A stretch of 62,091 nt of DNA, taken from assembly GCA_017889725.1 (NCBI GenBank), contig JAGGAE010000005.1, forward strand, positions 1 to 62,091, in the 5' to 3' direction. Origin of the DNA: Bacillota bacterium. Lineage in GTDB: Bacteria; Bacillota; Negativicutes; Sporomusales; CTSoil-080. The position numbers and the translations under genes were made by a program. A model generated the notes under the pieces. It was not told the origin of the DNA, ran no database searches, and saw only the letters and a program-made list of their open reading frames with translations. Below are positions 1 through 62,091 of this stretch, piece by piece. Position 1 is the stretch's first letter. Each line of letters opens with the position of its first letter.

Positions 1-552
1 AATTAACACATAGGCAAACGCCGGCCCGCTGCCAGATAACCCGGTTACAGCATCCATCGCGTTCTCACTTACCACTACCGCCCGCCCAACAGAAGAAAAA
101 ATACTTAGGGCCAGTTCACCCATATCAGGCGTAGCCGCCTTTCCCAGAGCAATGGCCGACATCCCGGCTGACACGGCTACCGGGGTATTGGGCATAACCC
201 GTATAATAGGTACGCCTGACAGTTTTTCTTCTAATACAGCAAGAGTAATCCCTGCAGCGATGGAAATTGTCACCGTGTTACGCGAAACCGCGCCGGAAAT
301 TTCATCTAATACCCCTTGGATTACTTGCGGTTTTACGGCCAAAATCAAAATATCGGCTTGCCTTACTACTGACAGACTATCATAAGTTGTGGCAACTTTA
401 TAGTTATCGGCTAAATAAGCCAAACGATCTTTAGATACATCGCTAACGCTGATTTGCCCGGCTTCCACTAGCTCAGCAGCCACCAACCCCCGAATCAGCG
501 CCTCCGCCATCGCTCCGCCGCCTATAAAACTTATCTTCTTATCTTTTAGCAT
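1..552 (-). CDS. proC: pyrroline-5-carboxylate reductase, partial (runs off window edge)
   Basis: Manual minus-strand translation from ATG at 552: MLKDKKISFIGGGAMAEALIRGLVAAELVEAGQISVSD...ADILILAVKPQV; Rossmann GGGAMAEA and AVKPQ motifs of ProC; upstream GGAGG. Confidence 0.9.
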   Translation of the reverse strand, partial: MLKDKKISFIGGGAMAEALIRGLVAAELVEAGQISVSDVSKDRLAYLADNYKVATTYDSLSVVRQADILILAVKPQVIQGVLDEISGAVSRNTVTISIAAGITLAVLEEKLSGVPIIRVMPNTPVAVSAGMSAIALGKAATPDMGELALSIFSSVGRAVVVSENAMDAVTGLSGSGPAFAYVLI

Positions 553-586
553 ATATTCCTCCTAGTTTCGGCGGTCTAAATAGCAT

Positions 587-1015
587 TTATTTTTTGTTGC
601 CCCAAGGGATAAACGATCTATCATTCTCTTCTCTAGAGCTATAACTAACATCTACATTATTAGGCGCACATAAGAAGATGTGGTTTCCTATCTTCTGGAT
701 ACTGCCACTTAACGCATACGTGGTTCCGCTGACAAAATCAATCATCCGTTTCGCCACATCCGCATCGGTGTTCTCCAAATTAACCACAACCGGCTTGCGG
801 CTTTTTAAATGCTCAGCCACATGCTGTGCATCATCAAAAGATACTGGTTCCACTACCATGACTTTCACCTGTTTAGCAGCAGTAGGTAAATTTACCAGAT
901 TACCTTTTTTCGCTCTGGGTTCAGCATCCTCATGATGAACAGCCATTTCTTCTTCCCCAACTTCTTCCGTTTCTAAAAGTCCAAGTCCGCCCCAAACCTT
1001 TTCCATAAATTTCAT
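587..1015 (-). CDS. sepF: cell division protein SepF
   Basis: MKFMEKVWGGLGL...VKVMVVEPVSFDDAQHVAEHLKSRKPVVVNLENTDADVAKRMIDFVSGTTYALSGSIQKIGNHIFLCAPNNVDV; start set at ATG 1015 after a GGGGGG ribosome site (ORF track starts at 1030). Confidence 0.93.
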   Translation of the reverse strand: MKFMEKVWGGLGLLETEEVGEEEMAVHHEDAEPRAKKGNLVNLPTAAKQVKVMVVEPVSFDDAQHVAEHLKSRKPVVVNLENTDADVAKRMIDFVSGTTYALSGSIQKIGNHIFLCAPNNVDVSYSSREENDRSFIPWGNKK

Positions 1016-1030
1016 TGCTATACCCCCCAC

Positions 1031-1732
1031 TTAATAATTACGCGAACCAAAAATTCCTGTTCCAACTCTGATTAAATTCGCACCCTCTTCTATCGCCACG
1101 GCATAGTCATTCGTCATTCCCATCGAAAGCCACTCCATATGAGTATTCGGAATATTTGCGGCCTTAAGCTTACTAAACCATCGATATAATTCCTTGAAGA
1201 TAGGCCTGGCCTCTTCAGCATCCTCATAGTACGGTGCTATAGTCATAAGTCCGCACAACCGTACATGCTCAAGCAAACTCGCTGTTTGTGTAAGTTCAAA
1301 TAACTCATCCGGCCTTATCCCAAACTTTGTATCTTCGTCAGCTACATTAACCTGAATGAGTATATCCTGGCGTTTACCCATTTTGCCAGCTATTCGATTA
1401 ATTTCTTCAGCCAGCCGTTGGCTGTCTACTGAATGGATTAAATCAAACTGTTCTACGGCTTGACGAACTTTGTTAGTCTGCAAATGGCCAATCAAATGCC
1501 ATTCGACAGTATGTCCTATTTTTTCCGCTTTGGATAGCGCTTCCTGAACCCGGTTTTCCCCTATAGCTTGCATTCCGCAAGAAATTGCTTCACAGGCTAG
1601 CTCAGCGGGGTGATTTTTGGTAACAGCAACAAGCTTCACTGTATTGCCGGTTCCGGTAAGTGACAACTCCCTCCGGGACAGCGCCGCCCTTATTTGATCT
1701 TGGATACTGTTTATGTTTTCAGCAATTATCAT
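1031..1732 (-). CDS. YggS family pyridoxal phosphate-dependent protein
   Basis: VAVTKNHPAE...IGENRVQEA...WHLIGHLQTNK...LSMGMTNDYAVAIEEGANLIRVGTGIFG; GGAGG precedes ATG at 1732. Confidence 0.93.
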   Translation of the reverse strand: MIIAENINSIQDQIRAALSRRELSLTGTGNTVKLVAVTKNHPAELACEAISCGMQAIGENRVQEALSKAEKIGHTVEWHLIGHLQTNKVRQAVEQFDLIHSVDSQRLAEEINRIAGKMGKRQDILIQVNVADEDTKFGIRPDELFELTQTASLLEHVRLCGLMTIAPYYEDAEEARPIFKELYRWFSKLKAANIPNTHMEWLSMGMTNDYAVAIEEGANLIRVGTGIFGSRNY

Positions 1733-2050
1733 GGATAAATCCTCCACTGCCATTATTATTCGCTCATTTATAGTTTTCTCCTCTTATGTTATGGTATTAT
1801 TATACTTTTTTATGTTTCTATTAATCAATAGTCCAGGCGGCTAAGAACACTATATTTACTGGTTTTTTCTATTTTTTTTATTACTGGCGCGAGATGTAAA
1901 ATGAGACCCTAGTCCTATTCTCATAAACAACCAATTTTACTCCCCCTCTCCGCGAAACTACAAAATAATACAGGTACTTGATAACGCTCTGATAAGTTGT
2001 TACCATTAATCTGTATGTAAACTTTTCCCCAGCTTTGCCTTAAGTTTTTA

Positions 2051-3505
2051 TTGTACTATTTCAGGAGGCTTGATTGCAGCATGACTAATACATTATCCAA
2101 TCCAATACATAACCCCTGGCTTATACTGACAGTTACTGCTACCGGAACTTTTATGGCAACACTTGATGCTGGCATTGTCAGTGTAGCCTTGCCTACCATT
2201 ACTGCCAGCTTTCAAGCTGATTTACCTCTGGCCCAATGGGTAGTATCGGCGTATCTCTTAGTCATTTCGAGCTTATTGCCTATTTTTGGCCGGGCGGGAG
2301 ATATGTACGGACACCGTCTTGTTTATACGAGCGGCTTTGTTGTGTTTACGGTAAGTTCCATTGCCTGCGGTCTTTCTCATAGCATAGGCTCACTTATAGC
2401 TATGCGTGTCTTACAGGCCATTGGCGCTTCTATGCTTATGGCAAACGCCCCCGGAATTGTCGCCCGCGCATTCCCCCCTTCTCTTCGCGGCCGCGCCTTA
2501 GGCATAAACGGCACAGTAGTAGCCTTAGGCAGTATGACCGGGCCGGGCCTCGGCGGATTACTAGTCGGCACTTTGGGATGGCAATCCATTTTTTTTGTCA
2601 ATATTCCCGTGGGTATCGCCGGAATTATGCTGGCGCGAATATTTTTGCCATCTGGTGAAAAAAAGCATGACGAAACCTTTGATTTTAAAGGTGCCGCTTG
2701 CTTTTCTCTGGGTATTTGTATTCTCCTCTTAGTCCTGTCTCACGGAGTAGACTGGGGCTGGACCTCCTTTTATGTAAAAGCCGGCTTTACCGTCTCCATT
2801 TTATCCTTCTTTTTATTTTTTCACATAGAAAAGCGGACGGAACATCCTATGATTGATTTATCTTTATTTCGCATCCGCCCCTTTCTGGCAGGCAACTTGT
2901 CTGGGTTGCTGTCCTTTATGGCCGTGTTTTGCAATTCCATTATGCTTCCTTTTTATCTCAGCACCGTTCTTCAGCTCTCGCCAACCCAAATCGGCCTACT
3001 CATCACGCCATTCCCTTTAATCATGGCGGTAACCGCACCATTTAGCGGATACTTGTCTGATAAGATAAGTCCGGTCATTCTAACTACCGGCGGCCTGGCA
3101 ATCACAACAGCAGGATTATTAGTCCTATCGACATTAGGAACAACAACCTCACTCTGGCAAATTGCCATTATGCAAGGTGTACTCGGCCTCGGCAACGGGT
3201 TCTTTCAGGCCCCTAATAATAATAGTGTAATGAGTTCGGTGCCCCAGAGCAAAACTGGCATTGCAGGCAGTATAAACGCTTTGATGCGTAATCTCGGCAT
3301 GGTGACCGGAACGGCAGCAGCCGTTTCCGTTTTTGAAAACCACCGTCGTTATTTACTGGCCGACATCGCCCAACCAGATCATGTGCAAACCATTGCCGCC
3401 TTTTTATCTGGATATCATTCAGCCTTACTGGTTGGCGCTGCCTTCGCCGCGATAGGCGCATTTATATCCCTCAACCGCAAAGCCCACTTTGCCCCCAATA
3501 AATAA
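2051..3505 (+). CDS. MFS transporter, DHA2/EmrB-QacA type
   Basis: 14-TM pattern; LDAGIVSVALPTI, GRAGDMYGHR motif. True start may be ATG 2081. Confidence 0.88.
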   Translation: MYYFRRLDCSMTNTLSNPIHNPWLILTVTATGTFMATLDAGIVSVALPTITASFQADLPLAQWVVSAYLLVISSLLPIFGRAGDMYGHRLVYTSGFVVFTVSSIACGLSHSIGSLIAMRVLQAIGASMLMANAPGIVARAFPPSLRGRALGINGTVVALGSMTGPGLGGLLVGTLGWQSIFFVNIPVGIAGIMLARIFLPSGEKKHDETFDFKGAACFSLGICILLLVLSHGVDWGWTSFYVKAGFTVSILSFFLFFHIEKRTEHPMIDLSLFRIRPFLAGNLSGLLSFMAVFCNSIMLPFYLSTVLQLSPTQIGLLITPFPLIMAVTAPFSGYLSDKISPVILTTGGLAITTAGLLVLSTLGTTTSLWQIAIMQGVLGLGNGFFQAPNNNSVMSSVPQSKTGIAGSINALMRNLGMVTGTAAAVSVFENHRRYLLADIAQPDHVQTIAAFLSGYHSALLVGAAFAAIGAFISLNRKAHFAPNK

Positions 3506-3516
3506 AAAAGATTAAA

Positions 3517-3566
3517 TAATAAGCGCAATGCAACTACACTTTTTTTGGCAGTTGCTTGCGCTTATT
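3517..3566. terminator. bidirectional hairpin terminator between convergent genes
   Basis: AATAAGCGCAATGCAACT...AGTTGCTTGCGCTTATT inverted repeat. Confidence 0.75.
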
Positions 3567-3591
3567 TACTCTACCCCAATTCAAGAACATT

Positions 3592-5088
3592 TTATGCACA
3601 TTGCTCCGAATTGTTGCCGTTCAGTAACCGGCGGAACTCTTGACCATCCAAATTTTCACATACCAAGAGCAGTTCAACGGTTTTTAACAACACTGAAGCA
3701 TACTGGTTTAAAATATCCTGCACCCGATTTTCGGTTTTTTGAAAAATAGTCACAATCGCCGAATGCAACAAATCTTTCGGCAAATCATCCGGTGAAACAA
3801 TCCCTAATTCAGACATACCTCCATGCACAATCTTGCGAGCCAAGTCAGCCGCCTGCTGAAAGTCACTCGATGCCCCGGTACTGCGGTTTCCGAGTATAAT
3901 CTCCTCCGCAACTGCTCCGGCAAGAGCTACCGCAATTCGTGCTTCGAGATAATCACTAGTATATAGATACAAGTCTTCGCCCGGTGACTGACGAACATAT
4001 CCTAAAGCTTTCCCCCGGGCCGAAACATTGACACTGGCAACCGATCCCGGCTGAACGACCTCGCTCACTATGGCATGTCCGGCTTCATGAACCGCGATCC
4101 GGTGTTTTTCGGATTTTCCTGGCAGTCGGTCCAACTTTTCTCCCATAATGACCTTGTCAATCGCTCCTGCAAGATGATCCATTGTTATTTGATTTACCCC
4201 GTCCCGGAGCGCCATTATCGCCGCTTCATTCACCAGACTTTCGAGATGCGCTCCTGAAAATCCGAAGGTCGCTGTAGCAATCTCCTCTAAAGAGACCTCT
4301 ACTGCCAGGGGTTTATTACGGGTGTGAAGCTTAAGGATGTGATACCTCCCACTCCGGTCCGGCAAATCCACTTGAACCTGACGGTCAAACCGCCCTGGAC
4401 GCAGTAAGGCAGGATCCAGCATGTCTGCTCGGTTGGTTGCCCCAATAACTAAAAGACGGATATCGTCATTCTCTGGCATGCCGTCCATCTGAACTAATAA
4501 CTCATTCAGCGTTTGATCATACTCTAAGTGCCCGGAATTCTGTCCCCTTTTTCCCCCTAAAACTTCAATCTCGTCAATAAAGACCACTGCACTGGGTTTT
4601 CCTAGCTTTTTTGCCAAAGAGCGGGCCTGCTTAAATAACTGTCTAACCCGCTGAGCGCCTACGCCCACATACATCTCCACAAACTCCGAACCGCTTGCGG
4701 CGACAAAAGCAGAATTGGTAAACTGCGCAGCGGCTTTGGCTAACAGGGTTTTTCCGGTTCCCGGCGGCCCATTGAGCAGTAAGCCTTTCAACGGACGAAT
4801 GCCCAACTCACGGATGGCTTCCGCATTGGCAATAAAATGTAACGCCTCTATCAGCTCATTTTTAGCAACCTCTTGACCACCGATATCCTCAAAGGCCACC
4901 GTGCTTTCCCCTTTAGGTTTTTCAAAAACCGCAAACGATTTTCCGCCTGGACGTATGTTACCAAAATAAAACAACGCCCCAGCCACACCGGCAATGAAAA
5001 ATAACGGCCACAAGTTAACTCCCTGCCATATCAAAAAGAAAATCAGCCCTGTTCCTATTCCTAAACCATACTCTATGCACCGCATCAC
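3592..5088 (-). CDS. compact FtsH-like membrane AAA+ zinc metalloprotease
   Basis: GPPGTGKT Walker A, VVFIDEIE Walker B, pore FVE, SRH ATNRADMLDPALLRPGRFDRQV, zinc HEAGH, GASSDFQQAADLAR; short N-terminal TM hairpin only. Confidence 0.9.
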   Translation of the reverse strand: MMRCIEYGLGIGTGLIFFLIWQGVNLWPLFFIAGVAGALFYFGNIRPGGKSFAVFEKPKGESTVAFEDIGGQEVAKNELIEALHFIANAEAIRELGIRPLKGLLLNGPPGTGKTLLAKAAAQFTNSAFVAASGSEFVEMYVGVGAQRVRQLFKQARSLAKKLGKPSAVVFIDEIEVLGGKRGQNSGHLEYDQTLNELLVQMDGMPENDDIRLLVIGATNRADMLDPALLRPGRFDRQVQVDLPDRSGRYHILKLHTRNKPLAVEVSLEEIATATFGFSGAHLESLVNEAAIMALRDGVNQITMDHLAGAIDKVIMGEKLDRLPGKSEKHRIAVHEAGHAIVSEVVQPGSVASVNVSARGKALGYVRQSPGEDLYLYTSDYLEARIAVALAGAVAEEIILGNRSTGASSDFQQAADLARKIVHGGMSELGIVSPDDLPKDLLHSAIVTIFQKTENRVQDILNQYASVLLKTVELLLVCENLDGQEFRRLLNGNNSEQCA

Positions 5089-5624
5089 TTCACCTCCTGA
5101 TCTGCGCTTGTCCGGGGTACTACCGAGTACAGTGCAGCCTGCCCGTGAGTAAGCGATACATACATATATTTACTGTCCACATACACCTTTGCCTCTACTT
5201 GACTAGCCGCCGCCCTTGTCTTAACCGCTTCGGCCATCGCTGAAAACTTACCGGTTACCACCGCTTCCTGCACATAATAATGAGTATCATAATAGACTTT
5301 TTCCAATTCCGGAGTCCGACGGTCCTTTAATATGACCGAAAAAGGCTTACGCCCTAACACATTTTGACTTACTGATAAAATCTCATTATATGTTTTCTGC
5401 AAATCACTCACCTCTCCGAGTGAAACCACGATTACTGGCCGGTCAGCATTTTTACCGATATTTGACCATGTTACTTCCTCAACGCCAGCAATGCCCTGAA
5501 TGCCTTTATCCAGCGGTTGCACTACCCCGTATTTACTCCATAACTGCTGGGCAGATACCAGTACCACGACAGTGACTAACAGGGCAGTTAAATATCTCAC
5601 CCATTTATTGTCATTCCAAGTCAT
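5085..5624 (-). CDS. single-pass membrane protein of unknown function, overlapping the FtsH-like gene
   Basis: GGGGAGGAG ribosome site; N-terminal TM (YLTALLVTVVVLVSA) then ~150 aa soluble domain; stop overlaps the next start (ATGA). Confidence 0.8.
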   Translation of the reverse strand: MTWNDNKWVRYLTALLVTVVVLVSAQQLWSKYGVVQPLDKGIQGIAGVEEVTWSNIGKNADRPVIVVSLGEVSDLQKTYNEILSVSQNVLGRKPFSVILKDRRTPELEKVYYDTHYYVQEAVVTGKFSAMAEAVKTRAAASQVEAKVYVDSKYMYVSLTHGQAALYSVVPRTSADQEVK

Positions 5625-5788
5625 GTTTCTCCTCCCCGCGTCATTTAGTTAACATAATTATAACATTCATCCTCCATTTAGAAAACTTGTACTAATTGGC
5701 ATAAAATTTGATGATGAGCTCATACTATATCTGAGTTAAAATCAACCCTGATAATACTTGATTTGAAAAGTTGAAAGGAGGGTATTTT

Positions 5789-5983
5789 TTGGACAGAGCG
5801 GCATTAATTTTAGTCATTGTTGGTGCATTCAACTGGTTGCTGGTGGGACTCTTCCAGTATGACCTTGTCGCCAGCCTGTTTGGCGGACAATCTTCACTTA
5901 TCAGTCGAGCCATATATACCTTGGTTGGACTATCCGGGGTATGGACCATTTCCCTACTGTTCCGGGAACGGGATAAAGCGTAA
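5789..5983 (+). CDS. DUF378-like small membrane protein
   Basis: AAAGGAGGG followed by TTG at 5789; MDRAALILVIVGAFNWLLVGLFQYDLVASLFGGQSSLISRAIYTLVGLSGVW. Confidence 0.8.
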   Translation: MDRAALILVIVGAFNWLLVGLFQYDLVASLFGGQSSLISRAIYTLVGLSGVWTISLLFRERDKA

Positions 5984-6096
5984 CCGTTGCCTAACAATAG
6001 GGCCGCAGCTATATACTTCACAGTAGAACACAAAATGGCTGTCCTCAATAAAATTGAGACAGCCATCACTTATGTTTATAATTCTTTACTTAAAAA

Positions 6097-6723
6097 CTAT
6101 TTTCGCCTTCCATCCAGTTCTTTGAATAAATCCGTCGGAGTTAATTTGTGGTAAACTAAAAGTACAAGACAATGATACCAAAGATCTGCCATTTCGTAGA
6201 GAATCTCAGATTGACTGTTGTTTTTAGAAGCAATAATAGTTTCAGCCGCTTCCTCCCCTACTTTTTTAAGTATTTTGTCTTGCCCTTTATTAAATAAATA
6301 GGTTGTATAGGAACCTTCCGCCGGATTTTCCTGGCGATCTTTTATTACTCTAAACAGTTCATAGATGATACTGATCGGTAATTTTTCCCCCTGATTTATT
6401 CCCACACTTTCGACTTTCCGGCTGAAACACGAATACGTGCCCTCGTGACAGGCCACTCCGGTTTGATCCACCTTTACCAGCAGGGTATCTCCATCGCAAT
6501 CATAATACAATTCACGTACCTTCTGAATATGCCCGGATGTTTCTCCCTTATGCCAGAGAGCCTGACGACTACGGCTAAAAAACCAGGTTTCACCGCTTTC
6601 CATCGTTTTTTCAAGCGATTCTTTGTTCATATAGGCTAACATGAGAACTTCACCGCTTGCCGCATCTTGAACAATAGCCGGAATTAGACCATCCTTGTTA
6701 AATGTAATATGCTCCATACTCAT
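6097..6723 (-). CDS. hisIE: bifunctional phosphoribosyl-AMP cyclohydrolase/phosphoribosyl-ATP pyrophosphatase
   Basis: [19 protein letters not shown]...[12 protein letters not shown]-terminal [15 protein letters not shown]...ADLWYH. Confidence 0.95.
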
Positions 6724-7478
6724 AGTCTTACCTCCACTCCTCTGGATCGTAAATACTCCTTAACCTGACGTACAGTAAACTGGCCGTAGTGGAAAACAGA
6801 CGCCGCCAGTACAGCATCGGCCTTTCCTGTCGTAAGCACTTCATAAAAATGCTCCATTGTGCCAGCGCCTCCGGAAGCAATTACCGGGACCGCTACCATC
6901 TCGGAGACAGCGGCTGTCAGTTCGAGATCATATCCATCCTTGGTGCCGTCTTTATCCATGCTGGTCAAAAGGATTTCCCCAGCCCCCATTTGAGTAGCCC
7001 GGCACACCCATTCCAACACATCAATTCCAGTCGGCGTACGACCACCGTTAATGAAAACTTCCCATTTACCCGAGCCGACCTTTCTGGCGTCAACTGCCAA
7101 TACAATGCATTGACGACCAAAGCGTTTGGCCCCTTCCGCTAACAGCTCTGGATTTTTTACCGCTGCTGTGTTCAAAGATACTTTATCCGCTCCGGCCTTT
7201 AACATCTTGCGAATGTCCTCGACGGTGCGAATACCGCCGCCAACGGTAAGGGGAATAAACACATTGGAAGCAGTCCCCTTAACTACCTCGACCATAGTAT
7301 CGCGTTCTTCAGCAGAAGCAGTTATATCCAAAAAAACCAGTTCGTCGGCAATTTCTTGATCGTAGACTGAGGCCAGTTCTATAGGATCGCCAGCATCGCG
7401 CAATCCGACAAAGTTAGTGCCTTTCACTACCCGGCCATCTTTGACATCAAGGCATGGGATAATCCTCTTAGTATACAC
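6720..7478 (-). CDS. hisF: imidazole glycerol phosphate synthase cyclase subunit
   Basis: [28 protein letters not shown]. Confidence 0.97.
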
Positions 7479-8212
7479 TAGTTTTGACCTCCCTTCGCGA
7501 CTTGTATCGCCTGGGTCAGGCTGACCGCTCCGGTGTAAAGTGCTTTGCCGACAATAACGCCTTCCACCCCGTCTTCCCGAGCCTCTTTCACCGCAATAAT
7601 ATCTTCGATGCTGCTGACTCCTCCCGAGGCGATCACCTTAATGCCGGTTGTTTTTGCCAGACTGCGGGTTGCCTTCACATTTACGCCGGTTAGCGTGCCA
7701 TCGCGGGAAATATCCGTATAAATAATCCGGCTAACGCCAACTCCGGCCATACGTACTGCCAAATCTTCCGCGCCGATTCCGCCGGATTCCCCCCAGCCTT
7801 CCACCGCTACCTGCCCGTTGCGAACGTCAATGCCCACTACAACTTGCTCCTGAAATTGGGCGCAAGCGCTTTCCACAAGTGCAGGCTGTTTAACTGCTAC
7901 CGAGCCTACTATAACCCGGGATATTCCCACGTCCAAAAGCATCTTAATATTATCCAGCGTCCTTATACCACCCCCGATTTGAACGGGAATATCGATAGCC
8001 CGGGTAATGGCCTTTACCACATTGAGATTTACCGGTTTACCGGCCAACGCCCCGTCCAAGTCAACAACGTGCAGGTATGTTGCACCCTCTTCTTCCCAGC
8101 GCAATGCCATATCTACCGGATTGTCGGCAAACACTGTTTCCGCATCAAATCGGCCTTCCGTAAGACGGACGCATTTTCCGCCTCGAATGTCAATTGCCGG
8201 AAATATTATCAT
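7478..8212 (-). CDS. hisA: ProFAR isomerase
   Basis: [20 protein letters not shown]...[15 protein letters not shown]. Confidence 0.97.
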
Positions 8213-8817
8213 GATGCCAGCTCCTTAAAGTTCTGTAGTATTTTTAAACCGACTTCGCCGGACTTCTCAGGATGAAATTGCACTGCATGCACATTGCCCT
8301 TTGACACAGCCGCCGTCAGTGCTTCCCCATAGTCGGTAACTGCGGCAATAATGGAACGGTCAAGAGGCACTGCATGATAACTGTGCACAAAGTATACATA
8401 GGCTGATTCCGGAAGTCCGTTAAAAAGCAAGCTTTCCTTAGGATAGCACAAACTATTCCACCCCATATGCGGAATCTTAAGTCTCGGCGCATTTATTTTT
8501 CGTACCATCCCGGAAAAAACCCCTAACCCCGCTACACCAGGGTCCTCTTCACTACCTTCGAACAGCAATTGTTCCCCCAGGCAAATACCAAGAAAAGGGA
8601 CACCTCTCCCGATAACGTCCCGTATGACATCCACCAAATGATATTCTTGTAAATTTTTCATACAGTCGCCAAAGGCCCCAACACCTGGCAACACCACTTT
8701 ATCCGCGCCCATAATTACTCCGGCATCACTGGTAACAATCACTTCACTGCCCAACTTGATAAACGCTTTCTCCACGCTATGAAGATTGCCCATACCATAG
8801 TCAATAATTGCAATCAT
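8209..8817 (-). CDS. hisH: imidazole glycerol phosphate synthase glutaminase subunit
   Basis: IDYGMGNLHSVEKA; GICLGEQLLFE; VQFHPEKSG. Confidence 0.97.
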   Translation of the reverse strand: MIAIIDYGMGNLHSVEKAFIKLGSEVIVTSDAGVIMGADKVVLPGVGAFGDCMKNLQEYHLVDVIRDVIGRGVPFLGICLGEQLLFEGSEEDPGVAGLGVFSGMVRKINAPRLKIPHMGWNSLCYPKESLLFNGLPESAYVYFVHSYHAVPLDRSIIAAVTDYGEALTAAVSKGNVHAVQFHPEKSGEVGLKILQNFKELAS

Positions 8818-8828
8818 ACTTTATCCCC

Positions 8829-9416
8829 CTACAGACTGCCTTTCGTCGACATCACTCCCACAATACGCTCATCAACAGTGACTGCATCGGCTAATGCTCT
8901 GCCCACGGCTTTATAAATTGCTTCTGCAATATGGTGCGCATTTTTACCAGCCAAGAGCTTAACATGCACCGTTAGCCCTGCGTGAGTGACAATCGCCCGT
9001 AAAAACTCTTCCGTCAGTTCCCCTTCGTACTCTCCCATCGTAACCCGTGGTATGTCGGCATCAAAAACCAGAAAAGGCCGACCACTGATGTCCACGACAA
9101 CCATCGCCAGCGCCTCATCCATAGGAACAAACGCGGTTCCATAGCGCCGGATACCGTTTTTTTCACCCAGCGCTTCTTTAATGGCCTGGCCTAATACAAT
9201 ACCAGTATCTTCTACTGTATGATGCCCATCAACAACAATATCGCCAACAGCTTTTACCGTTAGGTCAAACAGTCCGTGTTTCGCCCAAAGCGTTAACATA
9301 TGGTCAAAAAATCCGATACCTGTAGATATAGTACCCTTACCGGAGCCGTCTATATCCAAAGATACCATGATATCGGTTTCTCCAGTTTTGCGCTCTACTT
9401 TGGCCTTTCGTTCCAT
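8829..9416 (-). CDS. hisB: imidazoleglycerol-phosphate dehydratase
   Basis: STGIGFFDHMLTLWAKHGLFDL; DGHHTVEDTGI; start set at MERKAKVERKTGETDI. Confidence 0.96.
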   Translation of the reverse strand: MERKAKVERKTGETDIMVSLDIDGSGKGTISTGIGFFDHMLTLWAKHGLFDLTVKAVGDIVVDGHHTVEDTGIVLGQAIKEALGEKNGIRRYGTAFVPMDEALAMVVVDISGRPFLVFDADIPRVTMGEYEGELTEEFLRAIVTHAGLTVHVKLLAGKNAHHIAEAIYKAVGRALADAVTVDERIVGVMSTKGSL

Positions 9417-9447
9417 GAACAACCCCCCCTTATCCATTCACCCGTCA

Positions 9448-10794
9448 TTATAATCCATTCTTCCTTATCCGTATGGCATTGGCATGGGCGACAAGACCCT
9501 CTGCCTCGGCCAAATGAATAATATCACCACTCGCAGCAGCAAGCGCTTCTTTTGTATAGGAAATAATGCTGGAACGCTTCATAAAGGTTTCCACATTCAG
9601 TACGGAGTAAAAACGAGCCGTACCACCTGTCGGAAGTACATGATTAGGTCCCGCAAAGTAATCTCCCAACGGTTCTGGCGAATAGGCTCCCAAAAAGACA
9701 GCCCCGGCATGCCGGACATAGGGGAGTAGACGAAATGGATCGGCGGTAAGTATCTCCAAATGCTCGGGTGCCGATAAATTAGCCAGCTCCATAGCAGAAA
9801 CTAGCGTATCGGTAATTAGTATTAATCCATTTCGTTCTATCGCCGCACTGGCAATGTCCCGTCGTGGAAGCTGCGCCAGTTGCTTTTGCACTTCCTCAGC
9901 TACTCTCTCCGCCAGAATCCTGTCATCAGTAATGACAATACTAGATGCTAACACATCATGCTCAGCCTGGCTGAGCATGTCGGCGGCAACATACTCCGGA
10001 TCAGCCGTTTTATCAGCAACAATTAATATTTCACTGGGACCGGCTAACATGTCTATATCGCAGTGCCCATATACAGCCTTTTTTGCTAAGGTTACAAAGA
10101 TATTGCCCGGACCGGTTATCTTGTCAACCTTAGGAAGAGATGTTGTCCCAAACGCTAGGGCGGCAACAGCCTGCGCACCGCCAGCCTTGTAGACCCTACT
10201 AACGCCGGATAGTCGGGCAGCAGCAAGCACATTGGGATTTACGCTCCCATCCCGAGAAGGAGGAACTACCATAACAATGTCTTCCACCCCGGCTACCGCA
10301 GCCGGCACGGCATTCATAATAACCGAAGAAGGATAGGCGGCGGTTCCGCCTGGTACATACAAGCCGACCCGTTCCAATGGTATACAGTTTTGTCCCAAAA
10401 TTGCGCCATGTTCCCGATAAGTAAGCCAGGATTTCGGCAACTGTTCGGCATGATAACGCTGGACATTTTCAACTGCCCGGGTAAGGGCTTCAAGAGTGGC
10501 ACTATCCACCGAAGCCAGCGCAACCTTAAACTCAGCCTCACTAACAAAAAGCTCATCCGCTTTCAGGTTGACACCATCAATGAGTTGAGTGTAACGCACC
10601 ACCGCTTCATCGCCGTTTGTCCTCACATCAGCCACAATTTTATCTACCACTTCGGCCGCCGTCAAATCCTGACCAAAGGTCTGTCTGATGCGTTCCCGCG
10701 CTCCCGTCCCTAACGTAACGGCATCAAACGGAGGTTTTTTTAGCAGTTCCCTAATTTTTTCCCGTCCTAACTTATCTGCATCAATGACTCTCAT
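9448..10794 (-). CDS. hisD: histidinol dehydrogenase
   Basis: VGLYVPGGTAAYPSSVIMNAVPA; KITGPGNIFVTLAKK; GPNHVLPTGGTARF. Confidence 0.97.
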   Translation of the reverse strand: MRVIDADKLGREKIRELLKKPPFDAVTLGTGARERIRQTFGQDLTAAEVVDKIVADVRTNGDEAVVRYTQLIDGVNLKADELFVSEAEFKVALASVDSATLEALTRAVENVQRYHAEQLPKSWLTYREHGAILGQNCIPLERVGLYVPGGTAAYPSSVIMNAVPAAVAGVEDIVMVVPPSRDGSVNPNVLAAARLSGVSRVYKAGGAQAVAALAFGTTSLPKVDKITGPGNIFVTLAKKAVYGHCDIDMLAGPSEILIVADKTADPEYVAADMLSQAEHDVLASSIVITDDRILAERVAEEVQKQLAQLPRRDIASAAIERNGLILITDTLVSAMELANLSAPEHLEILTADPFRLLPYVRHAGAVFLGAYSPEPLGDYFAGPNHVLPTGGTARFYSVLNVETFMKRSSIISYTKEALAAASGDIIHLAEAEGLVAHANAIRIRKNGL

Positions 10795-11456
10795 TTCAGG
10801 CCCCTCTTTTCAACCAGTGTCCTCATGTCTTCTTTCAATTTATTAATGCGATCAAATTTCATTTTAAAACTAACACGATTGGCAATTAACCTTGCTGTCG
10901 CTTGGTGAATGCGGGCCACCTCCACCAACTTATTCTCTTTTAACGTACGACCTGTCTCAACCAGGTCGACAATCATCTCCGCCAATCCAACAATTGGAGC
11001 CAATTCAATGGATCCGTTGAGTTTGACAATTTCTGTTTGAATACCCTCATCATGAAAAAATCGCTCAGCAATTTTCGGATACTTTGTTGCCACTCGCATA
11101 TGGGCATAATCCTGAACATTCTCCCCCGCAAGACGCTCTGGTACCGCCAGCACCATCCGGCAGAGACCGAATTTCAAGTCTAGAAGCTCAAATACGTCCT
11201 TATCTTCTTCTAAAAGAACATCTTTACCGATAATACCTATGTCCGCCGCTCCATATTCTACATAAGTTGGCAAATCCGCCGTTTTCGTAATTATAAACCT
11301 AATCTTCAACGTGTCATTCGCTATCACCAGTTTACGCGAATTCTCACTGAGACCTTCCGCTGTATATCCCACTTCAGCCAGCATTTCTGCAGCCGGTGAA
11401 AATAGTTTACCTTTTGGTAAGGCAATGGTCAAAAAATCCATATCACTGGATGTCAT
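10791..11456 (-). CDS. hisG: ATP phosphoribosyltransferase, short form
   Basis: ALPKGKLFSPAAEML...ADIGIIGKDVL...RVATKYP...DLVETGRTLKEN; ~220 aa, the short form that works with HisZ. Confidence 0.96.
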   Translation of the reverse strand: MTSSDMDFLTIALPKGKLFSPAAEMLAEVGYTAEGLSENSRKLVIANDTLKIRFIITKTADLPTYVEYGAADIGIIGKDVLLEEDKDVFELLDLKFGLCRMVLAVPERLAGENVQDYAHMRVATKYPKIAERFFHDEGIQTEIVKLNGSIELAPIVGLAEMIVDLVETGRTLKENKLVEVARIHQATARLIANRVSFKMKFDRINKLKEDMRTLVEKRGLK

Positions 11457-11506
11457 TATCTTCCCTCGCTTTAGTGTTTTAAAGTATTAGCGTGTTAATA
11501 TTTACT

Positions 11507-11535
11507 ATAATACCGCTGATAATTCGATATGTCAA
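11507..11535 (-). promoter_or_regulatory. sigma-70-type promoter upstream of hisG
   Basis: Minus strand TTGACA - 17 nt - TATTAT. Confidence 0.7.
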
Positions 11536-11554
11536 TCGGTAATTTAATTTTAAA

Positions 11555-11590
11555 AACAGGACTGGCCTTAAAGCGCCCAGTCCTGTTGCT
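11555..11590 (-). terminator. terminator after the HD-domain gene, before hisG
   Basis: Minus strand AACAGGACTGGGCGCTTTAAGGCCAGTCCTGTTTTT. Confidence 0.8.
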
Positions 11591-11609
11591 ATAATCATGC
11601 CTACTTTAT

Positions 11610-12155
11610 TTAGTGCAAATCATCCGCTTGCCTTAAAAGGTTAAGCTCCACAGGGTCATTTTGTCTGGGCATTGCATGATGTCTTCGCACAATATCAATT
11701 ACATTTTCCTTAGTGCCAATGCTTTGTAAAAAATCAACACTACGCTCCGGATGATGGAAATATATGTATACTGCATGACGGATGTTCGCAATTTTTCCGC
11801 CACGCCCGTACCGACCCCAATGTTTTGCCCGTTCAGAGAATAGTTTATGGATAAGTACCGTAATGATCTTATCCCACGTACTGACATCTCCACGCCGCTT
11901 ACCCACATCATGAAGCAATGCACAGCGTACCAAAAGTCCGGCATCCACCGCTCCTTTATAAGCTAGAGCCAATTTCTGAGCGGTGTATGCCACATTAAGG
12001 GCATGACGCTGATCAGGCAGGTTCATACTATAAAACAGCTGTTCTTCCCGCGCATTCAGATGTTGGCCGATAAACGCACGATCCTCCGGGCTTACCTTAG
12101 CAGTAAAAGCGGCAACCACTTGTTTAACCCTATTTAGCATCGTCAGCCCTGACAT
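11610..12155 (-). CDS. HD-domain phosphohydrolase
   Basis: LLVRCALLHDVGKRRGD...HPERSVDFLQSIG...IVRRHHAMP; 5' end overlaps the 3' end of hisZ. Confidence 0.85.
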   Translation of the reverse strand: MSGLTMLNRVKQVVAAFTAKVSPEDRAFIGQHLNAREEQLFYSMNLPDQRHALNVAYTAQKLALAYKGAVDAGLLVRCALLHDVGKRRGDVSTWDKIITVLIHKLFSERAKHWGRYGRGGKIANIRHAVYIYFHHPERSVDFLQSIGTKENVIDIVRRHHAMPRQNDPVELNLLRQADDLH

Positions 12156-13326
12156 ATACTAATTCGTTGTAGTCACGCGCCAAGCGGCTTTTTTCCGCCT
12201 CTTGCCGGTCTTGCGGCTTTAACGCCAGCTCTACTGTCCGTCCATCCCTGCGATATTTAGCAGTTAGGCTAATTGCTTGATCTTGCGCACCCGCTTCCCA
12301 GGCCACGTATAGATCTTTACTTACCGCAGACGGCGTTATTCCTTGACGTTCCAGCGCTAGCATAACCCGTTCAATACCAAGAGCAAAGCCCGTAGCCGGA
12401 CTGTCGCCGCCAAAAGCCGCCACCATCTTATCATAACGGCCACCGCCACAAAGCGGGAAGCCCAGTCCTGCTGTATATCCTTCAAAAACCATGCCGGTAT
12501 AATAATTAAAGTCTCGTATTAAACCAAGATCAATTTTAACATATTGCTCTAAACCGTAACTTGCGATCAACCGCTGAATCTCGGTGAGGTTTTCCAAAGC
12601 GGCGCGACTGACAGGGTTTTTAACCGCTTTATATACTTGGCCAATGACTTCCTGCCCGCCCTGAAGAAGTGGGATTTCCTTAATAAGTTTTTGGGTTTCT
12701 TCATCCAAACCGCTTGCCGCTAAACTTTCCTCAAGCCCTACTAAATCCCGGCTTACAATACATTTTTTTATTCGCTGCCGATCATTGACGCTAAGGGTAA
12801 CTTCCTCGGTTATTCCATTAATAAACCCTACTTGGCCGATACTTATTTGAAAGTTTTCGAGTCCGGCTTCCCTCATTGCTTCTACCGCAAGGGCGATAAT
12901 CTCGGCATCACCATTGGCACCCGGTGCACCCAAAAGCTCCACCCCGGCCTGGTAAAATTCACATTGCCGCCCGGCTTGCGCTTGTTCGTGGCGAAAAACA
13001 TTAGTTAAATAAAACAGCCTGAGCGGCAGACTGCTATCTTTTAGCCGGGTTGCCGCTACTCTTGCCATAGGTGTAGTCATATCCGGTCGCAGTGCTAATA
13101 TACTATTATTATTATCAAAGAATTTAAATAGATCCTGACCATAATCCGTTGCCGAACTGGTGGTAAGCGTTTCTAGGTATTCAAAAGTCGGAGTAACCAC
13201 CTCATCATAACCCCAGCAAGAAAAAAGGCCGGCCAATGAATTTTCCATCACTCTTTTTTGTTTTGCTTCCTTGGGTAAAAAATCACGGGTACCATATGGA
13301 ATTCTAGGTAAAAATCCGTTACTCAT
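12130..13326 (-). CDS. hisZ: ATP phosphoribosyltransferase regulatory subunit
   Basis: HisRS-like: YGTRDFLPKEA...ALRPDMTTPMARVAATRL...RQCEFYQAGVELLG...GGRYDKM. Confidence 0.93.
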   Translation of the reverse strand: MSNGFLPRIPYGTRDFLPKEAKQKRVMENSLAGLFSCWGYDEVVTPTFEYLETLTTSSATDYGQDLFKFFDNNNSILALRPDMTTPMARVAATRLKDSSLPLRLFYLTNVFRHEQAQAGRQCEFYQAGVELLGAPGANGDAEIIALAVEAMREAGLENFQISIGQVGFINGITEEVTLSVNDRQRIKKCIVSRDLVGLEESLAASGLDEETQKLIKEIPLLQGGQEVIGQVYKAVKNPVSRAALENLTEIQRLIASYGLEQYVKIDLGLIRDFNYYTGMVFEGYTAGLGFPLCGGGRYDKMVAAFGGDSPATGFALGIERVMLALERQGITPSAVSKDLYVAWEAGAQDQAISLTAKYRRDGRTVELALKPQDRQEAEKSRLARDYNELVYVRADDAK

Positions 13327-13628
13327 TCTTGTTCCTCACCATCCAGCCGAGCTAAAATTGTTTTGTATCCATCAGCACCATAATATAAACAGCGTTTCAC
13401 CCGGCTGATGGTAGCCGTACTGGCCCCGGTCTGATCAACAATGTCTTCATATGTATGACCATGTTTAAGCATACGGGCCACTTCTAGCCGTTGTGCCAGC
13501 GCTCTCAATTCACTGACAGTCGAAATATCCTCGAAAAACTGATAACACTCCTCTTGCGAATTCAACATCTGTATCGCTCGAAATAATTGATCAGTAAGAG
13601 AATCTTTCAACTTAGGATTGATCGTCAT
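13323..13628 (-). CDS. YerC/YecD family TrpR-related regulator
   Basis: LFRAIQMLNSQEECYQFFEDISTVSELRALAQRLEVARMLKHGHTYEDIVDQTGASTATISRVKRCLYYGADGYK; start at ATG 13628. Confidence 0.92.
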   Translation of the reverse strand: MTINPKLKDSLTDQLFRAIQMLNSQEECYQFFEDISTVSELRALAQRLEVARMLKHGHTYEDIVDQTGASTATISRVKRCLYYGADGYKTILARLDGEEQE

Positions 13629-13752
13629 AATATTCGCTCCTTTATGCGGTTCCATGTGGTTATAGTTATTCGCTGTTTCTTTGCCTCTTTCCTGCATTAT
13701 TTCTTTCATTCTTTAATTTACGAAAATATTGATTCTTCCCAGGAGGTCAAAA

Positions 13753-14544
13753 ATGCGCTTTTGTTCTATATTTTTAGTACTTTTGTCCATTTTTATCCTA
13801 TCCGGCTGTTCCAAGCAGCCATCTCAGCCGGTTGATCTAAAAATAGGCGTAACACCCGGACAACATTCTGCAATTTTAAAAGAAGTAGAAAAGGTAGCCA
13901 GAAACCGTGGCCTTTCCATTGAGCTTGTCGAATATACCGACTATCTCGCCCTTAATCAAGCACTTGCCCACGGAGATATTGATCTAAATAGTTTTCAGCC
14001 TGAAGCCTATTTAACGGAAATCGCCCGCAGCCAGCACTACAACATTAGGCCTATTGCAAAAACAATCATTCATCCCATAGGGATATACAGCAAAGTATAT
14101 CATAACCTTTCGCAAATAGAGTCAGGAGCAACCCTTGCCTTACCTAATGATCCCGTTAACCAAACCCGCGTGTTATTACTTCTGGAAAAAGCCGGTCTGC
14201 TAACGCTTCGCCACAACGCATCTTCCACGCCTATGCTTGAGGATGTTATTTCAAACCCGCTTACTTTACGTTTTAAGGAGTTAAATGCCAACCACACGGT
14301 AGAAGCTTTAGAAACCTGTGAATTGGCGGCAATCAGCGCCGGTTATATAGCAAACGCTGGTCTTGTGCCGATGCGAGACGCTTTGCTGTTTGAAGATGCC
14401 TCAAGTCCTTATACACATGTTCTCGCCGCCAGGATAAATGATGCCAACCCGGCATTACAAAGATTGGTTGATGCTTATCACTCTCCGCCAGTTAAAGACT
14501 TTATTAACAAAACTTACCAAGGAAGCTTACAAGCTTGCTGGTAA
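13753..14544 (+). CDS. MetQ/NlpA family substrate-binding lipoprotein (orphan copy)
   Basis: Lipobox ILSGCSKQ; LKIGVTPGQHSAILKEV...IELVEYTDY...DLNSFQPEAYL; AGGAGG before ATG. Confidence 0.9.
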   Translation: MRFCSIFLVLLSIFILSGCSKQPSQPVDLKIGVTPGQHSAILKEVEKVARNRGLSIELVEYTDYLALNQALAHGDIDLNSFQPEAYLTEIARSQHYNIRPIAKTIIHPIGIYSKVYHNLSQIESGATLALPNDPVNQTRVLLLLEKAGLLTLRHNASSTPMLEDVISNPLTLRFKELNANHTVEALETCELAAISAGYIANAGLVPMRDALLFEDASSPYTHVLAARINDANPALQRLVDAYHSPPVKDFINKTYQGSLQACW

Positions 14545-14573
14545 AATCTCTCAGACCTGTAGCAAGCTGTCTA

Positions 14574-14602
14574 TTGCTATTACTCCCTATCTAACGTATA
14601 AT
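14574..14602 (+). promoter_or_regulatory. sigma-70-type promoter for the 36-aa ORF
   Basis: TTGCTA - 17 nt - TATAAT. Confidence 0.6.
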
Positions 14603-14653
14603 GAGATTAAGTTAAATAACATATGTAACCAGCCCGTAATAGGGGGAAAAGAG

Positions 14654-14764
14654 GTGCTTCCATTGGATAATGATTTCACTACTTCCCCACCACCTGAATG
14701 CTTTGACCCGTTGGAAGATTCAATGGACCTGACCTGGGATCCTCAGTTTGATATATCATTTTAG
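14654..14764 (+). CDS. small acidic protein of unknown function (33-36 aa)
   Basis: AGGGGG upstream of GTG 14654 (or TTG 14663): VLPLDNDFTTSPPPECFDPLEDSMDLTWDPQFDISF; promoter upstream, terminator downstream. Confidence 0.5.
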   Translation: MLPLDNDFTTSPPPECFDPLEDSMDLTWDPQFDISF

Positions 14765-14794
14765 CTGCGCTCTGGACTGGACGCGTCTCTTAAA

Positions 14795-14833
14795 TAAAAG
14801 GCCGACACTTTTTAGTGTCGGCCCTTTTATTAC
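14795..14833. terminator. bidirectional terminator
   Basis: AAAAGGCCGACACTTTTTAGTGTCGGCCCTTTTATT. Confidence 0.85.
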
Positions 14834-14842
14834 TTTTTTCAT

Positions 14843-16414
14843 TTATTCCATAATTGTATGTGAGGCGGAGCCTCCTTTATCATGTTTCACTGGTTTTAGC
14901 CATACGGCAAAGATTAAACAACTAAAAGTTATCCATACCAAGCAATAGAAAGCATCATCAAAGGCAAATACATACGACTGCTGCTGGACTATACCGCTAA
15001 CAAGCGCCAACGCCTTGGCATGCGCAACTCCCGCTGCACTGCCCGCCTTAACATAGATTTGCTCCCCATATTTTATAATAGTGCCCGATGCCTGAGATGC
15101 TATATTTATATGCTCCGCATTATATGCCAAATTGACATATAAGCGATTTTGCAACAGTGTGGTTAAAACAGCAATTCCCATTGAACCGCTGACCTGACGA
15201 ATTACATTATTTACAGAAGAAGCCCGGCTGATTTTAGAAAGTGGTACATTATTCATCCCCAATACCGAAACAGGCATCATAAACAGCCCCATCCCAATAC
15301 CGCGGACCACTAAAATAATCTGAACAGCAGTCACACTCGTATCCATATCCATAAACATTAAAGGCAAAGTCCCAACAGACAAAATGATAATACCAAGCAG
15401 CACCAACGGTTTTGCCCCTATACGGTCCGCAAGCCGCCCAGCCAATGGCATTGTTATACCTGCGGCAATAGAGGATGGCAACATAATCAAGCCGGTCTGC
15501 ATGGCCGAATAACCGCGCAAATTCTCGAGAAACAGCGGCATAAGAAAAATGCCGCCATATAAGGCCACCGTTCCCACAAAAGATACCAACATGCTTAAAG
15601 TGAAATTGCGATCCTTAAACAAAGACAAATCAACAATAGGATTATCATGAGAAAGCTCAATCACCACAAACAAGGATAAATTAGCAACGGCCAGATAAAA
15701 CAATGTAAGAATATACCCGGAAGTCCACCCTTCGTCCTGTCCTTTGGTAAGAGCTAACAAAAGGCAAAACAGTCCCACGGCAGATGTTATAAGCCCCCAA
15801 TAATCAAACTTACCGCTTTGGCGCAAATCGCTTTCCTTTAGGACTAAAGCTGCCAGAAAATATCCTACGATACCAATCGGAATATTAATGGTAAAAATAA
15901 GCCTCCAGTCCCAATACTCAACCAAATATCCGCTAAGCGTCGGACCAATAGCCGGGGCAACCATCGCGGATATACCCCAGATACCCAGCGCTAAATTCCG
16001 TTCTTTAAGAGTAAACGAATTATACACAATGGTCATGGTCACCGGTATAATTACACCGCCGCCAACTGCTTGCAGCACCCGGAAAGCAATCATTGAATTG
16101 TTGCTCCAGGCCATACCGCACAAAGCGGAACCCAGCGTAAAAATCGCCAAACTCAAAAGATAAATGCGGCGCGTCCCTATCGTATCGCACAAAAACCCAG
16201 TTATTGGCTGCAACACACCCATAGTCAACATATACGCCGTCAATATCCACTCTGCTTTAGTGGTGTCTACCGAAAAGACCGCCATCATTTTAGGCAGCGC
16301 AATGTTAACAATACTGGTATCCAAAATACTCATAAACCCGCCAATAATTGTAACCCCAAGCGCCCACCATTTATATTTTGCGTCAGGGATGTCCAGTCGA
16401 GGAATATTTATCAC
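14843..16414 (-). CDS. DHA2 family MFS efflux pump (EmrB-like)
   Basis: MSILDTSIVNIALPKMM...GAALCGMAWS-type 14-TM architecture; next to an EmrA-like adaptor. Confidence 0.92.
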   Translation of the reverse strand: MINIPRLDIPDAKYKWWALGVTIIGGFMSILDTSIVNIALPKMMAVFSVDTTKAEWILTAYMLTMGVLQPITGFLCDTIGTRRIYLLSLAIFTLGSALCGMAWSNNSMIAFRVLQAVGGGVIIPVTMTIVYNSFTLKERNLALGIWGISAMVAPAIGPTLSGYLVEYWDWRLIFTINIPIGIVGYFLAALVLKESDLRQSGKFDYWGLITSAVGLFCLLLALTKGQDEGWTSGYILTLFYLAVANLSLFVVIELSHDNPIVDLSLFKDRNFTLSMLVSFVGTVALYGGIFLMPLFLENLRGYSAMQTGLIMLPSSIAAGITMPLAGRLADRIGAKPLVLLGIIILSVGTLPLMFMDMDTSVTAVQIILVVRGIGMGLFMMPVSVLGMNNVPLSKISRASSVNNVIRQVSGSMGIAVLTTLLQNRLYVNLAYNAEHINIASQASGTIIKYGEQIYVKAGSAAGVAHAKALALVSGIVQQQSYVFAFDDAFYCLVWITFSCLIFAVWLKPVKHDKGGSASHTIME

Positions 16415-16428
16415 TAGACTACCCCCTA

Positions 16429-17481
16429 TTATTTCACATGAATTTTAACATAAACCGACATACCCGGGCGGAATATCACCGAACTTTCTTCCGGTAATGT
16501 TATCTTAATAGGTATCCGCTGAGTCACTTTAGTAAAATTATTGGATGAGTTTTCGGTAGGAACTAAAGCAAACACGGAGGAAGCCGCTGAGCCTATCTCA
16601 GAAACTTTTCCAGAGAAACTTTGACCTGGATACCCGTCAATGGTGTACTCTACCTCTTGACCGAGCTGCACTTTGCCAATATACGTTTCTTCCAACCGGG
16701 CGTTAACCCATAGATCAATGTCGCTAACTACGCTAAACAAGGCCTGACCGGCGGCAACAACTTCACCGACATTGACATTTTTTAATGCTACAATGCCATC
16801 CACCGGTGCCACGATTTGAGTGTCACCATTTTTAATATCGATAGCCGCCAGATTCGCCTCAGCCTGTTTAACCTGAGCCTCAGCCGCTCGGATAATTTCT
16901 TCCCTCGGACCGGATACAGTAAGACTAAGCGACTGATTTGCCGCATTACAAGATTCCTGAGCAACCTGATACGCCGCTAAAGCGTTATCGCGCTGCGCCG
17001 CACTTACCACACCATCATTATATAACTTTTCCAAGCGTCGATAATTCTTTTCCGCATTTTCTAAATTGGCTTGCGCTTGACCTACTCCTGCCTTTGATTG
17101 CGAAATTTCCTGCGGTCTCGCTCCGGTAGTAACCTCATCATATTTCGCCTTTGCCGCTAGTAGAGCAGCTTCCGCCTGAGCTCTTTGTGCCAAAATATCT
17201 TCCGGATTAAGGCGAACCAACACCTGTCCTTTTTTTACTTTATCACCTTCAGCAACTAATACTTCGCCTACTTTTCCCGATATCTTGCTGCTAACACTCA
17301 CAATGGTTCCGCTAATCCTGGCATCGTCGGTAGTAATATAGCGTGAGCTATAGTACCAGAACCAACCTCCCCCACCAAGGCCAATAATTAACAATACTGC
17401 AATCAACGCAACAACAAGTGTACGTTTTTTACTATTTTCCTTACTGCTCATCTTACTCTCCTTTTGTGACTGTTCAGTCAT
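16429..17481 (-). CDS. HlyD/EmrA family membrane fusion protein
   Basis: Single N-terminal TM; YYSSRYITTDDARISGTIVSVSSKISGKVGEVLVAEGDKVKKGQVLVRL; coiled-coil. Confidence 0.93.
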   Translation of the reverse strand: MTEQSQKESKMSSKENSKKRTLVVALIAVLLIIGLGGGGWFWYYSSRYITTDDARISGTIVSVSSKISGKVGEVLVAEGDKVKKGQVLVRLNPEDILAQRAQAEAALLAAKAKYDEVTTGARPQEISQSKAGVGQAQANLENAEKNYRRLEKLYNDGVVSAAQRDNALAAYQVAQESCNAANQSLSLTVSGPREEIIRAAEAQVKQAEANLAAIDIKNGDTQIVAPVDGIVALKNVNVGEVVAAGQALFSVVSDIDLWVNARLEETYIGKVQLGQEVEYTIDGYPGQSFSGKVSEIGSAASSVFALVPTENSSNNFTKVTQRIPIKITLPEESSVIFRPGMSVYVKIHVK

Positions 17482-17504
17482 ATATAGTCAAACTACTGCT
17501 GCTT

Positions 17505-18131
17505 TTATTGCCGCATGATACCATGAAAAAATAAATTAGCAATATTACGAACGGTCAACTCCATATCTGTATCAACAAACTTGTGATACACCATCATCAT
17601 AATGGTACTAAATAAGCTATAAGCAACATGAGTTATATTCATTGGATGAAATAGGCCCTGTTCCACGCCTTCACTAAGCACATTTTCTACACTACCCGCG
17701 ATGTGCTGAAACCCATTCTTATAACGCTCTAACATTTCAGGCGTAAAATTAGATTGATTACTTTCACTTAAACCACGGACTTCATGAATAAATACCCGCC
17801 ACAAATCAACATTTTCTATATAAAATGCTAAAGACAGCCGGATAATGTCTTCGATTTTAGCAGCAGGAGATAAATTTGACGAAGCTATCTTCTCTAAGGC
17901 TAAGGCAAACGGCTCTCCCCGTTCCTGAATGAGAGTGTAAAACAATTGTTCCTTATTATTAAAATAATTATAAACCGTCCCTTTCCCCGTATCGGCTAAC
18001 GCAATAATTTCGTCAACGGTCGCCCGGTGATACCCTTTACGGGAAAAAACATCATAGGCAGCCTTAAGAATTTGCTGCCGCTTACTTTTGGAATCATCCA
18101 AACATTGGCCTTCTATCGCTGTTTGATGCAT
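17505..18131 (-). CDS. TetR/AcrR family regulator
   Basis: ILKAAYDVFSRKGYHRATVDEIIALADTGKGTVYNYFNNKEQLFYTLI. Confidence 0.93.
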   Translation of the reverse strand: MHQTAIEGQCLDDSKSKRQQILKAAYDVFSRKGYHRATVDEIIALADTGKGTVYNYFNNKEQLFYTLIQERGEPFALALEKIASSNLSPAAKIEDIIRLSLAFYIENVDLWRVFIHEVRGLSESNQSNFTPEMLERYKNGFQHIAGSVENVLSEGVEQGLFHPMNITHVAYSLFSTIMMMVYHKFVDTDMELTVRNIANLFFHGIMRQ

Positions 18132-18161
18132 AGAGACCTCCCAAAATCAATTATGTTTATA

Positions 18162-18190
18162 ATTATAGTAACACACCAACATCATGTCAA
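18162..18190 (-). promoter_or_regulatory. consensus sigma-70 promoter for the tetR-emrAB operon
   Basis: Minus strand TTGACA - 17 nt - TATAAT. Confidence 0.75.
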
Positions 18191-18207
18191 CAAATGCTTT
18201 TCACTAA

Positions 18208-18255
18208 TAATTAAATCCCGGCCTTTACGTAAGCTTCCGCTGCCGAGAGAACCGG
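18208..18255 (-). terminator. terminator of the pur operon
   Basis: Minus strand AATCCCGGTTCTC...GGCCGGGATTTAATTATT. Confidence 0.6.
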
Positions 18256-18272
18256 GATTCCACACAATATCG

Positions 18273-19583
18273 TTAGTTATTATCGGGCCGCCCTACCGCT
18301 CGGTACGCTATATCCTTACGGTAGTGAACCTCTTCGAAATGAATTCTTTTTACAGCCGAATACGCCTTGTTCAATGCCTCCTGAATAGAAGCTCCGAGTC
18401 CGGTAACTCCCAAAACCCGTCCGCCGCTTGTAATGATATCTTGACCTCTGGCAGATGTACCTGCATGAAAAACAACTGCATTCTCCGACTCCGCCTCGCT
18501 AACACCTGTAATCACTTTGCCTTTCTGATAATCGCCGGGGTAACCGCCGGATGCCATAACGACACAAACCGCCGCATCATTTTTCCAAGTGACGGTACTA
18601 TCTTTAAGCGTGCCGTCAATACAAGCCTCCATAATATAAGTAAGGTCACTATCCAGCAAAGGCAGTACAACCTGCGTTTCCGGATCACCGAAGCGGGCAT
18701 TGAATTCTACTACCTTAGGACCATTCTCCGTTATCATTAATCCAGCATAAATGCATCCCTGGTATAGACAGTTCTCCTGCCGCAAAGCATCTGCCATTGG
18801 CTGAAGAATGCGCTCAACTACTTCGGTGAGAAGCGTAGGGGTTATGATCGGTGCCGGGGCGTATGCGCCCATACCGCCGGTATTCGGACCCCGATCCTGA
18901 TCAAAAACCCGCTTATGATCCTGTGCGGCAAGCATCGGCACAACGGTTTTCCCATCAGTAAACGCCAGTAAAGAGGCTTCTTCCCCTGACATAAATTCTT
19001 CCACAACCACTTGGGCTCCTGCATTACCGAACGCTTGATCACACATAATCATATCCACCGCGCTCGTGGCTTCTTCCGTCGTCATAGCAACAACTACACC
19101 TTTTCCCGCAGCCAAGCCATCTGCTTTGACGACAATCGGCGCACCCTCTTTTTCTATGTAGGCTTTAGCCTTATCCGCATCTGTGAATACCGCATATTTC
19201 GCCGTAGGTATCCCGTATTTCCGCATCAAATCTTTGGCAAATGTTTTTGATCCTTCAAGTTGGGCTGCTTTTTTATCCGGTCCGAAAATTTTAAGACCGT
19301 TAGCGGTAAACAAATCAACAATTCCCTCCGTCAAAGGACCTTCTGGCCCTACAACGGTTAAATCAATTTTCTTATCAATAGCTAACTGACACAAACCCTG
19401 TAGATCTGAAACCGGTACGGGAACACATTCTGCCAGCTTACCAATCCCTGGATTGCCCGGAGCACAATAGATTTTTGTCACTCTCGGACTTTGAGCCAGT
19501 TTCCAGACAAGGGCATGTTCCCTTCCGCCACCGCCAATTACCAAAATACGCAAAATATCACCCCATTCTAACCTAGAAACCAA
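18273..19583 (-). CDS. purD: phosphoribosylamine--glycine ligase
   Basis: ILVIGGGGREHALVWKLAQSPRV; FNARFGDPETQVVLPLL. Confidence 0.97.
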   Translation of the reverse strand: MVSRLEWGDILRILVIGGGGREHALVWKLAQSPRVTKIYCAPGNPGIGKLAECVPVPVSDLQGLCQLAIDKKIDLTVVGPEGPLTEGIVDLFTANGLKIFGPDKKAAQLEGSKTFAKDLMRKYGIPTAKYAVFTDADKAKAYIEKEGAPIVVKADGLAAGKGVVVAMTTEEATSAVDMIMCDQAFGNAGAQVVVEEFMSGEEASLLAFTDGKTVVPMLAAQDHKRVFDQDRGPNTGGMGAYAPAPIITPTLLTEVVERILQPMADALRQENCLYQGCIYAGLMITENGPKVVEFNARFGDPETQVVLPLLDSDLTYIMEACIDGTLKDSTVTWKNDAAVCVVMASGGYPGDYQKGKVITGVSEAESENAVVFHAGTSARGQDIITSGGRVLGVTGLGASIQEALNKAYSAVKRIHFEEVHYRKDIAYRAVGRPDNN

Positions 19584-19590
19584 CTACGAC

Positions 19591-21129
19591 TTAATGTTTA
19601 AAATGCCTCATACCAGTAAAAACCATAGCAATTCCATGCTCATTCGCAGCAACGATTGATTCTTCATCACGAATTGATCCTCCAGGCTGGATAATCGCGG
19701 TCACACCAGCCTTAGCCGCAGTATCAATGGTATCCCTAAAGGGGAAATAAGCATCAGAAGCCAGTACTGCCCCAACCGCTTTATCGCCGGCCTGTTCCAG
19801 CGCAATCTTTGCCGCCCCGACCCGGTTCATTTGACCTGCCCCCACTCCCAGGGTCATATGGTTGCCTGCGACAACAATAGCGTTAGACTTAACATGTTTT
19901 ACCACCTTCCACGCCAATAACAGCTGCTCCCATTCATCGGCACTCGGCGTACGATTCGTTACAATTTTCATGTCATCAGGCTTCGTATCCTTTGCGTCTG
20001 CATCCTGCACCAGAAGACCACCGGAAATTTTCTTCATATCCAACGCAGCCTGGTCCAGAGCAAACTCTGCTGCAAGCAGCCGGACATTTTTCTTTTTCGT
20101 CAACACTGCTAAAGCTTCTTCACTAAAGGATGGCGCAATCACTGCCTCCACAAATAGGCCGCTCATCTTCTCCGCTGTTTCGTTGTCGACGGGTCGATTG
20201 AGTGCTATGATGCCGCCATAGGCCGAAACAGGATCGGCCTCATAGGCCTTACTGTAGGCCTGACTAATGGCTGCTCCGATTCCCGTACCACACGGATTAG
20301 TGTGTTTAATAATGGCGGCTGCTGGTTCGGTAAAGTCATTAACAATAGCATACGCGGATTCCAAATCTACCAAATTATTAAAGGACAGTTCTTTGCCGTG
20401 CAGCTGGCGGGCTGTGGCTATACCGGGATTTGTAACATATTTTTCCCTGTAAAAAGCCGCCTGCTGATGAGGATTTTCACCATACCTTAAATCCTCCACT
20501 TTCTCATACACCAAATGTAGCGACTCTTTAAAACGTCCTTCCCCTGTCTGTTCAGCCAGATAACTGCTAATATATGCGTCATACTCAGCAGTATGATTAA
20601 AAGCTTCACGAGCAAGATTCATGCGCATGGCATGCGAAATTTCGCCCTCCTTGTCCAATTGTTCTAGCACTGTATTGTACCTTGCGGGATTAACTACAAC
20701 CGTAACAAAAGCAAAATTCTTAGCAGCCGCGCGAATCATCGCCGGCCCGCCGATATCTATATTTTCTACCGCCTCCGCCAAAGTAACACCCGGTTTGGCT
20801 ACCGTTTGGCGGAAGGGGTATAAATTAACTACGACCATATCAATACCACGAATATTATGCTCTTCCATGGCTTTTCTGTGTTCCTCATTATCACGGACCG
20901 CTAAAATACCGCCATGAATATAAGGGTTGAGCGTTTTAACCCGGCCATCCATAATTTCTGGAAATCCGGTTAGTTCACTGACATAAATGACAGGAATACC
21001 CGCTTCCCGCAGCACCTTCATCGTGCCGCCGGTTGAAATAATTTCCACTCCCTGTATGGAGAGGGCACGGGCAAACTCCACTACTCCGGTCTTATCTGAC
21101 ACACTGATAAGTGCCCGTTTAATTTTCAT
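19591..21129 (-). CDS. purH: AICAR formyltransferase/IMP cyclohydrolase
   Basis: RALISVSDKTGVVEFA; LRYGENPHQQAAFY; DAYFPFRDTID. Confidence 0.97.
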   Translation of the reverse strand: MKIKRALISVSDKTGVVEFARALSIQGVEIISTGGTMKVLREAGIPVIYVSELTGFPEIMDGRVKTLNPYIHGGILAVRDNEEHRKAMEEHNIRGIDMVVVNLYPFRQTVAKPGVTLAEAVENIDIGGPAMIRAAAKNFAFVTVVVNPARYNTVLEQLDKEGEISHAMRMNLAREAFNHTAEYDAYISSYLAEQTGEGRFKESLHLVYEKVEDLRYGENPHQQAAFYREKYVTNPGIATARQLHGKELSFNNLVDLESAYAIVNDFTEPAAAIIKHTNPCGTGIGAAISQAYSKAYEADPVSAYGGIIALNRPVDNETAEKMSGLFVEAVIAPSFSEEALAVLTKKKNVRLLAAEFALDQAALDMKKISGGLLVQDADAKDTKPDDMKIVTNRTPSADEWEQLLLAWKVVKHVKSNAIVVAGNHMTLGVGAGQMNRVGAAKIALEQAGDKAVGAVLASDAYFPFRDTIDTAAKAGVTAIIQPGGSIRDEESIVAANEHGIAMVFTGMRHFKH

Positions 21130-21140
21130 AACATAATCAC

Positions 21141-21767
21141 CTACTTTACATTCTCGTCCGTAATTACCACTTGACGGCCATTTAGAGTTAGCCGACCCTT
21201 ACAGTAAAGACTAATAGCCCGGGGATAGAGAACGTGTTCCACCTCTAAAATACGGGCCGCCAACGTTTCAGCCGTATCCGAACTTGCTACTGGCACAGCC
21301 TGCTGCAATATAATCGGACCTGAATCCATGCCTTCATCCACAAAATGAACGGTACAGCCAGACATTTTAACTCCGTACTCTATCGCTTGCTTTTGTGCAT
21401 TTAGCCCTGGAAAAGATGGCAAAAGTGCAGGATGTATATTCATAATTTTCCCTGGATAGGCGCTGATAAAATCGCTGCCTAACAGCCTCATGAAACCGGC
21501 CAGAACCACAAGTTCAACATTATGCTCACAAAGCGTATTGACAAGTGCTTCTTCAAATTGTCTTTTTGTAGCGAAATCCTTCCGTTCAATTACCTCTGTG
21601 GCAATCCCCAACCCTTTTACTCTCTGGAGAGCAAAGGCGTCCTTCTTGTCACTGATAACAACACCGATTTTCGCGTTAATCTTTCCTTCTCGAATGGCAT
21701 CCAAAATAGCCTGGAGATTGCTGCCCCTGCCTGATACAAGCACACCTAACACCGTACTACTCACCAA
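21141..21767 (-). CDS. purN: phosphoribosylglycinamide formyltransferase
   Basis: [39 protein letters not shown]. Confidence 0.97.
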
Positions 21768-22809
21768 AGACTCCTCCCCGCAGCTTCACCAATCCGGAGC
21801 CTGCGGTTACTTGACCGATTCGATAGCATGCTTCCCCGTTAGATGCAAAATGTTGTTCTACCCGCTCAGCTTCCTCGGGAGATACCACCAAAATCATCCC
21901 AATCCCCATATTGAATGTGCGATACATCTCCGGCCAAGACACATTACCCCATTGCTGCAAAAGATCGAAAATAGGCGGTTTAGGCCATGCCGTACTGTCA
22001 ACTTCCACAGCGCAGCCTTCCGGCAGGGCGCGGGGAATATTGTCATAAAAACCGCCACCGGTAATATGCACCATCCCTCGGACAGAAAACTTTTCAATAA
22101 CAGGTAAACAAACCTTGGGATACAGCCTGGTTGGCACCATCAGTTCCTCGCCGATTGTTCTGCCAAGCTCATTAATATATCTGTCCGCGGTCAACTTTGC
22201 AGCTTCAAAACAAATCTTGCGTACCAGCGAAAACCCGTTCGAATGGAGTCCGGAAGACGGAAGACCCAGGAGAACATCTCCCGGTACAATATTCTGTCCG
22301 GTAATTAGCTTAGACTTTTCGGCAATACCGACGGAAAATCCGGCAATATCATATTCCCCGTCCGAATAAAACCCGGCCATTTCCGCTGTTTCGCCTCCTA
22401 TAAGCGAACAGCCTGACTCGCTGCACGCTTTAGCTACCCCGCTGACAATCGTCGCTACCTTTTCCGGTTCTAGCTTACCTACTGCCAGATAGTCCAGGAA
22501 AAACAAAGGTTCCGCCCCTTGTACCAGTATATCATTGACACACATGGCTACGGCATCCTGTCCAATAGTGTCATGTTTGTCAAGCATGAACGCAAGCTTA
22601 AGTTTTGTGCCAACACCATCCGTGCCACTTACTAATACCGGTTCTTTATACTTTGCCGCATTAAGTGCAAATAATCCTCCAAAGCCTCCGATATCCCCAA
22701 GAACCTCTGGTCGGTAAGTTGCTTTCACATGCCCCTTCATAAGTTCCACCGCTTTATTACCGGCATCTACATCGACACCAGCCTGGCGGTACGTTAGACC
22801 GTCTCCCAT
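21757..22809 (-). CDS. purM: phosphoribosylformylglycinamidine cyclo-ligase
   Basis: [46 protein letters not shown]. Confidence 0.97.
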
Positions 22810-24269
22810 TAGCTCTCACCGCCTCCCCTTTTTTCACAAGCCGCCTCAAATACATATTTATTATTGTTTAAATCCTCGCAAGGTACTCCCGCCGGATAGT
22901 CTCCATTAAAGCAGGCATAACACATCTGCCCACAGGGAATATGGGGAACTGCGTTTTTCAACCCTTCCAAAGATAAATAGGTTAAAGAATCAGCGCCAAT
23001 ATATCGGCGAATTTCCTCTATCGTTTTCATCGAGGCAACAAGTTCTTTCCGGGCGGCAGTATCAATGCCGTAATAACAAGGGTACATGATCGGCGGCGAG
23101 CTTACACACATATGCACCGCCGTAGCTCCCGCCTCTTTGAGCATCCGAACAATTTTACCGCTGGTAGTTCCACGAACAATCGAGTCATCTACCATGACAA
23201 CCGATTTTCCGGCAACTACCGCCCGATTGGCGTTTAGCTTTAGGCGTACACTGGTATCACGTTTTTTCTGTTCCGGCTGAATAAACGTCCGTCCAATATA
23301 ACGGTTCTTTATCAGTCCTTCGGCAAACGGGATGCCGCTTTCGTGGGAAAAACCCACCGCTGCAGTAGTACCCGAATCCGGCACAGAAATTACCACGTCA
23401 GCTTTTGCCCCACTCTCCCTGGCCAACTGGCGCCCCATGGCAAACCGGGCGTTATACACGCTTTGTCCATCAATAGAGCTGTCCGGACGGGCGAAATAGA
23501 TATATTCAAACACACACAAGGCCTGCGGCCCCTCGGACGCAAACCGCCGTGAAACCAGACCGTCTTTATCAGCGATCACCATTTCACCAGGTTCAACATC
23601 TCTGACAAATTCTGCCCCGACCGTGTCCAGCGCGCACGATTCCGAGGCCATCACCCAGCCGTCATGTAATTTGCCTATGCATAGCGGACGAAAGCCATTA
23701 GGGTCACGCACACCAATGAGTTTATTTTCGGTCATAATTAGTAAACAGTACGCTCCCTCAACCTGAGACAGGCTTTCCCCAATCTTATCTTCAATACTCT
23801 TTTGCGTCGAACGGGCAATAAGATTAACAATTACTTCGCTGTCGATAGAGGTCTGAAATACACTCCCCTTTTCTTCCAGCATAGCCCTTACCTCACGAGC
23901 GTTTGTCAAATTTCCGTTGTGAGCCAGACTAATCCGCCCTCCGGAATAATTCACCATCAACGGCTGCGTGTTTGCTAACAGACTTGAACCCGTTGTTGAA
24001 TACCGTACATGCCCAATGGAAATAGTTGCCCCGTCCATGGTTGGCAACCCTTTGCGAAATACCTCGTTTACCAGTCCCATTCCCCGTTCGACTTCCATTC
24101 TGCAACCGTCAGTTAAGGCAATGCCTGCACTTTCCTGTCCACGGTGTTGCAATGCGTAAAGCCCCCAATAGGTATTCAAGGCAACGTCATCCTGTCGGGA
24201 AAGAATTCCGAAAATACCGCATTCCTCACGCGGCTTATCCATATCAAAATCAAAATGCACGCAGTCCAC
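22809..24269 (-). CDS. purF: amidophosphoribosyltransferase
   Basis: [56 protein letters not shown]. Confidence 0.97.
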
Positions 24270-24289
24270 CCCTCCCAGGAATTTCTATT

Positions 24290-25006
24290 TTAGCAAACTT
24301 CACCGGTAAGACGTCTCAGCACCTCTTTATAGGCAGCTTCTACATCACCAAGGTCACGGCGAAATCTGTCTTTATCTAATTTTTGACCGGTTTCAGTATC
24401 CCAAAAACGACAAGTATCCGGCGAAATTTCATCACCCAATAAAAGTTCACCGTTGTGAATACCGAACTCTAATTTAAAGTCAATAAGCTCAACCTTTTTA
24501 CCCTTTAAAAAAGTACTAAGAATAGAATTAATCTTAAGGCCCCAATCTTTGAGCGCTTTCATTTGTTCATCGGTTGCCAGATTGAGAACTCTTGCATGAT
24601 CCTCGTTAATCAGAGGATCTCCCAGCGCATCATCTTTATAATAAAATTCCACAATAGGTAACGGCAATTTCCGTCCTTCTTCCCAGCCAATCCGTTTCGC
24701 CAGACTACCGGCAGCAATATTTCGAACAACCACTTCAATTTGCAAAATTTCCAGTTTCTTAACCAACATCTCACGGTCACTTACAATCCGCACAAAATGA
24801 TTTGGTACACCAGCTTTCGTCAGCATTTCAAAAAAGAAAGCCGATATCTTGTTGTTCAGAATACCTTTACTATGGATCGTTCCTTTTTTCTCACCATTAA
24901 ATGCCGTAGCATCATCTTTGTAATACACCAAATATTCATTCGGGTTATCAGTTGCATAAACCTTTTTAGCTTTGCCTTCGTACAACGCTTCTTTCATTTT
25001 CATCAC
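24290..25006 (-). CDS. purC: SAICAR synthetase
   Basis: [49 protein letters not shown]. Confidence 0.97.
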
Positions 25007-25515
25007 TCCTTAGATTTTTCCAGTAATTTTGCTTCTACTTTTTCTGCCTTGGCTTCGACCTCAGCAGCCATTGTCTGGCGATACAGAGTAAGCCGTTTTG
25101 CTAATTCCGAATTACCGGACGCAATTATTTGAGCCGCAAATATAGCGGCATTTTTCGCCCCATTAATCGCCATAGTGGCCACTGGTATGCCCGACGGCAT
25201 CTGGACAATACTGAGAAGTGCATCCAATCCTCCTAGCGAGGTACTGTTTATCGGTACCCCTATAACCGGTAGCAAAGTAAAGCTGGCTACAACCCCCGGT
25301 AAATGAGCCGCAGCTCCGGCGGCGGCTATAATTACATTAAACCCTTGCCCGGCGGCGTCAGCAACAAATTGGTGAACCTTATCAGGAGTTCGATGCGCCG
25401 AAGCAACTACCACTTTACAGCCTATACCAAATTCAGCGAGGGTTTTTATCGCCGGTTCCATTATTGGTAAATCAGAATCACTGCCCATAATAATAGCAAC
25501 TTTCACAATCCCCAA
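25003..25515 (-). CDS. purE: 5-(carboxyamino)imidazole ribonucleotide mutase
   Basis: [39 protein letters not shown]. Confidence 0.97.
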
Positions 25516-25544
25516 CCCCTTTGCGTCGATTATAACGGATAAGA

Positions 25545-25583
25545 AACCCAGATATCGGGATGACTTGCCGCGATATCTGGGTT
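25545..25583 (-). terminator. perfect 13-bp inverted repeat between the permease gene and purE
   Basis: AACCCAGATATCG...CGATATCTGGGTT; no strong U-tract. Confidence 0.5.
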
Positions 25584-25615
25584 CTCTCTAAGTTAAGTTA
25601 ACCCATAAACATAAT

Positions 25616-26989
25616 TTAGCCTTCAGCTAAAAAGATATACCTTGCAACTACTAATACTGCCAGAACGTACACAATCCAATGCACATCGCGACCACGACCA
25701 CTGACCAGCTTTAAAAGCGGGTAAAAGACCAAACCGGCCGATACCCCATTGGCAATGCTGTAGGTAAACGGCATAAGTGCCATTGTCAAGAACGCCGGCA
25801 AAGCTTCTGTAAAGTCGCCAAAATCAATATTTCTAACCGATTCCATCATCAGCGCTCCCACAATAATGAGCGCCGGTGCGGTGGCCGCATCAGGAATAAG
25901 ACTTGCCAATGGCGAGAAGAACAAAGCGAGTATGAACAAGATTCCGCACACTACCGCCGTCAGGCCGGTACGTCCGCCTTCTCCAATACCGGCGGTACTT
26001 TCCACAAATGCGGTAATGGTGCTCGTGCCGAGCATGGCTCCTAAGCTAACCCCGGTAGCATCTACCAACATAGCCTTGCCAATGCCGGGAAATTTTCCGT
26101 CTTTATCCATAAGACCGGCTTTCGTCGCCGTTCCCACTAAGGTACCCATAGTATCGAATAATTCTACAAAAGTAAAAGTAAAGATGATAGTCATAAGACC
26201 CATATTAATAGCCCCGGGAATATCCAACTGCAAAAATGCATTTCTGCTGAAATCCGGTACTGCCACCGGACTAAAGCCTTGTGGAACATGAACAATTCCC
26301 ATAAAAATACCAAGAATGGTGGTAAGTAAAATACCCCATAACATAGCACCTTTAACCCGCCATGCCATAAGCACGCAAATACAGATCAGTCCGAATACTG
26401 CCAGTAGTATGTCTTTATTTGCGAAGTCACCCATACCTAAGATGGTTTCAAAGCTAAGCGGAGTAGCATGACCGTTAGTGGCTACCAGTTTTTCCAACGT
26501 AGGCGGAATCAATGACAACTTAATGCTCATGATCCCGGACAATTTCAGACCTATAATTGTAATGAACAATCCAATACCGACACTAATAGCACTTTTCAAT
26601 GAAGCCGGAATGCCTTCAACCAACAGCTGGCGCACTTGAGTTACAGTAAGTAAAATAAAAATCAGACCGGAAATAAATACCGCACCCAGTGCAACCTGCC
26701 AGGATACACCCATACCAATTACTACAGTGAAAGCATAAAATGCATTCAGACCCATACCCGGAGCCAACGAAATTGGGTAGTTTACAAATACCCCCATCGC
26801 CATGGTAACTAATCCGGCGCCAAGTGCTGTTGCAATGAGTACAGCATTCTTGTCCATCCCTGCCGCTCCAAGAACACTTGGATTGACAAAAAGTATGTAC
26901 GCCATAGTCATAAAGGTCGTAATACCGGCAAAGACCTCAGTTTTGACATCAGTTTTCCGCGCGGTAAGCGCAAAATATTTATCTAGCAT
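25616..26989 (-). CDS. NCS2 (AzgA-like) purine permease
   Basis: VFAGITTFMTMAYILFVNPSVLG; APGMGLNAFYAF; TITAFVESTAGIGEGGRTGLTAV. Confidence 0.94.
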   Translation of the reverse strand: MLDKYFALTARKTDVKTEVFAGITTFMTMAYILFVNPSVLGAAGMDKNAVLIATALGAGLVTMAMGVFVNYPISLAPGMGLNAFYAFTVVIGMGVSWQVALGAVFISGLIFILLTVTQVRQLLVEGIPASLKSAISVGIGLFITIIGLKLSGIMSIKLSLIPPTLEKLVATNGHATPLSFETILGMGDFANKDILLAVFGLICICVLMAWRVKGAMLWGILLTTILGIFMGIVHVPQGFSPVAVPDFSRNAFLQLDIPGAINMGLMTIIFTFTFVELFDTMGTLVGTATKAGLMDKDGKFPGIGKAMLVDATGVSLGAMLGTSTITAFVESTAGIGEGGRTGLTAVVCGILFILALFFSPLASLIPDAATAPALIIVGALMMESVRNIDFGDFTEALPAFLTMALMPFTYSIANGVSAGLVFYPLLKLVSGRGRDVHWIVYVLAVLVVARYIFLAEG

Positions 26990-27060
26990 TCAGTTCTTCC
27001 TCTCCAGTATCTAGTCTGTATTTTCCCAGTAACCTATCCTAATTTACCAAGCCACCTCCA

Positions 27061-27130
27061 TTAAAATAGAATTAGCCCAGGCAGGGAAATTCCTTCTCGT
27101 AAGTGAGCGAAACCTCCCCGCCCGGGCTTT
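27061..27130 (-). terminator. intrinsic terminator of the riboswitch leader
   Basis: Minus strand GCCCGGGCGGGGAGG...TTTCCCTGCCTGGGCTAATTCTATTTT. Confidence 0.8.
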
Positions 27131-27235
27131 TGTCCCATCGGTGTAGTGCTACTGGGTAACACCTGTACCACTCGGTCACGACCATAGCAAAGAATAAAGC
27201 CCCTTTGTCTATGTGGAACCCTAGGTACACTTTCA
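27128..27235 (-). ncRNA. PRPP riboswitch (ykkC subtype 2b-like), second aptamer of a tandem
   Basis: Minus strand GTGAAAGTGTACCTAGGGTTCCA...GACCGAGTGGTACAGGTGTTACC...ACTACACCGATGGGACAAAAGCCCGGG; ykkC-like blocks directly 3' of a guanine aptamer and upstream of purine genes. 5' boundary approximate. Confidence 0.82.
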
Positions 27236-27302
27236 CTCGTAGTCAGGTACTTTACGGGCACCCGGTAGAGACTCTTGAGCCATATCCTCAAAATTATACG
27301 AG
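27236..27302 (-). ncRNA. purine (guanine-class) riboswitch aptamer
   Basis: Minus strand CTCGTATAATTTTGAGGATATGGCTCAAGAGTCTCTACCGGGTGCCCGTAAAGTACCTGACTACGAG: P1 CTCGTA/TACGAG, TATAAT, GATATGG, TCTCTACC and GACTAC with C at the specificity position. Confidence 0.95.
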
Positions 27303-27326
27303 CACTATAAAACTTTTTTCATCATT

Positions 27327-27355
27327 ATTTTATCAGGGAGCAGCCATCCAGTCAA
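27327..27355 (-). promoter_or_regulatory. promoter for the tandem riboswitch leader
   Basis: Minus strand TTGACT - 17 nt - TAAAAT. Confidence 0.65.
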
Positions 27356-27389
27356 CGAAATTAAGTGAACTTTTTTTCATTCAATACAA

Positions 27390-27524
27390 TTAATGTTCGG
27401 TTTTATCTTCAAAAGTTGCTTCCTCGGCCTGCTCTTCATCCTCATCTTCCATAGCAACTGTACTAGTCAACAATTGGGCTAACGGTACACTGGAAAAGTA
27501 TCCATTTATCAATTGTTTCGTCAT
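27390..27524 (-). CDS. small acidic protein of unknown function (44 aa)
   Basis: Manual translation MTKQLINGYFSSVPLAQLLTSTVAMEDEDEEQAEEATFEDKTEH; GGAGGG upstream; start overlaps the preceding stop (ATGA). Confidence 0.65.
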   Translation of the reverse strand: MTKQLINGYFSSVPLAQLLTSTVAMEDEDEEQAEEATFEDKTEH

Positions 27525-27718
27525 ATTCGCCCTCCTTCATTTTCTGGTTTTTCCTGAAAATGCGCTAACCGATTTTCTGCTGCTTTCCGAAACGAATGTT
27601 CATTGGCCACGTCTTTTGATACTATAGATTGGTCTATTCTCCGGCGCGTTACTGCGTTATCGCCTGCACTCATAGCGTATTCGGAGGCAAACGACTGCAT
27701 ACTTGTCTTTTTTCGCAT
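27521..27718 (-). CDS. small protein of unknown function (65 aa)
   Basis: AAGGAGGTG upstream of ATG 27718: MRKKTSMQSFASEYAMSAGDNAVTRRRIDQSIVSKDVANEHSFRKAAENRLAHFQEKPENEGGRI. Confidence 0.7.
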   Translation of the reverse strand: MRKKTSMQSFASEYAMSAGDNAVTRRRIDQSIVSKDVANEHSFRKAAENRLAHFQEKPENEGGRI

Positions 27719-27884
27719 TTTCACACCTCCTTGCAATAGTTTGTCCAAAACAACTTATTTCGTCGCATAAAAACTTTACCGCATATACCGATACTTAACA
27801 TATAATTTTCGTTCTTAATGCCAATTGGTAAAAAATTCCTTGCATGAAAGTAAAACTTAAAACCAATACTATCAGCGTAAAGGG

Positions 27885-28180
27885 TTCGTAATGGTTGAGT
27901 CAAGACTTGTGCCGGATCGCAAGGTTCGGTATAGGTCGGCCAAAGAGTATTATCGGGTCGAAAGGCTCGGTAATAGTCGGCGGGAAGATCATCATTTGTC
28001 TCCCAAGGCTGTACGGTAGCCCAACTGTTGTCGTATGGTCGAAAGGGATGAATGGTGGTCGAGCTAAGACTGCCACGGGTTCTGAATATTCGGGTCTATT
28101 GTAGTCGGGAGATTGCGGTAGGTTCAGTAGGTATCTTTGGCAGTCGAGCAAAGGTCAGTATCGGTTGTGTAATGCTTGTG
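27885..28180 (-). repeat. degenerate ~38-43-bp tandem repeat tract, possibly a decayed Pro/Tyr-rich coding repeat
   Basis: Recurring GG(t/c)tcggtaatggtcgg...atcgggtcgaaa blocks on the + strand; minus-strand frames give NRPEYSEP, DYYRAFRPDNTLWPTYTEP and IPTEP in different frames. Confidence 0.5.
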
Positions 28181-28235
28181 CGTAGGCGAAGTAGCGTAGA
28201 TCATTACGGGCTCTTTATTATAAGCATATACAAAA

Positions 28236-28272
28236 AAGCGCAAACTTTGCACATTATGCAGAGTTTGCGCTT
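28236..28272. terminator. bidirectional terminator hairpin
   Basis: AAGCGCAAACTTTGCACATTATGCAGAGTTTGCGCTT. Confidence 0.75.
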
Positions 28273-28293
28273 ATCGTTTCTGTATGGGGCAGA

Positions 28294-28713
28294 TTAATTG
28301 TCCAAAATTATGTCTAACATCAAATGGGCAATGTCTCGAGCCATCCTATCGTGACGGTCTTTTTCCCGCTGTTGCCGTTCATGCCACGCACGTTCATCTT
28401 CGTTGTCCCGGCGTTGCATAGCCCAGTTAAAACGGTCATCTTCAATACGACGCATTTCTTCTTTATGGCGTCTATCTTCTTGTCGCTGACGGTCATGCCA
28501 CGCCCGATCGTCTTCATTATGTCGACGCATTTTTTCCCGGTCATGACGCTCGCCTTCTCGTTGCTGCATATCTGTCCACTGCTGCTCATCCTGCTGATAC
28601 TGCGGACCGCCTCCTGGACCATGCGGCGCAGCCGCTACCAAACTCGTTCCCAGCCCCAGCTGCATCATGCCTACCATAGTAAACACCAAAAGCTTTTTAC
28701 TCACACTGTTCAT
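28294..28713 (-). CDS. secreted, highly charged repeat protein of unknown function
   Basis: AAGGAG before ATG 28713; signal peptide MNSVSKKLLVFTMVGMMQLGLGTSLVAAAP; repeats NEDDRAWHDRQRQEDRRHKEEMRR / IEDDRFNWAMQRRD / NEDERAWHERQQREKDRHDRM. Confidence 0.75.
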   Translation of the reverse strand: MNSVSKKLLVFTMVGMMQLGLGTSLVAAAPHGPGGGPQYQQDEQQWTDMQQREGERHDREKMRRHNEDDRAWHDRQRQEDRRHKEEMRRIEDDRFNWAMQRRDNEDERAWHERQQREKDRHDRMARDIAHLMLDIILDN

Positions 28714-28869
28714 CTTTACACTCTCCTTGCACCTTTTCTGATTATATAATAACATTTAATTATGACAAAATCTTGTCGGAAATATGTCTAAATCACCGAC
28801 ATTTTATATTGACTGTATTACGAGAGTCATTTAATATAGCAAGATAAGGATCTTCCGGAGGTGCTCTGA

Positions 28870-29388
28870 TTGCCGCTTTTTAATACCAGAAATCTTATTA
28901 ATGCCGCTATCTTCATCGCTTTAACCATTATCCTGACTCATATTTTTGCTATTCAAACAACATTTACCCGTATAGATTTCGGTTTTCTCGCCATAGCTGT
29001 TTTTTCCATGCGTTTTGGTCCACTGGCCGGAGGGTTGGTCGCAGCCATTGCCGATATTATCGGGTGCATAATTTTTTCTCCCGGTATGTATTTCCCCGGC
29101 TTTACCGTCAGTGCTTTTTTGACCGGCACACTATACGGTATATTTTATTACAATAAGCCCGTCACGTTTCTCCGCGCCCTACTGGCAAACCTGGCCATTA
29201 TTCTTCTGGTAGGACTAGTTTTAAACACCATTTGGTTATCCATATTGTACAATAAAGCGGCTACCATAATAGTCTATGGACGTTTAATTAAATGCGCCAT
29301 TATGCTGCCCTTGCAAACAGCACTGGTTTATTTGCTCCAGAAAAGGCTTTCTCCATTTACCTTAAACCCCAAATCTCTCCACCAATAA
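28870..29388 (+). CDS. ECF transporter S component (folate/pantothenate-type)
   Basis: CGGAGGTG before TTG 28870; ALTIILTHIFAIQTTFTRIDFGFLAIAVFSMRFGPLAGGLVAAIADIIGCIIFSPG. Confidence 0.85.
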   Translation: MPLFNTRNLINAAIFIALTIILTHIFAIQTTFTRIDFGFLAIAVFSMRFGPLAGGLVAAIADIIGCIIFSPGMYFPGFTVSAFLTGTLYGIFYYNKPVTFLRALLANLAIILLVGLVLNTIWLSILYNKAATIIVYGRLIKCAIMLPLQTALVYLLQKRLSPFTLNPKSLHQ

Positions 29389-29445
29389 ATTTTTTTTAAA
29401 AACAAAGCTTATTTAATTTATCGACAAACAAGCTTTGTTTTTTCT

Positions 29446-30204
29446 TTATTTATGCCGCAAAACGTTATATATTTTCGCCGACTGAGTAGCAATAAAATTG
29501 CTTGCGTACTCATGATCGGACGTATTGGTATAAAAACTGATTAGTACCGGATCATAGCCATCCTGGATAACCCCTACATCACAAAGGATGGCATCCAGTT
29601 CGCCAACCTTATGAAGGACAGGTGTCTCCATATAACGCGGAATTTCGTCATGAAAAATTGTATTCGCCAGATATGATTTAAACCTCTGGCTTTTTTCCTT
29701 TTCCAGATACTTTTCCCCATAAACTTTTTCGAAGACTTTCGCCATTTCATAAGGGGTTGTCACACTATGATACTTGTACTTTTTAAATGCCTCTTCATTA
29801 TGTATGCGAGTTTGACGCAATCGGAAATCCTTGACGACCTTATCCAAGGCATCCCTATTGGTAAGCTTATCTAATAAATCATTAAACGAATCATTATCAC
29901 TCACTGTAATCATTAACCTTATATCCTGCTCATACTCACTTATCTGGTCGGATCCGGCGGCAGGATACAAATACTTATACACTGCCAAAGCAACGATCAC
30001 CTTACTGGTCGAAGCAGTGGGGAAAACAGCATCCTGATTAAATTGAAGGGTTTTACCAGTATTTAGATTTTTAGCAAATACACCCACACTGCCATGAAAG
30101 CCCTTTAAGTCACTCATTATTTCTTTTTCCGGTGCAGGAGCTGCAAAACCAGTAACTACTGAAAAACATATTCCGATTAAAGCAAGAATTATTCTCTTTT
30201 TCAT
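29446..30204 (-). CDS. class A beta-lactamase-like serine hydrolase, secreted
   Basis: Signal peptide; PTASTSKV (SxxK), VSDND (SDN-like), LHKVGELD at the KTG position. Confidence 0.82.
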   Translation of the reverse strand: MKKRIILALIGICFSVVTGFAAPAPEKEIMSDLKGFHGSVGVFAKNLNTGKTLQFNQDAVFPTASTSKVIVALAVYKYLYPAAGSDQISEYEQDIRLMITVSDNDSFNDLLDKLTNRDALDKVVKDFRLRQTRIHNEEAFKKYKYHSVTTPYEMAKVFEKVYGEKYLEKEKSQRFKSYLANTIFHDEIPRYMETPVLHKVGELDAILCDVGVIQDGYDPVLISFYTNTSDHEYASNFIATQSAKIYNVLRHK

Positions 30205-30388
30205 TTCGACACCTCATCCATAATCTCTGGTACTAGTTTACCATTACCTTCATTCCAATTTCCATTGTAAATTGTTGGTCACTAAAAAACATGTTTTGTA
30301 CTGGATAATATTAAACGTTGACGCTACGCATTCAATTTGCTATATTTTTCACAGGTTCAGTATACATAATACGCAAGGAGGTTACGCA

Positions 30389-30877
30389 TTGAAAAAATTG
30401 ATGTTCGGCTGTACTTTGCTTCTTCTCCTTCTAGCTTTCAGTAGTATAAGCTCCGCGGCACCAATCAACCACTTGGCTGATACCCAGACCGCAATTGGTT
30501 TTGACAACAATTTATTTTATCTTGAGCATAAGTTTGGTGATAATTTTACATTAGGTTATCAAAGTGTCGACTGGAGCGGGCATGAAGATATATATGGTCA
30601 ATTCGCTTTCTCCGACAACCTGCGCGGTATCATTGGCAACCGAAACTTCAGTCCAAGTTCAGAACTATATGCCGGGTTAGCAGTAACCGGTCAGCTGGCC
30701 TCCCAATGCACAGGTTATGCTTCCTTTGTTAGCGGCAATAGCTTCTCAGAATTCCAGGCCGGTGCAAACTTCAAACTAAGTGAAAACCTTGAACTTAACG
30801 TCAACTATCATTCCTATACACCAGACTGGGGCGCGAACAAATCCGGTGCTGGCTTAGGAGCCACTTTTAAATTTTAA
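30389..30877 (+). CDS. predicted outer-membrane beta-barrel protein
   Basis: AAGGAGG before TTG 30389; signal peptide; alternating beta pattern ending in GAGLGATFKF (terminal aromatic). Confidence 0.7.
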   Translation: MKKLMFGCTLLLLLLAFSSISSAAPINHLADTQTAIGFDNNLFYLEHKFGDNFTLGYQSVDWSGHEDIYGQFAFSDNLRGIIGNRNFSPSSELYAGLAVTGQLASQCTGYASFVSGNSFSEFQAGANFKLSENLELNVNYHSYTPDWGANKSGAGLGATFKF

Positions 30878-30918
30878 TACGCCTGCCATACTTAAACACC
30901 CAATATCACATAACAGGG

Positions 30919-30948
30919 GGATAATCTGTCCTCCTGTTATTTTTCGTA
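30919..30948 (+). terminator. terminator
   Basis: AACAGGGGGATAATCTGTCCTCCTGTTATTTTTC. Confidence 0.7.
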
Positions 30949-31116
30949 TGCCGATTTCTTTTTTACATTACCAATATAAAGCCTATAGGTTTCTATTCAA
31001 GTTTGACTTAATAATTAACCATCAACTCCTCCCTGCATAGAAACAATTATATCACCTTTTCGCTCCCGGATGTAATGCGATAACAGTGGAATACTAAGCT
31101 CAAGGAGGAATGGTAT

Positions 31117-31641
31117 GTGCATACCAAGAAGCATCACTGTAAACGGCATTACAAAAAATTCGTTGCTGCTATCGCCGGTGCCCTTGCACTCTCAGCTGCG
31201 CTAGTCCCCCATCTTCCTGCTCCGGCCCCGTCCCCCATCCACACTCAAACATCACCTTCTCCGTCACCCGAAGACCTTTCACCTGAGAATCCTAATGAAA
31301 CTGTCGGACCGTCACCACAAGCCGAAGAAAAACCCCCAGTTAAAGTTCTGGACATTACCGCTACCGCCTATGCGCCTGGCGCTCACGATAATGAGCAATG
31401 GGGCAACAAAACGTACACCGGGACTACAGTTCGCCCTGGTATCATCGCAGTAGATCCGCGCGTTATCCCTTTAGGTTCTAAAGTAATGATTCAATATGCT
31501 GACGGGCATAAAGAATATGCCGTCGCCGAAGATACTGGCGGGGCCATTAAAGGTCACCGGATTGATGTAGCAAAGCAGACAGTGAGTGAAGCTAACCGTT
31601 TTGGTATTAAACCAGTAAAAGTTTACGTATTTCATAACTAA
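31117..31641 (+). CDS. 3D-domain secreted protein
   Basis: N-terminal TM, Pro-rich linker, TATAYAPGAHDNEQWGNKTYTGTTVRPGIIAVDPRVIPLGSKVMIQ...AEDTGGAIKGHRIDV. Confidence 0.9.
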   Translation: MHTKKHHCKRHYKKFVAAIAGALALSAALVPHLPAPAPSPIHTQTSPSPSPEDLSPENPNETVGPSPQAEEKPPVKVLDITATAYAPGAHDNEQWGNKTYTGTTVRPGIIAVDPRVIPLGSKVMIQYADGHKEYAVAEDTGGAIKGHRIDVAKQTVSEANRFGIKPVKVYVFHN

Positions 31642-31760
31642 ATCCCGTAAAATCAGGACAAGACATCCTCTTGCATGATAAAATATACAAATGATTAACA
31701 TTACAGGGCGTCAAAAAGCGTCCTGTTTCTTTGTATTTTTTCTAGCAGGAGATGGATGAT

Positions 31761-32492
31761 ATGAGTAATGTTTTGTCTTTGCCTCAATTAAACTTTCTAT
31801 TTAGCTACAACCTCCCTGAACGCCAAGTTTTACTTGTTGCCGGCGGTCGGCCTCCTGCCTCCTCGTGGCTTGCAGCCGCCGCCGGGTCTTTCACTGTTTG
31901 GGGAGTGGATAGCGGAGTAGATAGTTTAAAAAACAGTGATGTTCAACCGGTTGCGGTAATCGGGGACGGCGATAGCGCCACACCAGCAGCCTGGGAATGG
32001 GCAAAATCATTGGGCATTCCCGTAGAAATTCATCCGCCTGAAAAAGATTTAACCGACCTCCAACTTGCTTTACAAAGAACCGGAGAATTATATGAGCAAG
32101 CCGCAGTTATTGTTACTGGAGTTTGGGGCGGGCGATTTGACCATACCTTCAGCAATATTTATTCCTTACTGGGCAGTAAGACGTTCGGCCTTGCCCCCTG
32201 CTGTGCTGCCGACGACAAAGAGATTTTAGTGTTACTCCACGGCCCTGACCGTGTTAATATTCAGCTTAAACACCAGCCTTCGGCAGTTTCCTTATTACCC
32301 CTGTCTGACTGTTCAGGCGTAACCATTACCGGAGTTCGCTGGCCTTTAAATAAAGTTACGCTGAGCACAGGCTTACCATACGCAATTAGCAATAGGCCGA
32401 CAACGGATAAAACTCGGTTATCTGTTTCTTTAGACCACGGCTGTCTGGGTATTTACCTATGCTGGGACGACAATGAACTATCTAATTTATAA
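31761..32492 (+). CDS. thiamine diphosphokinase
   Basis: VDSGVDSLKNSDVQPVAVIGDGDSA...HPPEKDLTDLQLAL...VTGVWGGRFDHTFSNI. Confidence 0.87.
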   Translation: MSNVLSLPQLNFLFSYNLPERQVLLVAGGRPPASSWLAAAAGSFTVWGVDSGVDSLKNSDVQPVAVIGDGDSATPAAWEWAKSLGIPVEIHPPEKDLTDLQLALQRTGELYEQAAVIVTGVWGGRFDHTFSNIYSLLGSKTFGLAPCCAADDKEILVLLHGPDRVNIQLKHQPSAVSLLPLSDCSGVTITGVRWPLNKVTLSTGLPYAISNRPTTDKTRLSVSLDHGCLGIYLCWDDNELSNL

Positions 32493-32548
32493 ATTTTACT
32501 GGTAAACCAGAAAATAAACTGTTATAATAAACGAAAATAAAAATTCAT

Positions 32549-32633
32549 TGTGCTAGGGGTGCCATAAGGCTGAGAGATGAACTATTTCATTAACCCTTCA
32601 CCTGATCTGGATAATACCAGCGTAGGGAAGCGA
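32549..32633 (+). ncRNA. TPP riboswitch (THI element)
   Basis: CTAGGGGTGCC...GGCTGAGAGATG...ACCCTTCACCTGATCTGGATAATACCAGCGTAGGGAAG. Confidence 0.97.
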
Positions 32634-32643
32634 CATTAAAAAA

Positions 32644-32676
32644 CACCGCACGCCCGTTCTGGGCCTGCGGTATTTT
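32644..32676 (+). terminator. riboswitch-associated terminator
   Basis: ACCGCACGCCCGTTCTGGGCCTGCGGTATTTT. Confidence 0.8.
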
Positions 32677-32729
32677 GCTTTGTTCGGCAGCTAGCCTTGA
32701 ATACTAGATGAATAGGGAGATGATATTTT

Positions 32730-33359
32730 ATGGAAAAACTAGTTTCTAATTTATCAACGCTTGGAGGGAATCCATCCAGCATTGCGGCTTTAATTGGCCT
32801 CATTGCATTTATTTTGGCATATTTCTACATAAAGAAAATTTCGTTAAACACCCGGCTAGTTGTTCATATCGGTCTGGCATTGGCTTTAACCGTTATTCTC
32901 CATACTTTTCGCCTATACCACATGCCCCAGGGAGGCAGCATTACCTTTGGCGCAATGGTACCTCTTTTACTCATTTCCTTCCGTTATGGACCGGGCGTCG
33001 GCTACCTGACCGGATTTGTTTATGGTTTTTTTGATCTGTTGCATGATCCTTATATTCTACACCCTATTCAAGTGCTTTTTGACTACCCTTTACCCTTCAT
33101 GGCACTAGGTTTAGCCGGATATTTCCAAAACAAGCCACTGGTAGGCGCCATTGCCGGTGTTTTGGGTCGCTTTGTCTGCCACTTTATCTCCGGCGTTGTT
33201 TTCTTTGCCAGCTACGCGCCCGCTGGAGTTTCTCCCTACTGGTACTCGCTGATCTTTAACGCTACTTATTTAGTACCTGAACTCGTAATTTGCCTACTCA
33301 TACTTAAAGTTTTACCGGCAACGCGGTTAGTTTCCTTTATGGCCGGGCAACCGAAATAA
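32730..33359 (+). CDS. thiT: thiamine ECF transporter S component ThiT
   Basis: GGSITFGAMVPLLLISFRYGPGVGYLTGFVYGFFDLLHDPYILHPIQVLFDYPLPFMALGLAG; TPP riboswitch upstream. Confidence 0.95.
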   Translation: MEKLVSNLSTLGGNPSSIAALIGLIAFILAYFYIKKISLNTRLVVHIGLALALTVILHTFRLYHMPQGGSITFGAMVPLLLISFRYGPGVGYLTGFVYGFFDLLHDPYILHPIQVLFDYPLPFMALGLAGYFQNKPLVGAIAGVLGRFVCHFISGVVFFASYAPAGVSPYWYSLIFNATYLVPELVICLLILKVLPATRLVSFMAGQPK

Positions 33360-33372
33360 TCCAGCTTTATAT

Positions 33373-34044
33373 TTACAATGGCATAACACTTTTGCTTTTT
33401 ATTCGGCCTTCCTGTGAAGGCTGAATTTTTTTATTAAAGCCAACATCCAGCATAATGAAGAAGGCGGCAGAATAACATACCCACTCGGCAAGCTCTTCGT
33501 ATAATTCCTCTCTTGCACCAAACACGCCTCCGCTATAATGTTCAACCCAAGCCGCTAAAAATCCGGTAACCAACATAATGATAATTTCTACAATAGGTAG
33601 AGTTCCATATTTGATCCATCTGCGCACTTGATACACTAAGCCTGACCGAAAAAGCCCCCAAAGCGTTATAATAATAGTAATCGCAATTGCCAACGTTACA
33701 TAGCGACCGTAAGACAAGTCTGATAACTGTGGCATATTCCCTTCCTGAGTAAGGTAAAACACCCTCCCCCAGCTTAATTCCCGGCCACACATTATCAACC
33801 ATATTGGAATTGTCCACACAATAAGCTTTCGCATAGCCAATGTTCCCACACCGAAAAAACGCGCAGACAGAGCTATTATACTAGCGCAGAGTAAGACAAA
33901 AGCCTGTGTCAATTCAAGAGGACCATTCTCATCACCCCAAGCATTCGGCAACACCCATGCCCCGATTAACGCCGCCAGCACAACTAATACTAATACACCA
34001 CTACAAAACGTCCAGCATCTTTCTCCTTTATTTCTCAACATTAA
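33373..34044 (-). CDS. polytopic membrane protein of unknown function
   Basis: Several TM segments, e.g. GVLVLVVLAALIGAWVLP; no family recognised. Confidence 0.65.
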   Translation of the reverse strand, partial: LMLRNKGERCWTFCSGVLVLVVLAALIGAWVLPNAWGDENGPLELTQAFVLLCASIIALSARFFGVGTLAMRKLIVWTIPIWLIMCGRELSWGRVFYLTQEGNMPQLSDLSYGRYVTLAIAITIIITLWGLFRSGLVYQVRRWIKYGTLPIVEIIIMLVTGFLAAWVEHYSGGVFGAREELYEELAEWVCYSAAFFIMLDVGFNKKIQPSQEGRIKSKSVMPL

Positions 34045-34201
34045 ATTCCCTCCATACAATAATGGTATTTTCGACTGTCCGGTCAGTCATACATCTGTAA
34101 TTACTATTGAAATTGGGGGTACCTAAGGCCCAACAAGCAAATAACATAGGCCTTAGGTTTACCACTCATCCTATTACTCTTAACAGTCATGGACCCCCTT
34201 A

Positions 34202-34927
34202 TCATCTTATGCGATCCATGACTAATGAAAGAGCGTATAACAAAGTTTGCGGCCTCGGTGGGCATCCCGGCACATAAATATCCACCGGAATATATTCATC
34301 TACTCTTCCCTGGATGGCATAACTGGTACCATAGGTCCGACCTGAAGCGGCACAGGCCCCCACCGCCATCACCAATTTAGGACTAGGAGTAGCTTCATAT
34401 GTCATAAGTAAGGCTTGCTTAAGGTTGCGAGTAACCACACCGGTCACCATAAGTAAATCAGCATGTCGCGGAGATGCAACAAAATCCAAACCATATTGCT
34501 GCAGGTCATACAACGGATTACTGAGGGCGTTTAATTCCCACTCACACGCATTACAAGAGCCGACATCCAGATGGCGAATCGCTAAAGAGCGCCCCAACGT
34601 ACGCATGATTCTTTTCTTCAGACTCTGTCCTGCTTGTTCAAGTTGTCCCGATAGTTCGGCTAAATTGATGTTTCCAGTCTGGCGTAACGCCCCAGACTGA
34701 CAAACCTCTACGCATCGACCGCAGAAGATACAGGCGCAATGATCAACTGACACTTCCTTCTCGATAAGCCTTAAAGCTCCAGTCGGACAAACACGAAAGC
34801 AAGCCCCACACTCCGTACATGGACCATCCGCCGCAATCTCTCCTCTGGCTCTTGGAGCCAAATGATTTTCCGTATAATTTTGAGTAACGCTGCCGGTCAT
34901 CATTATTTTTCTCAGTATTTTTAACAT
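34202..34927 (-). CDS. fused 2x[4Fe-4S] ferredoxin / NuoB-like small subunit of a group-4-type hydrogenase
   Basis: CTECGACFRVCPTGAL...CACIFCGRCVEVCQSGAL then CNACEWELNAL...GACAASG...YVPGCPPRPQTLLYAL; start set at ATG 34927. Confidence 0.9.
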   Translation of the reverse strand: MLKILRKIMMTGSVTQNYTENHLAPRARGEIAADGPCTECGACFRVCPTGALRLIEKEVSVDHCACIFCGRCVEVCQSGALRQTGNINLAELSGQLEQAGQSLKKRIMRTLGRSLAIRHLDVGSCNACEWELNALSNPLYDLQQYGLDFVASPRHADLLMVTGVVTRNLKQALLMTYEATPSPKLVMAVGACAASGRTYGTSYAIQGRVDEYIPVDIYVPGCPPRPQTLLYALSLVMDRIR

Positions 34928-34937
34928 GTTTATCCCC

Positions 34938-36452
34938 CTAACGATCCAAACAAGCGTAGCATAATTCAAAACTTTTATTGATAAGCGGAAAGTCAGGTAT
35001 AATGTTTCCAGGTACAGCAACTGGTAAAGCCGGCCAATTGGCGTACGAGGCGGAACGGACAAAATATCGGTAGATAGTATTATCTTTTCCCGTCATGAGC
35101 CAATGAATATTACCGCCCCTCGCGGATTCACTCCAACCAATCCCGGCCTTATATGGCTCTAAAGGAGGAATTTCTACCGCCAAGTCAGTCTGTGTGAGTA
35201 CAATACGTTCCAGCATTTGCCGAACGATTCGAATCGATTCAAGCGTTTCATCAACCCGAACCCAAAGTCGGGCAGCGACATCCCCGCTACGATAGAAAGG
35301 CACATTGCATGTAATCCAAGCATAACCTGAGTACGGTTTATCCCGTCGTAAATCGTAATCAACCCCAGACGCTCGGGCTGCCACGCCGACAACCCCAAGC
35401 TCTTTCGCCGCTTGGAAAGGCAAAATCCCGGTAGTATTCACTCTATCTAAAAACTGATCATTTTCTTCCAATAAGCCGACGACTTCCCTAAAATCCGACT
35501 CCGTCCGCTTAAGCGTTTTGTATATTTCTTCGATAAGCCCGCCAGATAAATCATATCGAACTCCGCCCGGAATTATCATTCCGCGTAGAAAACGATTACC
35601 GGTAACAGCGTCATTCAGACGCATAAGGTGTTCCTTAAGCCTCGCACCATGGCTTGTACCAACGGAAAACCCAAGACCGGCACATAAGTTACCAACATCC
35701 CCAATATGATTGTACAGCCGTTCCAACTCGGCGACGATAACACGGATGACGTTTGCCCGCTCCGGCACTATAGCCTTGGAAATACTTTCCACCGTCTGAC
35801 AGAACGACAGCGCATGGGAAACACTGCAAGCACCGCAAATTCGTTCGGCAGAAAACAACGCCTGTTCAATCGTCTGTCCTTCCACAATTTTTTCAATACC
35901 GCGATGGGTAAAAAATAATTTTGCATCAAGACGAAAGGTGGTCTCACCGGCCTGGCTGAAACGAAAATGGCCCGGCTCGATAATTCCCGCATGAATAGGT
36001 CCTACCGGCACCTCGAATACACCTTCTCCATGCGCGTGGGCGAGTGGAAAGTCTTTATGCGCTTCCGGCACAACCGCCTCTACTGCAAAATCCTTGCGCA
36101 TGGGGTATAAACCCTGAGGCCAATTCTCATGTAGCACCAGTGGCCGCAAGTCTTTGTTTTCCAAAGCGGTCAGACCAAACAGGTCATGAATTTCCCGTTC
36201 AAACCAAGCTGCCGCCGGAATAATCGGTGTCAACGACGGATACTCCGGCGCTTCCTGATCATCGACCAAGGCTTTAACCGACAACATCTCCTCTGGATTT
36301 CGCCCGTCAAACAGGCAATAGATGGCAAACTTACCATGTATTTGCCGTTCATCATTGGCAAACATGGCTAGCAGGCCATGCTTACTCTTGCTATAACATG
36401 CATTTGCCGCAGCCCGTAAATTTTTTGCGGAAACTGTATAATTTTTAATCAT
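34938..36452 (-). CDS. group-4-type [NiFe] hydrogenase large subunit (NuoC/NuoD fusion, HyfG/HycE-like)
   Basis: NuoC-like N-terminus; ERICGACSVSHALS and C-terminal SFELCYACLDR-stop. Confidence 0.9.
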   Translation of the reverse strand: MIKNYTVSAKNLRAAANACYSKSKHGLLAMFANDERQIHGKFAIYCLFDGRNPEEMLSVKALVDDQEAPEYPSLTPIIPAAAWFEREIHDLFGLTALENKDLRPLVLHENWPQGLYPMRKDFAVEAVVPEAHKDFPLAHAHGEGVFEVPVGPIHAGIIEPGHFRFSQAGETTFRLDAKLFFTHRGIEKIVEGQTIEQALFSAERICGACSVSHALSFCQTVESISKAIVPERANVIRVIVAELERLYNHIGDVGNLCAGLGFSVGTSHGARLKEHLMRLNDAVTGNRFLRGMIIPGGVRYDLSGGLIEEIYKTLKRTESDFREVVGLLEENDQFLDRVNTTGILPFQAAKELGVVGVAARASGVDYDLRRDKPYSGYAWITCNVPFYRSGDVAARLWVRVDETLESIRIVRQMLERIVLTQTDLAVEIPPLEPYKAGIGWSESARGGNIHWLMTGKDNTIYRYFVRSASYANWPALPVAVPGNIIPDFPLINKSFELCYACLDR

Positions 36453-36454
36453 AA

Positions 36455-37924
36455 TTAACCTCTTCCCATGGCAATGGTGGCAGCCTGATCTAATAGCTGC
36501 TCCAATCCCGGCGGCAAATACAGGCCGGTAATGATTATCCACATAACCGAGAGAAAACAAGCCACCAACGCTGATACCCCCAGCGCCTTAGGATGAAAAT
36601 TTGAAGGAACCGCACCGAAAACCATTCGTGTAGCGTAAAACATCATTCCGGCAAATACCCCTGCTAAAAGCAAGAGCAAGCCAAACCCCAATATAGGCTG
36701 TCCGTTAGCAAACGCCGCTGAAATAATAATAAATTTACTTAAAAATATATTTAAAGGAGGCATTCCGACGATAGCCAATACGGTAACCATAAATAAAGTC
36801 CCCACCATTGGCAGAGCGGTAAACATCCCACGAATACGCTTTAGATGTTTACTGTCGTACTGCTGACTAATAATGCCGGAAAGGTAAAACAGAGCTGATT
36901 TAGCAACTGCATGATTCAGAATGTGAAGTACCGCTCCATATAAAGCAAGATGAGTGCCGATCCCTACCCCTATCGTGACAATACCCATATGCTCGACACT
37001 GGAATAGGCCAGCAGTCGTTTCATATCATGCTGAATAAGAATAAAAGGTATGGCAATTGCTACTGAAAACAATCCAAACAGTAAGAGAGCTGCATGAATA
37101 AACCCAGTTCCCATAGCGCCTTCCAGTACAACCAAATTTCTAAGAAGAACATAGAGAGCACAGCTTAAGAGCGCCCCAGACAACAACCCGCTTACAGGCG
37201 AAGGAGCCTGGCTGTGGGCATCCGGCAGCCAAGTATGCATAGGCGCCATACCCGCCTTAGTCCCATAACCGATTAAAATAAAGATAAATGCCAGTTTAAC
37301 CAACATAGGATCGAGCTTTCCGCTCATGGCTTTAAGTGCCGTCCAGCTAAGCGCGTCTACTTCTGGACTGCCTGCCGCCACCTGCGTATAATACAGTAGA
37401 ATAGTTCCTAAAAGAGCAAATAAAATACCTACATTACATACCATAACATACTTCCAGGCGGCTTCCAGAGCGGAACGGTTAAAATAGAAAGCCACTAATA
37501 AAGTAGAAGCCAGTGTTGTCGCTTCCACCCCGACCCACATAAAACCAAGATTTTCGACCACCAGCACTACAATCATCGTAAAAATGAACATTTGCAATAA
37601 TGCATAATACCGTTTCAGTGCCTTAAACGTAATCCGACCTTCACTCAATTCCCTGTCCATATACGAGACGGAAAAAAAGGTAGCGGTCAAACTTAATATC
37701 CCCACAACTAAAAGAAGGATAGAACTCAAGGCATCGATATACAACCAGCCATACATAAACGTACCTGCTTCTTTTACTTGAACGATGAGAGTAAACAGCA
37801 AGGTGCTTGTACATACGCTAGCCGTTAGATTTATAGCCTTCACCAACCAGCTTTTCCTGACACACAAGGTAACAATTCCAGCGGCCACAGGCAAAAACAA
37901 AGCAAGATATATTAACTCCCGCAT
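36455..37924 (-). CDS. HyfF/NuoL-N-like membrane subunit
   Basis: KAGMAPMHTWLPDAHSQAPSPVSGLLSGALLSCALYVLLR; LLAYSSVEHMGIV. Confidence 0.9.
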   Translation of the reverse strand: MRELIYLALFLPVAAGIVTLCVRKSWLVKAINLTASVCTSTLLFTLIVQVKEAGTFMYGWLYIDALSSILLLVVGILSLTATFFSVSYMDRELSEGRITFKALKRYYALLQMFIFTMIVVLVVENLGFMWVGVEATTLASTLLVAFYFNRSALEAAWKYVMVCNVGILFALLGTILLYYTQVAAGSPEVDALSWTALKAMSGKLDPMLVKLAFIFILIGYGTKAGMAPMHTWLPDAHSQAPSPVSGLLSGALLSCALYVLLRNLVVLEGAMGTGFIHAALLLFGLFSVAIAIPFILIQHDMKRLLAYSSVEHMGIVTIGVGIGTHLALYGAVLHILNHAVAKSALFYLSGIISQQYDSKHLKRIRGMFTALPMVGTLFMVTVLAIVGMPPLNIFLSKFIIISAAFANGQPILGFGLLLLLAGVFAGMMFYATRMVFGAVPSNFHPKALGVSALVACFLSVMWIIITGLYLPPGLEQLLDQAATIAMGRG

Positions 37925-37928
37925 ACAT

Positions 37929-38549
37929 TCATCCCTTTAATTTTTTCAATATACTTGTATCGGTTGACTGAAAAGACTTTTTCAGTCGATAAGTAAGAAT
38001 AACCAAAACACTAACTGCCACCAGAACGTCAAAGAATATTCCCAGTTCAATAATCAGCGGCAACCCATGAGTCGTCGACAACCCTATCAAATACAGCCCA
38101 TTTTCCATGGTAATCAGTCCTACAATCTGCATAATAGCCTGATGGCGCGTAGTAATAAGCAAAAGACCAATTAACACCAGCGACAAAGAGACCGCAAGGG
38201 TTTCCCACCCTAGCACGGCGGGTAAGGTTCGGTCAATCAGGGCATAGGCCAGCACAATGGTAGCCGCCGCCACTAAAGACGAAGCATTAGGACCCAGGAT
38301 GGGGTTAACTTCCCGCTCATGACGGAGTAGTTTTACCACCCGCAGTAACGCGTAAGGAATAATCCCTACTTTTATTACTATCGTCAGTATCGCCGCCACC
38401 AACATGTGAATAGACGCGGTACCTTCCATTACACACACCGCCGCAACAATCGCCGACTGCACCAAAAGAATATGAACGGCACTGGCCAGCCTATTGGCTC
38501 GCATTAACAGAAAGGCCGATAACAACAATAACAGTGCCAAAACTTGCAA
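37929..38549 (-). CDS. HyfE-like membrane subunit
   Basis: Position in operon; TM-rich; MQIVGLITMENGLYLIGLSTTHGLPLIIELGIFFDVLVAV. Confidence 0.88.
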   Translation of the reverse strand: MQVLALLLLLSAFLLMRANRLASAVHILLVQSAIVAAVCVMEGTASIHMLVAAILTIVIKVGIIPYALLRVVKLLRHEREVNPILGPNASSLVAAATIVLAYALIDRTLPAVLGWETLAVSLSLVLIGLLLITTRHQAIMQIVGLITMENGLYLIGLSTTHGLPLIIELGIFFDVLVAVSVLVILTYRLKKSFQSTDTSILKKLKG

Positions 38550-38560
38550 AATTACCCCTC

Positions 38561-39481
38561 CTAGTCTACTCCCGCAACAATCGCCAGCAACGCTAACAAA
38601 CCGGCAACCGCTAAAAATCCGGGAACTTTAAACAACCTCATTTTGTTTGCTAATGTTTCGGACAAAGCCAACCCACCAGCCGTCAATAATATTTTCCCTA
38701 CAAACCAGGCAATTTGACTCGCTCCCCCACCTATAGCCGGAGTCCAGGGTAAAAACAAGGTGGAAAAAATTACTATTAAAACCAATTGCTTAATCGCTGA
38801 AGCCCAAACAATGAGACCCAACCGGCGACCAGAATACTCCAAAATCATCCCCTCATGCACCATGGTTAACTCTAGATGCGTATCAGGATTATCGACAGGG
38901 ATTCGCCCTGTTTCAGCCAAAAGAATTATAAAAAAGGCTGCGGCCGCAAAAATTACCGATAAACCACCTGCTCCTCCCGCCACGCTCACCGTCATATCCA
39001 TTATATTAGTAGAATGAGCTTTAAAAGCAACCGTTAGCATAGTTAAAAGAAGTGCAGGCTCTACTAAGGCAGCTATATACATCTCACGTGATCCACCCAT
39101 TCCCCCGAAGGCGCTTCCCGCGTCCAACGAAGCCAGAGCAAGAGAGAACCGACTCAATACAAATAAATACAGTACCATAAATAAGTCTGCCGGCCAGACG
39201 GTTATTCCTGTAAAAAGGATTAAGGGACTTAGCCCTGCGGCACCAACAGCACAAGCAAAATAAATAAACGGAGCAACCTTAAAGATCCAAGAGGTGGTAG
39301 GAGAAATAACACTGTCTTTTGATAGCCATTTTGCTATGTCAAAATACAGCTGAAACACTCCCGGCCCCCGCCGATTTTGCAAGATGGCTTTACACTTTTT
39401 TATTAGCCCGGCGACTAGCGGTGCCATTACCGTCAGAAACAAAGCTTTTACGAATAAAACCATAATATTATCCAAAAACAT
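38561..39481 (-). CDS. HyfC/HycD/NuoH-like membrane subunit
   Basis: KCKAILQNRRGPGVFQLYFDIAKWLSKDSV; ETGRIPVDNPDTHLELTMVHEGMILEYSGR. Confidence 0.93.
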   Translation of the reverse strand: MFLDNIMVLFVKALFLTVMAPLVAGLIKKCKAILQNRRGPGVFQLYFDIAKWLSKDSVISPTTSWIFKVAPFIYFACAVGAAGLSPLILFTGITVWPADLFMVLYLFVLSRFSLALASLDAGSAFGGMGGSREMYIAALVEPALLLTMLTVAFKAHSTNIMDMTVSVAGGAGGLSVIFAAAAFFIILLAETGRIPVDNPDTHLELTMVHEGMILEYSGRRLGLIVWASAIKQLVLIVIFSTLFLPWTPAIGGGASQIAWFVGKILLTAGGLALSETLANKMRLFKVPGFLAVAGLLALLAIVAGVD

Positions 39482-39485
39482 CCAC

Positions 39486-41516
39486 TCACCACCTTGTACT
39501 CCAGATCAGCACCGCCACCGTAACCGCCATAATATAGCCGATATAGAGCTGAACACTGCCTGTCTGAATTTCTTTCATAAACTGCGAAAGTCTAACAATA
39601 TAACGGTTTAACGGTTGATATACCAATTCATCAACAACATGCGAAATATGCACCTCATATACGATTCTCCGTCCGGAATACGGACTAGTATTGGCATTAA
39701 TCACCGTCATCGTTCTGGGTCGCAGAATTTTGCCAAAGGCCCGTCGAATAGGTCCTGAAAACCCGGTTGCGGTATATTCCATTCTGGCGTTCGGAATAAT
39801 ACCGCACGTCCATGTTTCACCTACATGCGTCTTACCGGCCCCTTTATATAGGTAAAAAATTATAGCCATTATTATTCCGGCAACAAAAACCAGGCCCAGC
39901 ACCGGCAACGATAAACCACCTGACGCTTGAGCAGCCGTTCCTAAAATAAACCATTGTGGCGATGCAAAGCCATCTATAGCCCCTTCCGGGAAAAATGCTA
40001 CAAGAACCTGATGCAATAGAACCATTATCTTAGGTGCAGTTACCCCTAAAACCAAGCATAAAAGAGCCATAAACCCCATGGGTACAAGCATCAATCCCGG
40101 TACTTCCACTGCCTTTTCAGTCAAAGCACTACGAGATTTTGCTAGAAACATTATACCATAGGCTTTGACAAAACATGCCGCAGCCAACGCTCCGGTCAGT
40201 CCAAGCAGACTGATAAGAATGGCCCCTACAAGTTTTCCTCCAATCCCACCCAACGCCATAGGCAAAGCAAACAACGATTGAAAAAGCAGCCATTCACTTA
40301 CAAAACCGTTGAAAGGCGGCAATGCGGCAATAGCAGCTGAGCCAATCAAAAAGAAAACAGACGTATACGGCATAACTTTGATAAGACCACCGTGATGTTC
40401 CATATCTCGGGTATGGGTAGCATGAACAACGGCCCCTGCACCAAAAAACAACAACGCTTTAAACACGGCGTGATTGAACACATGGAAAAATGCCGCAGCC
40501 CAAGCCAATCCTGCCAGAACCGGTAAGCCGCTGCTCATAAAGACCATGCCTGCTCCGACCCCAAGCAAAATCAAACCGATATTTTCCACGCTAGAATACG
40601 CCAGCAAACTCTTAATATCATGCTCCACAACCGCATATAGCACACCCAAAACAGCTGAAATCGCGGCAAACAGCAAAATCATTCCGCCCCACCAAGCCGG
40701 TCCAATCCCAAGAAATTCCAGATAAAACCGAGCCATACCATAAATTGCCGTCTTTAGCATTACCCCGGACATTAACGCCGAAACATGGGTAGGTGCTGCC
40801 GGGTGAGCTTTCGGTAGCCAGACATGTAAAGGGATAATCCCCGCTTTCATGCCAAAACCGATAAAAGAACATAAAAAAACAATATTCCTCGTCCATTCAT
40901 TGGCCCCCAATACTCGCAGCGCCGTGAACTCCATACTGCCGCTGGAATTTGCTAACAACAAAAAAGCGGTCATAATAAAAGCCGTCCCGACATGGGTCAT
41001 AACTAAATATAAATACGCCGCTTTCGTACTAGCTTGACTATTTTCCTGTCCCACTAACAGAAACGAAGTAACTGACATTACTTCCCATACCACCAAAAAC
41101 ATAAAAACATGATTAACTGTTACAACTAACAACATAGACAAGATAAACGCCAAGTATAATTCTGCCATGAGAATAAAGCGTTGCTTAAAATATTCCTTGC
41201 CATATGCAATCGCGTACATACTGGCTGCCGCCGCCACCAATCCAATAATTCCCAGGAAATAGGCAGACAGGGTATCTACCCGCACCGAAAAAGCCATATA
41301 GGTAAGTTGAAACGGCAATTTCATCGCCTGTGCTCCGTTGACAAAAACGAAACTTGCACATAGTACAGCTGCTAGAGACCCTAGAATAGCTATTCCATGT
41401 GCAAACACATTGGCTACCTTTAATTTTTCCCCTAAAAAAGGAGTAATAAGCAACCCGGTTGCAAAAAGTAATAGCATTAATCCATAAAGTAAACTAAATT
41501 CCATTGAGTTCGCCAC
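39486..41516 (-). CDS. HyfB/NuoL-like membrane subunit
   Basis: KAGIIPLHVWLPKAHPAAPTHVSALMSGVMLKTAIYG; LLAYSSVENIGLI; long C-terminal segment. Confidence 0.92.
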   Translation of the reverse strand: MANSMEFSLLYGLMLLLFATGLLITPFLGEKLKVANVFAHGIAILGSLAAVLCASFVFVNGAQAMKLPFQLTYMAFSVRVDTLSAYFLGIIGLVAAAASMYAIAYGKEYFKQRFILMAELYLAFILSMLLVVTVNHVFMFLVVWEVMSVTSFLLVGQENSQASTKAAYLYLVMTHVGTAFIMTAFLLLANSSGSMEFTALRVLGANEWTRNIVFLCSFIGFGMKAGIIPLHVWLPKAHPAAPTHVSALMSGVMLKTAIYGMARFYLEFLGIGPAWWGGMILLFAAISAVLGVLYAVVEHDIKSLLAYSSVENIGLILLGVGAGMVFMSSGLPVLAGLAWAAAFFHVFNHAVFKALLFFGAGAVVHATHTRDMEHHGGLIKVMPYTSVFFLIGSAAIAALPPFNGFVSEWLLFQSLFALPMALGGIGGKLVGAILISLLGLTGALAAACFVKAYGIMFLAKSRSALTEKAVEVPGLMLVPMGFMALLCLVLGVTAPKIMVLLHQVLVAFFPEGAIDGFASPQWFILGTAAQASGGLSLPVLGLVFVAGIIMAIIFYLYKGAGKTHVGETWTCGIIPNARMEYTATGFSGPIRRAFGKILRPRTMTVINANTSPYSGRRIVYEVHISHVVDELVYQPLNRYIVRLSQFMKEIQTGSVQLYIGYIMAVTVAVLIWSTRW

Positions 41517-41570
41517 CTAAAAAATAAATAGTTAATAATGAAATTTCTTTATATGTTTTAAAACTCCTGC

Positions 41571-41599
41571 ATACAAAATACATTAATTATATTTTGTAT
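41571..41599. promoter_or_regulatory. AT-rich inverted repeat upstream of the hydrogenase operon
   Basis: ATACAAAATA - 9 nt - TATTTTGTAT, 55 bp upstream of the HyfB-like start. Confidence 0.45.
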
Positions 41600-41651
41600 T
41601 ATGTATTTTATATTTTATGTATATCCTGTTCCTAATATACGGCAACATGTC

Positions 41652-41696
41652 AAAAGAGACCGCTTTGTGGCAAAATTACACAAAACGGTCTCTTTT
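41652..41696. terminator. bidirectional terminator between metQ and the hydrogenase operon
   Basis: AAAAGAGACCGCTTTGTG...CACAAAACGGTCTCTTTT. Confidence 0.8.
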
Positions 41697-41703
41697 GTTT
41701 ATG

Positions 41704-42552
41704 CTATTTTACAGTAATTGCCTCTTGAGCAGGCAGGATGCTACCCTGATATTTGTCTTCGATAAATTTCTTGACTTCCGGGGAAGTCAGCACTTTAACC
41801 AACTTCTGCACCGCCGGGTCATTAGCTTTCTCCGGCTTAACCACTAAGATATTAGCATAGGGTGAATCCTTGTCTTCTATGAAGATCGCGTCTTTCCCCG
41901 GGTTAAGTTTTGCCTCAAGTGCGTAGTTGGTATTAATAACCGCCGCGGCTACATCAGGCAACGAACGCGGTAATTGCGCCGCATCCAAAGTCTTAATCTT
42001 AAGCTCCTTAGGGTTTTCTACAATGTCCTGAACCGTCGCTTTTATACCAATTCCGTCTTTTAATTTAATTAACCCGGCTTTTTCAAGCAACGCCAGTGCT
42101 CGTCCGCCATTAGTTGGGTCATTAGGAATGGCAATGGCATCCCCTGTTTTAATTTGATCTACTTGAGTTACCTTTTTCGAATATATACCAATTGGCTCGA
42201 TATGTACCTTGGCAATAGCGACCAGGTTGAGGTTATGATCTTTATTGAACGATTCCAAGTATGGCGAGTGCTGGAAGAAATTCGCGACCATCTCACCCTT
42301 ATCCAGCGCTAGATTAGGTTGAACATAGTCGGTAAACTGGACTACCTCAAGAGTAACTCCTTCTTTAGCCAGCAAAGGTTTAACAAATTCCAATATTTCC
42401 GCGTGCGGAACAGGGGATGCACCTACTTTTAAAACAGTCGAACCTGCATTTTCTTGCGGCTGGGACGGACTGTTGCCGCAACCGGCAATCAAACCCACAA
42501 CTAAGATTAAGACCAGCAAGACTCCAAAGTAGTGTTTTTTACCATAAACCAT
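41704..42552 (-). CDS. metQ: methionine ABC transporter substrate-binding lipoprotein
   Basis: Lipobox LIAGCGNS; LKVGASPVPHAEILEFVKPLLAKEGVTLEVVQFTDYVQPNLAL; next to metI and metN. Confidence 0.92.
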   Translation of the reverse strand: MVYGKKHYFGVLLVLILVVGLIAGCGNSPSQPQENAGSTVLKVGASPVPHAEILEFVKPLLAKEGVTLEVVQFTDYVQPNLALDKGEMVANFFQHSPYLESFNKDHNLNLVAIAKVHIEPIGIYSKKVTQVDQIKTGDAIAIPNDPTNGGRALALLEKAGLIKLKDGIGIKATVQDIVENPKELKIKTLDAAQLPRSLPDVAAAVINTNYALEAKLNPGKDAIFIEDKDSPYANILVVKPEKANDPAVQKLVKVLTSPEVKKFIEDKYQGSILPAQEAITVK

Positions 42553-42621
42553 ATAATCTCCTCCTCATTTTTTATTTTACACCGTCAGTGCTGTGGCCAC
42601 TGCGGTGCGAAACCCCCAAGT

Positions 42622-43299
42622 CTAGTTATGGGTGACTTTGCGCGCCATAGCAGTTCCCATTGATTGCACTCCCTGAACAATAATTACAAGCACCACTATC
42701 GTAAGCAGCATAATATCAGTCCGAAACCGGTTATACCCATACTGGATGGCTAAGTCCCCCAACCCGCCACCACCAACAGTACCCGCCATTGCCGTGTATC
42801 CAATCACACTGATCGTCGTAATCGCGATGCCCAATACGAGGGAAGCTTTAGCCTCAGGCAGCAGCACTTTGGTAATAATCTGCCAAGGTGATGCTCCCAT
42901 GGACATAGCCGCCTCAATGACTCCTTCAGACACTTCTTTAAGCGAAGTTTCAACAATTCGGGCCACAAAGGGAGCCGTAGAAATCACGAGGGGGAATATC
43001 GCCGCCGTTGTGCCAATAGAGGTTCCTACTAAAGAGCGAGTTATGGGAATGAGGGCAACCATAAGAATAATAAAGGGCGCTGAACGCAGTATATTAATAA
43101 CGGTTCCTAACGTTTTTTCCACCCAAGGATTGGGTAGAATATGGCCGGGAGACGAAACTACCAGAAATATCCCCAACGGCAATCCTAGTACATATGCCAA
43201 AAAAGTCGCCGCAATTACCATATAAACGGTTTCTCCGACAGCCGGCAATAATAAATCAAATAATTTTCCCAGATATACCGGGTCTAAACTAAACTCCAC
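42622..43299 (-). CDS. metI: methionine ABC transporter permease
   Basis: GETVYMVIAATFLAYVLGLPLGIFLV; EAAMSMGASPWQIITKVLLPEA. Confidence 0.95.
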   Translation of the reverse strand: MEFSLDPVYLGKLFDLLLPAVGETVYMVIAATFLAYVLGLPLGIFLVVSSPGHILPNPWVEKTLGTVINILRSAPFIILMVALIPITRSLVGTSIGTTAAIFPLVISTAPFVARIVETSLKEVSEGVIEAAMSMGASPWQIITKVLLPEAKASLVLGIAITTISVIGYTAMAGTVGGGGLGDLAIQYGYNRFRTDIMLLTIVVLVIIVQGVQSMGTAMARKVTHN

Positions 43300-44314
43300 G
43301 TTGAATCACCTCTACCTCTAACTCTCGGGATTTTAAGTACTCATGCGCGTTCTGGCGCTGTTCCGACGAGCCTTTCATTTCAAGCGTAAGACTACCAAAT
43401 AATGTAGTCCGCAAATGATCAATACTTCCGTATAAAATATTAATTTCCACTTCCGAATTTCGTATCAATTCACTGATAATCGGCCGAGCGGCTTTTTCTC
43501 CGAGAAAACGAACACGAAGGATTTCCGACTGGGCCTCGTTTGCAAAGGCCTGTAGCAGTTCCTCCGGCATTTCATTGGGAAATACGCTGGCAACAAATTC
43601 CCGTGCAATTGTTGACTGAGGTTTGGTAAAAATATCTTCCACCGTAGCTGTTTCAATAATCTGAGACTGATGAAGCACAGCTACATGGGTACATATCTCT
43701 TTTATAACTTTCATTTCGTGAGTAATAATGACAATAGTCAACCCCAGTGTTTGGTTAATCTCCCGAACCAGGTTGAGTATCGAAAGCGTGGTCTGAGGAT
43801 CAAGCGCAGAAGTGGCTTCATCACAAAGTAAAACATCTGGTTTCAAGGCTAACGCCCTGGCGATACCCACCCGTTGCTTTTGACCACCGCTTAGTTCAGC
43901 CGGATAAGCATTTGCCTTTTCCGCTAACCCGACCAACGGCAACAGTTCGTTAACCCGTTTGGTGATTTCCGTTTTGGATAAACCGGCAATTTCCAGCGGA
44001 AACGCAATATTGCCCGCCACGGTCCGAGACTGCAGCAAATTAAAATGCTGGAATATCATCCCTATTTTTTGCCGAGCCTGCCGCAAGGTTTGCCCTGATA
44101 CCTTCGTCAAATCTTGTCCGGCGATGAGAATCCGTCCACCCGTAGGCTGTTCCAAAAGATTTAAACAGCGCACCAGCGTACTTTTTCCCGCCCCGCTTAG
44201 CCCGATAATACCATAAACCGCCCCGCGCGGAATATGGAGCGATACATTTTCCAGGGCTTTGGTCTGCCCGTGCCGCGAAGAATACACTTTTGATACATTT
44301 TCAATTTGAATCAT
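43289..44314 (-). CDS. metN: methionine ABC transporter ATP-binding protein
   Basis: GIIGLSGAGKSTLVRCLNLLEQPTGG; LSGGQKQRVGIARAL; C-terminal NIL-like domain. Confidence 0.95.
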   Translation of the reverse strand: MIQIENVSKVYSSRHGQTKALENVSLHIPRGAVYGIIGLSGAGKSTLVRCLNLLEQPTGGRILIAGQDLTKVSGQTLRQARQKIGMIFQHFNLLQSRTVAGNIAFPLEIAGLSKTEITKRVNELLPLVGLAEKANAYPAELSGGQKQRVGIARALALKPDVLLCDEATSALDPQTTLSILNLVREINQTLGLTIVIITHEMKVIKEICTHVAVLHQSQIIETATVEDIFTKPQSTIAREFVASVFPNEMPEELLQAFANEAQSEILRVRFLGEKAARPIISELIRNSEVEINILYGSIDHLRTTLFGSLTLEMKGSSEQRQNAHEYLKSRELEVEVIQRGV

Positions 44315-44354
44315 TATGCCGCCTCTTTCAAAGAGTTGTCTACATTTACGAATA

Positions 44355-44399
44355 CAAAAAAGGCTAAGGAAGTATCCCTTGAGGGCCTCTTCCTTAGCC
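44355..44399 (-). terminator. terminator hairpin in the metNIQ leader
   Basis: Minus strand AAGGCTAAGGAAGAGGCCCTCAAGGGATACTTCCTTAGCCTTTTTTG. Confidence 0.85.
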
Positions 44400-44436
44400 T
44401 TCAGTAGCTCTGATCAGCTAACAATACTCTACTGAA
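44400..44436 (-). ncRNA. leader stem-loop preceding the metNIQ terminator (candidate attenuator)
   Basis: Minus strand TTCAGTAGAGTATTGTTAGCTGATCAGAGCTACTGAA. Confidence 0.45.
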
Positions 44437-44440
44437 GAAA

Positions 44441-44469
44441 AGTATAATATAACTTATTTGGGCTGTCAA
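44441..44469 (-). promoter_or_regulatory. promoter for metNIQ
   Basis: Minus strand TTGACA - 17 nt - TATACT. Confidence 0.7.
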
Positions 44470-44672
44470 CCAGTCTTATAATACATTTGACAACATAACC
44501 GCTTCTTTTATCGATGTTTTGCTTTTTTCGGCATAAACCAAATTGTACACCGCAACTAAGAAAATTGCCCTTCTAACACAAAACGTTATAATAGGAGCAC
44601 AAATCCACCCCAATTAAACAATCGCAAACTCTGAACTAACGGAAAAAGAGACATGTGGAACATGAATCCCAC

Positions 44673-45776
44673 TCATAACGAAGTTTTTAGCTGCTGTACT
44701 TCTTCATGCCTGTGCAACGCTAGCTGAATAAGCTTGTCAATTAGCTGAGTATAGGGAATACCGCTGATTTCCCACAGTTTAGGATACATACTAATCGACG
44801 TAAAACCTGGAATGGTGTTAATTTCATTAACAACCAAACGTTTATCGGCTGTCATAAAAAAATCTACCCTGGCCATACCTTCACAGCACAATACTTTATA
44901 AGCCTCCACAGCTACCTGTTGAATCCTTTTTTCATCTTTTTCGTCCAGCTTTGCCGGTATATCAAGAGCTGCCCCATTCTCATCGATATATTTGGCCTGA
45001 TAGGAATAAAATTCCTTTTGGGCAATAATCTCGCCTACCCTGGAGGCAATTGGCTTTTCATTGCCCAGTACCGCGCACTCCACTTCCCTTCCGGCAATAT
45101 ATTCTTCGATAAGTATTTTAGTATCAAACGCAAACGCCTCTGTTACAGCTTTGTAAAACTCTTGTTCCGTCTTAACTTTACTAACCCCTACCGAAGAACC
45201 AGCATTAGCAGGCTTTACAAAGAGCGGCAATCCCAGTTTCTTCACGATCTCAGAAAAGTTCAGTCCATCCCGCTCCCCGCGCCGGCAAACGAGAAAATCG
45301 GCAATTGAAATTCCAGCATCCCGCAATAAGCGTTTCGCCACATCCTTGTCCATACCGATTGCCGAACCTAACACACCGGCACCGACAAACGGTATATTAG
45401 CTAATTTCAACAGTCCTTGCACCGTACCATCTTCGCCATAGCAGCCATGCAATATAGGAAATACAACGTCGATTTGATTACTAATGCTGGAATCGGCCAA
45501 ACCACGTAAAGCCTCTTTTTCCTGCCAAGGTATCAAAACTACTCCCTGCCCGGTTTTATTTAAAGTAATATGCTGCGGGTCATTCCCATTTAGCAAGAAC
45601 TCGGACTTATCGTTCAAATACCAATGTCCGGTTTTATCGATTCCTATGAGTGTTACCGAATACTTTTCTTTGTCCAGAGCCTCTATCACGTTTTTCGCTG
45701 ACTGCAGCGACACTTCATGCTCTGTAGATTTACCACCAAACAAAATACCCACATTAATTTTTTTCAAAAATACCAT
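44673..45776 (-). CDS. ddl: D-alanine--D-alanine ligase
   Basis: VGILFGGKSTEHEVSLQSA; FPILHGCYGEDGTVQGLL; VNEINTIPGFTSISMYPKLWE. TTG at 45764 may be the true start. Confidence 0.95.
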   Translation of the reverse strand: MVFLKKINVGILFGGKSTEHEVSLQSAKNVIEALDKEKYSVTLIGIDKTGHWYLNDKSEFLLNGNDPQHITLNKTGQGVVLIPWQEKEALRGLADSSISNQIDVVFPILHGCYGEDGTVQGLLKLANIPFVGAGVLGSAIGMDKDVAKRLLRDAGISIADFLVCRRGERDGLNFSEIVKKLGLPLFVKPANAGSSVGVSKVKTEQEFYKAVTEAFAFDTKILIEEYIAGREVECAVLGNEKPIASRVGEIIAQKEFYSYQAKYIDENGAALDIPAKLDEKDEKRIQQVAVEAYKVLCCEGMARVDFFMTADKRLVVNEINTIPGFTSISMYPKLWEISGIPYTQLIDKLIQLALHRHEEVQQLKTSL

Positions 45777-45848
45777 CCCCTACGAACTTAATATATTTTA
45801 TATTCCCCCCTACCGGGGCTCATACCTCTATATTATTATTTTATTAAA

Positions 45849-45860
45849 ACTAATATTAGT
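45849..45860. promoter_or_regulatory. 12-bp perfect palindrome
   Basis: ACTAATATTAGT in the ddl/tetR intergenic region. Confidence 0.35.
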
Positions 45861-45882
45861 AGTTAAATTAATAATGCTTTCA

Positions 45883-45912
45883 TTGACATACTAACGTCGT
45901 TAGCTTTATAGT
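45883..45912 (+). promoter_or_regulatory. promoter with palindromic operator between -35 and -10
   Basis: TTGACA - 18 nt containing CTAACGTCGTTAG (45891-45903) - TATAGT. Confidence 0.6.
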
Positions 45913-45947
45913 TATATATATTAGTATTATAAGTAGGAGAGATAAAC

Positions 45948-46508
45948 GTGGTCATTCGCGCCGGATTAAACCGCCAAACCATTGTTATTGCTGCCGCTGA
46001 GATTGCAGACAGAGACGGTTTGGAACAAGTTACGTTAGCTGCTGTAGCCAGTGTGCTGGGTGTACGCAAGCCATCATTATACAACCATATAGATGGCTTA
46101 CCAAAACTACGGGGACTACTTGCTATTTGGGGTACCTTGGAACTTCAATCAGCTATTGGCGAAGCAGCCATTGGCAAGGCGCGGGAAGATGCTATTCGCG
46201 CAATAGCAATCGCTTACCGGAACTTCGCCTTAAAGCGGCCCGGTTTGTACCGGGCTATCGTATCATCGCCCGACCGCAACAATGAAGAACTGCAGGCAGC
46301 AATTAACCGCTTAATGACTGTTATCAGGAAAGTACTTGAGCCGTATGATTTAACCGAGAGTGCAGCCACCCATGCGGTGCGTGGCTTGCGCAGCATCATG
46401 CACGGCTTTGTGTCACTAGAAGCCTCCGGTTGGTTTGCCGTACCGCTGGACAGAGAAGAAAGTTACAGACTACTAATTGACACCTTTATTCGCGGTCTTG
46501 GCGTGTAA
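45948..46508 (+). CDS. TetR family regulator
   Basis: RQTIVIAAAEIADRDGLEQVTLAAVASVLGVRKPSLYNHIDGLPKLRGLLA; GTG start after AGGAGAG. Confidence 0.93.
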   Translation: MVIRAGLNRQTIVIAAAEIADRDGLEQVTLAAVASVLGVRKPSLYNHIDGLPKLRGLLAIWGTLELQSAIGEAAIGKAREDAIRAIAIAYRNFALKRPGLYRAIVSSPDRNNEELQAAINRLMTVIRKVLEPYDLTESAATHAVRGLRSIMHGFVSLEASGWFAVPLDREESYRLLIDTFIRGLGV

Positions 46509-46529
46509 AGGTTAATAAGAAGGTTTTCT

Positions 46530-47729
46530 ATGGAAATTTGGAAAAGAAACTTACTGGTTTGCTGGTTTGGGAGTTTCGCAACAGCAGCCGGGTTGAGCCA
46601 GATCGCCCCGGTACTCCCGTTATATATTGAACACCTCGGGATAAAAGACACTGCCAGAATTGAACAATTTTCGGGATTTGCCTTTGGCGTTACTTTTATT
46701 CTTATGGCGCTGGTTTCCCCTCTTTGGGGCCGCGCTGCTGACAAATACGGACGCAAGTCCATGCTGCTTCGTGCCAGTCTGGGTATGGCACTGGTAATTA
46801 CATGTATGGGATTTGTCACCGACGTCTACCAGCTTATCGGCCTGCGGCTAATTCAAGGAGCCGTATCCGGTTATATTTCCGCGGCCATTATCCTGGTAGC
46901 AACGCAAGCGCCGGAAGAACGTTCAGGCTGGGCGCTAGGCACACTTTCTACCGGTGGTGTAGGTGGTATGCTCTTAGGACCCTTAATCGGCGGTTATCTG
47001 GCGGAAACGGTTGGGCTGCGTTTCGTATTTTTCGGCACCGGCGCGCTGCTTTTAGTGGCTTTCACCCTATCTGTTTTCTTCATTCAAGAAAATTTTACTG
47101 CGTCCCATGAAAAGTTACTTTCCTATAAAGAAATATGGAGGCTCATTCCCAATCCTGCCGTACTAATTTGTATGTTCGTTACTACTTTCATGCTGCAACT
47201 GGCCCTATTGTCAATAGAACCAATTATTACGGTATATATTGCACAAATCTCCTATAACTCCGAACATGTGGCGCTGCTCTCGGGGATGGTTTTTGCCTCC
47301 TCCGGCGTTGCAAATATACTGGCCGCTCCGCGTCTGGGACGGTTGTCCGATAAAATTGGCCCCGCTAAGGTAATGCTGGTATCCCTTATCCTTTCCGGCC
47401 TCCTATTTTTCCCTCAAGCTTACGTTACTAATGTCTGGCAATTGATGGTGCTGAGATTCATGTTCGGCGTTGGCGCCGCGGGCCTGTTACCCTCTCTGAA
47501 TAGTTTGGTCAAACATAATTCCCCTGACAGTATTACCGGTAGGATTTTTGGTTACAACCAGTCTGCCCAACACCTTGGCTCCTTTGTCGGTTCCTTGTTA
47601 GGCGGCCAAATCGCCGCCTTGTGGGGCATTCACTGGGTATTCTGGGTAACCGGTTTGCTCCTCCTATTGAATGCCGCCTGGGTATATCAAACCGCCTACC
47701 GTACAGCTAACGAAGAAAAAGCCACCTGA
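46530..47729 (+). CDS. MFS multidrug efflux transporter (DHA1-like)
   Basis: 12-TM pattern; PLWGRAADKYGRKSMLLRA; LGRLSDKIGPAKVML. Confidence 0.9.
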   Translation: MEIWKRNLLVCWFGSFATAAGLSQIAPVLPLYIEHLGIKDTARIEQFSGFAFGVTFILMALVSPLWGRAADKYGRKSMLLRASLGMALVITCMGFVTDVYQLIGLRLIQGAVSGYISAAIILVATQAPEERSGWALGTLSTGGVGGMLLGPLIGGYLAETVGLRFVFFGTGALLLVAFTLSVFFIQENFTASHEKLLSYKEIWRLIPNPAVLICMFVTTFMLQLALLSIEPIITVYIAQISYNSEHVALLSGMVFASSGVANILAAPRLGRLSDKIGPAKVMLVSLILSGLLFFPQAYVTNVWQLMVLRFMFGVGAAGLLPSLNSLVKHNSPDSITGRIFGYNQSAQHLGSFVGSLLGGQIAALWGIHWVFWVTGLLLLLNAAWVYQTAYRTANEEKAT

Positions 47730-47752
47730 CAATGCCAGGTGGCTTTTTCTTA
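47717..47752. terminator. bidirectional terminator
   Basis: GAAAAAGCCACCTGACAATGCCAGGTGGCTTTTTCTT. Confidence 0.85.
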
Positions 47753-49291
47753 TTCCCATTCAATTGTGCTTGGCGGCTTCGAAGTAATGTCGTACACAAT
47801 CCGGTTGACGTCTTTTACTTCGTTGACAATGCGTCGCGAAATAGAATCTAAAACTTCATAAGGTAGACGCACCCAATCCGCGGTCATGCCGTCTTCACTG
47901 GAAACAATTCTGAGGCCGACCGTATAAGCGTAGGTACGTTCATCCCCCATAACTCCGACACTTTTCATGGCAGGCAAGATAGCGAAGGATTGCCATACCT
48001 TACGGTAAAGCCCGGCATTTTTGATTTCCTGATACACGATCGCATCGGCTTCTCTGAGAATATCCAATCGTTCGCGAGTAACTTCACCGATTATGCGAAT
48101 AGCAAGTCCCGGACCAGGGAAAGGCTGACGCCATACAATTTCTTCCGGCAGATTTAATTCCCGTGCAAGCGCCCGTACCTCATCTTTAAACAAATCGCGC
48201 AACGGCTCAACCAGCTCGAACTGCATGTCCTCCGGCAAACCGCCTACATTGTGATGACTTTTTATAACCGCAGCTGTTTCCGTACCGCTTTCAATAACAT
48301 CGGGATATAAAGTGCCCTGCACCAAGAAAGCAATATCGCCTAGTTTCTCGGATTCTACTTCAAATACACGGATAAACTCTTCCCCGATAATCTTGCGTTT
48401 CTGTTCGGGATCGGTTACACCGGCCATCCGGGCCATAAAGCGATCGGTTGCATCGGCGTACACTAAATTCATCTGGAATCCATCACGGAAGGTTTTCACT
48501 ACATTTTCAGGTTCATCCTTACGCAGGAAACCATGGTTAACAAATACGCAGGTAAGCTGATCACCAACCGCCCTGTGAACCAGCACTGCCGCAACCGAAG
48601 AATCAATGCCACCGCTCAATGCACAAAGAACCTTTTTATCTCCCACTTGCTCACGAATAGCTTTGACGGCTTGATCAACAAAGGACCCCATGTCCCAATC
48701 GCCCTTACAACTGCATATATTAAATAAAAAGTTTCTTATTAATTTCATGCCTTCTGGAGTATGCACAACTTCGGGATGAAACTGAACACCGTAAATGGCT
48801 TTTTCCGCGTTTGCCATTGCGGCTACTGGAGTACTCTCGGTATGCGCCGTAACCTTAAAGCCGCCGGGAGCCGCAGAAATATAATCACCGTGACTCATCC
48901 AAACCTGAGTCTCGGAAGAAATTTCAGCAAAAATACCACCATTATTATCGACATACAACTTTGTATTGCCATATTCGCGGGTAGAAGCCCTGTTTACAGT
49001 GCCCCCCAGCGTATAAGCGGTAAACTGCATACCATAGCAAATACCTAAGATAGGAATACCTGAATCGAACACGGCCTTATCGCATTGTGGTGCATTCTCC
49101 TGATATACACTGGAAGGCCCGCCGGAAAAAACAATCCCCTTCGGTGCGAGCGCTTTTATTCTTTCCATTGTAATTGTATACGGCAGTATTTCGCAATACA
49201 CGCCGCACTCCCTGATGCGTCTGGCTATGAGCTGACTATACTGCCCGCCGAAATCCAAAACCAGCACCATTTCATGATTTTTTACTATCAT
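47750..49291 (-). CDS. guaA: GMP synthase (glutamine-hydrolysing)
   Basis: [56 protein letters not shown]; ends STIEWE. Confidence 0.97.
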
Positions 49292-49854
49292 TACGCAACC
49301 ATTCCTCCTACTAGATTCATAATAGACCAAACTATACCATAAATTGTTTCTGGTTGTAAATGGCCTTCAACCGACTACTTCTCAATATTATAAGTTTAAA
49401 TATATTCTTTTCTAAAGGAAATTTTCCTTCCCATTGAGATAACAAAATTATTTATTTTTATATTTTTACAATTTATGATAATCTTTACTCTTAATTTTTC
49501 CTTTCCATTATACATTTTTTGTCATATTACTTAATTTTATGCAATATTAGTAAACAATTGTGAAGGATTTCTTATATTTTAGAAGAATTCTAAATAGTAT
49601 TACTGAGAAATATTCATATAGTTTAACTTACAGGAAACGCAGCAAGGCATCCACCGTCACAACATCACTTAGCATCTCAAACTTCAGAATCAAAGGAATT
49701 TTCTTGATATTCCTTGGTCTCCCAACCGTTTATCAGCCTTTTCCAACATCCATTTCTGACAATTTATATTGTGCACTTGTAGTTATCTATAGACATTCTC
49801 TCAGCAAAAAATCAACAAGGTAGGCATCTTTATTCAAAACAGGAGGATTCAAAT

Positions 49855-51828
49855 ATGAAAAGTCTTAAGTTAAAACTTACTATTGTCATGGTACTACTCT
49901 TTGTTTTATCCCTTATTACCTTAGCAGGCTTAAACTACTGGCAGGCAAAAAACGTAATCCTAAAAAATGTAGATTCCGAATTGACAGCCCAAGCACAAGC
50001 CGGAGCCGGTAAAATAAGCGCTACTTTGTTAACCAGTCAAACGGAATTAATGACCATAGCCCGATCACCTATTTTAAACTCTGGTAATCGTACAGCTATT
50101 CAAGCCTATTTAAACTTAGAAAACCAAAATAAAAAAGAAATGTATCAAGCACTTGTCTATAGCGATAGTAACGGAAACTTCATTGATGCTTTTGGAGAAA
50201 CCGGAAATCAGTCAGACGCCCCCTTCTTCAAGCAAGCCATCTCTGGAAATGCAGTAATATTAGGCCCTGTAATTGATAAGAAAAACGGCAACCCGGTTGT
50301 CTTTATGGCCATCCCGGTAAAAACAGGCGACCGCATCACCGGAATATTACTAGGCGTTGTCAATGCAACATCTCTTGCTAAAATCGTAGAAAACATTAAA
50401 GTGGGCGATACCGGGTACGCTTACGTTCTTCAAAATGACGGCACTACTATTTTTCACAAGAATAAAGAACGAGTAAACAACAATATACTCACAGATGCTA
50501 CTACCACTCCTGAACTTAAAACCATTTCCGAAAAAATTATTAAAGGAGAAACTGGAGTTGGTATTTATACCTTTAACGGCACCAGTAAATACGTAGCCTA
50601 CACACCTATAGAAGGCACTTCCTGGGCCATTGGTGTTAACCTTCCGGCAAACGAAGCTACCAGTGCGTTGACCGCTTTCACCTGGACAGCACTAATTACT
50701 ATTATCGTAGTTCTAATACTTGTTAACATCGTAATTTACTTTATCGCCCGAAACATTACACGCCCTCTGGTTACACTCGAGAACGCCGCACAACATATCT
50801 CCGGCGGCGATCTCTCCCTGCAACGCTTAGATATCACCAGCAAAGATGAGCTGGGCCGAGTGGCAGCCGCTTTCGAAATCATGGTTGGCAATCTACGCAA
50901 CTTAATACGCCAAATCACATCATCCGCCGAACAGGTAGCCGCTTCCTCCGAAGAGCTTAGCGCGAACTCAGAACAATCCGCCCAAGCTTCCCTTCAGATC
51001 GTAACATCCATTACAGATACGGCTCAAGGAGCGGACAAGCAGTCAGCGGCGGTTTCCAATGCCGTAACACTGGTAAGGCATATCTCCACAAATTCACAAG
51101 AGGAAGCCAAAAAAACCCAGGATGCAGTTGCCATACTCAAAGAGGCTGTCAACGCCGCCAATACGGGTAACCAAGCGGTAACCACTGCCATTGGGCAAAT
51201 GACTCATATCCGCACAACCGTTGACAATTCAGCCCAAGTCATTACCGAACTGGGTGAACACTCAAAGGAAATCGGCCAAATTGTAGAAACCATCTCCGGT
51301 ATTGCCAGCCAAACCAATCTCTTAGCCTTAAATGCCGCTATTGAAGCGGCCCGGGCGGGCGAGCAAGGCAAAGGCTTTTCCGTAGTGGCTGAAGAAGTCC
51401 GGAAATTAGCGGAACAGTCTCAGGAAGCCGCTAAACAAATTACTACCCTAATCAGCGAAATCCAAAGCAAAACAGATGAAGCTGTAGTTAGTATGAACAA
51501 CGGTACGCACGAAGTACGGCGCGGGACAGAAATTGTCGATCAGGCCGGAAAAGCGTTTCAGGATGTTAACGAACACCTAAAATCGGCCACCGCCATCACA
51601 CAGCAGACGGCCGATACTATGAGCAGCCAAGCTGCCCAAAGTGTTAAAGTCCTCGAAACCATCGAATTGGTTAGTACAATAAGTAGTAATATAGCCAGCC
51701 AGGCGCAAAATGTTTCGGCGGCTTCACAAGAACAGTCCGCCTCCATGGAAGAAATCACCGCATCAAGCCACCATTTGGCCGTGCTGGCAGAAGAACTCAA
51801 CGTTGCTGTTCGCAAGTTCAAATTATAA
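49855..51828 (+). CDS. methyl-accepting chemotaxis protein (Cache-type sensor, HAMP, MA)
   Basis: Two TMs, [51 protein letters not shown]. Confidence 0.96.
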
Positions 51829-51835
51829 ATTTCTT

Positions 51836-51881
51836 TAAAAAGGCTGAAACCCACTGCGTGGGTTTCAGCCTTTTTTCTTAA
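51836..51881. terminator. terminator
   Basis: AAAAAGGCTGAAACCCACTGCGTGGGTTTCAGCCTTTTTT. Confidence 0.9.
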
Positions 51882-51899
51882 GTTAACCCGTCTGAAAAA

Positions 51900-52643
51900 C
51901 TAATGCCGATATAGCCCATCTTCACTGCAGCGGCTTAGGAGATCACCGACTGTGGTAATTTCATACCCTTGTTCTTTTATTTTATTGATTAGAATTGGCA
52001 ACGCATCGGCTGTCTGCACCGGAGTATCCGACGCATGTAATAAAATGATAGCTCCCGGTTTAAGTCTTTTTACAACCCGCTCCACAATAACATCCCGACC
52101 TGGATTCTTCCAATCTAACGAATCAATATTCCAGATAATGGTTTTATATCCCAATTCCTCGGTCACTTTAAGTGAACGTTGGCTGTAGTGGCCATTAGGC
52201 GGCCGAATCAGCGTCGCATCCACGCCTGTTATTTCTTTTATTTGGGCATGAGCTTTCTGTATATCCATTCTTACCCAGTCATCTGACATATCCCCGTAGT
52301 TTTCATGGCGATATCCATGACTGCCGATTTCATGCCCATCCGCCACAATCTGTTTGGCAACCTCTGGGTATTTTTCTGCCCAAGGTCCCATAATAAAAAA
52401 TGTTACCCGAAGGTTATTTTTCTTTAAGGTATCCAAAATCGAAGGAGTAAATGTATTACCCCAAGAATGGTCAAAAGTTAATGCTACCACCTTCTGGTTG
52501 GTACGGGTTCCGGCTATGGCTATCGGTCCTCCGGCAAGCAGGTCAGATACCTGTACATATACCGTGCCAATGGCCAATAAACCGATTATGCTATAAAAAA
52601 AATACCGCTGCCTAATCAAGCGCTTAAGATTCAAGATAATCAT
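51900..52643 (-). CDS. polysaccharide deacetylase (CE4)
   Basis: VALTFDHSWGNTFTPSILDTLKKNNLRVTFFIMG; HEIGSHGYRHENY; LIRPPNGHYS; ILLHASD. Confidence 0.94.
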   Translation of the reverse strand: MIILNLKRLIRQRYFFYSIIGLLAIGTVYVQVSDLLAGGPIAIAGTRTNQKVVALTFDHSWGNTFTPSILDTLKKNNLRVTFFIMGPWAEKYPEVAKQIVADGHEIGSHGYRHENYGDMSDDWVRMDIQKAHAQIKEITGVDATLIRPPNGHYSQRSLKVTEELGYKTIIWNIDSLDWKNPGRDVIVERVVKRLKPGAIILLHASDTPVQTADALPILINKIKEQGYEITTVGDLLSRCSEDGLYRH

Positions 52644-52853
52644 AAACGTCCCTCCTTCGCCACCATCAGTAGTATATATGTGTCGTCCATGCGAAATATG
52701 AACCCGAAAGCTACGTAAAACTCTTTTTTGGCTTGATCTAGTGGTTATTTTCTCAAAATCGTTGCTATTACAAGCTACATGCCCTAAACTTTGGAACGTA
52801 TTTTTGTATCTCTTCAGGACAATCTAAAAAAGTAATCGAAAGGAGAGATGAAT

Positions 52854-53210
52854 ATGCCGGAAATTGAATATGTAGCCAACGGGGTTACTATAAACCCAGC
52901 CATACCTTCTCCCTTTGATGATGTTGAACTTTTCTACAATGGAATATTAACCCAAACAGGCGCTACCGATATTTACGCTCATGTTGGCTTTGGAATGGAA
53001 TGGTTAGGTTCAAGTGACTACAAAATGGAAAAGACGGAGCACGGTTATAAAGCAAAAATATATATTCCCTCTAATGCCGAAAATCTCAATGTATGTTTTA
53101 AAGATGCCGCTAATAATTGGGACAATAATACAGGCTCCAATTATTCTTTCGTACTAAGCGTAGGAGACCGGAAAGATCAAACCCTGAGCAAAGTCAAAGA
53201 TTGGTTTTAA
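52854..53210 (+). CDS. starch-binding CBM25/53-like small protein
   Basis: INPAIPSPFDDVELFYNGILTQTGATDIYAHVGFGMEW...NLNVCFKDAANNWDNNTGSNYSFVLSVG. Confidence 0.75.
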   Translation: MPEIEYVANGVTINPAIPSPFDDVELFYNGILTQTGATDIYAHVGFGMEWLGSSDYKMEKTEHGYKAKIYIPSNAENLNVCFKDAANNWDNNTGSNYSFVLSVGDRKDQTLSKVKDWF

Positions 53211-53234
53211 CTTTACTTTTTCGGAGGTGAATAT

Positions 53235-53960
53235 ATGACAGACGCCGCGCTATTCTGGGAAATAGCCATTAGAACAAGCATATCCTTTTTGCTTTTACTT
53301 CTTTTAATTCGCATTATGGGACGCAAACAAATTTCACAATTGACTTTCTTTGATTACATTACCAGCATTTCAATTGGATCAATTGCCGCAGTGGTAGCTA
53401 TCGATACATCGATTCCTTTAATAGTCGGAATCTTTGCCTTAATTGTTTGGACAGTCTGCATTATGGCTGTCAATCTTCTTACATTAAAAAGCGTACCTGC
53501 CAGAAAATTCATTGACGGCACACCCATTATGGTCATCTATGACGGCAAAATTCTCGAAAAGAATCTTGGCTCACGCTTTTATAATGCCCATGACCTTCTT
53601 ATGGAATTGCGGGAAAATGGCGTATTCGATCCGAACGAAGTGCAGGTGGCTATCGCCGAACCTAATGGTAAGCTGAGCATCTTGAAAAAATCTCAATATC
53701 AGCCCATAACGGTAAAAGATCTTAATTTGCCGCCCAGCACACAAGCTGCCAGTTGGTTTGCCGGTAAAGAGCTCATCGTCGACGGTAAAATTATGGAAGA
53801 AAACCTAACTGCTTTCGGCATCCAAAAAGAGTGGCTCAACGAACAGCTCAAAAACCAAGGGATTACCCAAGCTTCGGAAGTACTATTAGCGACTATTACC
53901 CCGGAAGGCACCCTATACTTAGATAAAAAGAAAGACGCTGCGCCTCTGAATGTAACGTAA
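53235..53960 (+). CDS. DUF421 (YetF-like) membrane protein
   Basis: LLLLLIRIMGRKQISQLTFFDYITSISIGSIAA; ARKFIDGTPIMVIYDGKIL. Confidence 0.92.
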   Translation: MTDAALFWEIAIRTSISFLLLLLLIRIMGRKQISQLTFFDYITSISIGSIAAVVAIDTSIPLIVGIFALIVWTVCIMAVNLLTLKSVPARKFIDGTPIMVIYDGKILEKNLGSRFYNAHDLLMELRENGVFDPNEVQVAIAEPNGKLSILKKSQYQPITVKDLNLPPSTQAASWFAGKELIVDGKIMEENLTAFGIQKEWLNEQLKNQGITQASEVLLATITPEGTLYLDKKKDAAPLNVT

Positions 53961-53967
53961 CCCTAAT

Positions 53968-54004
53968 CTATCAAAGACTTCTCGCAATCAGAGAAGTCTT
54001 TTTA
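53968..54004 (+). terminator. terminator
   Basis: AAGACTTCTCGCAATCAGAGAAGTCTTTTTAT. Confidence 0.8.
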
Positions 54005-54240
54005 TATGAGTAACCCAACCGAAAATGTCAATATGAAGTAAAAATATTGTGAAATGTTCAAAATCGGCTGGAAACAAGCTTCATGAAATGGTAAAATATA
54101 AATATAAGCTAATAATGCGCTGATCTGATATTTCCAAACCGATTTTTTGACGAAAAGTAGGTAAACCCGCTCTTCGTCAATTAACGGCAGGAATTAGCGT
54201 TGAAGCGTGTTAATTTAATTGAATTAAAGGAGAATCTAAA

Positions 54241-54588
54241 ATGAGCTACAAAGTTACAAAAGCAAGTGAAGCTACCCCCTACGAAGCTCCAGGACATTAC
54301 GATATGCGTCCTACCAGGCTCCATAACCCGGGAGATGTCAATGAAGGCCGGATTATTATGGGTCTGTCGCATTTCCTCCCAGGCGGCGGTGCAAAATACA
54401 ATGCCATTCCTGTTGAGTTCATTTATTACATTGTGAGCGGCGAAATGACCGTCACTATCGATGGCAACACGTTTGTCCTTGGAGCCGGCGATTCCGTTCA
54501 TGCTGGCCCGAACACCGGAAAAGAGATTATCAATAATGGCAAAGTTACTGCTACCATGCTGGTAACCATCTTACCGGCTGATAAATAA
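54241..54588 (+). CDS. cupin-domain protein
   Basis: GGAG before ATG; GLSHFLPGGGAKYNAIPVEFIYYIVSGEMTVTIDGNTFVLGAGDSVHAGPNTGKEIINNG. Confidence 0.9.
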   Translation: MSYKVTKASEATPYEAPGHYDMRPTRLHNPGDVNEGRIIMGLSHFLPGGGAKYNAIPVEFIYYIVSGEMTVTIDGNTFVLGAGDSVHAGPNTGKEIINNGKVTATMLVTILPADK

Positions 54589-54603
54589 TCCAGCTTTCTA
54601 AAA

Positions 54604-54668
54604 GCTATAATACAAAAAACCGAAGCCGCTTACATGTTTAAGCGGCTTCGGTTTTTTTGTATTATAGC
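54604..54668. terminator. unusually long (~29-bp arm) inverted-repeat hairpin downstream of the cupin gene
   Basis: GCTATAATACAAAAAACCGAAGCCGCTTA catgtt TAAGCGGCTTCGGTTTTTTTGTATTATAGC, one bulge. Confidence 0.8.
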
Positions 54669-54856
54669 GTAATGCAGCTTTTGGTAGTGCCTACTCTAAC
54701 GTGGTTACGCCTGATTCCTTGACAAAATTTAGTATCATTAACTTTTACTGACCACTCTACAATGAAAATAGCCAATTTTTATTATGCCATTAGCATAAAA
54801 TGTATCCTTTCATAAAATCAAATAGACTGACTATTGTTCACCCCCGCTAATTTTTC

Positions 54857-55183
54857 CTAAAACGTCCCTAATTCCATCCATTTTATACCGATAGCAATAT
54901 ATACTGCCTTTTTCGCAATTTGCCCTTCACTTCGCACATGAAAATGGATGGCATCCATAAACACTACGGCGTAGATACACTTTCCAATGGCCGTATCTGC
55001 CAGTCCTTAACAACCGGCAATATTTTATCGGTAACCCGGCTGATCGTACTGTCAGATACCTCTAAGCCGTAAATGTCACGAATATGCTCCTCAATATCGC
55101 TGGTCGTCGTGCCTTTTGCATACATCGATAAGATTTTTTCTTCGATATCGCCGCTGAGGGTGGTTTGGTTTTTCTTTACTAGT
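54857..55183 (-). pseudogene. IS256 (Mutator) family transposase remnant, frameshifted and truncated
   Basis: Manual minus translation KKNQTTLSGDIEEKILSMYAKGTTTSDIEEHIRDIYGLEVSDSTISRVTDKILPVVKDWQIRPLES, frameshift, then IYAVVFMDAIHFHVRSEGQIAKKAVYIAIGIKWME. Confidence 0.85.
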
Positions 55184-55199
55184 TATTGTATGATCTTAA

Positions 55200-55388
55200 A
55201 AAAAGTTTTCTACGTGAACTTCCATTATTACGGCAATTAAACACAGATCGTTTACAGTAATATCAACATGCCTTTTTTCGGGGTATGTTAACCAAGTTTT
55301 GTTGTTTCCTAGTTTTATCAACAATATATTTTCCAGACATACCTTTGGATATTCTTATTTCCCTTATTCTATCACCAACATTTATCAT
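55200..55388 (-). pseudogene. degenerate XRE-type HTH regulator remnant
   Basis: Minus: MINVGDRIREIRISKGMSGKYIVDKTRKQQN..., and further on in another frame DITVNDLCLIAVIMEVHVENFF, resembling the ends of an HTH_3 protein with the middle missing. Confidence 0.5.
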
Positions 55389-55516
55389 TACAACCCCGCC
55401 CCATTCTGTTTTAAAAGCCTGTCCATTAATTACCATTAATTTGTCTAACTTTGCAGGAAATTGATGTAATTCGCGGTATTATATTATAATAATTACATTA
55501 ATGTGAGGTATTTATT

Positions 55517-55978
55517 TTGGATAATGTCTTTCTAATTATATTACTACTCTCATTTGCATGTTTATTAATCACTCTGACTGCAGTTTTTCTTTTTGTTGTT
55601 GGCCTTACCGTCGATACAAAGAAAGCACAACAAACATCCCAACAGCCTCAACAGGAAGTTGTTGCACAGCAGCCCGCAGAAACACAACCGCAGACACCTG
55701 CGCAAAAAGATGATTCAGACGTTTTAGGTTCTAATAAAGATTCAGCTAATGTTAGTACTTCATCAACGTCTCCCGCCCCCACAACTAAATCAGCGCCTAT
55801 TAAAATAACTGGTTCCGGCCCTAATGGTGAAAGAATCAAGGGACATATCGGTAAAAACGGTACAAAAATTTATTATACACTTGGAGATCGGCTTTATGAT
55901 AAAACCAAAAACGTTTCTGCCTGGTTTTTCACTGAAGAAGACGCGAAGGCAGCCGGTTATAGAGCAAGCAAAAGATAA
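55517..55978 (+). CDS. membrane-anchored protein with C-terminal GPNGERIKGHIGKNGTKIYY...AGYRASKR domain
   Basis: N-terminal TM, Q/P/S-rich linker, conserved-looking C-terminal module; possible TTG start at 55517. Confidence 0.75.
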   Translation: MDNVFLIILLLSFACLLITLTAVFLFVVGLTVDTKKAQQTSQQPQQEVVAQQPAETQPQTPAQKDDSDVLGSNKDSANVSTSSTSPAPTTKSAPIKITGSGPNGERIKGHIGKNGTKIYYTLGDRLYDKTKNVSAWFFTEEDAKAAGYRASKR

Positions 55979-56195
55979 ATCTATATGTTGAGCCGCCCCA
56001 CAAAGGGTAGCTCCTTTTTCTATTTTTTGAGAAATCATTTCACGAATATACCTGCTTACCCATTATCTTGCATATATACCGTGCCTAAACCACCGGCCTT
56101 TAGAGATGCCGCCTTGCGCATATCAGTAACGCGGTCATCTTCCCAACTGGAAAGTACCGTTACAAATACTCCGCAACTTCACGTACATTAACTGC

Positions 56196-56587
56196 CTAGC
56201 TAGCCATGTTTTGCATAGTAACGGCAATTTCTTCTGTAGCAGCCGCTTGGGATTCAGTCAAACCAGTTGTGACTTTTATTGCGTCCACAATACTTTTTTG
56301 ATCCGTTTGAATTACCGCTAGTAATTCTTTGATTTTCTTTACCGCCTGAGCACTATTCTCCGCCATTTTTCCGTATTTCATTCGCAACGGACAACAAACC
56401 CGCGTCCTTCCTCTCCAGCCCTGGCAGCCTCTATTGCCGCATTTAATCCGAATAGATTTGAACTAACGGAAACCTCGTTTACAAAATGCAAAATTTCATC
56501 GGTTTTTAAAATTCCCTCTGACATATTCGCTAAAGTCGTTTGAACATTTTCCATATTCATCATTAATAAATTATCACTTCCAGCCAA
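56196..56587 (-). pseudogene. truncated, frameshifted methyl-accepting chemotaxis protein fragment
   Basis: [32 protein letters not shown] then, after indels, KMAENSAQAVKKIKELLAVIQTDQKSIVDAIKVTTGLTESQAAATEEIAVTMQNMAS. Confidence 0.85.
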
Positions 56588-56646
56588 TTCCCCATTCTGA
56601 CGATGATACCACCAGAAAAGTTTACCTGCACGTGACCAAGGACATA

Positions 56647-56694
56647 AAAAAGAGGCCGCCCATAAGTTTGATCAACTCATGGACAACCTCTAAT
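56647..56694 (-). terminator. terminator downstream of groEL
   Basis: Minus strand AGAGGTTGTCCATGAGTTGATCAAACTTATGGGCGGCCTCTTTTTT. Confidence 0.7.
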
Positions 56695-56744
56695 TTTTAG
56701 GCTAATTCGGGTAGCAAAATGGTAGCATTTAATGTTTTTAAGTC

Positions 56745-58292
<1,548 letters not shown>

Positions 58293-58577
58293 TTATTCAA
58301 CAATTGCCAGGACGTCTCTCTCGCTGAGGATGAGATAGTCTTGACCGTCGATTTTTACTTCCGTACCGGAATATTTTGAGAATATTACTTTGTCACCAGC
58401 TTTGACATCAACAGCAACGCGTTGACCATTGTCAAGAACTTTACCGGTTCCTACCGCAACTACCTTACCTTCTTGCGGTTTTTCTTTCGCAGTGTCAGGA
58501 AGTACAATGCCACTTTTAGTTACTTCTTCTCGTGCCAAGGGTTGAATAACCACCCTATCGCCTAATGGCTTAATCAT
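58293..58577 (-). CDS. groES: co-chaperonin GroES
   Basis: [43 protein letters not shown]...[31 protein letters not shown]. Confidence 0.97.
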
Positions 58578-58624
58578 GGTAAAAAAACCTCCTTTTATTT
58601 GTAAGCCTTATAATTTTTGTGTTG

Positions 58625-58651
58625 TTAGCACTCATCACTAGCGAGTGCTAA
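58625..58651 (-). promoter_or_regulatory. CIRCE element (HrcA operator)
   Basis: TTAGCACTC-ATCACTAGC-GAGTGCTAA, exact 9-9-9 consensus. Confidence 0.98.
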
Positions 58652-58794
58652 TTCCATAATTTATATTATATAATTCAAGCTAAAAAATCAAGAGCTTTCC
58701 CGGTAATTTTAGCCTATTTTTTACGATTTTTTTTAAACTATCCTGTTTTAGCTCCTTCTTACGTTGCAAACAGAGGCTACGAATAGGCAATTGA

Positions 58795-58838
58795 GAAAAA
58801 ACACAATCGGCAGCCTTCCTGCCAATCGTGTTTTCTAC
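58795..58838 (-). terminator. terminator of the histidine kinase/ANTAR operon
   Basis: Minus strand AAAACACGATTGGCAGGAAGGCTGCCGATTGTGTTTTTTC. Confidence 0.75.
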
Positions 58839-58881
58839 AGACCTACCATGTTTAGGGAACTTATAGATTATAGACATGTAA

Positions 58882-59463
58882 TTACTTTTTCTTGGTCGCA
58901 GCTTCGACAACCGCTTCCGCGACTTCCCGGATGGACTTCCTTTTGGCCATACTGTATTGCTGAAGTCGCCGGTAAGCCTCATTTTCGTTTAAACCATACG
59001 CATCCATCAGTATCCCTTTAGCTCTATCCAATACTTTCCTGGTTTCAAGTGAATTTTTCACTTGGTCAAGTTCCCTTTCCAATTCAGCAAATTCCTGAAA
59101 CCGAGACAGAGCAATTTCCATGGCGGGGAACAAATTCGCTTCTTTAACCGGTTTAACAAGATACGCCAATACACCCGAATCTTTTGCTTTTTCGACAATT
59201 TCCTTCTGGCTGAAAGCGGTTAACAAAAGTACGGGCGATATTTTTTCGGCAGAAATAATTTTCGACGCAGCAATACCATCCATTTCCGGCATTTTTATAT
59301 CCATAATAACCAAATCAGGTTTATGTCTTCTCACAAGTTCGATAGCGCGAACCCCATCTGCGGCTTCACCTACTACGCTATGACCGGCTTCTTCCAAAAG
59401 TTCTCTAAGATCCATACGTATAATCGACTCATTATCAGCAATAACAATCCTAAGTGGTTGCAT
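58882..59463 (-). CDS. response regulator with ANTAR RNA-binding domain
   Basis: REC domain (DLVIMDIKMPEMDG) plus C-terminal LETRKVLDRAKGILMDAYGLNENEAYRRLQQYSMAKRKSIREVAEAVV. Confidence 0.95.
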   Translation of the reverse strand: MQPLRIVIADNESIIRMDLRELLEEAGHSVVGEAADGVRAIELVRRHKPDLVIMDIKMPEMDGIAASKIISAEKISPVLLLTAFSQKEIVEKAKDSGVLAYLVKPVKEANLFPAMEIALSRFQEFAELERELDQVKNSLETRKVLDRAKGILMDAYGLNENEAYRRLQQYSMAKRKSIREVAEAVVEAATKKK

Positions 59464-59466
59464 TTA

Positions 59467-60927
59467 TTATCCTTCCTCCTTCCTACGGGGGACGGCAATA
59501 CAGGCGTGAGTTCCGCCTTCGGAATATAGCCGAAATTTACCGCCAAGATCATTTTCGATAAGAGTTCTTATAATTTGCAAACCCAGGCTGCTTGATTTTT
59601 TCTGACCGAAATCAGGCGGCAGCCCAATGCCATTATCCCATATTTCAATTTCGTATTCATCGGTCATGATGGTCATATCAACCCCAATAACCCCTTCCCT
59701 GCGGCCGACAAAGCCATGTTCGATAGAATTTTGGATAAGTTCGTTAATAACTAAAGCCAAACTAATCGCCGCATCTGACGGCAATATAATAACCTGCCGG
59801 TTAAAAATAGTCTGGATGTTAAAATCCGGTTCCAGCATGTTCTGAATAACTAAATCCAAGATGTTTTTAGCCACTTCCGCTACATCAATGTACTCGGCGT
59901 CCTGTTGAGATAAGAATTCGTGAACTACAGAAATGCTGAGTATCCGGTTGACACTTTCTCTAAGCGCAGCCTTGACTTCTACGGAATCCGTTCGTCGGGA
60001 CTGAAGACGGAGAAGACTAGCAATAGTTTGCAGATTATTCTTTACCCTGTGGTGTATTTCCTGGATGACCGCAGACTTGATTAACAGTTCCTTTTCTTTT
60101 TTCTTAATAGCGGTAATATCAGCTACGATAATAATCGTACATAGCGTTTGGTTCCCCTTGACGATAGGAATGGCACGTTGAGCCAGTACTATATTGCCGA
60201 CCTCCAGCTCCGTTTCCTGCGGCTGACGGGTATTAGCCGCCTTTTGCGCTAAACGGATATTAATCTGACGGTCATATACCTTGCGCCCAACAATTTTCCC
60301 CAGCCCAAACACCTTATAAAGACTACTGGCGGCAGCATTGGCAAAAATAATCTGTCCCCGGTCATCCACAATAATAATCCCTTCCTGTGCGGATAACGGA
60401 CGATACACATTGCCTACGGCTTCCATTCGGTGTGAGGTCAATAAAAGATAGGCCGTGTCAATTACTACCTTATGGGCCCCTTCCGCTGCTTCCTCGGGGC
60501 TAAATTCAAAGCTTACCGCCGCAATTACTTTGCCGTTCTGATCATACAAAGGAAAAGTATGCATGGAGATTACTTCCATCCCGAGCGCCCATTCCCGCTG
60601 TCCGCTGATGCGTTCACCGGAAAATAACGTCCGCCAAATTAACGGTTCTTCGGTAGCACTCACAGTAGCTCCCAACAGATTCGGCTTATATTGCAGAACA
60701 CTGGTATTGGGCTTGGCTTGCGCAATTATTACTAAAAAATGTTCTTCCCTTGCTTGGGCGTATACAGTTACTTGCGCATGCGCCAAATCGGCAACCATTT
60801 CCAAAATACCAACGTTGGCCTCCAGTTCGTGAATCTGCCCCGGCTTTAACGCCGTTATTCTCTGGCAAATATCCCCAACAACCCCCATAAACTCCTCCAA
60901 TGCTGTGTTAACGTAATTACTATTCAA
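59467..60927 (-). CDS. sensor histidine kinase (HisKA_2 type) with GAF/PAS-like domains
   Basis: QEIHHRVKNNLQTIASLLRLQSRR; ELIQNSIEHGF; WDNGIGLPPDF; paired with the ANTAR regulator. Confidence 0.94.
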   Translation of the reverse strand: MNSNYVNTALEEFMGVVGDICQRITALKPGQIHELEANVGILEMVADLAHAQVTVYAQAREEHFLVIIAQAKPNTSVLQYKPNLLGATVSATEEPLIWRTLFSGERISGQREWALGMEVISMHTFPLYDQNGKVIAAVSFEFSPEEAAEGAHKVVIDTAYLLLTSHRMEAVGNVYRPLSAQEGIIIVDDRGQIIFANAAASSLYKVFGLGKIVGRKVYDRQINIRLAQKAANTRQPQETELEVGNIVLAQRAIPIVKGNQTLCTIIIVADITAIKKKEKELLIKSAVIQEIHHRVKNNLQTIASLLRLQSRRTDSVEVKAALRESVNRILSISVVHEFLSQQDAEYIDVAEVAKNILDLVIQNMLEPDFNIQTIFNRQVIILPSDAAISLALVINELIQNSIEHGFVGRREGVIGVDMTIMTDEYEIEIWDNGIGLPPDFGQKKSSSLGLQIIRTLIENDLGGKFRLYSEGGTHACIAVPRRKEEG

Positions 60928-61029
60928 GCTGCTATTAATAAAATCCTTGTCACAAGGTACTTAAATCCCCCTATTTAGCCAACACTTTCCTGCTGTACTA
61001 TTTACATTCTTACTTTACGCCGTAAGCCA

Positions 61030-62061
61030 TTATGCCTTCAGAGAAAAGTATTTGTTTTCCCCCAGCTTTAAAGACGGTAGCGCGTTTAACCTTAGATCCG
61101 TCCATTCCCCAGCCCGGTGTTTAAAAAAGGCGCGTGAGGCAATCATCGCGGCATTATCTGAACATAGCACAAGCGACGGATAAAAAAGCTTAAATCCAGC
61201 CTCCGCTGACTTTTCTGAGAGTTCTGCACGCAAGCCTGAATTCGCCGCGACACCGCCAGCCAGTACAATTTTATCAACAGCGTACTGTTTAGCCGCTTGC
61301 AGGGTTTTCGTCACAAGTACATCGACTACGGCTTTCTGAAAACTTGCGGCAACATTTGCCTGATCGACAGACTCACCTTTTTGTCGGGCACTGTTCAGAT
61401 AATTTAAAACGGCAGATTTAAGACCACTAAAGCTAAACTCATAGTTTTCTCCCGTCTTGGCCCGCGGAAAACTAATGGACTCTGGATCACCTTGGGCCGC
61501 CAGCCTGTCGATAAAAGGTCCCCCCGGATAAGGCAACCCCATTACTCTAGCCACTTTATCAAAGGCTTCTCCGGCTGCATCATCTCGCGTTTGACCCAAT
61601 AGTTCAAAATCATTATACCCCTTCTGATACACTAGCGAAGTGTGACCACCAGATACAACTAACGCCACAAAAGGTGGCTCAAGCTTCTGATGGGCGAGGT
61701 AATTCGCGAAAATGTGTCCTTCCAGATGATTGACGCCCACCAGTTTTTTTTGAGCTGCAAAGGCCAAAGCTTTGGCTGCCGCAACGCCGACTAGAAGTGC
61801 CCCTACTAATCCCGGACCATACGTAACACCAATCGCGTCCACGTCAGCTAGTTTTACGCCGGCAGCCGTCAGTGCCTCATCCACCACCGGCATTACGTTC
61901 TCAATATGTTTACGAGACGCAATTTCCGGTACCACGCCTCCAAATTTTTGATGAACATCAATTTGTGAAGAAATAATATTGGATAAAATTGTCCTTCCAT
62001 CGGCTACAATGGCCGCCGACGTCTCGTCGCAGCTAGTTTCCAAACCCAATATCAGCGACAA
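61030..62061 (-). CDS. tsaD: tRNA N6-adenosine threonylcarbamoyltransferase
   Basis: [54 protein letters not shown]. Confidence 0.97.
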
Positions 62062-62091
62062 AGTAGCACCTCTCCTTCTGCTATTCCTATC

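Follow-up and report, generated by a model that had tools for sequence, protein, structure and literature searches.

The window analysed here, a whole stretch of 62,091 nucleotides from a Sporomusa-related MAG of the Negativicutes, carries on the minus strand of its contig a tandem riboswitch leader that is very probably a transcription-attenuating guanine-PRPP riboswitch operating by strand exchange. The class is already described, with 127 examples in Sherlock et al. 2018 (PMC5912903) and 192 by 2022 (PMC9481103), and the window holds, as judged from sequence, a well-formed further member of it. What appears to be new here, and a useful addition, is the family-wide co-variation of two competing helices: in about 100 leaders, one strand is read as serving both the guanine P1 and the PRPP P0, and the P0 partner also lies in the terminator. 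An earlier reading of the same DNA, made without database searches (the sequence-only reading), had observed this leader; we confirmed the observation, and all the elements that it described were found in their places.

The guanine-class purine aptamer lies at 27220-27321 of the minus strand and is recognised by the Rfam covariance search with 87.8 bits (RF00167; E 5e-16, cut-off 37). It had been claimed to be complete, and it is: P1 is formed by CTCGTA (27302-27297) paired with TACGAG (27241-27236), two strands that co-vary; the loops GATATGG and CCGTAAA and the junction TCTCTACC are present; and the specificity position is a C at 27242 (GAC-TAC), pointing to guanine rather than adenine. The purine aptamer is likewise present in 102 tandem leaders. 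Upstream of it we predict a sigma-A promoter at 27327-27355 of the minus strand (TTGACT-17-TAAAAT) from its match to the consensus, with which 10 of 12 positions agree, a TG preceding the -10. The extent first given for the whole element, 27061-27302, was right as to place and too short upstream, where the limit should reach this promoter (27355-27327). The second, ykkC-like aptamer occupies 27105-27235 of the same strand and comprises P1, P2, P3 and P0; its P1 starts 6 nt beyond the last base of the guanine P1, in line with the 5-7 nt published for this spacing. That a ykkC aptamer follows was correctly seen; that it does so with no spacer turned out to be too weak a wording, as both aptamers share nucleotides 27238-27236. 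A single intrinsic terminator, as had also been read, overlaps the end of the second aptamer (27063-27128, minus strand). Folding gives a stem at 27128-27074 and a U-rich tract at 27071-27063, and the hairpin has an MFE of -40.4 kcal/mol against a shuffle mean of -19.2 (z -6.55); a simple terminator scan did not pick it up, because of its internal loop and its weak U-tract TTCTATTTT. The terminator 5' arm contains the P0 3' strand TTTCGCTC (27105-27112, minus strand) and pairs 7 of its 8 bases in the window, and at least 4 of the 8 are paired in the terminator in 68 of 92 distinct leader hairpins.

We propose that these elements form a relay of four strands, the P1 5' arm, the shared strand, the P0 3' arm and the terminator 3' arm, in which the first pairing would be held by guanine and the second by PRPP, and the third would follow if the second is absent. 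Guanine binding would hold the guanine P1 and so keep the strand 27238-27231 from the PRPP P0; without P0, its 3' strand would join the terminator together with the P3 3' strand and the operon would be off. PRPP binding would stabilise P0 and P3, breaking P1 and denying both strands to the terminator, and would keep the operon on even with guanine present (an IMPLY gate, whose one off state has guanine present and PRPP absent). We infer the identity of the ligands and the IMPLY logic from the published studies of B. megaterium codA and T. mathranii; according to a 2022 review, the structural changes behind the tandem guanine-PRPP logic are not established (PMC9481103).

The exchange would turn on the strand TACGAGTGAAA (27231-27241, minus strand), of which 27241-27236 is the 3' arm of the guanine P1 and 27238-27231 the 5' arm of P0. 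GAG (27238-27236) is common to both helices, and the strictly shared segment is thus 3 nt in the window. P0 itself pairs GAGTGAAA with TTTCGCTC in 8 pairs, one of them U-G. In a swap test, partner strands in 40 distinct P1 5'/shared/P0 3' combinations were compared with exchanged ones over 20000 permutations, and each helix paired better with its native partner, giving z -4.0 for P0 and -5.6 for P1 with 0/20000 permutations each, and, with one combination per shared strand (n=20), 23/20000 for P0 and 6/20000 for P1, permutation counts that kinship among the leader sequences inflates. Compensatory change is seen in L009 and L032, where GAG becomes GTG with CTC becoming CAC in both P1 and P0, and Desulfotomaculum-type genomes have CACGTA / TACGTGGGAAA / TTTC(G or A)CACG. 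A G-C pair of P0 is replaced by A-U in L100 (CTCGTA / TACGAGTAAAA / TTTTGCTC), L058 showing the G-U intermediate; the shared strand and the P0 partner strand are shortened together in L022 and L083; and P1 is CTCATA / TATGAG in L182. The central P0 pair is standard in 58% and often a G-A mismatch outside the Negativicutes. An arrangement in which each aptamer acts on the one terminator independently of the other, without exchange of strand 27238-27231, would suit the brevity of the strictly shared segment and the in-line probing of B. megaterium, where each aptamer folds alone (PMC5912903). We nevertheless hold it to be improbable, since both helices formed on this strand co-vary, in B. megaterium the 5' end of the PRPP aptamer becomes looser with guanine (PMC5912903), the guanine P1 and P0 had already been predicted to be mutually exclusive in one species, T. 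mathranii (PMC6031431), and no terminator lies between the two aptamers. The co-variation across distinct leaders supports competition of the guanine P1 and the PRPP P0 for one strand, and would extend the prediction made for one species to a relay for the whole family, open to direct testing.

The second aptamer is assigned to the PRPP (ykkC 2b) type from its diagnostic bases. A covariance search, the check proposed in the sequence-only reading, nominally pointed to another ykkC class, the sole Rfam match being Guanidine-I (RF00442) at 27235-27117 with 48.9 bits, below the cut-off of 63; the subclass call itself stood on the diagnostic positions. No PRPP model was among the Rfam matches of the window leader, so the Rfam search cannot separate the ykkC subclasses, and because its match was to Guanidine-I only and below cut-off we read the class from the diagnostic bases. 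The subclasses are set apart by few bases: position 49 is A in guanidine-I and a pyrimidine in PRPP and ppGpp aptamers, and position 96 is G in PRPP and not G in ppGpp aptamers (PMC6031431). With the numbering taken from the primer sequences of that paper, in which position 96 is the second base after GCCC, the window aptamer has U at position 49 (27170) and G at position 96 (27122), and it carries ACACC, listed with the published PRPP markers. Among the tandem leaders, G96 and ACACC occur in 102/102 each and a pyrimidine at position 49 in 101/102, while A49 is found in 8/8 guanidine-I comparators from related genomes. The Guanidine-I riboswitch has the same ykkC core as the window (CTAGGGTTCC and ACAAAAGCCC) but has A49 and no P0, and neither the score nor U49 places the window aptamer within it. 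The tandem guanine-PRPP identity first proposed is thus supported by U49, G96, the P0 3' strand and the single terminator, and membership of the class is secure by sequence criteria. That the second aptamer binds some other ykkC ligand (ppGpp, a nucleoside diphosphate or guanidine) is highly improbable, for although so few bases separate the subclasses and Rfam gives no match but Guanidine-I, the published marker at position 49, here U, excludes guanidine-I, the PRPP-type G96 is invariant in the leaders and a purine operon lies downstream. The position after ACACC, considered as a discriminator between PRPP and ppGpp, was dropped once the primers of PMC6031431 had fixed the numbering.

Both systems from which the guanine-PRPP reading draws its logic resemble the window closely. 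The B. megaterium codA tandem (PMC5912903) has the same aptamer order, 5-7 nt between the P1 stems, purine genes and a single terminator overlapping the PRPP aptamer; the window differs from it in its host, a Negativicutes MAG, in having an NCS2 permease gene first, the commonest order among its relatives, and in an extra TACGAG copy in the terminator loop. The T. mathranii PRPP aptamer (Knappenberger et al. 2018, PMC6031431) likewise has P0, U/C49, G96 and A103-G104-G105, as well as the predicted mutual exclusion of the guanine P1 and P0. Its P0 3' strand continues with ...CACTCGTA, repeating the whole P1 5' strand, whereas that of the window ends at CTC and is followed by the TACGAG copy.

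The host genome contains two further ykkC elements (L003 and L004, on contigs 95 and 59), which are probably of the ppGpp type; beyond the P3 strand they are shorter, and the PRPP arrangement is therefore missing from them. Read from the proteins, one precedes a leuA-like (2-isopropylmalate synthase-like) gene, as is expected of ppGpp-type ykkC elements, and the other a phenylacetate-CoA-ligase-like gene, an unusual association for a ykkC RNA.

Folding of the lengthening window RNA, calculated at equilibrium with neither tertiary structure nor ligands in the model, predicts P1 at about 0.9 until the P0 strand emerges, then P0 at 0.89 for RNA ends of about 27095-27087, after which the terminator prevails; P0 exceeds 0.5 in 45 of the 102 leaders folded. 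The TACGAG in the terminator loop (element a', 27096-27101, minus strand) is an exact copy of the guanine P1 3' strand. While the RNA ends at about 27095-27087, pairing of the P1 5' strand with this copy is predicted at 0.95, and scrambling the copy in silico takes P0 from 0.89 to 0.04 in this decision window. In the lineage of the window, the loop TACGAG might therefore trap the released P1 5' strand and favour P0 for about 10 nt of transcription. This folding model suggests, tentatively and with some doubt on our part, that both P1 strands are exchanged in the order to which the window belongs, PRPP placing the 3' strand in P0 and the loop catching the freed 5' strand; if true, the trap would hold an ON intermediate over a short transcription stretch and fix which state the gate takes by default.

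Against this trap, and not against strand exchange as the main explanation, stands a plainer account, which is probably correct: the loop TACGAG would only supply the 3' strand of a small hairpin, CTC-GAG, at the terminator tip, its match to the P1 3' strand being a coincidence inherited in one order. The GAG of the copy does pair with CTC at the tip in the terminator fold. An exact copy is found in 11 of the 102 leaders, against 0.4-0.5 expected from shuffling, and all 11 belong to three families of the window's order; Sporomusa-type relatives are without it, and the loop copy shows no covariation, its partner CTCGTA being constant in all carriers. With a chance of about 0.5-3% per leader, it would be no great surprise if, among some 20 distinct forms, such a match had arisen once by coincidence in one lineage. 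The tip hairpin by itself accounts less well for the UAC before GAG, which is invariant in the carriers despite varying loop length and a PRPP-internal sequence down to 51% identical (median 65%), or for the loss of P0 on scrambling. The loop copy is in either case a specific, lineage-level variation open to testing. A trap for the P1 5' strand in every leader was rejected, the predicted trap pairing exceeding 0.5 in 22/102 leaders and the exact copy being present in 11. In Sporomusa-type leaders (L035, L049, L138-L140), the terminator 3' arm often has ATGCGA, which can pair with TCGTAT of P1 by way of a G-U pair and for which trap pairing is predicted at 0.3-0.8; ATGCGA may play a part analogous to that of the TACGAG copy, or may simply result from pairing with TTTCGC.

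Downstream of the leader, family models confirmed the gene order that had been read, an NCS2 permease gene followed by purE, C, F, M, N, H and D, all on the minus strand. The permease (25616-26989) is a purine permease of the AzgA/PbuG-like kind (PF00860; best PDB matches AZG1/AZG2), and the genes purE-purC-purF-purM-purN-purH-purD (18273-25515) match NCBIfam equivalogs above cut-off. No purL, purQ, purS, purB or purK is among the genes listed for this operon; the MAG is 65% complete, and these genes may sit elsewhere or be absent from the assembly. Of 104 pattern-matched loci, 66 begin with an NCS2 gene and 16 with purE, so the order in the window is the usual one.

Tandem leaders were found by pattern search in 27/399 genomes of the phylum and 42/301 of the class, a few of them spurious (e.g. 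L031), and in 73 contigs of a named collection that include Sporomusa, Pelosinus, Desulforamulus, Halanaerobiales MAGs and Brevibacillus; L031 and L052, pattern matches without a recognisable P1, were dropped. The relatives of the window are judged to belong to the order containing Sporomusa, and in its genus sibling (L150/L161) the leader is the same except that AACTAC replaces GACTAC. Some tandem leaders (L010, L012, L032, L043, L070 and L073; L011 and L063; L005, L007 and L101) precede uptake or salvage genes instead of de novo genes, encoding, as read from the proteins, BMP-type nucleoside-binding lipoproteins, adenine deaminase and purine nucleoside phosphorylase-like proteins. L182 (G408, contig 27), whose shared strand carries an additional base, is the second tandem leader of its genome and precedes a different permease-like protein. 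Elsewhere in the window, a TPP riboswitch (RF00059, 72.9 bits) lies at 32545-32645 on the plus strand, just downstream of a thiamin pyrophosphokinase gene (31752-32492).
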